DNA of 64,000 nt from Protonemura montana (taxonomy: Eukaryota; Arthropoda; Insecta; Plecoptera; Nemouridae), in the NCBI GenBank assembly GCA_947568835.1, contig OX387610.1:7589501-7653500 (forward strand), written 5' to 3'. The position numbers and the translations under genes are program-made. Shown here in pieces: positions 1-64,000 of this stretch (its first letter is position 1; the number at the start of each line of letters is the position of its first letter). The notes beneath the pieces are model-generated. The model was not told the origin of the DNA. It saw only the letters and a list, made by a program, of their open reading frames with translations, and ran no database searches.

Positions 1-319
1 TGTTTAAGAGGAGTTACGAGTCCCGAACTCCCAAGACAAATTATTTCAAAATCCTTACAATTTTTATCTGACTGAACAAACGTACTCAAATTTGACAATC
101 GTAAAATATCGTAACAAAATTTTATTTTCAAACCGCCCTACCAAAATCCATGCCATTGCCGACGTTTAGCAAAGAATGGTTCTCGGCTAGTTTCCCATCC
201 GAAACGCCCGTTGATAAAAGCTGTCTGCAAAATTATTAACAACCCAGCAGAGGTTAAACGCGATATTATTGTTTACCCAAGTGCTTATCACGGCACGCTA
301 AGTACGGACGTTACGTCAC

Positions 320-409
320 CTGTTATTACTTCAAACAGGTAGTACCAGGGACGTGTCATCATCGCGTACGACGCATCTTGAGATTCAAGAAGCTGCCGTC
401 GTTTTCTCA
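320..409 (-). CDS. Possible internal exon, unrecognised
   Basis: Minus strand: acceptor GTTGTAG, then 90 nt open to donor ACAG followed by GTGACG. The peptide includes RKRRQLLESQDASYAMMTRP and WYYLFEVIT. It starts in phase 1, which fits a possible upstream exon ending at 965 that contains DKLWTDFGELWTEAKEK. Other frames of that upstream segment are also open, so the model is weak. Confidence 0.22.
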
Positions 410-2440
410 CTACAACCGATCAAGTAGGTAAGATGTTCCTGAGATATCTCTGTAGATCTAAATCGCCTTTAGGTGCCAAAGAAAACCCTTAAGGTTTGAG
501 AATTAAGCGGTATTTTCAATAAATAAAATATACAATCTTAATTAACAGTCATAACTTGTGTCTTATATTGAGTCACTTTTTGTCATTGTGTTTTAAATGA
601 AAATTCCCACAGTTTACGAAACAATTAAGGTTTCCAGGGCAAGAAAAATAAGAACACTTCGAAAAAGCAATTTTAACGTTTATTTCGATGGATGAAATTA
701 TCGCCATCTCAAGAAACTTCTTGCTTGAAAATATTGGGAGTCGGAAACAGGCCGATGTATTCAACCCGGATGCAGTAGCAGGAATTACAGAAAACCACAT
801 TTAGGTCAGTCGGTCACCAGGATCAACCGTAAATTACACATCCAGCGGATCCAGCTACTGGAATCTGTACTGGAATTATTTCAGCCATAAAAAGCTCTCA
901 TAAATTGTGTAAAACGTCACAAAATGAATCTCGGTATTTCAATCTTCGCAAGACCTATCTCTACCAAAGCCATCGACATTAAATTGGAGACATTTCTCCT
1001 TTGCTTCGGTCCACAATTCGCCAAAATCGGTCCACAATTTGTCGACCATCTTGTGGTTGGCATAAAAATACGCTCTCCAGAGTTTTTATGAGGGCGTCTA
1101 GACATAAAACGCAGTTCTAGCAAAACTGCCGAAATGTAGTAAATCCGAGCCTTATGAATAAATCGGTTACAGTCGATAAAGCAACGCTAAACAGCTCGTA
1201 ACAGACGGTGTAATTGAACGATAAAAATGTGGCCAACGGTCTTCTGCCTGCCGAGCTTGGCTTCATCAAAAGTGCTCCAATGCGGTTTCTGCCGACAGTA
1301 ATATAGTGCAACTTGATAAGGAGTGATAAGGGTGAATTGGTTTATCGCTAGATCAAAGACTATTAAAATATGCCGACGCACATTGATATGACGATTGAAA
1401 AAATTAATGATCACACAGAAAATCGAAATAAGTTTGCTAAAATGACAGTCAAACAAAAAAGAAATCCCCAAAATGCTTGTCAATTGACACATTTTTTTAT
1501 TGCAAAAAGCAAATAAGGTGAATTTGGTTTTCTGGTCCTTTTACTGAAACATCCATGCCCATAAAATTGGAATTAAAAACTATTGAAACAGGGTTTAATT
1601 ATAACGTGTGGTTCATATTGTAACCACATATAAAGTAGCCCGTGAGGGAAGATGCTATACCAAAGTCAAAGGATTTTGCCAAAGGATTTGTTTTCACTAG
1701 CTCTTATGGCAAAAACGGCTCGAGTGTCCTATGGCAACATCTCTCATAGGCCATAGGACAGACCGTACACATTTTCTTTATAACCAATCGAAACAATATC
1801 CAAAACTTTGTAAATTGCAACCGGCGCACTCAAAAGTAACCCTTTATACCAATTACCACACCGATACAAAGAAGTAGAAACCTTTTGTCGGCGCAGAAAG
1901 ACATTGATTGACGGTGTCCTGCCATTGGTACATGGGTTTCACCGGTCATGTGCCCAACCGAGAGAGGTTGATCCTATGGTGAGCATTATTGTTGTGCATG
2001 CAGCAACGATTTTAACTGTACTCTTTGTACCTTGCAATTTCTATAAATAAAGAAACGGTCAGTACGGAAACATTCCGATGCCTTCATTCCTCTCTCTTAT
2101 CTAATTCCGATTGTGCAGCGATCATTGGAGAACTTTACAATGCAACTCTACTTCGAAACGTTTCAGTAATGATCATCACAGAAGAATTTTAGACTTGCAT
2201 ACAGATAGTAATTCTGATAGATCTTCATAGAGTGTGCCTTTTAAGTCACAGGCACGCCTAGAGCATATTTAGTCTGAAAGTCAAGACTTTTATTGGCAGT
2301 TGATAGCAAAAGAAACAAATTAATATCTTTAAATTGCGATAAGAGCAATAACAAAATAATGATTAAAATTCTGTAGGTATATACAATTGTGTACGGTCAA
2401 AACATTTCTGCAACATCATTCTAGGGTTATTTTTTACCGA
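410..2440. other. AT-rich non-coding stretch
   Basis: Apart from an ambiguous open segment on the minus strand at about 965-1090, and another at about 1210-1306 (KPHWSTFDEAKLGRQKT), nothing supportable is seen. A single weak match to the minisatellite unit (GCCCGTGAGGGAAGATGC) lies at about 1637. Confidence 0.4.
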
Positions 2441-2885
2441 ACGGTTTGGCGTGTCGGAAACACCGGTTCTCGTAGTATCACCTAAGTTAAGCAAAAATGC
2501 ACTGGAGTAGGAATTGGATGGGTGACTATCAAATAAATACCCAGTTCCTTTTGGGAGATATCAGATGGATGAAAGTTAGTGCAGCAACTTAATTCGCCTT
2601 GCTTATCAACCTCTCGACACTCGACAGCACGGATTTGTGGAGTAATCCAGTTGTTCGCGTTGCGCCGTTCTTCGGAAGGGATACTAGGCCGGTGGTCCCC
2701 TTGAAGCTCTTCGACATACGTAGGCTACGTGTCGCTACAAGGGTTTTCCTTCTCTTTTCTAGAGTTGGCTAGATTAGATTTATCATCATCCTCATTGGTA
2801 TCTTCTCATTCAATGACGCCATTAGACCAGGGCTACAGAGCCCGCTGTCAAAACAGTGCGTCGTTAAACTCCACTAATCCAAAGT
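2441..2885 (+). repeat. 5S-rRNA-derived SINE, near full length (copy 1)
   Basis: The head (about 2441-2560) follows 5S rRNA: ACACCGGTTCTCG, then a degenerate ATCACC, AAGTTAAGCA, and GGATGGGTGAC. These are the box A to box C internal promoter landmarks. A family-specific body follows: AGCAACTTAATTCGCCTTGC, CTCGACAGCA, GGATTTGTGGA, a short GATG/CATC-rich patch, then a tail near GACGCCATTAGACCAG ending around ACTAATCC without poly(A). The same order recurs in other copies in this window, which defines the family. Classified as SINE3-type by its head. Confidence 0.75.
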
Positions 2886-3582
2886 TAGTACAATTGTTGA
2901 CAGCCAATTTTACATCAACAGTGGCCAAAAACATTTAACTGTCTGCCAATACCAAAAACAACCAATAATAAAAACCGAAAAAAAACTGAAAATCGAAGCC
3001 ATTGCCCTCGTACACGAAAAACGACGTCACTTCTTTCACATTTCCTGAAATATGTTCAGTCTCGTGGTCGCAGCCATTGGATAGACTCCAAATTTTGAGT
3101 GCAACTAATAGATAAGTTACCAGAAAATTGGCACCCGTTGGTGTACTTGGCTTCCTCTCAAGACGAATACTGTACAACAGTACACTTGGATTGAGTCATT
3201 GAAAATGGACGCTGCATCGCGTAGGTCAATGTCGTGCTAGGGTACACAACCCACAAGTCGAGAGTCTACAATCTACGACAGAGTATGTACATTTTCAGAG
3301 ATGCCACAATCTTACTGGTGAGGTTACGAGAATGACCACAGTATTTTCTTGTAACCCGCATTGATGGTATTCGTTACTAAATATTTGACAGCTGTTTCCT
3401 CTGTAGAATTTCAAGGACTGTTTAGCTTTAAATTGCAAAACTCGCAATTCCGCCCCACGTGAGGTATTAAAAATTTGCGTCAAAAATTGACATCAAGGAT
3501 TCATTTATTATTAATCCTTGCCCACACAATTGTTCTGCTGTATTTTACTAATAGGAACACAAATAATCTCTCAAAAATTAGT

Positions 3583-3660
3583 TGCCCAACCGGAGACTCG
3601 AACCTCGATTTCCCCCTGTCGCGAGTGTTTCCCTAGCCATTGAACCATCACTTGGGGAAT
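3583..3660 (-). repeat. tRNA-derived SINE head
   Basis: On the minus strand TGGTTCAATGGCTAGG resembles a box A and, about 40 nt on, GGTTCGAGTCTCC resembles a box B, at tRNA spacing. The flanks do not pair into an acceptor stem, so this is a tRNA-like promoter relic and not a functional tRNA gene. Confidence 0.4.
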
Positions 3661-4091
3661 TAACCAAATTTGTACCATTTTTAGAAAAGCAAGTAATGTT
3701 TATCAGAATCAAACACGCTGTCCATTGCAAGTATTTACAATTAAAATCAGATTTCACAGCACTTTTCCGTCTCCCAACCTTCAAAAACAGTGAATTTGTT
3801 TCAATCAAGATTTGAAACAATCTTTCAGGGCAGTGCATGTTCTCTCAATTCCGTATTTAAATGTAATAATTAAAGTGCACATCAAGACTCAATGGTAAGA
3901 CGCAACAGCCGTGGGAAAGCGGGGGACAAGTGCAAGAATTGACCCCAAGTCCCGTGCCTTCCCCTTATGTTCACGTTGCATGGACGATGTTCGAACGTCC
4001 ATGACCCCGACCATGAATGCACATGCCTGGTATTCGAACCCATGGTCTTCTCCGTTCTTACCGTAATAACATTGCACTGATGTTGAAGTCT

Positions 4092-4455
4092 TCGCGAAAA
4101 ATCGCTGCCATATGACTACTTTACCGCGACAAAAATGGAAGATGCAACTAGGTGGAGTAACCGTCGTTTGGAGAGTCCAGAAATTACATGGCTTACATTT
4201 TGATAGATTTCGGTAAATAGTGTAGATTTCTCGCATTTGAGACTGGTTTACGCTCAATTTATCTGTATTTATATTTACCTAAACGAGTTATACACACGTT
4301 TCGATATTTTGTGTGGTAATCATTTAATTGTAGAGGTTTTTTAAAAAGGACGGCCGCAAGCGCCATCTGGTGGCACACCATAACCACGCAATGTGCGTTT
4401 GCTTGGGAGAATTAACTCTGGACCTTTGACAATACATATAAACTCAATATTATTT
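4092..4455 (+). repeat. Dispersed repeat family B (copy 1)
   Basis: The family is defined by ACTACTTTACCGCGACAAAA, GGTTTACGCTCAAT, AATTGTAGAGGTTT, the core CGGCCGCAAGCGCCATC and a TATAAACTCAAT end. The same order is seen at 12.8, 20.8, 25.3, 39.2 and 55.8 kb. No open frame or terminal inverted repeat was found, so the class is unknown. Confidence 0.65.
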
Positions 4456-4779
4456 TTACTGTATTGCCGTCTTCAAGTATAGAATCAACTTTATTATCAT
4501 TCCGATCGGAATACCACTTAGCCTAGGATAAGCCGACCAAATCTGCAGATAAAATCAACCTGAGAAATTCTTTACTAACTCGCCGATTAAAATCTAATTC
4601 GATGCGAGGTAACAGGATTACGAATAGCTCGCAACTATTTTCTATGACTCTCATTTCTTGTAATGACTACATACACAATTATTCATCGCGGTGAGATCGA
4701 TTCGACGTCGAATCATTTCGACTAAAGTAAGATTCATCGAACACAACTGCACATCAAAATAACTATTAGTCGTTATGCC

Positions 4780-5108
4780 CAGTGGTGTAGTCTTTGGTAT
4801 TCGCGGGTGTACGGCATTTATTCACTTTTTACTTCAAAAATGCCGTATACCCAATTTTTTATTCAAGAGAGGCGCTGGATTACTGCAAGCTTTTGAGAGC
4901 TCACACTAACATTGTTATCATAGATTTGGTCGAATTGCTTGTAAATGAAATTGAAAATTAACCCAATTTGTCGACAACGAAAGCCAAAAACGAAACGGCA
5001 AATTGACTAGAAATCTGAAGTTAAATTTATTTCAAAATTTATTTAAATTTTTACATTTTTAATAGAAAATCGTCGTACACCCGTCTTTGATCCAGCACTA
5101 CACCACTG
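4780..5108. mobile_element. MITE-like element with CAGTGGTGTAGT termini
   Basis: The left end reads CAGTGGTGTAGTCTTTGG with GGGTGTACGG inside. The right end is the inverse: CGTACACCCGTCTTTGATCC then ACTACACCACTG. The 329-bp interior is AT-rich and non-coding. I found no certain target duplication. A short non-autonomous DNA transposon is the best reading. Confidence 0.6.
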
Positions 5109-5182
5109 GTAAGGAAGTTAAATGTTCACATTCTAAAAAGACTACCTAATAAACAAGTATTATCATTAGCAGCCACAAAAAA

Positions 5183-5200
5183 CCACACACACACACACAC
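5183..5200 (+). repeat. (CA)n microsatellite
   Basis: Perfect CA dinucleotide run of about nine units. Confidence 0.9.
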
Positions 5201-5703
5201 GGACAGACGAAACAGTTGAGTTACGACTCTGATCACTAGTTACATTAATCACGAAGTCATCGAGCAATTAATAACCGAAAAATATCTCTGATTCCGACGT
5301 CGGTTAGTCGTGGTCCAGCTCCTAAGCGTACAGCGAAGTTGAGGAACGGCCGTGCATTTTTAGTCCCATTAGGCAGGACCGGACAATCCGTAGTAAGATA
5401 AGGGTTAGGTGAGATTGAAACTTGCATCTTTTCATAACAGCTAACCTAACTAAGCTGAACAAATTAAGAGACAACTAATCTACCAATTCTAACGCACAGC
5501 ATCTAAAGCCAGGTCTAGAATTGGGACAAAAATTTTGTTTTGTAGCTGGACACATGCGGGGGTTGACACCTCGCAAAATAGGGGGGTTGGTAAACTGGGC
5601 GTCTCAACAGCAAGTAGGTAATCAGTGTAATTATTCAGCAAATAGACACGTTAAAAAAAAGTACACAAAATGTGTAAGTTATCAGCTGGCTTATTACACT
5701 GCT

Positions 5704-5722
5704 CCCCCCCCCCCCCCCCCCC
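5704..5722 (+). repeat. Poly(C) run of 19
   Basis: Uninterrupted cytosines in AT-rich surroundings. Confidence 0.9.
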
Positions 5723-6682
5723 TATACTCCTTGCACACGTCTATACTGGTAGCCGCAGCCAAATTCACCGCTTAGAACCATTTGTAAATTAGTATTTTGC
5801 ACGAGCTTACAAATTACTAAAGATTGTACCCAGGTCACATACACCTTGTGTAACGCGACACAATGTTGACATTGTCTGGCAGGAGATAAGAAGCAACTTG
5901 TTGAACGATTAATACCTCAGTAACCTAATTAACAAATTTCTGGATATAGGCTAAAAACATTAAGGTGCATTCAGTAAGAATTTTTTTCAGGGATACATTG
6001 TGTCATACAAACAACGATAATTCATTTGATTTCGGTCACTTTAAGAATTTACATGTGTTTTGGTCAGGTTTTGACAGCTGGGTGTAGCCATACAGGTTAA
6101 CAGCAAATAAGGACTTTATGAAGGTAAAGGTAGTAGCAATTTGCATGTTTCTTTTTTACGACTTTTACCAAAAGTCACGATTCTTCAATGAACAACTCGA
6201 GGTTCCAAATATATTCGGTCAAAAGCCCGTAAGGAATGATTCATCTTCTCAAAGGTATGGCAAAACTTTTGATTGGATTTAGAAAAGAAAACTAATTACA
6301 AGAAACAGGTAAACCGTATGTGTGTAAGAACACAGAGAGAAGACACGTCAGAAATATCAATAACCTGCGTATAACGAAAGAAACAAAATAAAAATAGGAG
6401 GGGAGAGTCGTCACGAACGCAGGCTACCAGAGATCGGACACCCACGACAAAAATCGTCTTACGGTATACAATACCTGGGTTAGGTAAGGTATATCTAATT
6501 ATCAGTCCACCGGTCTAGCTAACCCCAGCATTACGAATTCATCTTGGCAAATTACGAGCACACGTATCGAGCATGCCAAAACCACATAAATCACCCTGGT
6601 TATATTCTTTGGTTATATCTGCACACGGTCATGCCAAAAAAAATCGACATAGATCGTGCTTAGATATCATGATTTCCCGTAC

Positions 6683-6836
6683 CTAGCGACTCAATAAAGA
6701 AGCCCCACAAACCTTTGAACTTGGATAGGTTCTCTTCGTATCCTTGCTGGGTCTTGTCAAATGTGGACGACCCGTCGTTTAGGGTCTCCGAGGGGTCAAA
6801 CCCTAGCCTCTCTTTGTAATAGGCTTGAGTGGACAT
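6683..6836 (-). CDS. Possible first coding exon of an unrecognised gene
   Basis: Minus strand: ATG at 6836-6834, then 51 codons to a good donor (CTAG followed by GTACGG). The peptide begins MSTQAYYKERLGFDPSETL and includes YEENLSKFKGLWGFF. Its charge pattern and codon use look coding, unlike the surrounding AT-rich sequence. I do not recognise the family. The next exon would lie left of 6683. Candidates at 320-409 and about 965-1090 are on the same strand but cannot be tied to it. Confidence 0.35.
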
Positions 6837-7839
6837 TTTCGCGATTTGCGTCGAGAATTCACGAAACTTATTGCGAAGTTTCGGTGATTACGGCACACAT
6901 TTGGCGAGTGTAGATCACACGTTATGTGGATTATTCTTCCGGTACGTTGCACTTTCTGTAGATGTTAAAAGAAATTTCGCTTTTAGCTTTATTATTAATT
7001 TTTTTTTCGTAGCGTGAATGGCACTATTTTATTAGAGAATTGTAGAAGAATTGAGATTAATTGATCAATAAAGCTTGAATTAAAATCGCTATTTGACGTT
7101 AGTATCACTTAATTTCCAATAAAATTACATATATAAAAAAAACACACGTTCACTGGTTTAAAAAAAACGATCTTTTAACTTTCTCGAATACTCAACAATT
7201 GTAAATATTAGTTCATGAAATTTTTGAAGTGCGCTACCGAAATTCCTCGCATCAAACGCCAAGTCACTCGCGACTTAGTACCCACACGTGCTAACTTTCC
7301 AATGTACTTCGATACACTGACAGCATGCACTGGACCGGTGTATCACTTCGCCATCCGAGGAGAAACAGCCACCCATTCAACAAGCAACAACACGTGGGTG
7401 CAGTTTGCCCAACAGCACCTAGCTATGTGCAGGCTTGCCCCATGCATATCGGAAACTAGACTGGTAGGAGAATAGCAATATAAAAAAACCTACTAATTCT
7501 CTACGTAATATACCGTAGGTAGAATTCGTATAGCAAGTTTAGCCTACGCTAGGCTACGAAACCGAAGTTGTCACCGTATAAGGACGGTCACTGGGTTTAC
7601 TAGCAGGAGAACTGGTCAGCCCATGAGTTGGGAACGTTCAGAAGCGTCGTTTTTGCTTTCGTGTGTGTAGTGGTGGGGGGATGGCTGTTTTTTTTATGTA
7701 TAATGGGGCGTAACAATACGGTTTTTTAAACTTTAAATACCGCAAAGGACTAGGGACTTTATATGAAATGCACTTTAATAAGTTAATTGAGAAGTTGCAA
7801 GGTTTTTCGTTTCACAGGTGAAACCACAAGGGAGCAAAC

Positions 7840-7918
7840 GATGGATGGAAGGGGAGCTAGACTGGAAAAATGTGCGACCGAACAGGGATACGAACCCGGG
7901 ACCTGCTAATTGCCGGTA
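7840..7918 (-). repeat. tRNA-B-box-like dispersed repeat
   Basis: GAGCTAGACTGGAAAAATG, GCGACCGAACAGGGATACGA and ACCCGGGACC match the element at 56.7 kb. On the minus strand it holds GGGTTCGTATCCC, similar to a polymerase III B box. Confidence 0.5.
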
Positions 7919-9831
7919 CTTGAGAGGTGTTTTCAAGATGACATGTGTTTTCAGAGAAAAGAAAATTAAATTCTTGTCAAACTATAAGCATTAAATAAAT
8001 CCGATCTATCTGTCCCATCAGTTGACTAATGATATGCATTTTAAAAGCTACTAACTAAAACTAGTTCAAGTTTACAAATGCATAAAATAAAAAGTTCATC
8101 TGTGCGATTTTTTGATACCGGCCCAGTTGGCTTGTTCACCATTCACCGAAACCACTTCCCTTTGCTTATCGTCAGTGCCCCTATGCTATTGCAAGGACTA
8201 GTAGGTATATCTAATTGTCTGTTGAACAAAGGGTCATTTTTCACGTTCACTGACCACTAAAATTAACGTTCACATTAAAAAAAAAGGGACTGCCATAGAC
8301 GTTCAGACGAAACGAACATGCATTTCACTATGAGACCAGTCACTCTCACTTTCTACTACGTATTTGGCGCCTTTTCCACAATTCTCAATTTGATAGACAT
8401 GTCAGAATAACAAAATTCGCACGCTGCTTAAAGTGATCTCAAGCGCAACTTTTATCATATGCATCTCGTGAAGTGGCCTATTAAAATTCCTCCAACATCT
8501 TGCAAACTAGTATATGAGCTGAGTAAAAATTGCCATTCGCGCTACGAAAAAAAATAAACTGAAAACGTCTTCAGCCTCTTAGAAAATAAGACAACATCAA
8601 CTACAATACCCACTTAGGAAAAACAAAAAAAAAACAGTAGGAGCACTAGCACAACACTGCAACACACCTGTCTAGGACCGCACTGTGCATTCACATAATA
8701 GCAACCAGAGTTGCTCTAGTTAAAAGAAAACTGCACTTTATCTAAGTACCATGTGTGCGCGTGTGCATTTGTAATACACGCCTACGCACTACACACACGC
8801 ATAGGTGTTTCTTCGCCCCCATGCACCGGGTAAATTTCGAGTTTACTGCCTACGTGTTATAGGGAATTTATTCGCCCACACAACCGCTGCCGAGGTCCAG
8901 TCCAGACTGGCTGTAGCGGTGCGGTTAGGTTTGCCACTTTGCCGGTTGAGGGCGTGCTGGCTTGAGAATTTGTATACATATCTTACAGGTGCGTGTAAAT
9001 AGTTTCAGATAACCTATATTAAATTATTGCAGTGGTGTCCATGAATGTGCATTTTTTTTTATTACGTTCACTTGCGGCGACTTGTAATTAGAATAAAAGA
9101 TAAGATAATGTTCAGGATTGCCGATAAATTGGAGGCTGCATATGGAAACGAGTAACAGACGCCACCTATCGAGTACTTTTTATACTACTTTGAATTTGTG
9201 GTGATGGTTGCGTACAGTTTTCGCTAAAGATTTGAAGCACAATCTTGTGGTCGTGTTTACGCGGTTGTCAGGGTAGAAAAAAAGTAGTGTGCACGGGCTT
9301 TTTTACAAGGGGGCTGTGAAATATAATTAAAAACATAAGTTTTCGCTAAAAACGTCTAGAATGCGTGTCAAGAAACGATCAAAAGTGAATTTAATTATGC
9401 CTTACGCAGTTCCTCATTAGTATTTTACTAAATATCTCGTTTGTTCGGGGCTAAATCGTTTGTAAATATAAAATAATGGAATAAGTGTCCGTGTCCGAAT
9501 GACCTCGACTCAGAATAAAGTGCCGGACCAGAGAATCCACTCTGGGCGTATCACAATTCTGCAATTGCAACGATGCCGGTGCTGATAACGAGATTCATGA
9601 CTCGAGGGGGTTAAACCACAACAGAAATTTAATAAATTAGATAGATCAGCATACAAAGTATATGTTATTTTATTATATGAAAACAACAAAAAAACTATTC
9701 ACAGACCAAAAAAAAACGCATTTTCAGCAAAGGTCGATAGGTAGAAACTCAGAACGTGATAATCAATCATCGACTAACCTTGGTGAAGATTTAATAGCAA
9801 GTTAGGTATTAAAAATTTTCATTCCAAAAAA

Positions 9832-9851
9832 ACACACACACACACACACAC
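9832..9851 (+). repeat. (CA)n microsatellite
   Basis: Perfect CA run of about ten units after an A-rich stretch. Confidence 0.9.
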
Positions 9852-10935
9852 CCTCGAGCTGATTCTGAATTAGAGACTAATAAATTGGCGCCAGACTAAC
9901 CAGTTTTGGTCTTCGGGTACCGTACTATCAAAATACTAAAGCGACGAAAAGAAATACATAAAGGTGGACAAGAGAGGTGGACGCATGCCAGCATGGATAT
10001 CATTAGCTTAGAATGCCACACGATTGTCCATTTCGCATCTACAATTATGCAAATAAGAAACAATTTATGCACAGTTCTAGGCGACACAAAACAAAAAAAA
10101 ATAAAAAAATAAGTCTTCCAGTGACGTAATTTTTAATACCACGTGAAAGAATTCATTGTGCATATAAGTACTTTTTTTAAGCTCAAGCCAAACCAATCTT
10201 ATTCTAGGAATACAACGTGACAAAACTCTGTAATCTATGCCATTCAATTATTTTGTATATAGCGTCACGGACTTGTTTAGATTGAAGATGAAAAGATGCA
10301 TCAGCGAATACCAGAAAATCATGCAATATACTTTTAAAAAAAATTGTGATCTGCTAATCTATATTCTAATCATCTATGATTACCATAATTTATATGTATA
10401 TACATATAAATAAGTTATGATTCAACTATATTTATAATTGCCGATGAGTTTAAAGTTACAAATCAATACCTTGATTTATCGATATCTCTCCATCTCCACG
10501 ATTCAAACGATTAAGATTTAATGCCTTTGCATTATGCTATCATCTATTTTCATTCGTTTATATTACATCTTCGATTAGATTTACTAGACACAGATTTGTT
10601 TTCACCATATATGAATTGAAATTGCAGTAATTATTACATCTAGAAAATGATTCACTGTTCACTTTTTTTATCGGTTCTCAGAGAATACTCCCACAAGACT
10701 TATAAATTAGCAGCATCATCTGTTCTGATTTATGTTGCCGCCAAATTTGTAAACACTGTATTTATTTTTGATGCTTTACTTTCCTTTGAAATGAGCTATA
10801 TCGCAATGTTTCCTTATTCATGTACTCTTGGGAAACAAGTTTCATTATAGTTTCCATTCCTATTTCCAATCCAATCCAGAACATCATGAGAAGTTAGAAG
10901 AAAAACCAGGGTTCTGACTTCTGGGTAAGAAAATC

Positions 10936-11092
10936 GGGGCAGGATCCACAAAGGAGAGCTTAAGTTTAACATAGGAGTTTTAATATGATCAGATTTTCCA
11001 GATTTTCATGGGAATTTTTATCATAGTGATAAAATTTCTCCCCCAAATTGATGGGGGTAAAGCTTAAACTCTGCTTAGTGGATCCAGACCCC
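10936..11092. mobile_element. Small inverted-repeat (MITE-like) element
   Basis: Ends GGGGCAGGATCCAC and GTGGATCCAGACCCC form imperfect terminal inverted repeats that extend inward through GAGAGCTTAAGTTTA and its partner TAAAGCTTAAACTCTGC. The 157-bp element is non-coding and would fold into one hairpin. Confidence 0.55.
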
Positions 11093-11778
11093 AGAGTGCC
11101 TCAACTTCGAGGGTTCATCTAACCCTAAATTTGCTTCAAGGCGTAACTTTTAAAATTATAAAAGAATGCATGCTAAGTTTGCCATGGCATTTTTAGCAAT
11201 TTTTGCACAAACAACATTGACCTATGGATAGAAATTAAACACTTAACACAAGTTTTACTTTCCGCCTCCAATCGAAAAAAATTGTGTCGCAAAAATCTCT
11301 TATCTTTATTTCACTGGAGAATCTCAAATCACTGCCCAAGTAAAAACAGTAAGTGTCATTCCTTATCGGAGTCCCCTCCCCGCCACAATATTTGCCGAAG
11401 CATCAAGCACTTTAATTTCTAAAAAGCACTAAAAACAGTACGCCCCGCCCGCTAATTGAACGCATGAATCACAAGCGGCATATTTGTGCATGGTTACCAG
11501 GAACCCGGAAAAGAAGTTATGCAAATATTCACCGCCACAGATCCAAAAAAAAAAAAAAAAAATGGTTTACCTATGATAACACTGAAACACTTTGTAGTGG
11601 GTGGAAGAAAACTTAAGAATTACTTCCTTTAAAGTACTGTCTGTAATACAACCAAAGGCACAACATTGGTATAAATACACAAATATTGTGCAATAATACT
11701 TTAGAAGGAAAATAAAACCGCGCATAATGTACGTAATTACAACCCTCTCTCAGATACCACAGAAAATTACCCCTACCT

Positions 11779-12185
11779 AACGGTTTGGCCTGTTGGAAAC
11801 ACCAGCTCTAGTTAGATCACCGAAGGTAAGGACACTGCGCTGAGTCAGGTGCGATGGATGACCATCTCAGACATGGCCAGTTCTGTTTGGAAAAGAGGTT
11901 GGAGAGATGAAAGTAAGTACAACTTCACTCGCCTTGCTTTTCAACCTCTCGATAGCATGGATTTGTGGAGGAATCCTGTTGTTCGAGTTGTACTTCGAAA
12001 AGGAAGGGACGTTAATCGGGGGGTCCTCTTACAGGAGTAGGCTACGCGGCGGCACCAATTTATTCCTCCTCTCTTCTAATCTTAGTTAGTATCATCATCA
12101 CCCACTCATTCATCGATGCCGTTCGACCAGTACACCACAGGGTCCGTGGTAAGAACAGTGCGAAGTTCAACCCCACTAATCAGCG
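11779..12185 (+). repeat. 5S-rRNA-derived SINE, near full length (copy 2)
   Basis: Same order as the copy at 2.4 kb: CGGTTTGGCCTGTTGGAAAC, GGTAAGGACACTGCGCTGAG, GCGATGGATGACCATC, the CTTCACTCGCCTTGC block, GATTTGTGGAGGAATCCTGT, the ATCATCATCACCC patch and the CACTAATC end. The 5S head is more diverged than the body. Confidence 0.7.
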
Positions 12186-12380
12186 AAACAAACCATTTGT
12201 TTAGAAGCACAGAGGAAAGCACACAAGGAAAATTATTTCCAAATCGGCTCCTTGACCTCCCAAAAAACAGCATTTAACCACAATTAAACTCACATGCATC
12301 ACCTGATAAAAGAAGTAGGGATCATGAATCTTAGCGATAAAAGAGTGGCATGCCACTTCATGACCCGTGTCGAATGCAAA

Positions 12381-12536
12381 TCATTGCGTGGGCTTCACAA
12401 AGGATTCGGCCACTTCAACCGGCAGGCCTGGTCCAGATATGAATATCGCTGACAACTTCCCTTTATCACTTCTGATTGAAAATAATAGTCGCCGGTCGTG
12501 CTTAGACGCAGTCGGAATTTTTAATTGCGCGATGGC
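12381..12536 (-). CDS. Possible terminal exon, unrecognised
   Basis: Minus strand: a pyrimidine-rich acceptor (ACTTTCCCAAG), then 51 codons and a TGA stop at 12381-12383. The peptide includes KHDRRLLFSIRSDKGKLSAI and ends GPGLPVEVAESFVKPTQ. The GC content is above its flanks. The plus strand is also open over the same interval, which lowers confidence. No family recognised. Confidence 0.27.
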   Translation of the reverse strand, partial: AIAQLKIPTASKHDRRLLFSIRSDKGKLSAIFISGPGLPVEVAESFVKPTQ

Positions 12537-12784
12537 CTTGGGAAAGTTGGGATAGGCATTGGGTTTATATGTTTAGTTAAGAGTCCCAAAGTTGATACCA
12601 AACCAAAGACTCCGTAGATCTTCGCACGGGCTTATCACTGCTAGTTTAACGTAAATGGTAGTCGCCCAGAGATAGAGTCACCATCATTTCTATATTAATG
12701 CTAAACTCAACGATTGATATACATGTATCAAAATTTGAGACGAAATAATTGCATAATTATAATGACAATTGCAAAGATTACTTA

Positions 12785-12912
12785 AAAAGTATGGCTACTA
12801 ACGCCTTCGGGTGGCACCTGACGTTACTACGTGTTGCCAGCTCGTTTGCTTTGCAGTAGGTGTACCAATAGCGCCGTGACTCTTGACTTGAACTATAAAC
12901 CCAATGTTTCAG
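12785..12912 (+). repeat. Dispersed repeat family B, 3' fragment
   Basis: GCCTTCGGGTGGCACC, then ACGTGTTGCCAGCTCGTTTG and AACTATAAACCCAATG match the 3' part of the family. Confidence 0.5.
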
Positions 12913-13673
12913 GTAATCGGGGCGTTTTGCAAGACACCCATGACGCGAGAAAAGATAGGTTGTTGAGTAAGGGCGCGACAGGGTTTTAATTTGAGTTATA
13001 ACACCTTCAATGATTGATTTATTGTGATTTAAAAATGTTTAACGACGTATTCTACCATCCATAATTGCGGCATACCAAGAAAATTACACTCGTTACAATT
13101 CTGTCGTAACCTAGTCATATTTTCTTACACATTGAAATCGTGATGGTGTTGAATTTAATTGCTAATAACGGTCATCCATTCGACGCCTGCAGTGGAAATG
13201 TTGCTTAACCTAATACTTCACGCATAGCAGAGCTGTGCGTTACGTTGCCTACCTAACAGACGAATAAACTTCAAACGCGCAGTACTTACAAGATGTTGAC
13301 AAGATCTTGCACGCTAGACCAAACAGTTCTTTGTATATTTTTCCATGAATCATTTGACTGCCAAATCGAAGAAACACTGTTTTAATTTTTCTTTTATGGA
13401 ACGAGTTGTTCACTTGGTTTCACTTTGGTTTTCTCAAGAAATGTTTGTAAAGAAACGCTGATGATTTTTCCAAGTTTACTTGTTTCTTACGTAAACAGTT
13501 CTCACAGAAATATAAGTTAGCATAGTATAATATAGCAGAGATATCGTTCTTTCAGACAGAACAGCTGAATTATACCGACCCAATTCGCTGACAGCGTCTG
13601 GAGTACAACAGTTTAGAATGCGAAAAAAAAGGTCCGTTCTTTTCTTTTTCACAAATGAGAAACAAATTAAACA

Positions 13674-13735
13674 ATGTCCCGGGTTCGTATCCCGGTTCGG
13701 TGGCACATTTTTCCAGTCTAGCTTCCTTTTCAAAT
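13674..13735 (+). repeat. tRNA-B-box-like dispersed repeat
   Basis: CCCGGGTTCGTATCCCGG, TTCGGTGGCACATTTTTCCA and GTCTAGCTTCCTTTTC match the right arm of the element at 56.7 kb, with the same B-box-like core. Confidence 0.5.
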
Positions 13736-14621
13736 TAAACAATGTCTCTCATAAGGATGTTATCCCAAAACGCATAGCCTTCCTTAAAAAATCCCCTTGG
13801 ACTAAAAATATTAGGCTCAACCCCAATTCCCTCTTTCGTGCGCATTTTGACGCCACCTCTGTTGTCTCAATAAGACTCAAAATCTGAGTCGTTTGAAAAT
13901 TCTTAGCTGAATTTGAGCTAAATTTCGGTCGTTTTGAGTCTAACACGTCGTTAGCATATACGCATTGTAAAATAGTAAAACTTGACACTAGGCGTTGGGA
14001 AAGAAACGCTCGAAAAATAAAAAATAAAGTGTCTGCGCCATGAATTCCTTGTATTATTACCATTTAAATTTCCAGTAATGAGGCTCTCTAAAACATGAAA
14101 ATTGGCTCGCACTGGCCTGCCTCATGCTTGTCAATCCATGGTCTGAGTAAGTTGTCATTTAGCGAGAACAATCCGCAATCAGATCGATTTTTCCCCAAAT
14201 AAAAAACCAATTTTGACCATATAGGGGTTTAAGATTTCAGTGCCAATAATTGTATACTCAGCTAATTGTTCGTAGTTGAAAGTAAGAATTGAAAACAGAA
14301 AACCCAGAGCAATTTTCTTTCACCGACAAGAATGCAGATTTCAACATTCACGTTGCCCCGAAAAGGGAGTCCTCCAGCTATGGAACTCTAGGTGGGTGGG
14401 ATCATCCTTCATGCCAATTTTAGAGAAATGCAAAACAAAATACTTCTAATTTCGTTACCAAGCGGCTTTTCTTAGTCATCACGAGGGAAGAGGTGGCATG
14501 ACTCTTGGTGGTCGGACAGCTCACAGTTTCGGAAATGTAACTAAAATTTTGTCAAAGTTGGAAAAAAAGAATCCCTGTGCATGAGTGGCAAGCAAATTCC
14601 AAATTCAATTTTTTTTTTTGC

Positions 14622-15072
14622 TTAGTGGTGTTTAACGACGCACTGGTTGGACAACGGGCCCTGTGACACTGGTATAATGGCGTCAGTGAATGAGTGGGTG
14701 ATGGTGATGATGATGATGATGAGAAGGAGGATGAGGATGAGGATGAGCATGAGCATGAGCATGAGGATGAGGATGATGAGGATGATGATGATGAACCTAA
14801 CCTAACCTAACCTAGCCTCTAGCATAAAGGCTAGAACGGGGGAAGGGAAACCTGGTGGCGGCACTTAGCTACCCCTGTCGAAGAGCACCAAGCAGAAACG
14901 GTACATCGCTAGCAACAGAATTCCTCCACAAATCCATGCTGACGAGAGGTTGACAAGCAAGGCGAGTGAAGTTTCTGTACTAACTTTCATCCCTCTAACC
15001 TCTGTACCGTCATGTGAATATTATGGCCACCCATCCAATACCTGACAAAGCGCAGTGTTCCTTAACTCACAC
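14622..15072 (-). repeat. 5S-rRNA-derived SINE with internal microsatellite (copy 3)
   Basis: Reverse orientation. The tail begins at GTTTAACGACGCACTGG, the body includes AGCACCAAGCAGAAACGG and CCTCCACAAATCCATGC, and the head ends near 15070 with CACCCATCCAATACCTGAC and AGCGCAGTGTTCCTTAACTC. The internal ATCATC patch of the family is expanded here into about 100 bp of GAT/GAG/GCA triplet and hexamer repeats at 14697-14795. Confidence 0.7.
14697..14820. repeat. GATGAT/GATGAG microsatellite followed by TTAGG-type telomere-like tract
   Basis: GATGAT, GAGGAT and GAGCAT units run to 14795, then AACCTAACCTAACCTAACCT (about four units of CCTAA, the arthropod-type telomere motif on the opposite strand). 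Both lie inside the reverse SINE and seem to have grown from its own CATCATC and TTAGG-like patches. Confidence 0.7.
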
Positions 15073-15258
15073 GGTTGAAAAAAATGTATCAATTGTAAAT
15101 ACATTTTATTCAACAGACAAATTTTTCTCTAAAATGTCTGACATATCTCATGCCACGAGCAGTCAATTGTGATGAAAAAACACTGTTATTATATTTTTAC
15201 TTCAAGCTAGTCGGGCATCGAAGTCCCCTCACACTTGGAAAAACTCCACGCTCTGGCG

Positions 15259-15290
15259 CCCCCCCCCCCCCCCCCCCCTCCTCCTCCTCC
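15259..15290 (+). repeat. Poly(C) run followed by (TCC)n
   Basis: Twenty cytosines pass directly into TCC triplets, a pure pyrimidine strand. Confidence 0.9.
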
Positions 15291-15943
15291 TGCAAAAGGT
15301 ACCAGTAATAATAGGTCACTTTTCTACGGCACAAACCGGAAGTACGCCGCTCTCGTGACTTCCTGTTTTACTCGTTCACAACCCAAAGATAATAGAGATG
15401 GATGGTAAGAAATGGAAAAAAAAATTGCGCTTTCTCGACCAAAAAAAAAAATATATATAAATGCAACGAGAGATTGTAATTACCATTTCCATGCAAAGAT
15501 GTGGCGGTTAATCTTTGAGGCTGACGCACAAAGATCAAGGATCCTTCACTTTGTACAGATAAGGTTAAAACAAAGGTTACACAGAGCATAATCTGCAATC
15601 CACCATAAATGCTCTGAATTGTGTAGTTGACATTATTTAAACATCCTTTGTGAAGTGTAAAGTTCTGTGCGGCTCGCTAATTTGAGTCTTGATTTGAGAC
15701 AACTCGTCGAAATTGCAGTTTGCTAAAAGAAAGACTGATGTCACCGTTTTTTTTTTCCTATGGCTTTTATAGCATTGTTCTTTACGGGCACATATTTTAT
15801 TGGTGGTAATTTGCAAGTGGTATAGCCTTCTAATTACAGATGCTTCCCCACAACCCCTTATACAACATATCAACCCCATATTAAACCCATATTTGTCACA
15901 CACAAGAAGTAAATCTTATTTATTGTTTCAAGTTCAAAATACA

Positions 15944-16232
15944 CAAAGCAACTTAATTCACCTTGCTTATCAACCTCTCGACAGCAAAGATTTGTGAAGG
16001 AATCCTGTTGTTCGCGTTTTACTGTCCTTTGGAAGGAAAGTAAAGCCGGTAGTTCCGTTGGTGCTCTTCGACAGGAGTAGTCTACGTGCTATCACCAGGG
16101 TTCCCCTCCTCCCTTCTAGGCTATATTAGGTGCATCATCATCCTTATCACCATCCCTTCATTCACCGACACCATTAGGCCAGGGCTACAGGGCTAGTTGT
16201 CAAAACAATGCGTTGTTAATCCTCACTAATCA
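15944..16232 (+). repeat. 5S-derived SINE, 5'-truncated body (copy 4)
   Basis: Starts at AGCAACTTAATTCACCTTGC and keeps the body and tail (GATTTGTGAAGGAATCCTG, CACCATTAGGCCAG, CCTCACTAATCAA) but lacks the 5S head, the usual result of incomplete reverse transcription. Confidence 0.65.
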
Positions 16233-16309
16233 ATCAATTGATCAAGTAATATACTGAATAATGCAGATGTCTAATTTATTTCACTAATCACCTTGGGATT
16301 TTGTGCAAA

Positions 16310-16425
16310 TAGCGATTGAAGTTCCTGCACTAATTTTCATCCCCCCAACCTCTGTCCCGAACAGAACTGGTCATGTGCATGATGGTCACCCATCCAATAC
16401 CAGACCCAGCGCAGTCTAGGAATTT
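16310..16425 (-). repeat. 5S-derived SINE fragment, head and start of body
   Basis: Reverse strand: GTTCCTGCACTAATTTTCAT, then GAACAGAACTGGTCATG and GTCACCCATCCAATACCAG with CCAGCGCAG, the box C part of the 5S head. Confidence 0.6.
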
Positions 16426-16804
16426 CAATCGATCGTTTTATCTGCATGATGATGGATCTGCATGATGGTCCAGACGAGAGTAGCCCACTGATACAACACA
16501 TATTTCGAAATTTTGACTCGAAAAATGTTCAAAGAAAAGTAGCTGATTCACTGATTTCATCATAAAGAAACAGCTAATAACGAAATCTATTTCAAAAAGG
16601 CTCTCTCCCCCGCGGGGAAACGTGGCACAGCTTCCAGCTTCGTTGCTTATTGATTACATTTTAATCGCTTGTTTTTATTTTTTTTTATAATCATGTGTTA
16701 TTTTGTTAATAATTGGTTTTTCTTGGAGTGTGAAGCACATACGCGATGGCGAAACTCTGGAGCAATACTACAACAAGCAATCAGTGAAAACATTGACCCT
16801 CCGG

Positions 16805-16900
16805 ATGGCGGAACACGATTCGGTGATTACCGAAGTTAAGCAATAGATCGTAGTCACGAGTTGGATAGGTGACCAACTAAGAAAATGCCTAGGAGGGAAA
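16805..16900 (+). repeat. 5S-like sequence, distinct from the main SINE subfamily
   Basis: Contains CCGAAGTTAAGCAAT, then CGTAGTCA and GGATAGGTGACC, the spacing of 5S rRNA boxes A, IE and C. It keeps the 5S CGTAGTCA segment that the other copies have lost, so it may be an older or separate 5S-derived insertion. No body is recognisable after it. Confidence 0.5.
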
Positions 16901-16987
16901 TTGGGGGCTGATGGATTTTGTAGGCAAGGTAGAAAGCGTGTAAGATCAAAGTTTTCAGGCGTAATAAAATTGTCATTTTCCTTGTAT

Positions 16988-17275
16988 TAGGTAGGGTAGG
17001 GTAGGGTAGGGTAGGGTAGGGTAGGGTAGGGTAGGGTTAGGTAGGGTTAGGTAGGGTAGGGTAGGGTAGGGTTAGGTAGGGTTAGGTAGGGTAGGGTAGG
17101 GTAGGGTAGGGTAGGGTAGGGTAGGGTAGGGTAGGGTAGGGTAGGGTTGGGTAGGGTGGGGTAGGGTTGGGTAGGGTAGGGTAGGGTTGGGTAGGGTTGG
17201 GTAGGGTATAGTAGGGTATGGTAGGGAAGGGTGGGGTGGGGTGGGGTAGGGGAGGGGAGGGTAGGGTGGGGTTAT
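16988..17275 (+). repeat. (TAGGG)n array with TTAGG variants
   Basis: About 285 bp of GTAGG/TAGGG pentamers, broken by GTTAGG, GTTGG and GTGGG variants that rise toward the right end. Many GGG runs are spaced by one to three bases, so the plus strand could form G-quadruplexes. It is interstitial, with unique sequence on both sides. Confidence 0.9.
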
Positions 17276-17332
17276 CAGGTCTAGGTTTAGACTGGGCAAG
17301 GCTACGCAGGGCTAGGTCAGGGATTCCAACTA

Positions 17333-17385
17333 ACGTCGCGGCGTGTTGGAAACACCGATCTTCCTAAGTCACTCAAGTCCTAGGT
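17333..17385 (+). repeat. 5S-derived SINE head fragment
   Basis: GGCGTGTTGGAAACACCGAT followed by a degraded TCACTCAAG; it abuts the TAGGG array. Confidence 0.4.
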
Positions 17386-17757
17386 CAAACGTCAATCCCA
17401 AGACGTCCCAAAAAGTTTGAAAAGAAAGTCACACAAAAATCATAGAAGCTCATAAAGAAACAAGTTTCTAACTTTATCTTTCTCATCAAACTTACAAACA
17501 AATATATACACTATCCAGCGGGATAATTTTTTTATTTTTGCAATGTTTCGAATAAGGGGCTGAAATCGCCAAGCAGCATCTGCCATTCTATTAACCCCCA
17601 TTTATTACTGCATAACCAATTATAACACAAACAATTATTACTTACATTCTTACCCACATGCACAAAAATCCAATTGCATCATCATCGTATGCGATTGATA
17701 AAAATGACCTCTCCAATTTCGTCCACTTGATTTTGATTCCTTTATAGATACGCACCA

Positions 17758-17903
17758 TCGCGGTCGCTATGACACTGCAGAGATGTCATCACGAGTGGTC
17801 AGCCAAAGGGACAATCAACGTGATTGAGTTTGGGCGGCATTATGGTCATGCCACATGCGATATGCCGACGTCGGTTTTCCTCTCTAGGTCACAGTCATCA
17901 TAA
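17758..17903 (+). CDS. Possible exon with Cys/His zinc-binding-like pattern
   Basis: Plus strand: acceptor TTTATAG, then an open segment with RCHHEWSAKGTINVIEFGRH followed by YGHATCDM. The C-H-x-W spacing and the F-G-R-H-Y-G-H ending resemble the C2HC-type DNA-binding modules of some transposase-derived proteins. It is short and has no partner exon I could find. It may be a domesticated or decayed transposon fragment, or chance. Confidence 0.2.
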
Positions 17904-18079
17904 TTAATGCCAATTTAACGCGTCGTTAGCTCAAATATTATTAATGATTTTCACGAAACCTTGAATAAATGAGGTTTGCCGCTGCTTTGTTATGTGATGT
18001 GTGAATGATTGTAATTTTTAATTTTGTTGCGTTTCTAGAAGCGTTCTTTTACATCTACCTATGTTTCGCGAACAGAACT

Positions 18080-18150
18080 AGACAGTGGTCACCCATCCGA
18101 TGCCAGACCAAACGAAATGTTACTCAACTTCGATTGTCTTGAAAATCCTA
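18080..18150 (-). repeat. 5S-derived SINE head fragment
   Basis: GGTCACCCATCCGATGCCAG followed by TGTTACTCAACTTCGAT, the reverse of the 5S box C to box A segment. Confidence 0.45.
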
Positions 18151-20389
18151 CGGTTTTCTTTGTGCCCAACCGAAAAAGGCAGCTACATAATCTGACAATT
18201 ACATGAAATTCATTATTTACGTCAAAGAAATATTACAATATTTATACAATTTTGAAGACACTCTCCAGATTCATATCAGAAATTGCAAAAAAGTAGCTTC
18301 AATTGCTCTTTTCAACAACCATAAGAATTTTAGCAAAAAACATCTTCAAAATCTGCTCATGACTCGGATACCCTTATTCCTAATTTTGGCCATAATTTTG
18401 AAGACTATCCAATTTTGCGAGTAGCATATGTACCTTCCACTATCACGGGTTTAGTTCCTTTGCGCACAAAAATACAACCAAATATAACATCCAAATTCTG
18501 CCCAAGAATAATAAACGAGATAATCCTTCTGGACCAATGGCCCTTATATTGGCCCTAATTTTGGAAACGCTATTTGTACTAGTATAGTATAAGAGAAATA
18601 AAAATATAATAAATTACAAAGCTAACTTCCTTCAAAAATAACCAAAAATCGTTTTCAAAATCTGCCATGTCCTTCATATAAATCAGCTATAGACATAGCT
18701 ATTTTTTAAATAATCATCTGAGCTAGTCTACTTAGCACACAAATCGCAAGCTAAATCCGCTTACTCACAAGTAAGTAACAACCATTGACTAATCACCATC
18801 CGCGAAAAGCGATCAGCAAAAATTATCGGAACAGTGCGTTCACCTCGAAAGCCATTGTATTGTTGCCAATTGTCATGCAGTCGACAACGGATATTGCCAT
18901 GACACCGCCATGTAAATGGCAATGCAGCCGAGTGACTGCGATCAGGTATGCACAGGTAGGCAGGCGTCGTGAGCTGATAATTCAGACGATAATACGACTT
19001 GGTGATAAGGTATGACACTTTCGTCAAGGTTATGTCCAGTGTTTACTCTACCGTAGCATTTGCCATTCACAAGGGTAATTGGTATCACTGGTATCAGGGA
19101 GTTGCTCGCAGAGTTGGTCTTAGAGACAGTTGGTCTTAGTGCATGCGATTAGGTTATTTTAAGAGTTTTAGCAAAATTTATAATCTGATGCTGATGCTGG
19201 CGTATTTCTTAGATTTCGTTCAGCGAGCGACCATACTTTACCGACGAAAGCGCCACCTGTCGTTTTGAGGTGAACTGAAAAAATCTGAACAGCCGTATTT
19301 CTTAATTAACCGTAAAAAATATATATTAAATCTATGATTTGCAAATAATTTGTCTTTTGAAACCCTGCCAAAAAAATCACTATTGAAACTTGATTCATGA
19401 GCTGGTAGCTGTGCAGGGGAGAGGCCGTTTGCTGGAATGTTATGATGACTTTGGGCAAGAATTTACATGCACATTGTGCTATCTTTAGAAAGAAAAGCCA
19501 GACATGATGTGAAGTAATGAATGATGTGAAGTGACTTTTATTTGAGAGATTAAAAGAGGTGATCGTCAAGAATAAAGCTCGAATCAATTTTATTAAAGAA
19601 GCGATAGGACCGTAAAATGTGATTTTGAATCTGATTGCATAATCTGCCTTTTTCTGATATCCATGTGATACCCTGTTATCAATCGGAGCGAAAAAATCTC
19701 AAGAATTCCATCCGTAAGCATAGAAAACATGGAACACTTTTCCCAAATTGACACTTGACAGAGACAACAAAAAATTTTGTAACGAAAAGAAAATAAATAC
19801 TCAAAGGTAGAGAGGTTTATCGCCGATATTCCGAAGATATGGACGTTCACAATCTGTTTTCACTCTTTCTGTCTAGTTTTTGGTTCTTATTACAAGACCA
19901 AGTCACCTTCTTTCTAGTTTTCAATCCTACATACACGACCAAGCCACCAAAATCTTTTTTTCTATATTTTGGTCCTAAATACATGGTAAAATTAAATTAA
20001 ATTCAACAAAAATACCATAACAAAACAGGTTCGAACTTCAAAACGGCTTGATCAATCGATTCCTTCACCGCTGCAGATACCAAAAACGAAACCAATCAAA
20101 CTAATTGCAAACAAACTCGAAACTTTCGGCACACGAACACCTCGCCAATCCAAATCGCAATGCACACAAACCGAACCAAAACTTTGGTCGCGTGTGCCAA
20201 GGTTTACAATTCAATTAACTCGCACGGGGCAGCTAACAGCAATCACACTCATTGTTACAATCGGCGCGGGCCTCTGTTCCTAGGACGGGCGGAACCGGGG
20301 ATCGATTTCTAGCACAATTGTGAGGGCGTTGGGGGGCGTCGGGTTGCCCCTAGTCTTGGTTCCACGCCGAGATGTTGAAAATCTCTGAA

Positions 20390-20680
20390 AAATTGAGATT
20401 TTAGATCAAGCATACCCGGGATAAGATATGAGAGCATATTTGAGAAGCTCTGTCGGGCGATCTCTGCAGCATCTCCATTGCTATCTCCATTGAATCTACC
20501 ATTGAAGTTCCTACGCTAGGCCGTGATAAGATAGCAAAATTAAGAAGCTCTGTCAGGCGATCTTAGCATCTCCATCGCAACCAAAAGCTGAATTTGCCAT
20601 TGAATAAAATATATCATATGCTTATTTGTTTTTGAAGATGGCAACGAAAATACTCATTTTACAAAAATTCCAGCAAAACG
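20390..20680 (+). repeat. Dispersed repeat family E, internally duplicated (copy 1)
   Basis: Two tandem sub-units, each with GAGAAGCTCTGTCGGGCGAT or AGAAGCTCTGTCAGGCGATC followed by AGCATCTCCAT and a CCATTGAA tract. A second copy with the same two-unit plan is at 39.9-40.2 kb. Confidence 0.5.
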
Positions 20681-20754
20681 TTTCAGCAGTTACACCACAA
20701 ACGTGTGCGTAACCCCCTGATCCAACCCTCTTGGCTTTCGATATTGCGAGTTGT

Positions 20755-20848
20755 AAATATTTAATTGTAGAGGTTTATTAAAAGGAACGGCCGCAAGCGC
20801 CATCGCGCTGGCCCTCTCACTTTACTTATAAACTCAATGCAATCACTG
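20755..20848 (+). repeat. Dispersed repeat family B, core fragment
   Basis: TTTAATTGTAGAGGTTTATT, CGGCCGCAAGCGCCATCG and TTATAAACTCAATGC match the core and 3' end with an internal deletion. Confidence 0.55.
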
Positions 20849-23800
20849 TTTACAGGTGGCCAATGACAATCTCAATTTTTTTCTCTCATTGTAAGAGTGT
20901 CAATAATAAGTCGTATCAATTCCGACAATCCCCGAAATACTGCGTGCCTTGTAAGTAAACGTGGTGCTTTTGATCTCACCGGTAAATTTGAAGATCGTCT
21001 CCGCGGAAATTATGTATATCTCATTTCACCGCGAGAATGGTCGAGAATGTATTCCTCTCCAACCAACCACCTCAAACCTACCAACTCTCAACTCGTCACT
21101 CGACGTGTTTCACCGAGTCTATGCGTAAGGTTGATTTTGTCCACATTTTGATGGTCTGTTTTTCTATTGGAGACAAACAAATTCCAAGGACCATGTCTTA
21201 TCGTTCCCCATCATTCAGCATGCGAACCATGAAACAGATAACTCTCTCCTTGAAAATAAACACATAATTAGTTAACACCAACGGTAACACACGGAACTAT
21301 ATTTTTCTGTAATTACATGTAATTGCACGGGTTGTGTATTTAATGAAGTGAAACAATTTGCATATGTATGTGTGGATTTACCAACAGAAGAGAACATCCA
21401 GCTCAAATATCTCAGTTTTTGTTTCAAGTATTTTCGCAATTCAAAAATCGGTCATCACCCACTCCGTTATCGACACCCTTTTATAAAAAAGTGGTCTGAA
21501 TCAATAAGGATGTGAGGAGATATTTCCCAGGATCCGTTTTATTGACAGAAACCTTTTTAAAATTTAGATATAAAGTCACGCGCGATTTTTTTTTCTATGT
21601 ATACCTCAGGTCTGATTACTTTTTTTATAATCCCCTAAAGATCGCCCCGCAATTATTTAAATTTTATGCGGGCTACATTTAAAAAACTAACATACCAACC
21701 AATAAAATCCGATTCCTCGCGTGGGTGGAATTGGGCTGCAAACATTTACAAGTTTTCCATCATAAAGAGACAAAGATATTACACGTTCACCCGGAGGTCA
21801 ACACGTTTTTACGAAAGCCTAAATTCAGCATCAAATTTTATTAGCTGTCGTAAAATAGTCTAACTAAAAGATTTCGGATTTTTTTTTTTTGTATGCACCG
21901 TTTTTTTTTCGGGTATTCAAAACTTAATAGAGCACGTATTCAGCCGCTGGTGATGTTGTCACACCATCGCCATCGCTACAGTGACATGCAAGACACATTT
22001 CCTTGCACTAATCCGCGCTGGTATTAACTTAACGAGAGATTTAATCATAGTTTAATTGACTTTTTAAAACATGGCAATTAGATTAAATTGGTTGGTACGC
22101 CCAAAGGTAATCAGTAATGAGTTGTTTTTATTCGACTCATAAGTCGCACTCGCTTTTTTGTCGAGTAGTAAAGAAAACTGTCAAATGTATGAGAGTGGCG
22201 ATGTCTTATAGATTGCTGCCAAAATGGGAGTAAATATAACCTTGTTAATTGAAGTTTCTCTACTTAGCTTTACAAGCACTTTATGCAGACATAGGTTAAG
22301 TACGTAGAGTTAAGATATATGAATACAGTATTTTCAGGACTAGCTTTTAGGGCGAGCTCTTGATAGACGGCTCTGTGTGGGCCATCTTTTTCGGTCGTCA
22401 TTATTTTACATATTTTACAGATGTTATATGGTGAAATATGTAATGTGTGTAATATATTATACGATTATAACAATAACAATTTTTTAAGGCTTATGCAACA
22501 AATCCACTTCTAGCAACATTAACCTGTGAGCTCTTACGAGCTTTTACAAAAAAAGGTAGCCACTGCTTGCTGAGAATAATACGTTGGTCAAGACATGCTG
22601 TTTGTTTTTTGGACATGGTCACTCGCCGACCTTTTCTGGCTCGCAATTGAAAACAAGACATAAATTACGTAAAAAAAAATACGGTTTAAATCAGCGAAAC
22701 TGTTCATTTTTTTTAACACCAGACCGCGCCTAAATCGCTAACAGCAAATTCTACGAGCTCTCGATTTCAATGCGTTTAAAAAAATTGTCCATAGGGAGTC
22801 AGAAATTTAACGACTTCTTCAAAACTACGCCTTTCTTTTAGGTTATAGGTCCTGCCTACGCATCAAGGTTTTTCGCGTAACAGGTTGTTATTTAAACCAG
22901 AAATTTGCATAAAAGCAAAAAGCCGACAATGCAATGGCGCACGCTGCTCTGTAAGCAATCAAAATCTATCGTGATCTTAATAACTATCATTTAAATTTTA
23001 TCTTTCTGTCAGAAAATCACGAGCGGTTATGATAATCGTAACACACGAAAAACAAAATAACAAAACATTTATAGCTTCTAAACAGGAACTAATAAACAAC
23101 AATACCAAAGGGATAATTTTGCACAAAATAGTGTTTGTAACGAACCAAAAAAGGGCAAAAATCGGCGAAGATAGATATTTTTAGCCGTCGTGTGGTGCCG
23201 TTGACTGTAATGATAGCATGTCAGTGCCGTATCTCTTGGAATCGACTGTAAACTATCGTGCTGGTAGCTCTTTCAGATAGGCGATTGCTGAAGCATAAAG
23301 TCGGCTATCCTTTCCTCCATGACAGTAACTAGAGATTTTACTGCCGCACTGTAATTATCTTGCCTATCGAGTTTAACTCGAAAATTAACCAGCACTTCCT
23401 ATAAAACAATGCGTTTCATATATAGTTGCTTCATTTGAATATACCAATTATAAAAATTATGATAGCCTTTTTTACTGAAGGTGTGCTAGGTGTGGATTAG
23501 TTTGAAGAGAAAGGGGCTTACTTGGGTGAGCATTAGGAGTCAAAATGATTAGTACAAATTTCATAAATTTTCTTGATTTTCGGTATATTTTTGCTATCAA
23601 AAACAGACGAGGTTCCCCTTTTTCTTCTTGACAATGATACAAAATAGCAAATACTCGTTTCACTGTACAAAAAGTTACATTACCACTTTACGGTATGTGC
23701 TTACAAACGTCAAAGATATTTCTTATCGACCTAGCCTATTAAAATAACGTCCGACCACAGTTATCAGCTACCTAAAATGTTTTCAAACACGAATCGACAT

Positions 23801-24114
23801 GCGTTATTTCCTGTCCCCTACCCGAGGCGTGGGCTTCACACCTGAAAATAACCGTACGTTTCGAGTCTCAATTACAACCTGAACGAGCCTAAAAGACAAA
23901 AAACGTAGAAGCCGCAAGCACCAAGAACAAAGACCACAAGATGAGCAATTATTGACTCAGCAAGTACAGTGCATTTCAAAGCGACTTGTCAGTACATGTA
24001 ACAGCAGAAGCTTACTCAGGACCGTACTACTCGATTAAAAGAATCGCATGTTAACGAAAGTACGATAATTAAATCCTAAAAATCAATCTTTCGAAAACAG
24101 CTAGCCATTAGTTG

Positions 24115-24480
24115 TCAGTGTCACCCATCCAAAATCTAGCCCAGCGCAGTGTTACTTAACTTCGGTGACCTCCGAGAACCGGTGTTTCTAACACGTCACA
24201 CTGCTCGGTGGTCACCCATTCAATATCTGACCCAGCGCAGTGTTGCTTAACTTCGGTGACCTCCGAGAACCGGTGTTTCTAACACGTCACACTGCTCGGT
24301 GGTCACCCAGTCAATATCTGACCCAGCGCAGTGTTGCTTAACTTCGGTAACCTCCGAGAACCGGTGTTTCTAACACGTCACACTGCTCGGTGGTCACCCA
24401 TTCAATATCTGACCCAGCGCAGTGTTGCTTAACATCGGTGATCTTCGACAGCTATTGTTTCCAATACACCAAACCGTCGG
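24115..24480 (-). repeat. Tandem array of four 5S-derived 91-bp units
   Basis: TCCGAGAACC starts at 24171, 24262 and 24353, an exact 91-bp period. Each unit holds CACCCATTCAATATCTGAC, CCAGCGCAGTGTTGCTTAAC, TTCGGTGACC and AACCGGTGTTTCTAACACG, the head of the SINE family on the reverse strand. Units are almost identical except the outermost ones. The full SINE body is absent, so only the polymerase III promoter head has been amplified. Confidence 0.8.
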
Positions 24481-25270
24481 TCATGATATCTGTTTGTACT
24501 TTCAAGCACAACCGGAGACTTCCACAAAGGGCACCAACAATCGTATTAAAATTTAGAATCTGAACCCCCAAAACGGCAAAGTTGACACAGTTTTACGAGC
24601 ACTTGCTCCATATCTTGTTCTTGCCCCCACACATCGTACAGCAACATCCCCTGCTATATCACTCCTGTTGTATCCGAACATATCTCCGTCAAATTTTACT
24701 TTTTTCGTTTATAAGTACAACACAATTGCCAAAACAATTTTAACGGTGAAGTCAAAAACTGTCCTAAACAACAAAGGCTAGACAGTCCCAATTCCCCAAA
24801 AAATACGACTTAACCACGCCCAAAAATCAACCTGTAAGTGACAGGTACATGCTGAACGCACTACAGAATCGATCAAAAGATCGATGACGAAACTGATGAC
24901 GCAGGTACCGCGGCTCGCTTGTTAAAAAAAAAAATCCGGCATCATCATCATCAGCTGCCAGTAGCCCGACCATGATGCAGTCGAGAGAGGCTCGGGCTAA
25001 TAAACTTGGACGACATTGGCTGGAAGGTATACATGCGACACGTACAGGAAATGTAAAGCTCGCTGTACGACAGGAGGTACCAAAGAATGAGATACCTTAC
25101 ATGAGCTATGCTGCACAGGTACATCAGTGGTGGAGCAGGTTCATGGGAGAGACATAGTTGGTCTCTTCAAAACGCAATCTAAATTCCAAATCGCAGGACG
25201 TTTGCATACATCTTTTTAATGTTTGGTATAGCTTGTGGTATTTACCACAGGGCCAGTGTCAAACTGTCTG

Positions 25271-25600
25271 CGAGAAAAATGGCCGCCAAATGACAACTTT
25301 ACCGCGACAAAAATGAAGGATGCAAATAGGTGAAGTCACCGTTATTTTGATTTTGTTATTTCTCGCAGATTACTTACATTTAAAACTGGTTTACGCTCAA
25401 TTATTCTTTATTGATGCCCAATTTATAAACGTATCGATATTGTGCGTCGAAAATATTTAATTGTAAAGGTTTGTCATAAAGGGCGGCCGCGCGCGCCATC
25501 GGGTGGTGCCAACCGTTACTAAGTGCTGCCGGCTCGTTTGCTCAGCAGAAAGTTTCCATTTACGCTGGCCCTTTAACTATACCCACTAACTCAATGGTCT
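25271..25600 (+). repeat. Dispersed repeat family B (full copy)
   Basis: ACAACTTTACCGCGACAAAA, GGTTTACGCTCAATTATTC, TTTAATTGTAAAGGTTTG, GGGCGGCCGCGCGCGCCATC, GCTCGTTTGCTCAGCAGAA and CCCACTAACTCAATGG reproduce the whole family in order. Confidence 0.65.
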
Positions 25601-25734
25601 AAGGTACTGATCTATTGGAGACGGTAAACGTGGGTGATGACAAACTTCATCGAGCCTAAGCGGGAAGAGAGGAGACCCGGTATCGGTACGGCGCAACTTA
25701 AACAGGATACCTACAGTAATCCAACGATTGATAG

Positions 25735-26040
25735 CTTGATTAGTGCTATTTAACGACGCACTGATTTGACAACGGTCCTAGTACCACTGGTTTCGAGGCG
25801 TCCGTGAAAGAGTTTTTGTTGATGAGGATGATAATGATGGGAGGGGAAACCCGGCGCCTGCACGTAGCCTACTCCTGTCGAAGAGCACCAAGGAGACCAC
25901 CAGCCTAACATCCCTTCCGAAGGACGGTGCATCGCGAACAACAGGATTCCTCCACAAATGCATGCTGTGGAGAGGTTGGTAAGCAAGGCGAGTTAACTTT
26001 CATCCCTCCTCTCTCACCAACAGAACTGGTGTCAGGGCTT
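25735..26040 (-). repeat. 5S-derived SINE body and tail (copy 5)
   Basis: Reverse strand: ATTTAACGACGCACTGA, AGCACCAAGGAGACCACC, TCCTCCACAAATGCATGC, GGCGAGTTAACTTTCATC, then ACCAACAGAACTGGT. The 5S head is mostly missing on the right. Confidence 0.65.
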
Positions 26041-26091
26041 TTGTTCGATTTCAGACAACTTTTCTTATAGGACTGTTTTTAACAGCCAACC

Positions 26092-26175
26092 CAGTGACAG
26101 GGAGTGACAGGGAATGACAGGGAATGACAGGGAATGAAAGGACTCCCCCCCCTCCCCCTCCCCCTCCCCCTCCCT
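26092..26175 (+). repeat. GACAGGGAAT decamer repeats and (CCCCCT)n tract
   Basis: Four copies of a GACAGGGA(G/A)T decamer are followed after a few bases by CCCCCT hexamer repeats. Purine and pyrimidine tracts lie side by side. Confidence 0.8.
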
Positions 26176-26794
26176 GAACCCCTTTTCTTTATGGCACTTG
26201 GGGGGTCGGATTATCACACAAAAATGGAAATTTATAGAAAATCGCGGGAAATCATGAAAAATCATAGAACATTTGACCAGTTTTAGCACTTTTGTAACTC
26301 TGGTTCCAACACTCTGCATTGAATAAATACAAATTAAGCGAGAGAACACAATTTTCCGACTTTTTTTCGTTCCAATATGTTTAGTTTTTCGAGCTATCAT
26401 AACAATGTTTCTACTAAATACAAATATCTTTGGAATTAGTATGCCTAAATAATAATAATTTTTAAGTCCCGCCACTAAAATCATATCTGAAATTGCATGC
26501 ATAAGTCAGTGGCAGTAAAGGGCGGCAATCCTCGGGGCTAGTATCTTCTGTCACGGGCTGGACTGTTCCCGTGCATTTTATTTCCTGTGCAGTTGGCATA
26601 TCCAAAAATCATTTATTCCTCTTGAACTCGTTGGAGTAACATGGCCGTATCGCCCATTTGATGTGCAAAGCTTGAACCTCCCTTCCTCTCTCTGTATAGC
26701 CAAAAGACACTCCGCCACTGCCTTACCGGCACATTAAATCAGAGCGTAAGACACAAGCAGGCTTTAAAGAGTGAAAGAAATCCACACTCCATAT

Positions 26795-26860
26795 CCGGGA
26801 TTCGAAACCAGATCCCCTGAGAACGGGAATTGCGAGTCCGAGCAAGAGAGGCGATATTTC
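26795..26860 (-). repeat. tRNA-like B-box sequence
   Basis: On the minus strand GGTTTCGAATCCCGG sits in a tRNA-like T-arm context, downstream of CGGACTCGCAATTCCCG. No complete cloverleaf can be built, so a tRNA-derived repeat is more likely than a gene. Confidence 0.3.
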
Positions 26861-27231
26861 ATGACAGGAATGTCTTAATCGATGTCGTATACAGATGATT
26901 CAGGATCGGTGGTCAGACCCGAGCGGTTTTCAGGCTGCTCTGAATTCGAGCGCGTCACAAAGAAAAAAGGGAATCTTCTATAATCTTCGGTGCAGAAGCT
27001 GGTTTGGTCGGTTTTTTTGGTTTGATATAAATTACATTTTATGCTTTCGGAGGAATTGTATCGATGCGTTTGGACGTTAGAGACGTACGAATGTGAATTT
27101 TAAATCAGAAATAACGAATTCTAAATGTTTTGACAAAAACTATTTGAACTGGGTCTTGAATGCTAAGTAAAGAACAACTAAATGTGCTAAGGTTACGTCA
27201 AGTAGACATGAGTCTAAAAACAATCATAATT

Positions 27232-27477
27232 CTAAAAGTTTTTTCGGTCTACAATGACCGTGTTTGTTCTTTCTTCTATTTTGGCATGTGATTTTGGTCT
27301 GACCGAGCTCATCAGCCTGGTTATAGCTCTGGTCATCCAAGATTCCGCTATATGTTGTTCAAAACAAATCATCCTACGATAAACCTCGTCTCCGTATGCT
27401 TTTTTCACGTTCTTTTCTCGGAAAGGAATCCGTATCTTCGTGATTTCGTTTCTCACCGTAGCGTAACAAAAAGGCAT
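27232..27477 (-). CDS. Possible small single-exon gene (81 aa), unrecognised
   Basis: An open frame of 81 codons with a TAG stop, beginning MPFCYATVRNEITKIRIPFR. It is rich in charged residues (KNVKKAYGDEVYRRM; KSHAKIEERTN) and lacks low complexity, unlike most chance frames nearby. No signal peptide or membrane helix is seen. It could also be a terminal exon. Confidence 0.28.
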   Translation of the reverse strand: MPFCYATVRNEITKIRIPFREKNVKKAYGDEVYRRMICFEQHIAESWMTRAITRLMSSVRPKSHAKIEERTNTVIVDRKNF

Positions 27478-30203
27478 GGTCCATTAAAAAATAAAATCCA
27501 AGAAGACGCTGGTATATCTTAGATGGGATGCTGAACTGCGGAGATCTCGTGCTACCACGACGGCCGCTGCATCAGGATCACGCTGCGCTCATGAGGATAC
27601 GGTACAATTTTACCACTTCGTAAGTTTTCGAAGCAAATCCCAAGACGCAGTCTAAACAATTAGGAACAGTTAGATTATCTTAGATCGTCTGGGAACGTTT
27701 TCACACTTGATCTATCTAGTGCTTTTGTTTGAAGTTTACAATTTAAATGAACTGGTGAAATAGTTCAGCCTAGTGGTTCTGTAAAAGGCTTTGAAACTAG
27801 CAAACAAAAAGGGTAAGAAAAAAGTATAAACTGTAGTACCATGAATGAAACAAACAGCCCGACCAATTAATTAGAGAACAGCGAATCGGTTCCAGACTGA
27901 CAAATTTCACTGGTCACTAAAAAAATGCTTCACTTTCCTGAGGTAAATTGCCAAAAAAAAAAGCGGTCTTACATAAACAAGATAAAGATGTATGACAATT
28001 ACAGATCAATTTGTAGGGAGTCAAATTGCTATAGAGTACGTGAAAATTAGAGTAAATGGCAGTTACATAAATAACTGGGCACTGTAAAACTGGCCCTTAT
28101 GAGCAGTATTACAATTTTCCTAACGCTTAGATAAACTGGGAGTTTAATCAATTGCCATTGGCAACAACCAATCACTTACATTGAAAGTAAAATGTAATAG
28201 CGGGCCTTAGTGTATTAAAACATTTAAATTAGCTGTAGTTCTATAGATAGCGATGGTCAATAATAGCAGACTCATTAGGTATATTCTTAACTGCGCCAAA
28301 TACCCTTTCTGTTTGGTACGAAAATAAACACTTGCACGGTTTAATTGTTTCACCGGTGAACTTGTTACGGTTGGTGCTGGGTGCCAAAATTCACACCTCG
28401 AAGCAGTACCCCATGCGACCACTTGGTGTGGTGTAACAGCCATGGTCTGAGATACTAAAGAGCATGTGAGGTGAATAGAAAAAAGTGAGCTATGTGAATC
28501 TACGGCGGAGACTACTTTGGCAGAAGAAAACAAACAAAAAATGTGGACAGGGCACGGCACGTTGCGTGCTGTGCATATTCATGAAGTTGATTTCGAAAAT
28601 CTGGAGACGCCTGTTGGCAGTGTTTGTGCTATCTAGGGGTTACGTTCACGTTAGTGACGCTATTTACTGAAATATTTTTAAGATAAGTTTTGTTTTCATT
28701 TATTCACTGGTAGATTCAACGTTTGGTAGCCATGAGGATGAGATCGCTTGGCAAAGCGTCTCAATCCTGCTATCTTATGTTACCTAGGGTAGATCATGGC
28801 CTTGCATAGGGGGTTCAATGGTAGATTCGACGTTTCTGCCTTAATATGTTGCAAAACGTGCCTAAAAGACGGAAAAACATCTATTGAAAGTTTTGAATTC
28901 TTCTAAGCTGCAAATCGTGAACCCTCTTGCGATAAAATGTATAAATAACAGTCCCAATACGACCCTTAGATATATCACCTCAAAATTGCACGCCCTTTTG
29001 GAATCAAGATTGGAGCATTTTTAAAACAAAGACAAACAAAATTGCTAACACTTCCGTGAAAGGTCAACCACATATTTGAAAAGCCAAAAAAGGAGATAGG
29101 CGTGTTGTTCGAAAGACAAAAAGATGTTTTATTTTCATTACATTATTAGCGTAGAATGGAATTGCTATACAATATCGAACGTGAGCACGGCATCAGCGCT
29201 TCCTCTACTCCCTCTACAGCTTCTACCGCGTCGCCTCAGAAATCTGGTCGGATAGCTTTTCTGTCCTCAAGCAATTATTTCAGCTGCCGCGGCTTGCCCA
29301 TGTTGATAATTTACTGCGACCACTTTTGCAAAGATGCGAAGCGAAATAAAAACAAAGAAACTTGTTCGCTTCACTTTTACTGCATCGCGACGCTACAGGA
29401 ATTGAACCTGAAGAATTGGTTTCAATGGCTAACACTTGATTGGCTTTTAAGCAATTTTAGTGCACGGGGCATACCAGTGAGGTATGTTGTAACGTTGTTA
29501 TTACCTAGGGTAGTATAGCGTATCCCAAAAACTGAAATGTTTCGAATTCTACCGAGGGGATTTGGTTCCGCAGTCATAGAAGTCAAAATTTACCTCTAAA
29601 CCTTTCTAGCTGTCAGAATTAAAAAATTGGGCTTTTTGGTCAAATATATTGCATTGCATTGCTATTCTATTTCAGGTGTTTACCTGATTAGACAAGGTGA
29701 GGGTGGGTACGTGAATTGGCAACACAGCTTAGATGGACGTGTTGAGACGACTTCATATGTGGGATAGAGCAAAGACTATTGATATTTGATAACTAGACAA
29801 ACTAATGCACTCGAGTTTTTTGGATACACCATACAGTCGTTGTTAAAAGATCAGATTCAAAAAAAAAAGCAATAAAAACAAAAGAGATTTCACTTAAAAA
29901 TTATGAGGTTTTATTTCTATTGTCACAGCACTGTTATTAACCTGCAGGTTTAACTAAATGCAGTTACGACTAATTGATCGGTATTTTTTAACGAGTACCC
30001 CTGTAATTATCGGAAAGATACGTGATCTATCCAGTATCTTAGTACAAAGCGTAGCTCTATTCCAATGTTTACCTTCCAATTATTAAGAACATTTTTACAG
30101 TTACCATTCGACCTTCACAACTAAAACACAATATTGGATCATAATTCTGAAATATACTTCACTTAAAACACACACACAAACACATGAAATTATGTGCCCG
30201 ATT

Positions 30204-30877
30204 AGCCCGTGAGAGAAGATACCAATTCAGGGACTGCCCTGCATTGCTACAGTCTATTCCGTGAGAGAAGATACCAGCACAAGGACTGTCCCTGCATTGC
30301 TAGTCTAGCCCGTGAGAGAAGATACCAATTCAGGGACTGCCCTGCATTGCTACAGTATATTCCGTGAGAGAAGATACCAGCACAAGGACTGTCCCTGCAT
30401 TGCTAGTCTAGCCCGTGAGAGAAGATACCAGCACAAGGACTGCCCCCTGCATTGCTACAGTCCAGCCCGTGAGAGAAGATACCAGCACAAGGACTGTCCC
30501 TGCATTGCTACAGTCCAGCCCGTGAGAGAAGATACCAGCACAAGGACTGCCCCATGCATTGCTACAGTCCAGCCCGTGAGAGAAGATACCAACCCAAGGA
30601 CTGCCCTTGCATTGCTACAGTCTAGCCCGTGAGAGATGATACCACCACAAGGACTGTCCCTGCATTGCTACAGTCTAGCCCGTGAGAGATGATACCACCA
30701 CAAGGACTGCCCCTGCATTGCTACAGTCTAGCCCGTGAGAGATGATACCACCACAAGGACTGTCCCTGCATTGCTACAGTCTAGCCCGTGAGAGATGATA
30801 CCACCACAAGGACTGCCCCTGCATTGCTACAGTCTAGCCCGTGAGAGATGATACCACCACAAGGACTGCCCCTGCTA
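30204..30877 (+). repeat. Minisatellite, 13 units of 52-53 bp
   Basis: Each unit contains CCCGTGAGAGAAGATACCA (later units GAGATGATACCACC), ACAAGGACTG, CCCTGCATTGCTA and CAGTCTAG. Units 1-2 and 3-4 are near-identical pairs, giving a higher-order period of about 104 bp at the left end. The right-hand units share the AGATGATACCACC variant. Unit lengths of 52 and 53 bp break any reading frame. Confidence 0.9.
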
Positions 30878-31272
30878 AAGTAGCTCACATGGGCGGAGAT
30901 CGTTTTAAGCGTTTTAAAAAATACGACAGTTGCCCACCCCATAACGACCGGTGGCGCCTCTACCGGAAAAGTATGTTCTCCCGCTGAACGAACTATATAT
31001 AATAAACATGAGCACAAACAAAACAAAACTGAAACCAAAAATACCCACAAGTAGGTACTTAATAAATACGACGACCAGATCGAAATCATAACACCCTTCG
31101 GGCACATTTTAACAAGTACATGATATAAACGCACACATCCAAGCCCACAGATAGGTACACAAGATTACAATAACAAATTCACCCGCCGCAACAACAACAA
31201 CAAAAAAAATGTAAAACAATCTTGATGCAATAAGTCTTCTCCGAGACGTCCACGTAACTGATGCACTCTTAC

Positions 31273-31388
31273 CAGTTACCAACAGTCCCACCCCGTTTCT
31301 CATTGTTCTTCTCAACAAGGCATGATCCCATGAATATGGAATGCACATGGCGAAAATTCCGCTCGGCAATTTCGCGAAGTGATCTCAT
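31273..31388 (-). CDS. Possible first coding exon, unrecognised
   Basis: Minus strand: ATG at 31388-31386, 38 codons, then the strong donor CTG followed by GTAAGAG. The peptide begins MRSLREIAERNFRHVHSIFM and continues GSCLVEKNNEKRGG. A longer overlapping frame with a hydrophobic tail runs through the same bases, but it reads across the donor. Downstream exons were not found. Confidence 0.28.
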
Positions 31389-34300
31389 TTTTCAAAGTGA
31401 GGTCAGCTGTAATTTATAACCTCCCTTGTGCTGTCTATGCATGGCGATGTGGTCATTTGACCCTGCTTTGCCAACTGCGTTTGTTATGTCTAGCGACTGG
31501 TGCAATGGTAATCACGTAGGTTGTCATACAGTGCGAGTAATTGTTTGTGATAAGGTACTATCAAAAATATGAAACCGCAAATTTGTGGTTGAGACATGAT
31601 AAGTTGGAAGTAATTAGGTGTTGTGCTATATTGGTTTCATATTGAGGTAGGTCGCTTAAGTATGGTCTGGGACACTTCTGGGCCACTTATATCGAGAATG
31701 TGTTATCTAAAACGTTACTGCCTGAAAATGTGGCCGCTTTTGAATAATCAATCAGTTCCTCTTGTTTTTATGGTTTTTAGGCTGATGTCTTCTGTACTAG
31801 GTGTCAATAAAAAAGATTAAAATTTTAAAACTGGATTTTACTGACCTGAATTTTTACTGTAAATAGACTATAAATAGCCGGAGACTAGCAAGATTCAAAA
31901 CCCCAATTTTGAAGACTTTTTTAGTGTCCTTTTGTTTTTAATTCAAATATGTTCTAATCAAAACTTATCGAAAACAACTGTAACTTACTTAAGATTAGGT
32001 GTAGTATAGGTGCTTGAACGTAAGTTATAAATTTCAACCAGGAATAAAGATAAAGGAACCATAGAAAATTACATTTAATGTAATACCTAGAAACTGTACT
32101 TGCATAAACAATTTACGTCACTGCTATTAAAAAAATTACAGTATATTCAGGATAAGATACACCAACAAAAATGCTCATATCTGCGAATATATCAGCTGTT
32201 AGGTGATTCTTATCCTGGTTAGTCTATATCTGCATTGTCTGCCTCATGTGGCCACACAACTCTAAAACAAATCACCTTCGATTACCAACAGTCTAACACT
32301 TCTATTGACATAGAACATATTTCCCAGTTTCGGTTTCGGTAAGAATTGACAAAACCCATCATTGTCTTAAAGACATCTCGTGGCCTTCTTACAGCATTTC
32401 TCAAAATCACCATCCGTTTGTGGTTCATGCCGCATTAGCAAACACCAACTGAAATACGACAAAAAAAAGGAACGGGTCGCCTAATGTCCAATTCATTGTA
32501 CGTCCTTGCGTGATTGTCAAAGACAGCACTTGATTAAATATGTTTTCACGATTATGCATGATGACAGCATTAATCCAACATCACGATCTATGTGCATGCC
32601 TCCTAAATTTGAATAAAACATTTTGAATTGTGTTTGGCCCATTGATGAGCTTCGGGTTAGAGAGTTCTAACAGATGTGTTTAAACTAAAAGGAGAATTAA
32701 CAAACTGGATTTAACAGGGAAAAAATTATGTTAATTGATCCATTAATTATCATGTAGCGAAGACGCGATTTGGTTATTAATTTAAACAAGTTTAAATTTT
32801 CATTCATGAGGGTCTTGGTTTTTCAGATGTAGTAGTAGTTTGTAATATTACAGTTAGCTAGTGGAAAGGAAGTCGAGAAGCATTTTTTTGTTAAAAACGC
32901 TAAAAACGCTCATAACACAGAGAACACAAATACACGAAAAACGACAGCAAACTTGTTGACCGTGCAGCAGGTATTAAAATTGTATAATCTCATAAACAAA
33001 CATGGTTGAGTGAATCAATGACAGAAATCGATTGCAGTTTTGAACCTAAAGGTCTTGATCAATTTTTCTCACGCTTGAAAGCACGGCTTATCGCAGAATT
33101 TCGGGGAATCTTTGTTTGATTAATTCAGGTGAGAAATCAGAGGTGTGTTATTTTAGAGAACGTATCTGATATGAACTGTGATAATCGACTGAGTCTAGAT
33201 ACTACGGGGGTGTGATGTATGTGATATATCCACCCTCGCCCTTGTATAGGCGACTTGTAGAGCTACGATGAACGTGGAAAATCCTAAATTGGTCAAAGCA
33301 AGAATAAGCTGTCTCTCTTCTCTGCAAGGCAGAGGCGCAAATTTAGGACATGGTTTATGTCTTTAGTTGTGTCTTTTTCTTAACTTTTGAGTTCCAAATC
33401 ATTTTCAAAGATCGCAACCACATGTGTTCGAGCCTCTCCCTTTCGACTAGACATTTGCAAATTGTCAGCCATAAATATATTTCATGCTGCTTACAATGAC
33501 CATTTAAATAAAGATTCAGAAAAATAAAAAATAATTACTATTAAATATTAGAAACATAGTTATTATTTAATCTTAGTTAGTATACCTTCCAATTTGCACT
33601 AATCAATAGTTTACGTTGATTTATTATCTATGTAAATGAACATTTGTGTTGGTGTGGTCACCACCATGTAACAAATAAATATCAATAAACATAAATTACA
33701 AAATAAATCCACATTTGATTAGATATCAAATTGTCTTACGTCGCGTCTGGACTTCCCAGAATTGTATCGATTCAAATATAGGTCAGTTTTTACCTACTTA
33801 CGTTAAAAATCCACCCTTTTACATAACAGTCTGGCAGCTACTACCTACCAATAACCCAGTACAGGTTAACGAACCTCCATTGAAGAATCCAGGAGGAAGC
33901 ACGACTTCGCTTAACGGCCAAAGCACATGTTTTACTATCTATTTTTGCTACAAAACCACTGTGACATTGACCTTTTTGAACGTACAAGTTACAAACAGTT
34001 ACGTCGATGTTATGTAGGAGGTCGTAACAGAAACAATTTACAATATTAAAATTAACTACCAGAAATACCCTCGCCCAACTCCCCATTACCGCGAGAACCA
34101 TCGAGCTTGTGTAATTGAATGTTTATAGTTCATTGTTAAACGCTACTGAAAGGTAATCATGTGTACCGGTACCTACCTGTTACGAATAATACAAGATTAA
34201 CCAATATTAAGTAATCAAATCTTATCGACAAAATGACTCAATTAATTATCGATTCTAAATCTCATACGTATACAAAATGACGTGAATTCCAGCACATGGC

Positions 34301-35609
34301 AAAATAGTGGAATTTTAGTTTTTACACAGTACATACCGGTGCATAGAACCATTTAACTTAGTAATGCTCTCGTAACTTAGTTAAATTAATATCTGTAACC
34401 GTAATTAATAAGCATTATCGCACCAAGGAAGCACATATGCATCCGAATTTAAATTACCCATCGTACTTGACCGCATTTTGCTAATTGCTGTACCAACAAA
34501 TGCAGCTAGAGATGGTAAATATACATACGCTATATCGCATGCGAAATGCCATGCTAAACAGATCCACACCCGTGGTAAATGATAATGGATCATCACGTGC
34601 TCAACCCATCAAGGTTTTCTCACGGTAAATCATCACGTCTGTAATTACGATCATAGAGTCATTTTACACGTGTCATTCCCATTAAATACACGCATATCAA
34701 AATGAGCTATATATTCCCTTATTCTTAGATCGATATTACAGCGAAAATATTTGGAATTGATAATATTCTTTCGTAATCGATAGTTCACCAGATGCGTACA
34801 CACTGAAGGGTGTGTACGGACGTAAAAATAGTACATGTACTAACATACTGTGCGTGTTATGGACTAGAAGAGAGTATAAGATACAGCTGACTTTATTGAT
34901 TGAACGTACCCCAGCTAAGCTGTCGCCAGCATGTGAAGTAGGGTGACTCACTCCACTTCTCTGTTATTGCATGCTTACTCTAACCAGTCGGCGATAGAAT
35001 GAGAGACATCAGCCGATGAAATCATAACATTACATATTTCTCGTTATTTGTTTTGCTGGTCTCTGGATTAGCTATGTTATTACGAGCTCACTCTCAGAAA
35101 AGTAATTGAAAAGAGAATCTGAAGATGAATTTGCTTTAGAGGTGGAATTCAATTGGCGTGTGAGTGTGACTCATTTGAGGATAGTGGAGGTGTGCGTTGG
35201 CTGTTTTATTTCCCGTATTGAAAGAGGGTCGAACAAGCTAGCACGGTCCAGATCTACGGGAAGGGATGCTGCATTGCGGACGTTGGGGTTGACGCAATAC
35301 TTGATATACACGTTGCATGCCACAAAAATAAAGAAACCCCTTTACTTCCGACTACGCTGACGGTGCTAGACTGAAGTTTAATTATTGAAACGAAATTGAA
35401 TAGCTAAATAAGGGATGAGTCTTGAGATGGAAACCCCTGGAGGATAGAGAAGTGGCAATGTCAAGGGCAAGACCCAATCTGACAGCGCTCAAAAACTATT
35501 TTTTACTTTAAAGAAACGAATCACCCTGAATTTTACCAGTTTGTGACACGTTTTAAAAGGTACAACGTGCGATAACAGGGGTCAACGGAATAATAATGAC
35601 GATACATAC
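31389..35609. other. Non-coding AT-rich stretch
   Basis: No repeat family or gene recognised. A minus-strand segment at 34408-34520, with acceptor CATCTCTAG and in phase with the exon at 35610, could be its terminal exon, but its composition is unconvincing. Confidence 0.35.
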
Positions 35610-35712
35610 CGGCAATGCGAAGTACAGCCCTGTCAGCAGGATCGAGTTGCAGTATGCTGAGAGGTTTATGGCGAGCCCACTCTTTGAGACTTTCATCCCT
35701 TGCGAATTCCAT
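35610..35712 (-). CDS. Possible coding exon, unrecognised
   Basis: Minus strand: ATG at 35712-35710, or an earlier start in the same open frame, running to donor GCCG followed by GTATGTAT. The peptide is MEFARDESLKEWARHKPLSI then LQLDPADRAVLRIA, a soluble helical-looking sequence. The frame continues about 50 nt further upstream to a TAA. No family recognised. Confidence 0.35.
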
Positions 35713-37021
35713 ATTGGGGATGAATTTATCACTCGGGGATGGTTCGCTCCCTAGTGGGAACTTTTATGGACATCCACACCCCACTGTCACATTGCTGGCA
35801 CACGGTTTGACATCTTTTAGACGTCGCTCACAACACAGATCTATTTCCTCCATCAAAGTACAGCAACGATTAGCTTTTTAAGCAATTTTTATTTAAAAGA
35901 ACAAAATACCAATTTATTTTCGGCGCGCAGCAAAAATCCAGGCAAGTGACAAGATTTTTTATTATTTTGTCACTTAGCGAGTTTCACCAGTGAATTAAAC
36001 ATTTCGCAGGTCACACACGCACATGAAGTCTAAGTAATAAGTCGCAACTACTATTCAGAGTCTATTTAGCTAGTTTTAAGTCATTTTTATTAAATTTTCT
36101 TGAAATTAAATGGACGGTCGTCTGACAGACGTGAGTTTCGTTGAAGGCGGTGTAGTCGACTGAAGAGATGGCGCATGCTATGATCAGCTCAAAATCTGAA
36201 CCAATCACAATGCAGCTAACAATGCAGCCAACTCAATAGAAATAAAAAACTACATATTTTCTGCGCTTTGATTGGTTGCACGAAACGACACGGAAATGTA
36301 ACGATCTTATGAATTACATGCAAAAGTTTAACTTTTGTCTTCAACCAAAAAGAAAAATTGTTAATATGATTGACAAATGACAATGTTGATTCTATCGGGT
36401 CATCGCTTCACATTCGGATCCCTCCAAATTGTTTTGAATTGTAATAAAGGAGGCGTTGCAGACTAAATCCAAAATAGATGTGGTGTCACTCAAAAGCTCT
36501 TTATTATCTGTTTCAATAATGGCATTGAAAGGTAACCTTCTGCCTACTCCCTGAACATGATTATTCCATTTCCTGACCTACGATAGAAAGGAAACTGCAA
36601 GAGCCGATTGGCAATGGATGTGCACGCTACTAATGCCCATTCAGAGGTAATCTACCTAAGGTATCTAACAGTACATTGTAATTTTATGTTTCAACATTTA
36701 GAATTAATAATACATGTGACGGTGAGTGTGTGCTGAAATTGATAAATTAAAACTATTGAAGCGCAACGATACACATACCTGAATGACTAGAAATTAAATA
36801 TCAGAGTTCATATTACCATTGACTAGTTTGCATATTGTACAACAATCTCACTGTGTAATAGAATATCTAGATATGTAATCAATTACTAACAATTGTAAAT
36901 GTTACAGTGCTTCTCTCATAAGCAGTTAATATAAAGAATGCATTCAATGCATATAAATTTCTAGCTTTTGATTCTACAGTACAAGCTCTATTAATAATGT
37001 AAAAACGTTAACAGATCAACA
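35713..37021. other. Intergenic stretch left of the CEP89-like gene
   Basis: AT-rich, with no convincing exon, repeat family or RNA gene recognised. Confidence 0.4.
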
Positions 37022-37027
37022 TTTATT
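37022..37027 (-). terminator. Polyadenylation signal of CEP89-like gene
   Basis: On the minus strand AATAAA (TTTATT on the plus strand) lies about 100 bp after the CEP89-like stop codon, in AT-rich sequence without further coding signs. Confidence 0.5.
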
Positions 37028-37127
37028 GCTACATTATGAACTAACTTGGCAGTATCGGACGGATAAGTGCTTCATTTCTAACATGTCCTAGACATCTAGC
37101 TAGGTTTGAGACTCAAGCTCCACGCAT

Positions 37128-40100
37128 TTAGAATCGGTCATCGCTGGGAGATTCCTCATGCTCAAGATTTTTTTTGACGGTCTCTCCAAAGTCCAAGTTG
37201 TCTGTAGTAACAGCTCGCCAAACAACTTCCAGATCCTGCTCAGTTTTGCTGGAAAGAAAAGCAAAATTACATTTACACAAACCCTTCATAAGTGAAGCCA
37301 ACTGGTAAAACTACAAGGAATAAAAAGGACAAACAAAACCATGCCCAAAAAACTATTTACCCAAGTTGTCGGACTGAATTTTACAGTGATTTTAAACAAC
37401 AGTCTAACTTTTCAAAAGCTAGACATTTTAGACTTTCTATTCAGGTAAATGTTTTCAAAGTTGGCAACAAAAAAGTCTATTTAAGCAAAATTTTAGTTCA
37501 GCACTAAGTTTCACCTCTTCTCACGCTGCAGATTCTTTATGATCTCCTCCTTCTGCCTGACAAGGCTTTGCAGTCGCTGCGTTTCACGTCGATACTCGTC
37601 CTTCATTTTGTCGACGCCTGTCGTTTGCTTGGTGATCCGTTTCTCGATCGTGTCAAGCTCCTGCCACGCCTCCTGCTGCACGTCCTAGGTAACAAAATTA
37701 CTTCAATGATTGGCGGTATTTTACAGTTGCATTTTCTCGGGAAGTCCCTTGAGGCACTTTTCCTGACTAATGACAGTTAACAGTGTGTTTTTGCAGCCTG
37801 GACCCTTATTCTGGTTGCATTCCAAAACCTGCTGAATCTTCAGAGCCAGTCACAAAATCTTACTGGGCCCAGTCACTACAAAATGACACCACAGGACCTT
37901 CTACAGTTACTGAATTTTTGTCCCAAAATCAAATGTCACAGTTAAAAAAAAGGTTCTAGTGCAACTATAGCTTCTTGCAACTAATTCAGCAGTAGACTTT
38001 GCTGAATCCAGTAAAATTTAAAAAAAAATATGGCAAGATACAAACTAGCAGAGATCAGGTGAGATTAAATCTGAAGATTTTAGTCAGTGGTACAGAAAAA
38101 GATAGTTTACTAATAGGTATGTGATTATAATTATCTAATGTATTGGTTTTGACATTTAAATCCTACTATCATTAATAATCGATCGTAAGCAAATCCAGGC
38201 AAATGTACAGTTAACTATAGTATATGTCAAGTATGTTGTTTGGGAAAGTAAAGGGAGAGTATGGGACTAACGGAGCAGGAGTGGCAGGCTGCAATAGTGG
38301 AGATTCTTAGTTTAACGTTTCGGCTGTTGCCTTTATCACCGGAGATAAGAGACTCAATCTCCACTATTCCGGGGTACTTTAAAAAATGTGTCCATATAAG
38401 AAATTACAAAGTTGACTTTTCATTGATTTTGTTGGCATGTGTTGACCTTAAGCCAAAGAAAAGAGTATGCTCATATTTTATGCTCGAAGCACCACAATAT
38501 TTTCGAGAATATACTTTGATTCCATCCCTTCCCACTTACAAGTCATACTTTCTGACAATCCAAAACTGAGTAAGATGCAAAAATTACAATTTAAATAACA
38601 ATCTAATTAACAAAGTCAATAAAAGGGCAGAGCAAACAAACCTTCAGCTTGCACTTGAGCGAGCCCATACGTGTGACAAGCGTTGATCCCAGCTTGGCCA
38701 TCGTGTCGGTTTCTATCTGCTTTGAGTGAAGCTGCTTCAGAAGCTTCTCTTGATCGGTGATGAGCTCGCTGGAGAACGCGATGGCCTTCTGCAGCTGCCG
38801 TTTGACAGCGTCTTTAGCCACCTTGGTTGTCAGCCAGCGGGTTTGAGTCTCGTCGCACTTCACCTGTGTCTTGCTGGACGGGAATACGGAACGGAACGCT
38901 CAAGGAAACTATCGCAAAGCAAAAACTCAATGAAAACGGTTAAAAGGCTGCAATTACGTGTTTTTTTTTTTTAGGTTTGGTATTATATCTTTTAAATTTT
39001 AATTGTTGCAGCTTGAAAGTGCTTGTTGTAATATTTTAAAATAAAAAAATAAATTGCAATATATTCATCAGGGTAAAAAATATATGAATGGTATCAGCTG
39101 TGGTATCAGTGTAAAATAGCTTTGAGTTTATAAGTTCAAAGATAGTCTCAGGTTAAATTGTCTTAGCAAAATTTTCCTCTGATGACTAATATACCGACAA
39201 AAATGTAGGTTGGCCAGACTTGAAGTAGTTAAAATATCAATTTCAAATATCAAAAATCAAAAATAACCTTTTGTTATTTCTCACAGATTAATTGCACTTG
39301 CATTTGCACTTGCTAGTTTACATGAATTGACCACAAAAATTGATACCCATGTACTGCAATCTTGAGTTGTAATCATATAACTGTGGAGGTTAGTTAAAAT
39401 GGAAAGTTGCAAGGGTCATCGGGAGGTCACAAACATTACCACAACACATGTGTTTCAGTCTAAAGTACTGAGATTCTGTCTTAACCTATAAATCCAATGA
39501 CAGTACTTACTGCAGTAGCTTCTCGATTGTTGCAACCTGCATCTCAAGCTGCCCGTTCTCTCCCCTCAACATCATCACCTCCGCCTCCAGCTTCGGTTTC
39601 ACCTCGATCAGTTCGTCCACCTTGTTTGTCATGTAGTTCTGTTCAACGTCGTACTTTCGCTTGAGCTCCTCGAATAGGCGTCGGCATTCGGAGATCGACG
39701 CCGAGTGCACGCTGAACGGCACTTTATTCTCGGAGTCGGATTTCAGCTTCTCGTGTTCTTCGCGTAGGACCGAGTACGAGCCTTTCAGGGTCATAAGTTC
39801 GCTGCGGGTGCGGTGGTAGTTGTCTTCGAGCTCCTCATTCTTAGCAGACAACTCAGATACTGTTCGTTGAGGGAATTTTAGAGTTTTAAAATTTTCACTC
39901 ATCTAAATGCCAATAAATCATACCCAGAAGAAACGTAAAAAAATGAAATTGAGAAGTTCTGTCAGGCAATTTCAGCAACTTTACGGCTACTAAACGTTGA
40001 AACTACTTTCGAAATTCGTTTTCTAGGCCAGGATATACCTGGGCTTACATAAGAAAGCAGAATTGATAAGTTCTATCAGGCGATTTTAGCATCTCCATGG

Positions 40101-41938
40101 CTCCCAAACGTTGAATTAAATCTCATTGAATCTACTGTGCTGGACAGTATTTTTTGTTTTCAAAGCTGGCGATGGAAAATGCTATCGTACAAAAATGCAG
40201 TATTTATAAATATTTTCCACCTATTATACGGTCGAGGCGCCTGGATGTGCCTAGCTAGAGGTTCTATAAAAAAGGAAATTTTAATTTCATATTCACTCTG
40301 AGCAATGTGACAGAATTGGCTTTTAGGAAAATAAGCTGCAAAAGATGAGGTAGATACTACCTAATAGCAATAAAATCAATGTGTTTTTCTGGGCCTGATA
40401 AAAATTCTACAAGGAAAAAAATCTCCAAAATTGTATTACACATGGTCGTAGTTATACTTACGCTTGTCTCTGTAAACCGTGTGAATTTCTTTCAGTTTTT
40501 GCTTCTGCTCCTTAAGTTGACTGTTAAGAAGATCGTTTTGCTCTAAAGTCATTGAAGCATCTTGATGTAAAGCACTTAGTCCATTGGTTGTTTCTTGACT
40601 CTGTTAATTAAGAAAAAAAAATTAACTGCTGTTTTTATAAATTGCTTCTTACACTGACTCTAATGCAGTGCAAGCATGCAAGGGATATTTTACTGTAGGT
40701 GCATTACCTTTTTGTTTGTTTCTTCAATCTCTTGGTGCAATCTCTCATTCTCTGAAACAACGTCTTTACATTGCCCAATAAAATTAGTGATATCATTCTC
40801 GTAGTTGTCAATTATTTCCTCCTTCTCTTTAATCATCTGCTCATAAGCTTCCAGCAACGGGGCTAAAGTAAATCTATCTACTTGGATTCCTCCTTCGGGC
40901 ATATCTAAACGTTCGATGTTTATTTTGCTAGTGTCACCACCTAGTTTCCTCAGCCTCTCCTGGTATGCCTCTAGTTCCACACTCAGTCGATATACGACAT
41001 TCTTCAGCATAAGAATATCTTCACTGAGATCTTTGTTTTGTGCCTGAAGTGATGCAACTTTTTCTGTTTGAGTTTGACTAGCATCTGTTACTTTGTTTTG
41101 GTTGGACAGGGCCAGTGTTTTGTAGTGGTTCTTTTCTTTCTCCAGAGCTCTGTATTCATTTTCAAATTCTGTTAGCTTTTCGAGCAACATGTTCACATCT
41201 TCTTTTCGTATTGTTGTTTCTGATGTAGCTTTAATACGAAATTAAGAGACGATATTAAAATGAAACAGTAACTTAATCGTGTAGAAATATTGTTTTTAAG
41301 AGTTGTGGTTTATGATGAGAATGCCAAAAAGCTTGCAAATGTAACCCTAAAAACATCAGAACACAAGGAACCAAAGTACTTACCACTTGTAGAAGTTGTT
41401 CGAAAGCCTGAATCTTGATTTTTTGCTTCATATGAATGAATTCTTCTTGCAAGCTCTCTATTTTCCAGTATTAATCTCTCAAATTCTTTTGGAAACTGGT
41501 GCATTGCAGTAGGGATTTCTTCTGAAAGATAACCTACTGACTCAAGTTCCTCTGATAGGCTCTCCCCTTGCACGTTACCATCATGACTGTCTTCCTTTAT
41601 GTTTTTATGTTTTTTCCGTGACTTGTGACTCCGGTGCTCTTTGCCTGAACTATGAACAGAAGCTATTAACTCAATGGACTTCTCTGGTTTAGATTTTCTT
41701 CTATCAGGTTTCACAGGATGCTCGAAGTTATGGTTGCTGTGTCCACCTGGCACTTCCGAATGATAGAGTGTTTGTAATGATGTGCCTGCCGATGAATTGT
41801 CATTCATTTCACGTTTCTTCGTTTCTATCATAAACAGCGGTAATGTAGGGACCGGTAATTGTTTCCTGGTAGTTGGTTGAGACATAACGTTGGACTTAAC
41901 GAAATATTCAGCATGTTCTGCTATTTGATCCACTAGTG
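37128..41938 (-). CDS. CEP89: CEP89-like centrosomal coiled-coil protein (7 exons resolved, 5' exon not resolved)
   Basis: Exons in transcript order: 41384-41938, 40708-41228, 40462-40600, 39511-39859, 38642-38873, 37515-37684, 37128-37248 (stop TAA at 37128-37130). All have GT donors and AG acceptors, and phases agree through 694 codons. The first 180 or so residues are polar and charged with little order (Ser/Lys/His-rich). From the second exon on the protein is almost continuous coiled coil. The block LAPLLEAYEQMIKEKEEI, followed by a stretch ending NERLHQEIEE, closely matches the conserved middle of CEP89 (CCDC123). That protein sits at centriole distal appendages and is also reported in mitochondria. 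The first coding exon should lie between 41940 and 42150. An ATG at about 42086 could splice into 41938 in phase, but its donor is weak. Another long centrosomal coiled-coil protein is the main alternative. Confidence 0.75.
39185..39500 (+). repeat. Dispersed repeat family B, degenerate copy in a CEP89 intron
   Basis: TTGTTATTTCTCACAGATTA, TGAGTTGTAATCATATAACT, GTGGAGGTTAGTTAAAATGG and GGGTCATCGGGAGGTCAC follow the family order at low identity. This copy is older than the one at 25.3 kb. Confidence 0.45.
39930..40215 (+). repeat. Dispersed repeat family E, in a CEP89 intron (copy 2)
   Basis: GAGAAGTTCTGTCAGGCAAT and GATAAGTTCTATCAGGCGAT are the two sub-units, followed by TTAGCATCTCCATGGC and GGCGATGGAAAATGC as in the copy at 20.4 kb. 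Confidence 0.5.
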
Positions 41939-42525
41939 CTAGAAAGAGGAGGTTAATGGGGTTTGGTAACAATTGTAAATGCGTAGTCCTTCATCAAAAT
42001 TGCTCATTTCTCTAAAAGTAACTAACCATGGAAAAAAACTGCATCAATTTAACTATTGAACTGTTAATTTGTCTTCACTGAATGTAATTTTAAACCTCGA
42101 AAAACAAAAATGTCGACGATCTGTCATATCGCCTTTGAGATGTAAACAAAATTATTTATCGTCTATGGACACTGATTGCCACTACAGTGTTGTGTGTATA
42201 GTCGAGTTTCCCTTAATGTTGGCTAGTCTGAAAATTTAGTAAGTTTTTGTCTTCTTTGGCAAAACTCGTCTGTAATTTGGGAATAAACAACAAAAAGCTT
42301 TACTTCATGTGCATATTTGTATTAGCAAAAAGTATAAGGTAGGCGACTAGTGACTTAACTTTTCTTTCATTTTAGTAGGGATTTCAAAAAGGATATCTCA
42401 TTTTACGGCTGTGATCTATCAGTCTCTGTCTTTTAGGTTAATATTGCAACCCGTTGTCTTACAAAAGTAAACCCAGTCTAAATGTTTATGTAACATTTAA
42501 TATCCACCAGATTATTGACCCAGTA
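41939..42525. promoter_or_regulatory. Shared 5' region of the divergent CEP89/KANSL3 pair
   Basis: The first resolved CEP89 coding exon begins at 41938 going left and the KANSL3 ATG is at 42526 going right, so at most about 590 bp holds both promoters, both 5' UTRs and the missing first CEP89 exon. I see no clear TATA box, CpG-rich block or known operator. A shared bidirectional promoter is inferred from the head-to-head layout only. Confidence 0.45.
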
Positions 42526-45500
42526 ATGTTGGCGGCGCCGTTACCTGAAGCATCCACCAGCACGCAGCCAAATGCACAACCACCATCTCTGTCACCTAAG
42601 CAACCTACTTTGCCCATCGCTAACCCACCTCCAGTCAGAAAACGTCCGACTACCTACAAGAAACGTGTTGTTGGACGACCGCCAGAGAAGATGCAGATTT
42701 TATCTATCGATAACTCAATGCCTATACTTAATCCAGAGACTTCCATAAGACACATCCATGGCAAACCTAAGCCGAGGCAGTCGTATCCGAAAAAAGCACG
42801 TTACATTCCCCTACCAAATAACCCGGGACCTGTTAACGTTGTCGAGACCAGCAAGAGCGATCCTTTCAAACTAAGTATGTTTGTTAACTGGATTTCAGGA
42901 TTTTCAGTGAGTATCTAATCTTACCAACGTTTCCATTACTCTACACTACAGAAATTGCTTTGGCCGTCCAATGCATTGACACTATTGACACCATTCTTTT
43001 GCAGAGACCATCTGAGCATGCCGTCCAAAGAGAGCACACTTATTCAAAGCCTCGCAATTGGGTACCAGAGCATGAGTTCAATCGGCCTACCAGATATCTT
43101 TTTTGCGATCAGCCTAAAGGAAAAATCGACTCACCAGGGTGAACAAAAATTCTTACCAGCCAATAAATAATAGAATAGTTGTGTTGGACTGTTTAAAATA
43201 ATCTGAAATGTTCTGAACGCAGTGCTAATTTCGAAGTGGACATCGAGATCATTGACCCCGGGCCTAAGTTACCATTCAGCACCCCACCGCCAAGACGGCA
43301 ATCAATCATCATCGCAGAACAGCACGAAGATGAACTCAATTGGGAGGAAAGAATTATCCGGTAAGACGAACCCTCAGAATAACGTCATTCATTGCAACGA
43401 GAACAACCTGTTGACTTTACAAATTGACTGTAAAATACGCACAGTTTTAAATTTCAGATGCCAAGTTTGTCAAATTAGTAGTCTTTTTTGTAGATTTGGA
43501 CTGAAGCAAGACAGGAGGATAAAGCAAAAAATACTTCGTTCAGCTAGATTTACATCAGATCAAGTGCTCACAGATATGCTATAAAACGTTGCTGCTATGT
43601 GCAATAATAGGTCCATCATTAACAAGCCATCATACACATGACCAGAGTACCGATCATGTTACTTTTTCGTTAGAGATCACGGACGTTATCTCGTTAAATA
43701 ACGTGTAATCTGAAATTTTCCAAGATAACGTTTATCTCCATCAAAAAAGGTTCCATGATCCCTTCCCTATTTTATTGGAGAGAGTGGTTGGAGCAAGGAA
43801 AGTTAGTACCTACAGCAACTTCATTCACCTTGCCATGAACCTTTCGACGGCATGGTTTTGTGGAGGAATCCTGCTGTTCGTGATACATCAATCTTCAGAA
43901 GGGATGTTAAGCCAGTGATCTTCTTGGTGCTTTTCGTCAGGAGTAGGCTCCGTACTGGTTGGGATTTACCTCCTTCCTTATAAGGCTAGGTTCAATCCAC
44001 TAGACCAGTGTCACAGAGCCCGTTGTCAAAACAGTGCGTCATTAAAACCCACCGATCAAGCCAAATCGTCAAATTTCTGACCTCCACAAAACCCCACTCT
44101 CCAGTGACGGCTGGACCGCTCCGCAAACGCGCCTGTTCGCACACGTGGTCGCATCTCTGGACGCGCTAGAACTGCGGGCGGCGTGCACTGCAGACAAGCC
44201 TGGTGCCGCCGTTGCCATGACGACTGCATACGACCACCACGCTAACGACTTGCGCTACCAGCTGGTGTCGTGTCACCATGACCAGCGACTGCCAGTTTGG
44301 CTGCACGCCATTTTAGCGGAGAATCTGCCGCCCGAATATCAGAACCACTACAAGGAAATGCTGGCGGTGAGTTGGCGGCTTTATTAGCTGGTTTGCGATG
44401 GTGTTTGAACCAATCTTGAATGATGGCAATTGGAAATTTTCAATAAGATTATATATCTTTTTTTAACTATGCAAAATGAAAACAAAATATCTTTGGAACC
44501 TTGTGGTGAGATTTCACAATTTCTATGATAGTTTTGCTCTATCATTTTTTAAATTATAGTATCTTAAAATGTAGAATTTTTCAGTTCAACATATCTCACT
44601 TAAGTTTTGAGCAGATAGTTCGTGTCTTCTTCCGTACGATTAATACAGAAAGCAAATTTGATTTATCCCAAATATCTGCCTTATCTCTCTCTCAAACTGA
44701 GGTTCAGTGTTGAAATGTTCACATTCAAATTGGTTTATGATCATTTCCAAGCCTCTAGTATTAACAATTGTTGGCTTGACTTTCTCAACCTTTATTGCAC
44801 GGTTATAAGAAATACGTTTTTTTGTTTGTTTTTCAACATTCTGAACTTTTCAGCAACATTCAAAACCTGTTGTCTCTTATCAACCGTTCTTTCTCCTTCA
44901 GCGTGTAAAGCGTGCTGTTCCAAGGTTGGTCGAGCTGATGATCCGTACCCCGTTGCCGCACAATGCGAACGCCAGGGCAGCCACCCTCTCCAACATCTCG
45001 CCGAACATCGAACTACCGGTGCTTCGTTCCGACCCCGTTTCTGATCAGCTGCTACGAGAGAAGTTTGTGAGTCCTCGGCTCAGCCTTTGCTCAATCTGTT
45101 TACTATTTTGTCAGTTCTGCATGGCTTTTAAACTGATGCCATTTGAGTGTATAGGTTTAGTCATAGGGCCAGCTTTAATGTTAAACTTTCTGCTGAGCAA
45201 ACGAGCTGGCAAAACTTGGTAACAGAGGATGATACCCAATGCGGCCCCCTACAATTAAATGATTACGCCTCGAGGTATCAATATGCGTATATCAATCAAT
45301 CATTGAAGTTAGTATTAATAAAGATTAATTGAGTATAAACCAGTCTCATATGCGAGTAATTTGCAAGAAATAACTAAATAAAATTTCTTAACACACTAAT
45401 GTAAATATTAATTCCACCCAATAGCATCCTTTATTTTTGGTGGTAGAGTAGTCATATGGTAGTCATTTTTCAAGCAGAAAGTAAAACATTATGCTCAAGT

Positions 45501-48500
45501 ATGCTTATATCATTCAGCACAGAAAAATGTGTCTGTTTAGAGTACCATGTTTCCAATGGACCAACGTTTTGTTTTCTTTCTCAGAAACGTCTTCCTCATG
45601 GACCAGTCTTCCTGGTAGTGCCAGACGACCATAGAATGCATCGAAGGCGACGGTTCATTCTCCTCACATCAATGCTCAGTCAAATGGGACAAACGTTCAC
45701 AGTGGAACTCACCCAAGGTACTACGCCATTTCGTTGATGGAAAGCTTAATGCTGCGAATCACATAGCTGAGATGGGAAGTTTTTGCGTGACTAACAACCA
45801 GTGTGACCAGTAGGCTGCTTCTGTAATAAATGGTTATTATAAGTACTAGACCCTTGTCTAGTTTGCTTACGAAAGCTTCCATTGGTATTTTTGCTAACCA
45901 TGAAAACAACGAAGCATAAGCGAGTCAATGCTAGATTTGATGGTTGACATCCATGGAGCTGCTGTAATTGTCTGACAGAGCGTCTTGATTCAGCTAAGTT
46001 ATAGTTTCTTTAAGGATTAGAACGCCCAAAAAATAGCCGACATAATGCTATTTCAAAAGATTCATCCATTAAGAGCTAATAGACAAGAAGGCTGTGTGTA
46101 GGCATTTCCGTTGGCAGTTCTAACATGGTGAAAATACTTTATTACTGTATTTAAAGTCGCAACTAGTAGGGCTCTTTATTATCTATCATCTTGCTCGAGT
46201 TCTTTTTTTAGCAAACGTGCTTTACGATAATTGGGGTTGCTAGATCGTAAAGGCCATGCCTCTGGCAGAGTAAAAAGAATGCAAACCAGAAAATGCTGGA
46301 ACAAAACCATCTGAGCACTTCTCTTGAGCTATTTAAGCAAACATTTTAAACAACGAAGTGTTTACTTTTCTGTTACACTTCCTTTTCTTTCCAAATTCAA
46401 AACGCAAACGCATTTTCCCACCAGCACCTGACGGCACTGCAATATCCGCCGCGCTGGACCACATGACGGCACAGACCAGAAGCCGGTTGCACGAAATCCG
46501 TTCCAAGTTGGGTGGCGGCCGACCGCTGGTGCTCGTCGGTCTTGGTGCCGGAGCCGCTCTGGTAGCGCTGATCGCCATGATCGAACCGGTCACCGCGATT
46601 GTGTGCCTCGGCTTTCCAGCGGCCACTAACAAGGGGAGCAGGGGACAGCACGACGACACCATACTGAATCTACGCTGTCCGGTGTTGTTTTTCACTGGCG
46701 AGCATTCCAACACGGCCAGGTAGGAGCGATTAACAAGTTCTTAAACAATATGTAAAGCTAAAATGTGAATGTGGTGTCAAGAAGTTCGATAATATTGTGG
46801 TGAAGAAGGGAAGATAGAGGAAGCGCAATTTACCGGAGATTAAGAAGGCGTCGCGTGATGCACTTGTCTGAATTTAACGTTTCTGCAAATATCTTTTGTC
46901 ATTGGTAGAGAGAGATGATCTGATCAGTCATCTTCCTTAACCGGATACTAAGGTCACTCGAAATCGGTATCAATTCGTAATCCAATACCACGGATGCAAC
47001 CAGGGTTATTATCATGATGATCGCGTCAAAATTCTGTGCACAAACTTAACATCAAAAGCCACAAAATACGAGTGATAGCAATTAATTTTGAATCCACAAA
47101 CGTTTGAGTGTACCAGATTATTTCTTTTGAGAGAAGGTTACTATGCTGTATACCCAGGATTACACCACTTGCCTATCACTTACTTGCTTGTTCCCAATCG
47201 TTTTGAATACCATTTAGCGCCCAGTTGAACTTTATTTACGTGGATTCTTTCTTGGCAGTGTTTCGCAGTTGGACACCCTGCGTGGCCGATTGGAGGTGGT
47301 CTCGCAGCAGGTGGTGGTCGGGTTGACCGACGACCTCCTCGTGATGCCAAGGCAGAGGATGTTACAACTCGGAGTTACTCAAGCCATGGTCGACAAGTCA
47401 ATTCTCGTGAGTAACTCTAATGCTACCAGGTTCCCTTTCAAATGATGCTGATTGGGTTATTTAAAATTGCTAACCATACTTGCAGCACAACGCTAACAAT
47501 AAGATTTCGCTATAAATCCATGCTGTCGAGAGGTTGATAATGATAATCAAGGTGAATAAAGTTGCTGTACTAAATTTCGTCCCTCCAACCTCTCTCCCGA
47601 ACAATACTGATCATGTATCACCCATCCAATGTCTGACCCAAACTTGCCAGCATGCCAAACCGTTAAATTGAAAGGTGAAGTCATTAAAATATAAAAGCGA
47701 TAATCAAAGTTTTCTTCTACATTGTCTTTGCAGGTGGAGATCCATACGTTCCTGGGCCAGATACTGACAAGTCCGCCGACAGTGATAACCCACTCTACGG
47801 CGCAGCCCGTGCCGCGCAGAGTCAAACCAGAAGTCTTGGACAAACCGGAGTTGAAGATTGCATCGCGGCGATATGTCAAAAAGCCTGCTAAATTCCCAGG
47901 TAATGCATCTTCAATTAGGACAGAAAAAGTAAGTAAGGACAAAGACGGAATGAATTTTTCATTTGATGTTAAAAGCATTTGTCGTATACACTCCTGCCAG
48001 AATCGCAAACCCACAATCTCTGGGGATTTTTTTTGCATTCGGGTCATTCCATATCAAGTGCCCACACTCAAAACCTTCACTATCTCAGAACTTGACGAAA
48101 TTTTCAGGAGGGTTAGAACACCGGAAATAAAAAATCTCTTTTAAAGTTTTTTTCCATATGTCTAGCGGTTTGCCCGTGGCAGGGGATGGAAAAATAAAAT
48201 ATTTTACTTTTTGCCCCGCACGGCCATTCACTATATTCACTCTAGCGTTTGAACAAATAAACTTAAAACAATGGGATTAGTTCTAAAATGATAATCGTGC
48301 TTTCATTAACAAGAAAAAATGCATAAATTGCTTACTTATCAAGTTTAGGGGTAGAAAAAATCCACCCTTAAATTTCAACCCTTAATAACTCGAGAAGTAA
48401 TATTTTTTTTTTTTTTTTGTTTTGTTGTGAAGCATCTCCTGTCTATTATCTTTCCATGAAAAAAAAATTAATCATTAACAGCCGTATGATCAGAAGTTAT

Positions 48501-51500
48501 GAGATTTTTATTGTATAAATGTGTGTGCATTTAGTTGTGTTTCTGCAAGTCTGTTAGCATGGTCCATGCAAATCACCCGTAAATTGATAGATTATATAAT
48601 TTTTCAGTTTAAAAATTGTGTGTAAGTACTACAAAGATTCTTTTTACTCACTCATTTCTTCGTTTCACTCTGACCTATCACTCTGGCTTCTTCGAACAAC
48701 GGCGAGGAGGAGAACACCCGCGTGGCTACTGAGTGCTCAGACACGGGTACGAAGCAATGCAGTTTTTGCGTGCCGGGAATTGGCCGGGATGACGCAAATC
48801 GTGTGGCTAGCACCTGTTCTGTGTCTTGGTGCTCCTCAATAGTTCCGAATGTGAAGTTGATGGTCGGGATGGCTTCGACCGCCCAATCGAAGAGTTGCCG
48901 GGGTGTTATTATTTGCGACTCGTAGGGGCGCTGAAGACTCGCCCGCGCTGCCAGCCGCTTGACCGTCCCTCCGACGCCGTCGCAGGCGCTCTTCCCATGT
49001 GACGTCGCCGTGAAATGCCACTCCACGTCGGCCCCAAAGTCTCTTTGATAGTGGCACAAGTTGGCAAAATTTTTCCTATTTTTATATTGCGAGGCTGCCC
49101 CATCAGAAAAATAGAACATCTTCTTTATGGTCTGAAATTTATTGTGCAAAAAGCTCACGAGTTTTTTTATGAATAGATGCACTGCGACAGTGTTGTGGAT
49201 CAAACTCTCGGAAATTACAACAAAGCTGATGTGGCGCTCTTCCCCGCCCTCTTTGTAATATGCCACGAAGGGGTGGATGGTGGCGGACGCATTGTTCCAG
49301 TGGAACCCCTGGGCCTCGTCTTGTAGCACGAACGCATAGTTTTCGGCAAAATCACAGATCACCAAAAACTCGCCGGGCAGGAGACCGCACTTGATGTCCG
49401 ATTGGTGCGAAGATTGTTTTTTAGCAATAAAAGAGTGGCGGCACAGAGCAACTAATTTTGCACAACAACTGTCCACGAATTCCTCGGATGAATCGATGTG
49501 CGTTTGCAGGGTGCATCGGTCGGTGCTCTCCCACTGCTTGTAGATAACATTGTCCACCATTTCGTCGTCCAGCAGTTGCGTGAGGCGCTCCTTTAACGGC
49601 TCGATGCCCGGGCACTCCTCACACTCGCCTAGATGGCATTCGGGGAGGGGACTGTCGCAGACCAACTGCTCAAGGCAGTCGTGGTAAGATGTTATCGGAT
49701 AAGATTGGTCCACTGTCAACTTCGTCAAGTCGGCACCGATGATCATTAGCTTGACGTTTTGGTGGATAGTGCACACGCACACCGAATGAGTCCCACTGGC
49801 ACCAGGCAACACACAGTTCTTCGGCCGCAGCTCTGCAAATTTTGAAAATCCACTCTTTTATCCGACCGATGCACCCTGCAAACGCACATCGATTCATCCG
49901 AGGAATTCGTGGACAGTTGTTGTGCAAAATTAGTTGCTCTGTGCCGCCACTCTTTTATTGCTAAAAAACAATCTTCGCACCAATCGGACATCAAGTGCGG
50001 TCTCCTGCCCGGCGAGTTTTTGGTGATCTGTGATTTTGCCGAAAACTATGCGTTCGTGCTACAAGACGAGGCCCAGGGGTTCCACTGGAACAATGCGTCC
50101 GCCACCATCCACCCCTTCGTGGCATATTACAAAGAGGGCGGGGAAGAGCGCCACATCAGCTTTGTTGTAATTTCCGAGAGTTTGATCCACAACACTGTCG
50201 CAGTGCATCTATTCATAAAAAAACTCGTGAGCTTTTTGCACAATAAATTTCAGACCATAAAGAAGATGTTCTATTTTTCTGATGGGGCAGCCTCGCAATA
50301 TAAAAATAGGAAAAATTTTGCCAACTTGTGCCACTATCAAAGAGACTTTGGGGCCGACGTGGAGTGGCATTTCACGGCGACGTCACATGGGAAGAGCGCC
50401 TGCGACGGCGTCGGAGGGACGGTCAAGCGGCTGGCAGCGCGGGCGAGTCTTCAGCGCCCCTACGAGTCGCAAATAATAACACCCCGGCAACTCTTCGATT
50501 GGGCGGTCGAAGCCATCCCGACCATCAACTTCACATTCGGAACTATTGAGGAGCACCAAGACACAGAACAGGTGCTAGCCACACGATTTGCGTCATCCCG
50601 GCCAATTCCCGGCACGCAAAAACTGCATTGCTTCGTACCCGTGTCTGAGCACTCAGTAGCCACGCGGGTGTTCTCCTCCTCGCCGTTGTTCGAAGAAGCC
50701 AGAGTGATAGGTCAGAGTGAAACGAAGAAATGAGTGAGTAAAAAGAATCTTTGTAGTACTTACACACAATTTTTAAACTGAAAAATTATATAATCTATCA
50801 ATTTACGGGTGATTTGCATGGACCATGCTAACAGACTTGCAGAAACACAACTAAATGCACACACATTTATACAATAAAAATCTCATAACTTCTGATCATA
50901 CGGCTGTTAATGATTAATTTTTTTTTCATGGAAAGATAATAGACAGGAGATGCTTCACAACAAAACAAAAAAAAAAAAAAAATATTACTTCTCGAGTTAT
51001 TAAGGGTTGAAATTTAAGGGTGGATTTTTTCTACCCCTAAACTTGATAAGTAAGCAATTTATGCATTTTTTCTTGTTAATGAAAGCACGATTATCATTTT
51101 AGAACTAATCCCATTGTTTTAAGTTTATTTGTTCAAACGCTAGAGTGAATATAGTGAATGGCCGTGCGGGGCAAAAAGTAAAATATTTTATTTTTCCGGT
51201 GTTCTAACCCTCCTGAAAATTTCGTCAAGTTCTGAGATAGTGAAGGTTTTGAGTGTGGGCACTTGATATGGAATGACCCATTCACGATATTAACACACTT
51301 TGGTACTTTTATCAAGCGTGGGTCGAGTAAAAAAAATGTTTTATTTTCCTTTCACTCTACCATCTGGATCATATCAGTGATTTAGTGAGCTCTTTTATTT
51401 CCATTTATACAATTTTACAAATATCTTACATTTTTCTACCCTTCACGTCATGTTCATCTACTTCAGTTTTTAATGAAAGCTAAAAAGTTTTCAAATAATT

Positions 51501-53570
51501 AAAATTAAGTTAAATCTTGCCACTCGTACTTCTGGTGCATTTCCTCTCTAGAGCTGCTGAATCATTGTTTGATAATCATTGACAGGAAAACGATAGTTGA
51601 TTAATCAAGTCATTCCATAAATCTCCAGGTCGCTCTTGCCTAACCTGGGTGCATGATATTGACTCTGTAGCTGACTCTTTCCCCGGTCTCTCCAGGTAAC
51701 GCAGGTGCCCGGAAATACGGGCCTCGAACGAGCATCATTACGTCGCCCACCAAAGTGACAATATCAGGAGACATGTCGGGCAAGGACACTTTCATCATCG
51801 GTGAGTACTGCAAACCTTTCGGCGTCACAACCAGCATTTGGATATTCCGTTGCTCTGATTGGGAAGTTCTAATTGGGGAGAAATGAAAGCAAATATCTTA
51901 CTGAGATTGCAAAAGCTGGTTGCAATAGATGCAGAGATGTGCACCATGATTAATCTACATGAATTCTTCAAGGTAATGTAGCACAAACTTTGTTCAACTC
52001 TTAGCATCTGGCGTAACTAGCTTTTTCACCCTCGGTAAGTTATGTATAAGGTAAGTTGAGGTAGTTATTGCCGATTGTGAAAGACGAAGAAAAGCAGTAC
52101 AACCTCATTCATTCTCACATACACATTGCAAAAGCCGGAACTTTTAAAAAAGCCTCTCTCTTACCTTTTGCTACCGGCTATTTTTTTGTATCTCGGCAAG
52201 TTTTGGTTCCTTATTTAATTTTTCTGAGTCTTTACCAGCCTTTCGGCACTCCTATATTTTTGTTTGAACTTGTTTTAATTTCTTTTTTGTAGTTTAATTT
52301 AACTCGAAATTTATAACAGGAAACGCTCACAAATTCTTTAATGTGTGCCGGATAAATTCTATGATCCAATGGCAAGTATAGGTTGTATCAAACTGGGTGT
52401 AATTGACGAGTCCATTCCTTTCAGGCGGCCGTAGAAAGCTGGCCATCGGCAGCCTGAATGAGAGCCCAACGAAAGAAGGAAGCCTGAAAGATGCTCCCGG
52501 CTTGTGGAAGAGTCGGATCAAGACCCCAATGCTGTCTCCGGCACCAGACCGGACCAAGCTGATAGCAGTAAGAGTCTCGAGTCTTGACCTGTATACCTAT
52601 GAACTTTCTTCCACTTTCACTACCTTGGAGGGATTGTTGCCATATCAAGAGGCAGCTTAACAAAACAAAGTGGAAATGGTCTATTGAAAATAAAAAAATA
52701 AAAAAAAGTTGAATGGTTCTGTGCTTTTTAGTGCTAAATGCTGTTCTACTGGTAATGCTAGATTTCACCAAAAATGTATTAACGCTCAAAACCACACCAT
52801 GGGCTGGAATGCAGATTCTTGTGTAGAAATTCTTGCATTCTTGCAAAAAACTTGATGATATCTAATCTGGCCCTTTCACTCAAATCTAGAAAAGAAGATT
52901 TCTTAAACATGTCTCATACAGCAGGCAAAACTTAATCAACGTCTCTTTTCAGCCGTCCCCGTCACCATCAGTCCAACGCAGCCTGACCTTCACCACCGTG
53001 ACCAACATAACATCCGTGCCGCAAGTCCCCAGCTCTGGTGCAGCGGCCTCGTTTTTCGCCACACCAACCCTCCCGCCGCGAACTACGACCACCACACGTT
53101 TCACCGGCGACTCCAGCAAACTACTTACAGTGCTCACATCGCGGCCAAATCGCCCGCTGTCGTTCACCTCGGCAAATCCACCTCGAAAACCGCAGCCTCT
53201 CACTGCGGACAACATCCTCAATCTGCCGATCATATTTGCGCCAGACGATGAACCGGCTAAGGAGACTCCGATTACGATACCAATGATGGTCTCCTCTCCG
53301 GGAACGTCTAGAGACCAGCAGGAGTTGAAGCTGGTCAACAAGTTCGAATTCAGTAAGCCGCAGCCAGGCATCAAGTACAGGAAGATTTTCCTGACGCGTT
53401 TGGGTCCAGACAAATCGAGCGGGACCGGGCAGACGCCGAGGATGCTGGGTCCAATCGGGCAAGTTTCTAGAAATCCCGGACAGAAAGGCCGACCGCCAAA
53501 ACTGTCGGGGACTTTCAATGAAGACACTTTTGAAGTGATAATGGATAGCGATCCAAAAGAGAGTCCGTGA
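42526..53570 (+). CDS. KANSL3: KANSL3/NSL3-like subunit of the NSL histone acetyltransferase complex (12 exons)
   Basis: Exons read by splice sites and frame: 42526-42874, 42952-43138, 43223-43360, 44105-44366, 44902-45066, 45585-45717, 46425-46719, 47259-47406, 47734-47899, 51696-51800, 52425-52567, 52953-53570. They sum to 2,709 nt, one open frame of 902 residues with matching phases, close to the vertebrate protein's length from memory. Recognition rests on the alpha/beta-hydrolase-like core: LVLVGLGAGAALVALI (around residue 450), AIVCLGFP, CPVLFFTGEHS, VVVGLTDDLL and GVTQAMVDKSIL. These match the order of segments in KANSL3. The family is a nuclear scaffold subunit of the KAT8/MOF NSL complex, which acetylates histone H4 at promoters. 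The position expected for a nucleophile serine reads G-L-G-A-G, so hydrolase activity is unlikely. The C-terminal third is Ser/Thr/Pro-rich and looks disordered. The start at 42526 lies 15 nt after a possible acceptor, so a 5' UTR exon may exist. Confidence 0.88.
43786..44070 (+). repeat. 5S-derived SINE in KANSL3 intron 3
   Basis: CAGCAACTTCATTCACCTTG, GGTTTTGTGGAGGAATCCTG, CTTGGTGCTTTTCGTCAGGA and CGTTGTCAAAACAGTGCGTC reproduce the family body and tail. It ends only about 35 bp before the acceptor of exon 4 at 44105. Confidence 0.65.
47505..47665 (-). repeat. 5S-derived SINE fragment in KANSL3 intron 8
   Basis: Reverse strand: ATAAATCCATGCTGTCGAGA, then CCTCCAACCTCTCTCCCGAA and TATCACCCATCCAATGTCTG. 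Both ends are truncated. Confidence 0.55.
48652..49812 (-). pseudogene. Transposase-like ORF, left arm of the palindrome (N-terminally truncated)
   Basis: An open frame of 386 codons runs from the first internal ATG. The same frame continues upstream through KSGFSKFAELRPKNC and meets a TAA close to the palindrome junction at 49862, so the true N-terminus has been replaced by the inverted copy. Likely features are a Cys/His-rich stretch near residues 50-70 (CHLGECEEC), an acidic motif VICDFAENYAF with Asp at about residue 154, and FYFSDGAASQYKN with Asp at about residue 237. The two Asp motifs resemble the first two acids of a DDE/D integrase-like core. This is a family resemblance remembered from animal transposons, not a demonstrated assignment. 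I do not name the superfamily. The protein probably acted on the inverted repeats at 48041 and 51279. Confidence 0.75.
49909..50733 (+). pseudogene. Transposase-like ORF, right arm of the palindrome (inverted duplicate of the C-terminal part)
   Basis: 274 codons, identical after the first residue to residues 114-386 of the minus-strand ORF in the left arm. It keeps both Asp motifs (Asp at about 42 and 125). The ATG is formed because the coding match starts inside the duplicated part, so the start is accidental and the protein is a fragment. No stop or frameshift separates the arms, which points to a young duplication or to ongoing gene conversion between the arms. It lies in sense orientation relative to KANSL3. 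Confidence 0.75.
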
Positions 53571-53737
53571 GTGTGTGGCAGGTTTTGAACATCCCAGTGT
53601 GTACTTATTGTTTAATTTGTAATTTAGGTAGAATGCTAGAAATGTATCCAACTTTATTTTAAATATAGTTTCTCTCAACACATGTCTTTTATTTCATTTG
53701 TCCCATACCTTTAATGGCTTATTAGGAAAAGTATTGC

Positions 53738-53743
53738 AATAAA
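53738..53743 (+). terminator. Polyadenylation signal of KANSL3
   Basis: AATAAA lies about 170 bp after the KANSL3 stop codon in AT-rich sequence, a normal spacing for a short 3' UTR. Confidence 0.55.
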
Positions 53744-54592
53744 ATGGTGAGAAGAAATAAAAGGTGCCAATCTGTTGGCCTCGATGCAGGTTCAGGGCAC
53801 AAAAATGTCTTGGTTATTTGCTTGACTTTACTATCGTACCTGCGACTTAAAACAGTTATGAACAACGTGACCAGATTGGTGAAGTACCATCAACAAGGTT
53901 TCGATTATGATTAGTAACCCCTATATACTCGACATCAACATTTTCAGGGTAGTTGGGTAATTTCAAAATTTAAATTAAAAAAGTAGATAATAAGCTTTGA
54001 TATTAGATACTGTAAATGGTCCTTGGCCACAAGTTCTGAACTGCCAAATATGACACGTCATGTTGAGGGTCATTTGTTGTCACCCAGAAATTTGAGCTTG
54101 ACCTTTGCAATGACTATACTTTGATTTTTTTCCCAAAGATATTGTGCTAAAGAAAAGGAAACTGTCATTGATTTAAAATATTTGCAAGCAGCATTTATTT
54201 TAATTATCACTTATCAGTCATTTATTTTACAAACCGAGTATTTTTATTCAAAAATTAAGCATACAAGGTAAGTGGATTGTACTTCCATCACAATGAAGAA
54301 ATGTTATCATAATGTGTATGTGACAGAAAAATATAAAATGCATCTTTTGGGCCCTTTCACTCTACTGCCATTCTTCCTAGCGAGCACATGGCAATGGAAA
54401 GATCACTACGAACTTGCTATGCATACTTTTTTCCCATGTTTGCTTTGCAATGGCAGCAAGGCTGTCACCTGTAGACATGATAGAATAGCAGTAATCTACA
54501 CGTTATGTACCTATTTCGGAAGGGAATATTATAGATAAATTAAAAAGTCAATCGCCCCAATGATGGTCGATGCTGATGTTTCACCGGCAGCT

Positions 54593-57500
54593 TTACAAGC
54601 CGTAGAGAAAGAGTTCAACATTGGGATCACCAATGCGCTGGAAGGATTTAGTCTTGAATCCGCCCCTGCGAGACTTTTGAGGCACCATAACCTGAGGACA
54701 TAGGTAAATTACCTTACAGAATTCAATTGATGGAGACTGCTGCAAAGATCACCTAATTTTAACAATTTGCTGACCTTAATTGAACTGAATCTACGTTTTG
54801 GATAATTTTCAAAAATGAATGTCACTAAAAGCTGATAGCAGCAGAATTCAATTTTGCCTAACGCAAGAAAGAATTTTCATGATTATCAACTTTCAGCTAG
54901 AGCGTAGGATGAAATAATCTATCTTGCGTAAGGTGTTCTAAATCCAGTGCCAGATCGATGCATGAAGTTTTGAGAGGAAACGTCCCATTTCTTCTAAGTT
55001 ACTCACCTCTTAACATTCAGCAAAACATTAATTGAACTAATTGTAGGTTTTAGATTACTTTTAAGTTTTAACACAGAAATCAAATAAAACCACCCATGGA
55101 TTTTTATGAATTGCTCTTTACCTTTGTGGGAGCAGAGAAGCCAGGCTTCCCCTCCTTTCTTGAGAACACCTTATTAATTACAGGTTAGGAGCTAGTTTCA
55201 TCAATTTTTGAGAGGATATTAGTGTTACTAATAATCAAATACTTCTTGGGAGAGGGACAGTAGAGTGGAACAACCTTCCACCAACAGTTGTGTGCAATCC
55301 CCTCCCGAGTATCAAAGAATTTAAATTTAGACTTAATAATATGACTGAATAGTGAATAATATCCAAAAACTATGGTAGAATCTAGTATTAGGAATAAAAT
55401 AAGTTAAAAATAGTGCTGAATACTCGGACACCGCAATTTATGTACTTGCAAATCTGTTTTAATAAATAATAAATAAATATCTCACCCTGTTGACTGTGTG
55501 TATGATTCCGTTTGTTGCCATCAAGTCACAAGACGTGACTAGTGCTGTGCCGATGTGTACGTTGTTGTTCGGATCCCGTCGGACTTGAATGCTGTCTCCG
55601 TTCATCGTCTCCGCTCGGTTGGTGAACGGCCATGCAGTGGGTGTCACCCCGGTGCAGCATAGACTCTCTGATTGGACAGAAGCTTGGCATTAGTTTTGGT
55701 CAGAAAAATTTGTCTGGCCCAGAATTAATAGTTCTGTAGTTAGTGGAATTATGAAGTTTAGTTGAATTATTGGTCATTATTGGCCATTACTATCTTCGCC
55801 AAAAATTTCCAACAAATGACTACTTTACCGACAAAAATAGAGGATGCTGCTAGGTGGAGTCGCCATCATTTCAAGTGACCAGAAATTTCATTTTGATATT
55901 TCTCAGAGATTACTTGCATTTTAGGCTGGTTTACACCCAGTTAATATTTATCAATGCTGATTTACAGAATTTATATGCACGTATCAACATTTTGAGTCGT
56001 AATTATTAAATTTTAGAAGTGTGTTAAAAAGGACAGCCGCATGCAATATCGGGATGCACCTACCGTTACCACGTGTTGCCGGCCCGTTTGCTCAGCAGAA
56101 ATGTTAACATTAATGCTGGCCTTATAACTTTACCAATAAACTCAATTGTAGTACTTAAAACCACCCTTTTTAAATCGATTTATAACAATATACCTGGTAA
56201 TATGTGCTGCTTTAGAACGCTGGCTGCAAGATCTTTGTCTTCGGTCAACTTCTTCAACTCAGCGACGGTGAGATCTTCGAACGCGTCGTCGCTAGGCGCT
56301 AGCAGCGTAAACGCTTCCTTCTCCTCGAGCAATGACTCGAGTCCGCTTGCCTGCCGCAAACAGGTGGTGTTAAACTCACGGCTCCAAGATATTTCATTTC
56401 TACGATGACTAACCTAACCTTGTCTAGACAAGAGAAACCCGGAGCCAGGGCAAAGCCTTCTTCTGTTGAAGAATACTAAAGGGACCACCAGCTTAACGTC
56501 CCTTCGAAAGGATGGTACAATGCACATAACAGCATTCCTCCACAAATCCATGCTTTTGCAAGGTTGATAAGGAAGGTGATTGAAGTGGCTGTACTAACTT
56601 CCATCCCTCCAGCCTCTCTGCCAAACAGAACTGGTTATGGGTATGATGATCATTCATTCAATAGCTGAAAAATCACAGTGTTGCTCAACTTTGGTGCTTT
56701 AATACAGCAAACCTCTTTGTGGAAAGGAAGCTAGACTAGAAAAATGTGCAACCGAACCGGGATATGAACCCGGGACACATACGAACCCGTATCCCGGTTC
56801 GGTTGCACATTTTTCCAGTCTAGCTTCCTTTCCATCATCCGCTTGCTGGTTTAAGCTCCCTAGTGGAAATGCCAGAAAGCCAAAAAAACACTGCAAACCT
56901 CTTTGTGCTATGAATTCTTAGCATGTAGCTTTTCAGATTATTATGACCACTCCAACCGTTTTGTGTTCATAATTATAAAATAGCAAGCATTAGCAATTAA
57001 TTAACAAGAATTAATTAGAATAATAAACTAGTAGGTTTCACTTTGTATGGATGGTAAGTTGACCCCGTCTTACCTTGACCAGTTTTCGGAACGTGGCGAA
57101 CTCTGGCTGTTCCAGCAGTTCCAGCGCGTTCTTGGAGGATGGCATCACAGGTCTGTCAACGAGGTGAACGATCCCGGAGCATGTGCCGATGTCAACGCCC
57201 ACTAAGCGAGCGCATTGCACGGTTGCACGATGGCGCACGCCCATGAACATCGGTTGCTGCGTGTGATGTGCATTAAGGTTGGATCAGTACTGTGATTCTA
57301 AGATTTGTTTTCGATGTTGGCAACTACTTCTCAATCAATTTCTGCTATTGTTGCCAATTGCTACAATGAAACGAATGCAAATGTATCGTTCGCAACTATC
57401 AAGCGAAATCTCAGAATCGCCACAGAGGAGTTGTTGGGTTAGCATGTTGGAAATAGCAGAACAAATCTCTTTTAAGAAAATTATTAAAACTGGGTTGGAG

Positions 57501-60500
57501 GAATGCAACTAATAATCAACTAAATTTCTTTAATTTTCGTAATATTTCGTTGAATTTCATTTTTTTTTTTTTAAAGCTAGCGCTAAGTTTGATAAAGTAG
57601 GCTTAAGTAATCGTTATAACCCTTTTCTTGGATTAGCTTAAGGGGAAGAAGAAAGTAGAGTTACGGAACTCGCAGAGAGAAGCAACTCGATGGTGGTACG
57701 CTTTGATAGTTTTTAAATTGGTCAATATATCGGCTAGTGTCGTTGTCACTACAAAAATCCCGGGTCTTCTACGTAAGCTAACCTCACCATGAGCTAACGT
57801 TACAGCATCTTATCAGGAACTATGCTACAATCAACGCGTTGATCAATCGAGAGACTTACGGAGGCGTAGAGGTTGACTCTAACAGAGCGTTGGTCGGCCA
57901 TGTTGGTGGTGAGGAGCATGTTGTTAGCTAGGTCGCAAGATTGGGTCTCGGGCTGCACTGAGTGGTAGAGAAGAACTTCACGTAGCTCCTCCTTGTTCGC
58001 TGCAAAACCACGACTTCTTATCAGATCGGTAGATATGCGGCAAACCAAACTTTGCAAATGCAGCAAAGTGATGCACGGTTGTTTTCTTACTAGTTCTTAC
58101 AATTTATAGATTAACAAGTTTGCAGCATCTATACATTTTTTGCTTTTATCTGTGAGTGAATTCAAATTCAGATTCAAATTTTGATTCCTTTTTGCTGTTC
58201 TGATTCAGCTGGTTGAAAAGTTGAAAACATGATTCAGTTTCCCACCCCTGCTTTTAACAATTATTACCTGAAGTCTTTCAATTCCAATAATTTCATGACA
58301 ACAACAGATATTTGGGGATTCTTCTTTGCATGCTGTATACAAATATGCTAATAATTTGGAAATAAGACAGTATTTTGCTGTAAATCTACCTACCTAGCTC
58401 TTCAAAACAAAATGTTGCTTTAATCATCAGCCACATTTCAAAGTTAAACTGAAAGCTACTTGCATTCGATTTGAGGCAACTATTCAAACTTATTTTAAGT
58501 TCCATATTTTTTTCGACCAGTAGAAATCAGATTATCTAAAAGTCTAGTTACCGGCAAGCTTCTTCATTCTCTCAGAGTTGCGCAGAGCCTCATTGGTTGG
58601 TACAAAGAGAGTAACGTTTTCCATCGAGTTCAACTTCTCCGTGAGTCCGGCTTCCTCGATCAACTTTGCAAACTCAGTCAAGTTGTTAGCAGCAAGCACC
58701 TCGCTGAAAGACTTGGCTGCAACAAAAACATTCTGGTTGTTACCAACATGGTAGTTTTGACAGATTAAATGACCTCGAATCAAAAGCGAAGAAGTTGATT
58801 GTGGATGTTGAATCGTATTTTAATAGTAGAATGCCATAAGGCTGGTATGTATAACAAGGAAGAGAAAGGAATTAAAGCATCTTACCAAAGTTGAAAAAAC
58901 TGGTTGCGACAGCGATAGCGACATTTCAGCCAAAAAAGAAAAGAAGATTCTTTTACTCTACTTGTTGAAACTTCAAACAATTTTCTGCATTTACCGCCAC
59001 CAGATTTTTTAACCTTGTTGAGTTGTGTTCCTTCTTTCCCGTTAAACATATCTGCCTTTCTGCATCGTTAACGTCGATAAAAACTGCTTAGTCTTTCAGC
59101 AAGCAAGAACCTACCTTGATCAGGAATGAGAACAGTGTCGATAATGTGCACCACCCCGTTTGTAGCGACGACGTCTCGCATGGTGACCCTTGCTCCTTCG
59201 AGCAGCAATTCTCCGTCCTCACCGCGTTCCAGACGGACTCCTTCCCCGCCGTCGGTGTACGCTGTCGCATGTGTTGCGATCGCGGCGGCACAGAGCGTGT
59301 GGGGAAGCAGGTGGTGTTTCAAGACCTCTGAAAGTTGGGACAAGACCGATTAGCAGGATTAGTTTTGAATGGTTAGGCTCAGGGGATCAGAGCTGCAGTT
59401 GGAAAATTGATTCTGCTGTTTCGCAAATACATTTTTTTTTGTAATAAGGACCGCTGTCAACGTTTTGACAATGCTGTCATAGCTATTTTCAGGACAGTTT
59501 TAATACTATATTGAGGGTTGTTGGGACATATACTAATATCTTATCCGGTTTTTTATTGGAATTTAATTATGGATTTATGTATGTCTCTTTGTGAGAGAGG
59601 AAATGTCACATCCAGGTATGATTTTCTGCAAGGGAAGCGTAGAGATTATAACATATCAATGCAATGGGGAAGAGAAAAGAAAGAAAGCAACTTACTAAAG
59701 CTGAAAACGTTGGTTGCGATAAGTTCAGGGAGTTTTACAGCATTTTATTATGTTGTCTTGTTCTGCTTGCATCTACGCTACTTGAACAAGGCAACAAGAC
59801 CGAAATTTTGTTCAACTCTTTGCATCAATCGCAACCAGCTTTTTCAAACTTCTTCCCTCTCCCGTATTCCATGTAGCAGCCTTTCGACACATTACAAATT
59901 ATGAAAAAATAAACTCAAGAAATTTAAATTACATCCACAATACAGTATATGTCTACTCATCTTGAGCACCCAAATCCTAAGGCTAATAAGAAATGTTTAA
60001 ATTTCACACAAAAGAATCAACCTAAATAGTAAATTGTAATGTTCCGCAGATTCCATCTATAAACTGTGGCTTACTGGTGAGGCACGAGTGTCCTTCGTTG
60101 AGTCTTGCCAATGTTGCCGGTGCGAGTCGTTTAAAAGCTTTGTTTGAAGGCGCAAACAGCGTGATATGTCCATCCTCATTGAGACGCTTCAGCATGCCAG
60201 CTGAGTCCAGGACTGAAAAAAATCACACGCACACGGTGGAAACAACAAATGTAGGATGAAGGCATTCTATGTCTAAGTCAAGGTGACACGATAAGAAAAT
60301 GACAGAATGTGTAAGAGCAAGAACTGGTAACGGCACCCAAACATCAAATCTTATTTACTTAAATTTGTTAGAAATAGTCACAATTTTCTGTAGAATTACC
60401 GATCACTAAACAAGAAGAAAAGTCTACAGTTAAACGACAGAATGATCCTTCGTAACGATTTTTTTTTGTGCTTCCGTTATAAAGACTTAATTGAAACCCA

Positions 60501-63500
60501 GTAAACTCACGTTCCCTAATTGTGGCCAGCTTTGGGTCCTGCTCGAGCAGCTGTGCAATCGTCTTGGTGATGGGCTTCAGTACACGATCGACGATGTGGA
60601 CCATGCCGTTTGAGGCGGGGTTGTCACGCTTGGTAACTCTTGCACAGTTGACAGTTGTCAGTCCTGGGTACGTGTTGATGCGAAGACTGCTGCTAGCGTC
60701 GCTCTCCAGAACCTGAAACAGAGTTTAAATTGATTAAGATATATATTATTATGTTTAAAAGGGTATGAGAGCTTTTGGGTGGTAAATGAATTGAGGAAGA
60801 GGAAAGAGAAATGCTTTAAACTGAGGTAAAAATGGCCGGATGAGACAGATAAATAGAGATGAGAGAGAACCTATCTTCATCTGTCATAAGAAACATTTTG
60901 GCCTCAGTAAGTTAAGATTATCTTCTTTCCTCTTACTCAATTAATTAAACTTAAAAGTATCTTATTTTTGTTTGCTGTGCAGGATAATGCTGAAAATAGA
61001 AGTTTAGTCCAAAGCCCATTAGTCAGTTTTTTAGCCATAGCCAGTTTTAAATTGTCTGGTAAAATAAGGGGACTTCTAGTTACAGACTTATCTCCATGGT
61101 CATAGGTCATAGCCAACCAGAAACTTTTATTCACATCTTAAGCACATTGTAAAAACATCTTAAAACTGGTCCTAAATAATATGGCCTCCTTGTTAAGAAA
61201 AGACCTATTACAGAAAATGGATTTTGAGAGTTGTCAAAGATCTGCTCAAAGTTCAAAGGCTAAAACATATTATGCTGAACAAATTGATACCATTCAGAGC
61301 TTTTACCTGTTGTAGAGGAATAAAATAGAAATCAAGAATTCGGCATTTATTCTCATTTTATCGGTAAAAGACCCTTACAATTGTGACAGACCCATATCAC
61401 ATTAAGCAGCGATCTCACCTGGTCGTTTTCAAGCTCGGAAAGGTCGAACACGCCTTGAGTCATGTGGCTTAGGGCAATGTCTCGCATCGACGTCCCAGCC
61501 TGGCGTCTTCTGCGTGCCGGGCCCGCGGGGAGATCCAGCGCATTCTGTACCAGACAAAGCAATGTGAGTCAAATGGTAGAGATTTTATACTAGCTTGCTC
61601 ATCAAAAAGCTTCAGAAATGGTGTGTCATAGAAAAGTTTTGATATAGCGGAACGTTTTTGCGATGGTTATGAGGTGACAGTTTTTTTAATTATTTTAGCA
61701 AGTTTAATAGGTTTCGGTTGAATGTATGTTAACGACAGTTCAATAAAGTCACGGTAATATTAAATTCACAGATTATCAATTCCTTAACCGTTACCACAAT
61801 AGGAAATCTGCAACACTTTATGTACATATCTGTAGTTACATTGTCAAAATTCAAAATTTAAAATATGGAACTTATTTGACAAAACCAAAGTTCAGAGCAT
61901 TAAAGTTTGTGAATTCTGAGAATTCTGAATTGAAAACCTTTTAAATTAGAAATAAGGCTGAACGTAACAAAGAGTTCATGAGAATTCTAATTGTTTATGT
62001 GCAAAATCATTTATTTACAACCTGTTATCCTTTCTAAACATGGGCACTGAAACTGTAATATTATAACATTGGGTTTTTTTATAATCCCGTGACTTGCTTT
62101 CATGGCGTATGTTAAAGTGAATTAGTAGGTCATAACTTCATCTGTCAACACAACACTCAATGTAGAGACAACAAAATATGTATAGTATATGAAGGTACTT
62201 GTTTACTATCCCGAGTTCTCTTTGGTTCGTTCACCTAGCCTAAAAGCTATCACCTAGTGCACAAACATAGCACACCATGTTGGACACTTAACAAACAAAT
62301 TACCTTAGCAAACTGTAAATTAGATGTGAAAAATAAATATTTGTATTTCTTTGCAAGCGCAACATCTTGCATTACACATGCAGAGGTTTATAACGTTAGT
62401 GCAGTCTAGTAATGTCTACATTTAAACATCGTTCGTTGAGTTACTAGACAACTGCATATTTATTTTGTTCATGACACATTTTTTAGGGATTAAAACTGTG
62501 TAGACTGAAACTCTAGAACTAACTTAATAACCTTAATTTTTCTAGCTGATGTGATGGCAATAACTATGTTATAACCACACAAATCTTTTCGTTGAAGGAA
62601 ACTAGCTACAGGCCTAGAAATAAATTCTCAAAGAAACAGGACATTTCAATAAGAAAATAATTGCGCCCTAGCGCTAAAACTAAAACAAAATAATCATGGA
62701 TTTAGCTGTACCTCCTGCTGCATTTGATCGACAAAGTCCCTGAGAGCGTTGTCCGTTGGCGCGAACAGTGTGAGGTTGTCCGTGGTGAGTTTCTCCTCGA
62801 GTTGGGAGCTGCTCACAAGCTGCACAAACTCCTTTGCGCCGAGATCGCTGGCTGTCTCCATCATGCTTTTCAGATCGACTGGAATAATTCAGCACTGGTT
62901 AGGTTTCATCCAATTGTACCTTGAGAATTTCATCTCCCCATGCTACAAAGGCAAAAAGACTCCTGCCAAAATCCTTATAAATATTGATGAATATATTGTA
63001 TCTTGCCTACTAGCAAATAGCTTTATCTTTACCTCGTAACATTAAATTCTCCATCAGACACTATTTTCCAACAACAGCTGATCTCAGCATGGATATTAAA
63101 TGAAAATTTAGGTTATTTTTAAAGGGTATCGACATCCTCACTTAACCAATATCTATTGATTTGTTTTGTTGACCAAATATCTGGACGGATTTAATAAATT
63201 CAAACCAAGTCTATTCTAGTTAATTATAATATGTGTTCTGAAACACAAATGTGGTGAAATCATAGCATTTTAAGATCGTTTTAGGTATGCCAAACTAATA
63301 ATTTTATGACTTTAAAATAATATAAAAATCGAGCTAGATGACTCATGCCACATTGAGTCAGAATAATGTCAATTAATTCCAGGGAAAATAATGTGTCATG
63401 TTATGCTCAAACCTTTGATATTGTAATTAAATGATAAATGTTTGTCTGTTATTCATAATTTCAAGAGAAATCTGATAACAGAGTTGGGTGGTTGATGCAG

Positions 63501-63887
63501 ACAAAATTCTGACGATAATGATTAATTTCATATGACTTTTTTGCCACAAACTTCCACTCGACATTGCCAGGTCACTTTATCATTCAATTTATCAAGACGT
63601 ACTTGTAACTTAAAAAGTCGCCGATCTTGTATGAAGCGGATGATATCGTGACCTGCATGATGACCCTTTCGCCGACCCATGGACGATCCAAGGAACCGAT
63701 TTGATAACAGTCACACTGCTCCATAAAAAATGGGCAATTCCTTGGTGGAAAAAAAATCTGGCACACGGTCAACTTACCCTGTTCGCAATCTCTGCCGTTG
63801 AGTCTTCGATATCCGTGACAACAAGCGTACTTTACGACCATCGTCTTCTTGATGCCCCTGCCCCGCAATTTGGTGGTGCAAGTGTAC
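54593..63887 (-). CDS. EMI plus four-FAS1 secreted matrix protein, TGFBI/periostin/midline-fasciclin class (5' end outside window)
   Basis: Exons in transcript order: 63778-63887, 62712-62878, 61419-61544, 60511-60712, 60075-60212, 59115-59327, 58552-58716, 57860-57999, 57074-57256, 56194-56350, 55486-55667, 54593-54691 (stop TAA at 54593-54595). They join in phase into 626 codons. The first visible exon carries a Cys-rich piece (KYACCHGYRRLNGRDCEQ) like the EMI domain of TGFBI and periostin. Four FAS1 domains follow, each with an H1-type strand (NLTLFAPTDNAL, HITLFAPSNKAF, NVTLFVPTNEAL, AFTLLAPSDDAF) and an H2-type strand (NGMVHIVDRVL, NGVVHIIDTVL, SGIVHLVDRPV, NGIIHTVNR). FAS1 proteins are extracellular and mediate cell adhesion and matrix assembly. 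The signal peptide and N-terminus must lie right of 64,000. A basic stretch ARRRRQ in exon 61419-61544 lies inside the first FAS1 region. The C-terminus is short and basic. Orthology within the family cannot be decided here. Confidence 0.88.
55793..56150 (+). repeat. Dispersed repeat family B in a FAS1-gene intron
   Basis: ATGACTACTTTACCGACAAA, GGTTTACACCCAGTTAATA, GCATGCAATATCGGGATGC and TTGCTCAGCAGAAATG match the family. The right end stops about 45 bp before the exon at 56194. Confidence 0.6.
56430..56700 (-). repeat. 5S-derived SINE in an intron of the FAS1 gene
   Basis: Reverse strand: AAGGGACCACCAGCTTAACG, TTCCTCCACAAATCCATGC, CCCTCCAGCCTCTCTGCC, AACAGAACTGGTTATG, and the head remnant TGTTGCTCAACTTTGGTG. 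A second element is inserted right beside its head at 56722. Confidence 0.6.
56722..56892. mobile_element. Snap-back short retroelement with 15-bp target duplication
   Basis: GCAAACCTCTTTGTG occurs directly at 56707-56721 and again at 56893-56907, a clear 15-bp target-site duplication. Between them the segment 56722-56769 (GAAAGGAAGCTAGACTAGAA, AACCGAACCGGGATATGAAC) is repeated in inverted orientation up to about 56834. The motif GGTTCGTATCCCGG resembles a tRNA B box. Related single-orientation pieces lie at 7.85 and 13.68 kb. Confidence 0.65.
59655..59880. repeat. Inverted-repeat MITE-like element between FAS1 exons
   Basis: The left part (GGGGAAGAGAAAAG, AAAGCTGAAAACGTTGGTTG) and right part (CGCAACCAGCTTTTTCAAAC, CCTCTCCCGTATTCC) are approximate reverse complements. 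Related single arms occur at 51875-52035, 52110-52180 and 58850-58960, so this is a small local family. Confidence 0.45.
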
Positions 63888-64000
63888 CTACAGAAATATA
63901 AAGGTTTTTTGTTTGAATCATTTGACACTGATAGGTTTATCTGCTAAAATACAGAGATGATACAACATCTTAGCAAAATAATATTTTTTTAATAATTAAC

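Follow-up and report, generated by a model that had tools for sequence, protein, structure and literature searches.

Inverted duplications built from one end of a transposon are known from maize, where Mu killer, a derivative of MuDR, is described as having terminal inverted repeats (TIRs) that both derive from the mudrA side, together with mudrA sequence duplicated in inverse orientation (PMC3440606). Its two partial copies of the transposase gene meet in that duplication, the inversion lying about 1.3 kb into the gene (PMC3440606). In Drosophila, the TIRs of Galileo, a member of the P superfamily, have been lengthened by the recruitment of internal sequence (PMC3573991), and TIRs of 1.2-1.6 kb are reported (PMC3573991, PMC4168063). 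Its authors proposed that, when one TIR serves as template for mending the other, synthesis can run past the TIR and thereby recruit internal sequence; group E contains 22 copies with a recruited region in the TIR (PMC3573991). The target-site duplication (TSD) of Galileo is given as 7-8 bp (PMC4168063), while the Sola2 superfamily is described with 4-bp TSDs that are mostly A/T (PMC3627910).

The window, that is, the whole 64,000-nt stretch of Protonemura montana DNA that was analysed, contains a palindromic element at 48041-51279 with the termini GGGTCATTCC.../...GGAATGACCC and ATTC duplicated on either side (Table 1). An initial annotation, made from the window alone, had given these coordinates and this duplication along with a mirror point at 49692/49693, and all of them hold. 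A repeat search paired 48188-49523 with 49862-51197 (1,336 nt each, 100% complementary, 338 nt between them), and the outermost 100 nt of the element were found to be paired likewise. The same transposase C-terminus is encoded in each arm, as had been claimed, and the open frames of 386 and 274 aa agree with this. The arms had been put at about 1.4 kb, which is right for the full arms (1,483 bp left, 1,418 bp right), but only the first ~506 bp of each is TIR in the source element described below, the remainder being internal sequence. The description of the transposon as "complete" has to be dropped: the window copy is a deleted member of class A (see below), of 3,239 bp against 3,304 bp undeleted. 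Arm positions 83-147 (65 bp) are gone from its right arm, unlike in L014 (3,304 bp), where they are present in both arms. The stretch at 49850-49861 in the spacer (CCACTCTTTTAT) recurs in the arm and is absent from the corresponding place in the source element.

The palindrome begins 112 bp beyond a putative splice donor, within a putative intron of 5.0 kb. Its placement in a host gene intron, also part of the initial annotation, agrees with splice signals and with a frame that stays in phase 0 across 47929-52952, all read by eye, and the intron is accordingly called putative here. Two ORFs tested in the putative host gene region contained no Pfam domain at E 0.01.

Table 1. Features of the palindromic element and its surroundings, in window coordinates.
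Feature	Coordinates	Strand	Basis or remark
Putative host exon (TTTGCAG / AAA|GTAAGT)	47734..47928	+	by eye
Left TSD, ATTC	48037..48040	no strand	sequence read
Left arm, 1,483 bp: TIR-equivalent (~48041-48546) and part of transposase gene 3' half	48041..49523	+	
Open frame of 386 aa, C-terminal part of the 697-aa source protein	48652..49812	-	
Spacer, 338 bp	49524..49861	+	also found in other copies
Right arm, 1,418 bp: inverted copy of the left arm without 65 bp at 51197/51198	49862..51279	-	
Open frame of 274 aa in the right arm, same transposase C-terminus	49909..50733	+	
Right TSD, ATTC	51280..51283	no strand	sequence read
Putative last host exon (TTTTCAG / stop TGA), phase matches preceding exon	52953..53570	+	by eye

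Searches for copies covered the genome from which the window comes (258.5 Mb in 34 contigs). The left half of the element gave near-identical matches on many contigs (best 40 of 542 candidates scored), and a left-side probe had 145 matches in the genome. Two copies, L037 and L041, are of the source type. Each is 3,780 bp long, with the TSDs CTCC and GCAT, respectively, and with TIRs that are alike over ~506 bp, including an identical stretch of 476 bp in L037 and of 361 bp in L041. A single ORF of 697 aa reads from right to left in L037. When the best 64 of 474 candidate places were scored against this protein, 42 reached the full self-score (1603.3 bits) and 7 further ones spanned all 697 residues without a stop at a slightly lower score. 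A 30-mer taken from the central part of the source element has 52 exact matches genome-wide. Judged by these sequences, the source family is very young and probably active.

The source protein of 697 aa matched no Pfam family at E 0.001, and the window ORF gave nothing above the Pfam cut-off. A PDB sequence search returned a single match, not useful at E 0.83, and a scan of the viral contigs of IMG/VR gave 9 pattern matches with no relative among them. The single-sequence AlphaFold model of the window ORF has a mean pLDDT of 36, and its strand-helix order carries no weight. A literature search with the terminal 10-11-mers found no transposon paper among the matches listed.

The palindromes consist of two mirrored left ends, each with TIR and part of the 3' half of the gene, and are devoid of the N-terminal half of the transposase. 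Their loci were counted with a 24-mer that covers two lineage bases (119T/121T) and was required to match exactly. Its 77 exact matches form 33 inverted pairs and 11 singles. Four length classes take in 28 of the pairs; the other five have private lengths, and none lies at full-length spacing. Among the singles, four are two-armed with the other marker mutated or deleted (the window copy, L016, L017, L025), another two (L022, L049) keep both arms in a rearranged or damaged state and four are truncated (L013, L042, L046, L048). The remaining single, L047, reaches 88% identity over 256 bp and was dropped from the lineage as an old relative. This gives at least 43 palindrome loci, 39 of them two-armed, a lower bound because the 24-mer has to match exactly. 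A genome search for related copies had been proposed with the initial annotation, and it places these loci beside the 52 exact source-type sites. Some 40 related loci and several centre classes had been missed in that annotation.

Class A (3,304 bp) has 10 exact junctions genome-wide, and class B (3,205 bp) has 17 exact junction matches at 16 loci, some of them rearranged. Classes D (2,723 bp, arms of 1,346 bp, centre of ~31 nt) and E (3,090 bp, arms of 1,467 bp) comprise six pairs each, all at one spacing within the class; a single copy of either class (L043 and L044, respectively) was read base by base, and the other members are assigned by identical probe spacings. The six D places also agree in the spacing of their 1071T sites (611 bp), and the six E places in the spacings of both 1071T (980 bp) and 1425C (262 bp). 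Between the two arms the match is exact over 1,483 bp in L014, 1,397 bp in L018, 1,346 bp in L043 and 1,467 bp in L044, and single one-arm changes are present in other palindromic copies. Five class-A copies show no differences across 3,304 bp.

Matching 4-bp duplications at unlike sites flank 22 of the 23 palindromic copies in which both ends were readable, the exception being L024 with the flanks ATGT/ATTA. L022, with a damaged right end and an unmatched duplication, and L049, which misses its right end, stand outside the 23. The TSDs also match in all four full-length copies with both ends readable (L037, L041, L051, L052). Duplications of the lineage are mostly A/T, with no clear motif. 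The view that the palindrome moved as a whole is thus borne out by these duplications, and 22 matching copies of 23 at unlike sites make chance and assembly chimera unlikely. Fold-back artefacts of sequencing reads do exist. However, an artefact of assembly or of long reads should mirror the unique flank too, and here the flanks differ, the TSDs match in 22 of 23 copies and exact junctions recur across the genome, which leaves this explanation hardly credible. A TSD of fixed length, and a partner that shares the termini and has an intact ORF, are features of a non-autonomous cut-and-paste TIR derivative, and both were found. We conclude, with a probability of roughly 0.78, that the window element belongs to a lineage of mobile, non-autonomous palindromes that descends from a 3,780-bp long-TIR DNA transposon. 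A palindrome with good termini but half a gene would therefore move with the transposase of the full-length copies, and the palindromes are apparently carried in trans by the enzyme of intact relatives.

Base differences from the reference copy L041 bear on whether the lineage had one founder. The bases 119T, 121T, 230A and 1071T occur in both arms of L014 (class A), L018 (B), L043 (D) and L044 (E). A fifth, 1425C, is found in both arms in A and E and on the spacer side in B; D stops short of the position. Among the five full-length-type copies compared, L052 carries 119T and 1071T, L050 (right end not found) and L051 carry 1425C, and L037 and L041 have none of the five, so that no copy exceeds two. 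A probe for 1071T gave 81 matches, located by eye at 42 of the 43 palindrome loci and at one other copy, L052; the unmatched locus, L048, is too short. A probe for 1425C gave 46 matches, which by eye all fall at palindrome loci except two, L050 and L051. These probes thus revealed no full-length founder with the palindrome haplotype, since none of the exceptions to them carries more than two of the five bases. Nor was the founder locus found in the genome, and because the marker bases are scattered one or two to a full-length-type copy, the founder's own lineage would be missing, extinct or unread.

Several independent foldings of full-length copies, with no single founder, would accommodate the four unlike centres and the fact that the marker bases are not wholly private, some being present in L050, L051 and L052. 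We consider this improbable: the copies of classes A, B, D and E that were compared share 119T, 121T, 230A and 1071T, and 1425C where the position is present, at most two of the five occur in each of L037, L041, L050, L051 and L052, and no full-length-spaced pair genome-wide carries the 119T/121T 24-mer. One folding followed by later changes of the centre appears simpler than four foldings, though parts of the haplotype are not all private.

The junctions at the centres can be read against the source copy L037, which has AAAATCCTATTTTTTTATTAGG at ~1804-1825. In class B, AAAATCC leads into the inverted arm at ~1397, with CC common to both sides. Class A contains 12 nt of the inverted arm (CCACTCTTTTAT) and then jumps to 1483. 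Class D has a 4-nt filler (GATT) similar to the adjoining sequence, and class E a 12-nt filler whose opening letters, CGATGTGCG, are present close by. With microhomology or filler at the junctions, the centres look like repair scars. Microhomology together with short templated fillers is a mark of theta-type end joining, including that after excision of P elements in Drosophila. In L039 two B junctions stand head to head with identical arms of 1,644 bp, forming a second-order palindrome, and additional private rearrangements are present in L040, L045 and L049. The four one-armed copies were considered as a possible signature of centre breakage and set aside as too few to serve as evidence: L042 ends ~17 nt beyond the class-B junction, L046 ~45 nt beyond the class-D junction and L013 311 nt beyond the class-A junction, and L048 retains 528 nt of one end.

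As to the order of the classes, B is somewhat the better candidate for the older, with A derived from it when the right arm was lengthened from 1397 to 1483 on an arm template. A single switch suffices for B, while A takes two, and the poly-T at 362-363 is long in A and D and short in E, in the source copies and, apart from one arm of L021, in B; in L025 its length is mixed. However, removing from A the 97 bp between two 12-bp direct repeats gives B, so the reverse order works too, and the poly-T tract is a weak marker. Exchange between arms may also have taken place. A change at arm position 13 is present on one arm only in seven of nine class-B copies read (five left, two right, the sides set by the orientation of the spacer), and a change at arm position 127 on one arm in three of nine class-A copies (two left, one right). 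Since such one-arm changes occur on either side, they point to inversion of the spacer by inter-arm recombination or to conversion of the ends; recurrent mutation is a conceivable alternative.

The initial annotation had suggested that aberrant repair lengthened the terminal repeats to ~1.4 kb and cost the transposase its N-terminal half. The lengthening and the loss are established by a source whose TIRs measure 506 bp and whose 697-aa ORF is intact, and repair is what we infer as the cause. In the sequence of events proposed here, repair after excision or breakage would copy the right-TIR end from the left TIR, which has the same sequence in inverse orientation. The strand copied from the right end would re-anneal to the ~500-bp left TIR, extend past it and run into the gene, so that both ends become "left". 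The product would keep two intact termini and the C-terminal half of the gene, and could be moved by the transposase of full-length copies. Its fragile centre would then break, or its repair be interrupted, and closure by microhomology or by polymerase-theta-type joining with short fillers would give rise to the centre classes and to the second-order palindrome L039. Every new centre would spread by transposition.

We regard the chances that the lineage was founded by TIR-templated repair running into the gene as about even. A less probable founding event is a break inside the element, after which the 3' end folds on a short inverted match and copies the left half and its flank, and transposase then excises the palindrome at its two left ends. 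Such priming would lead to the same final structure, and junction B, a single switch at a 2-bp CC match with partial T-rich similarity, fits it. However, it has no need of the 506-bp TIRs, and a founder locus with inverted flank was not seen. Reciprocal palindromes with two right ends were also sought; the right-side probe gave 55 matches and no inverted pairs within 8 kb.

The lineage offers a natural record of the passage from a long-TIR transposon to a fold-back element, in which the source, its offspring, the four centre classes and some broken copies coexist at almost no divergence, and its centres, taken as repair scars, show how inverted duplications get revised. Class D, with one copy read and five more places of equal spacing, suggests that a nuclear genome can retain long near-perfect palindromes and let them spread. 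The lineage also makes it testable whether transposons generate mobile sources of hairpin RNA against themselves. A dispersing palindrome that is read through by host transcription could act as a "mobile Mu killer" and yield ~1.4 kb of double-stranded RNA against the transposase gene. We think this unlikely on present analysis; were it true, the element, as it spread, would also distribute a silencer of its own source. The putative intron location of the window copy is an example of possible read-through by the host. A promoter for hairpin RNA within the TIR was considered and rejected: the 700 bases inward from the right end of L041 contain a single TATAAA, at 663. Because this only TATAAA falls outside the TIR, host read-through is the likelier source of hairpin RNA.

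Compared with the described systems, the lineage matches Mu killer in that both ends come from one element end and the transposase gene is duplicated in inverse orientation. However, Mu killer, in the portion of its description cited, is one locus acting through RNA, whereas the lineage here derives from another transposon, occupies at least 43 loci with TSDs and several centre classes, and is known from DNA alone. No amplified form like Mu killer was reported in the titles and abstract openings among the open-licence PMC matches listed. The proposal of a new fold-back class does not stand, since TIR extension is known from Galileo and the one-end inverted-duplication structure from Mu killer. 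Amplified TIR extension is not new either, because Galileo group E has 22 such copies. The TSD of 4 bp sets the lineage apart from Galileo and the P superfamily, with their 7-8 bp, and Galileo has a P-type transposase. The 697-aa protein matched no Pfam family (E 0.001), P-type or other. The recruited stretches differ as well, being 69 and 121 bp in the parts of the Galileo literature cited and ~0.84-0.98 kb of internal sequence here, mostly transposase gene. Sola2 likewise has 4-bp TSDs, and the A/T-rich duplications of the lineage are reminiscent of it, a resemblance in the TSDs. The foldback-type elements Tetris and Tm1 are likewise inverted-repeat transposons with a spacer. Their TIRs are internally repetitive, unlike the arms here, which are unique transposon sequence. 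The series of revised centres and the second-order palindrome have no counterpart in the portions of the Galileo descriptions examined. What is unusual in the lineage described here is that its arms reach deep into the transposase gene, that its centre has been revised repeatedly and that it includes a second-order palindrome.

The class D palindrome L043 consists of 1,346 bp arms around a centre of about 31 nt, and its probe spacing recurs at five more places in the assembly, which were assigned by that spacing. L039 is a head-to-head pair of class B centre joins with identical arms of 1,644 bp. L047 is 88% alike across 256 bp and has in common with the palindromes the 119T/121T marker, two arm bases in the 24-mer that traces their lineage.

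Palindromes and a relative in Protonemura montana assembly GCA_947568835.1 (G000)
Locus	Position	Description
L043	G000:C1:13656450-13659373	near-perfect palindrome, 2.7-kb
L047	G000:C14:617796-621796	older relative
L039	G000:C1:3767000-3772500	second-order palindrome

In the window, 16 pairs of diverged inverted repeats (positions 2556-45383; each 64-160 nt, 74-89%) are likely older dispersed repeats. Three ORFs at 39507-41972 on the minus strand were tested, two having only weak, below-cut-off Pfam coiled-coil matches; they are perhaps exons of a coiled-coil gene.

In a protein search of the genome, the 697-aa transposase of the source transposon reached its full self-score at at least 42 places (best 64 of 474 candidates scored), and Pfam and PDB searches gave no relative of it. 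Together these sequence results suggest a very recent burst of the family, which possibly arrived horizontally.
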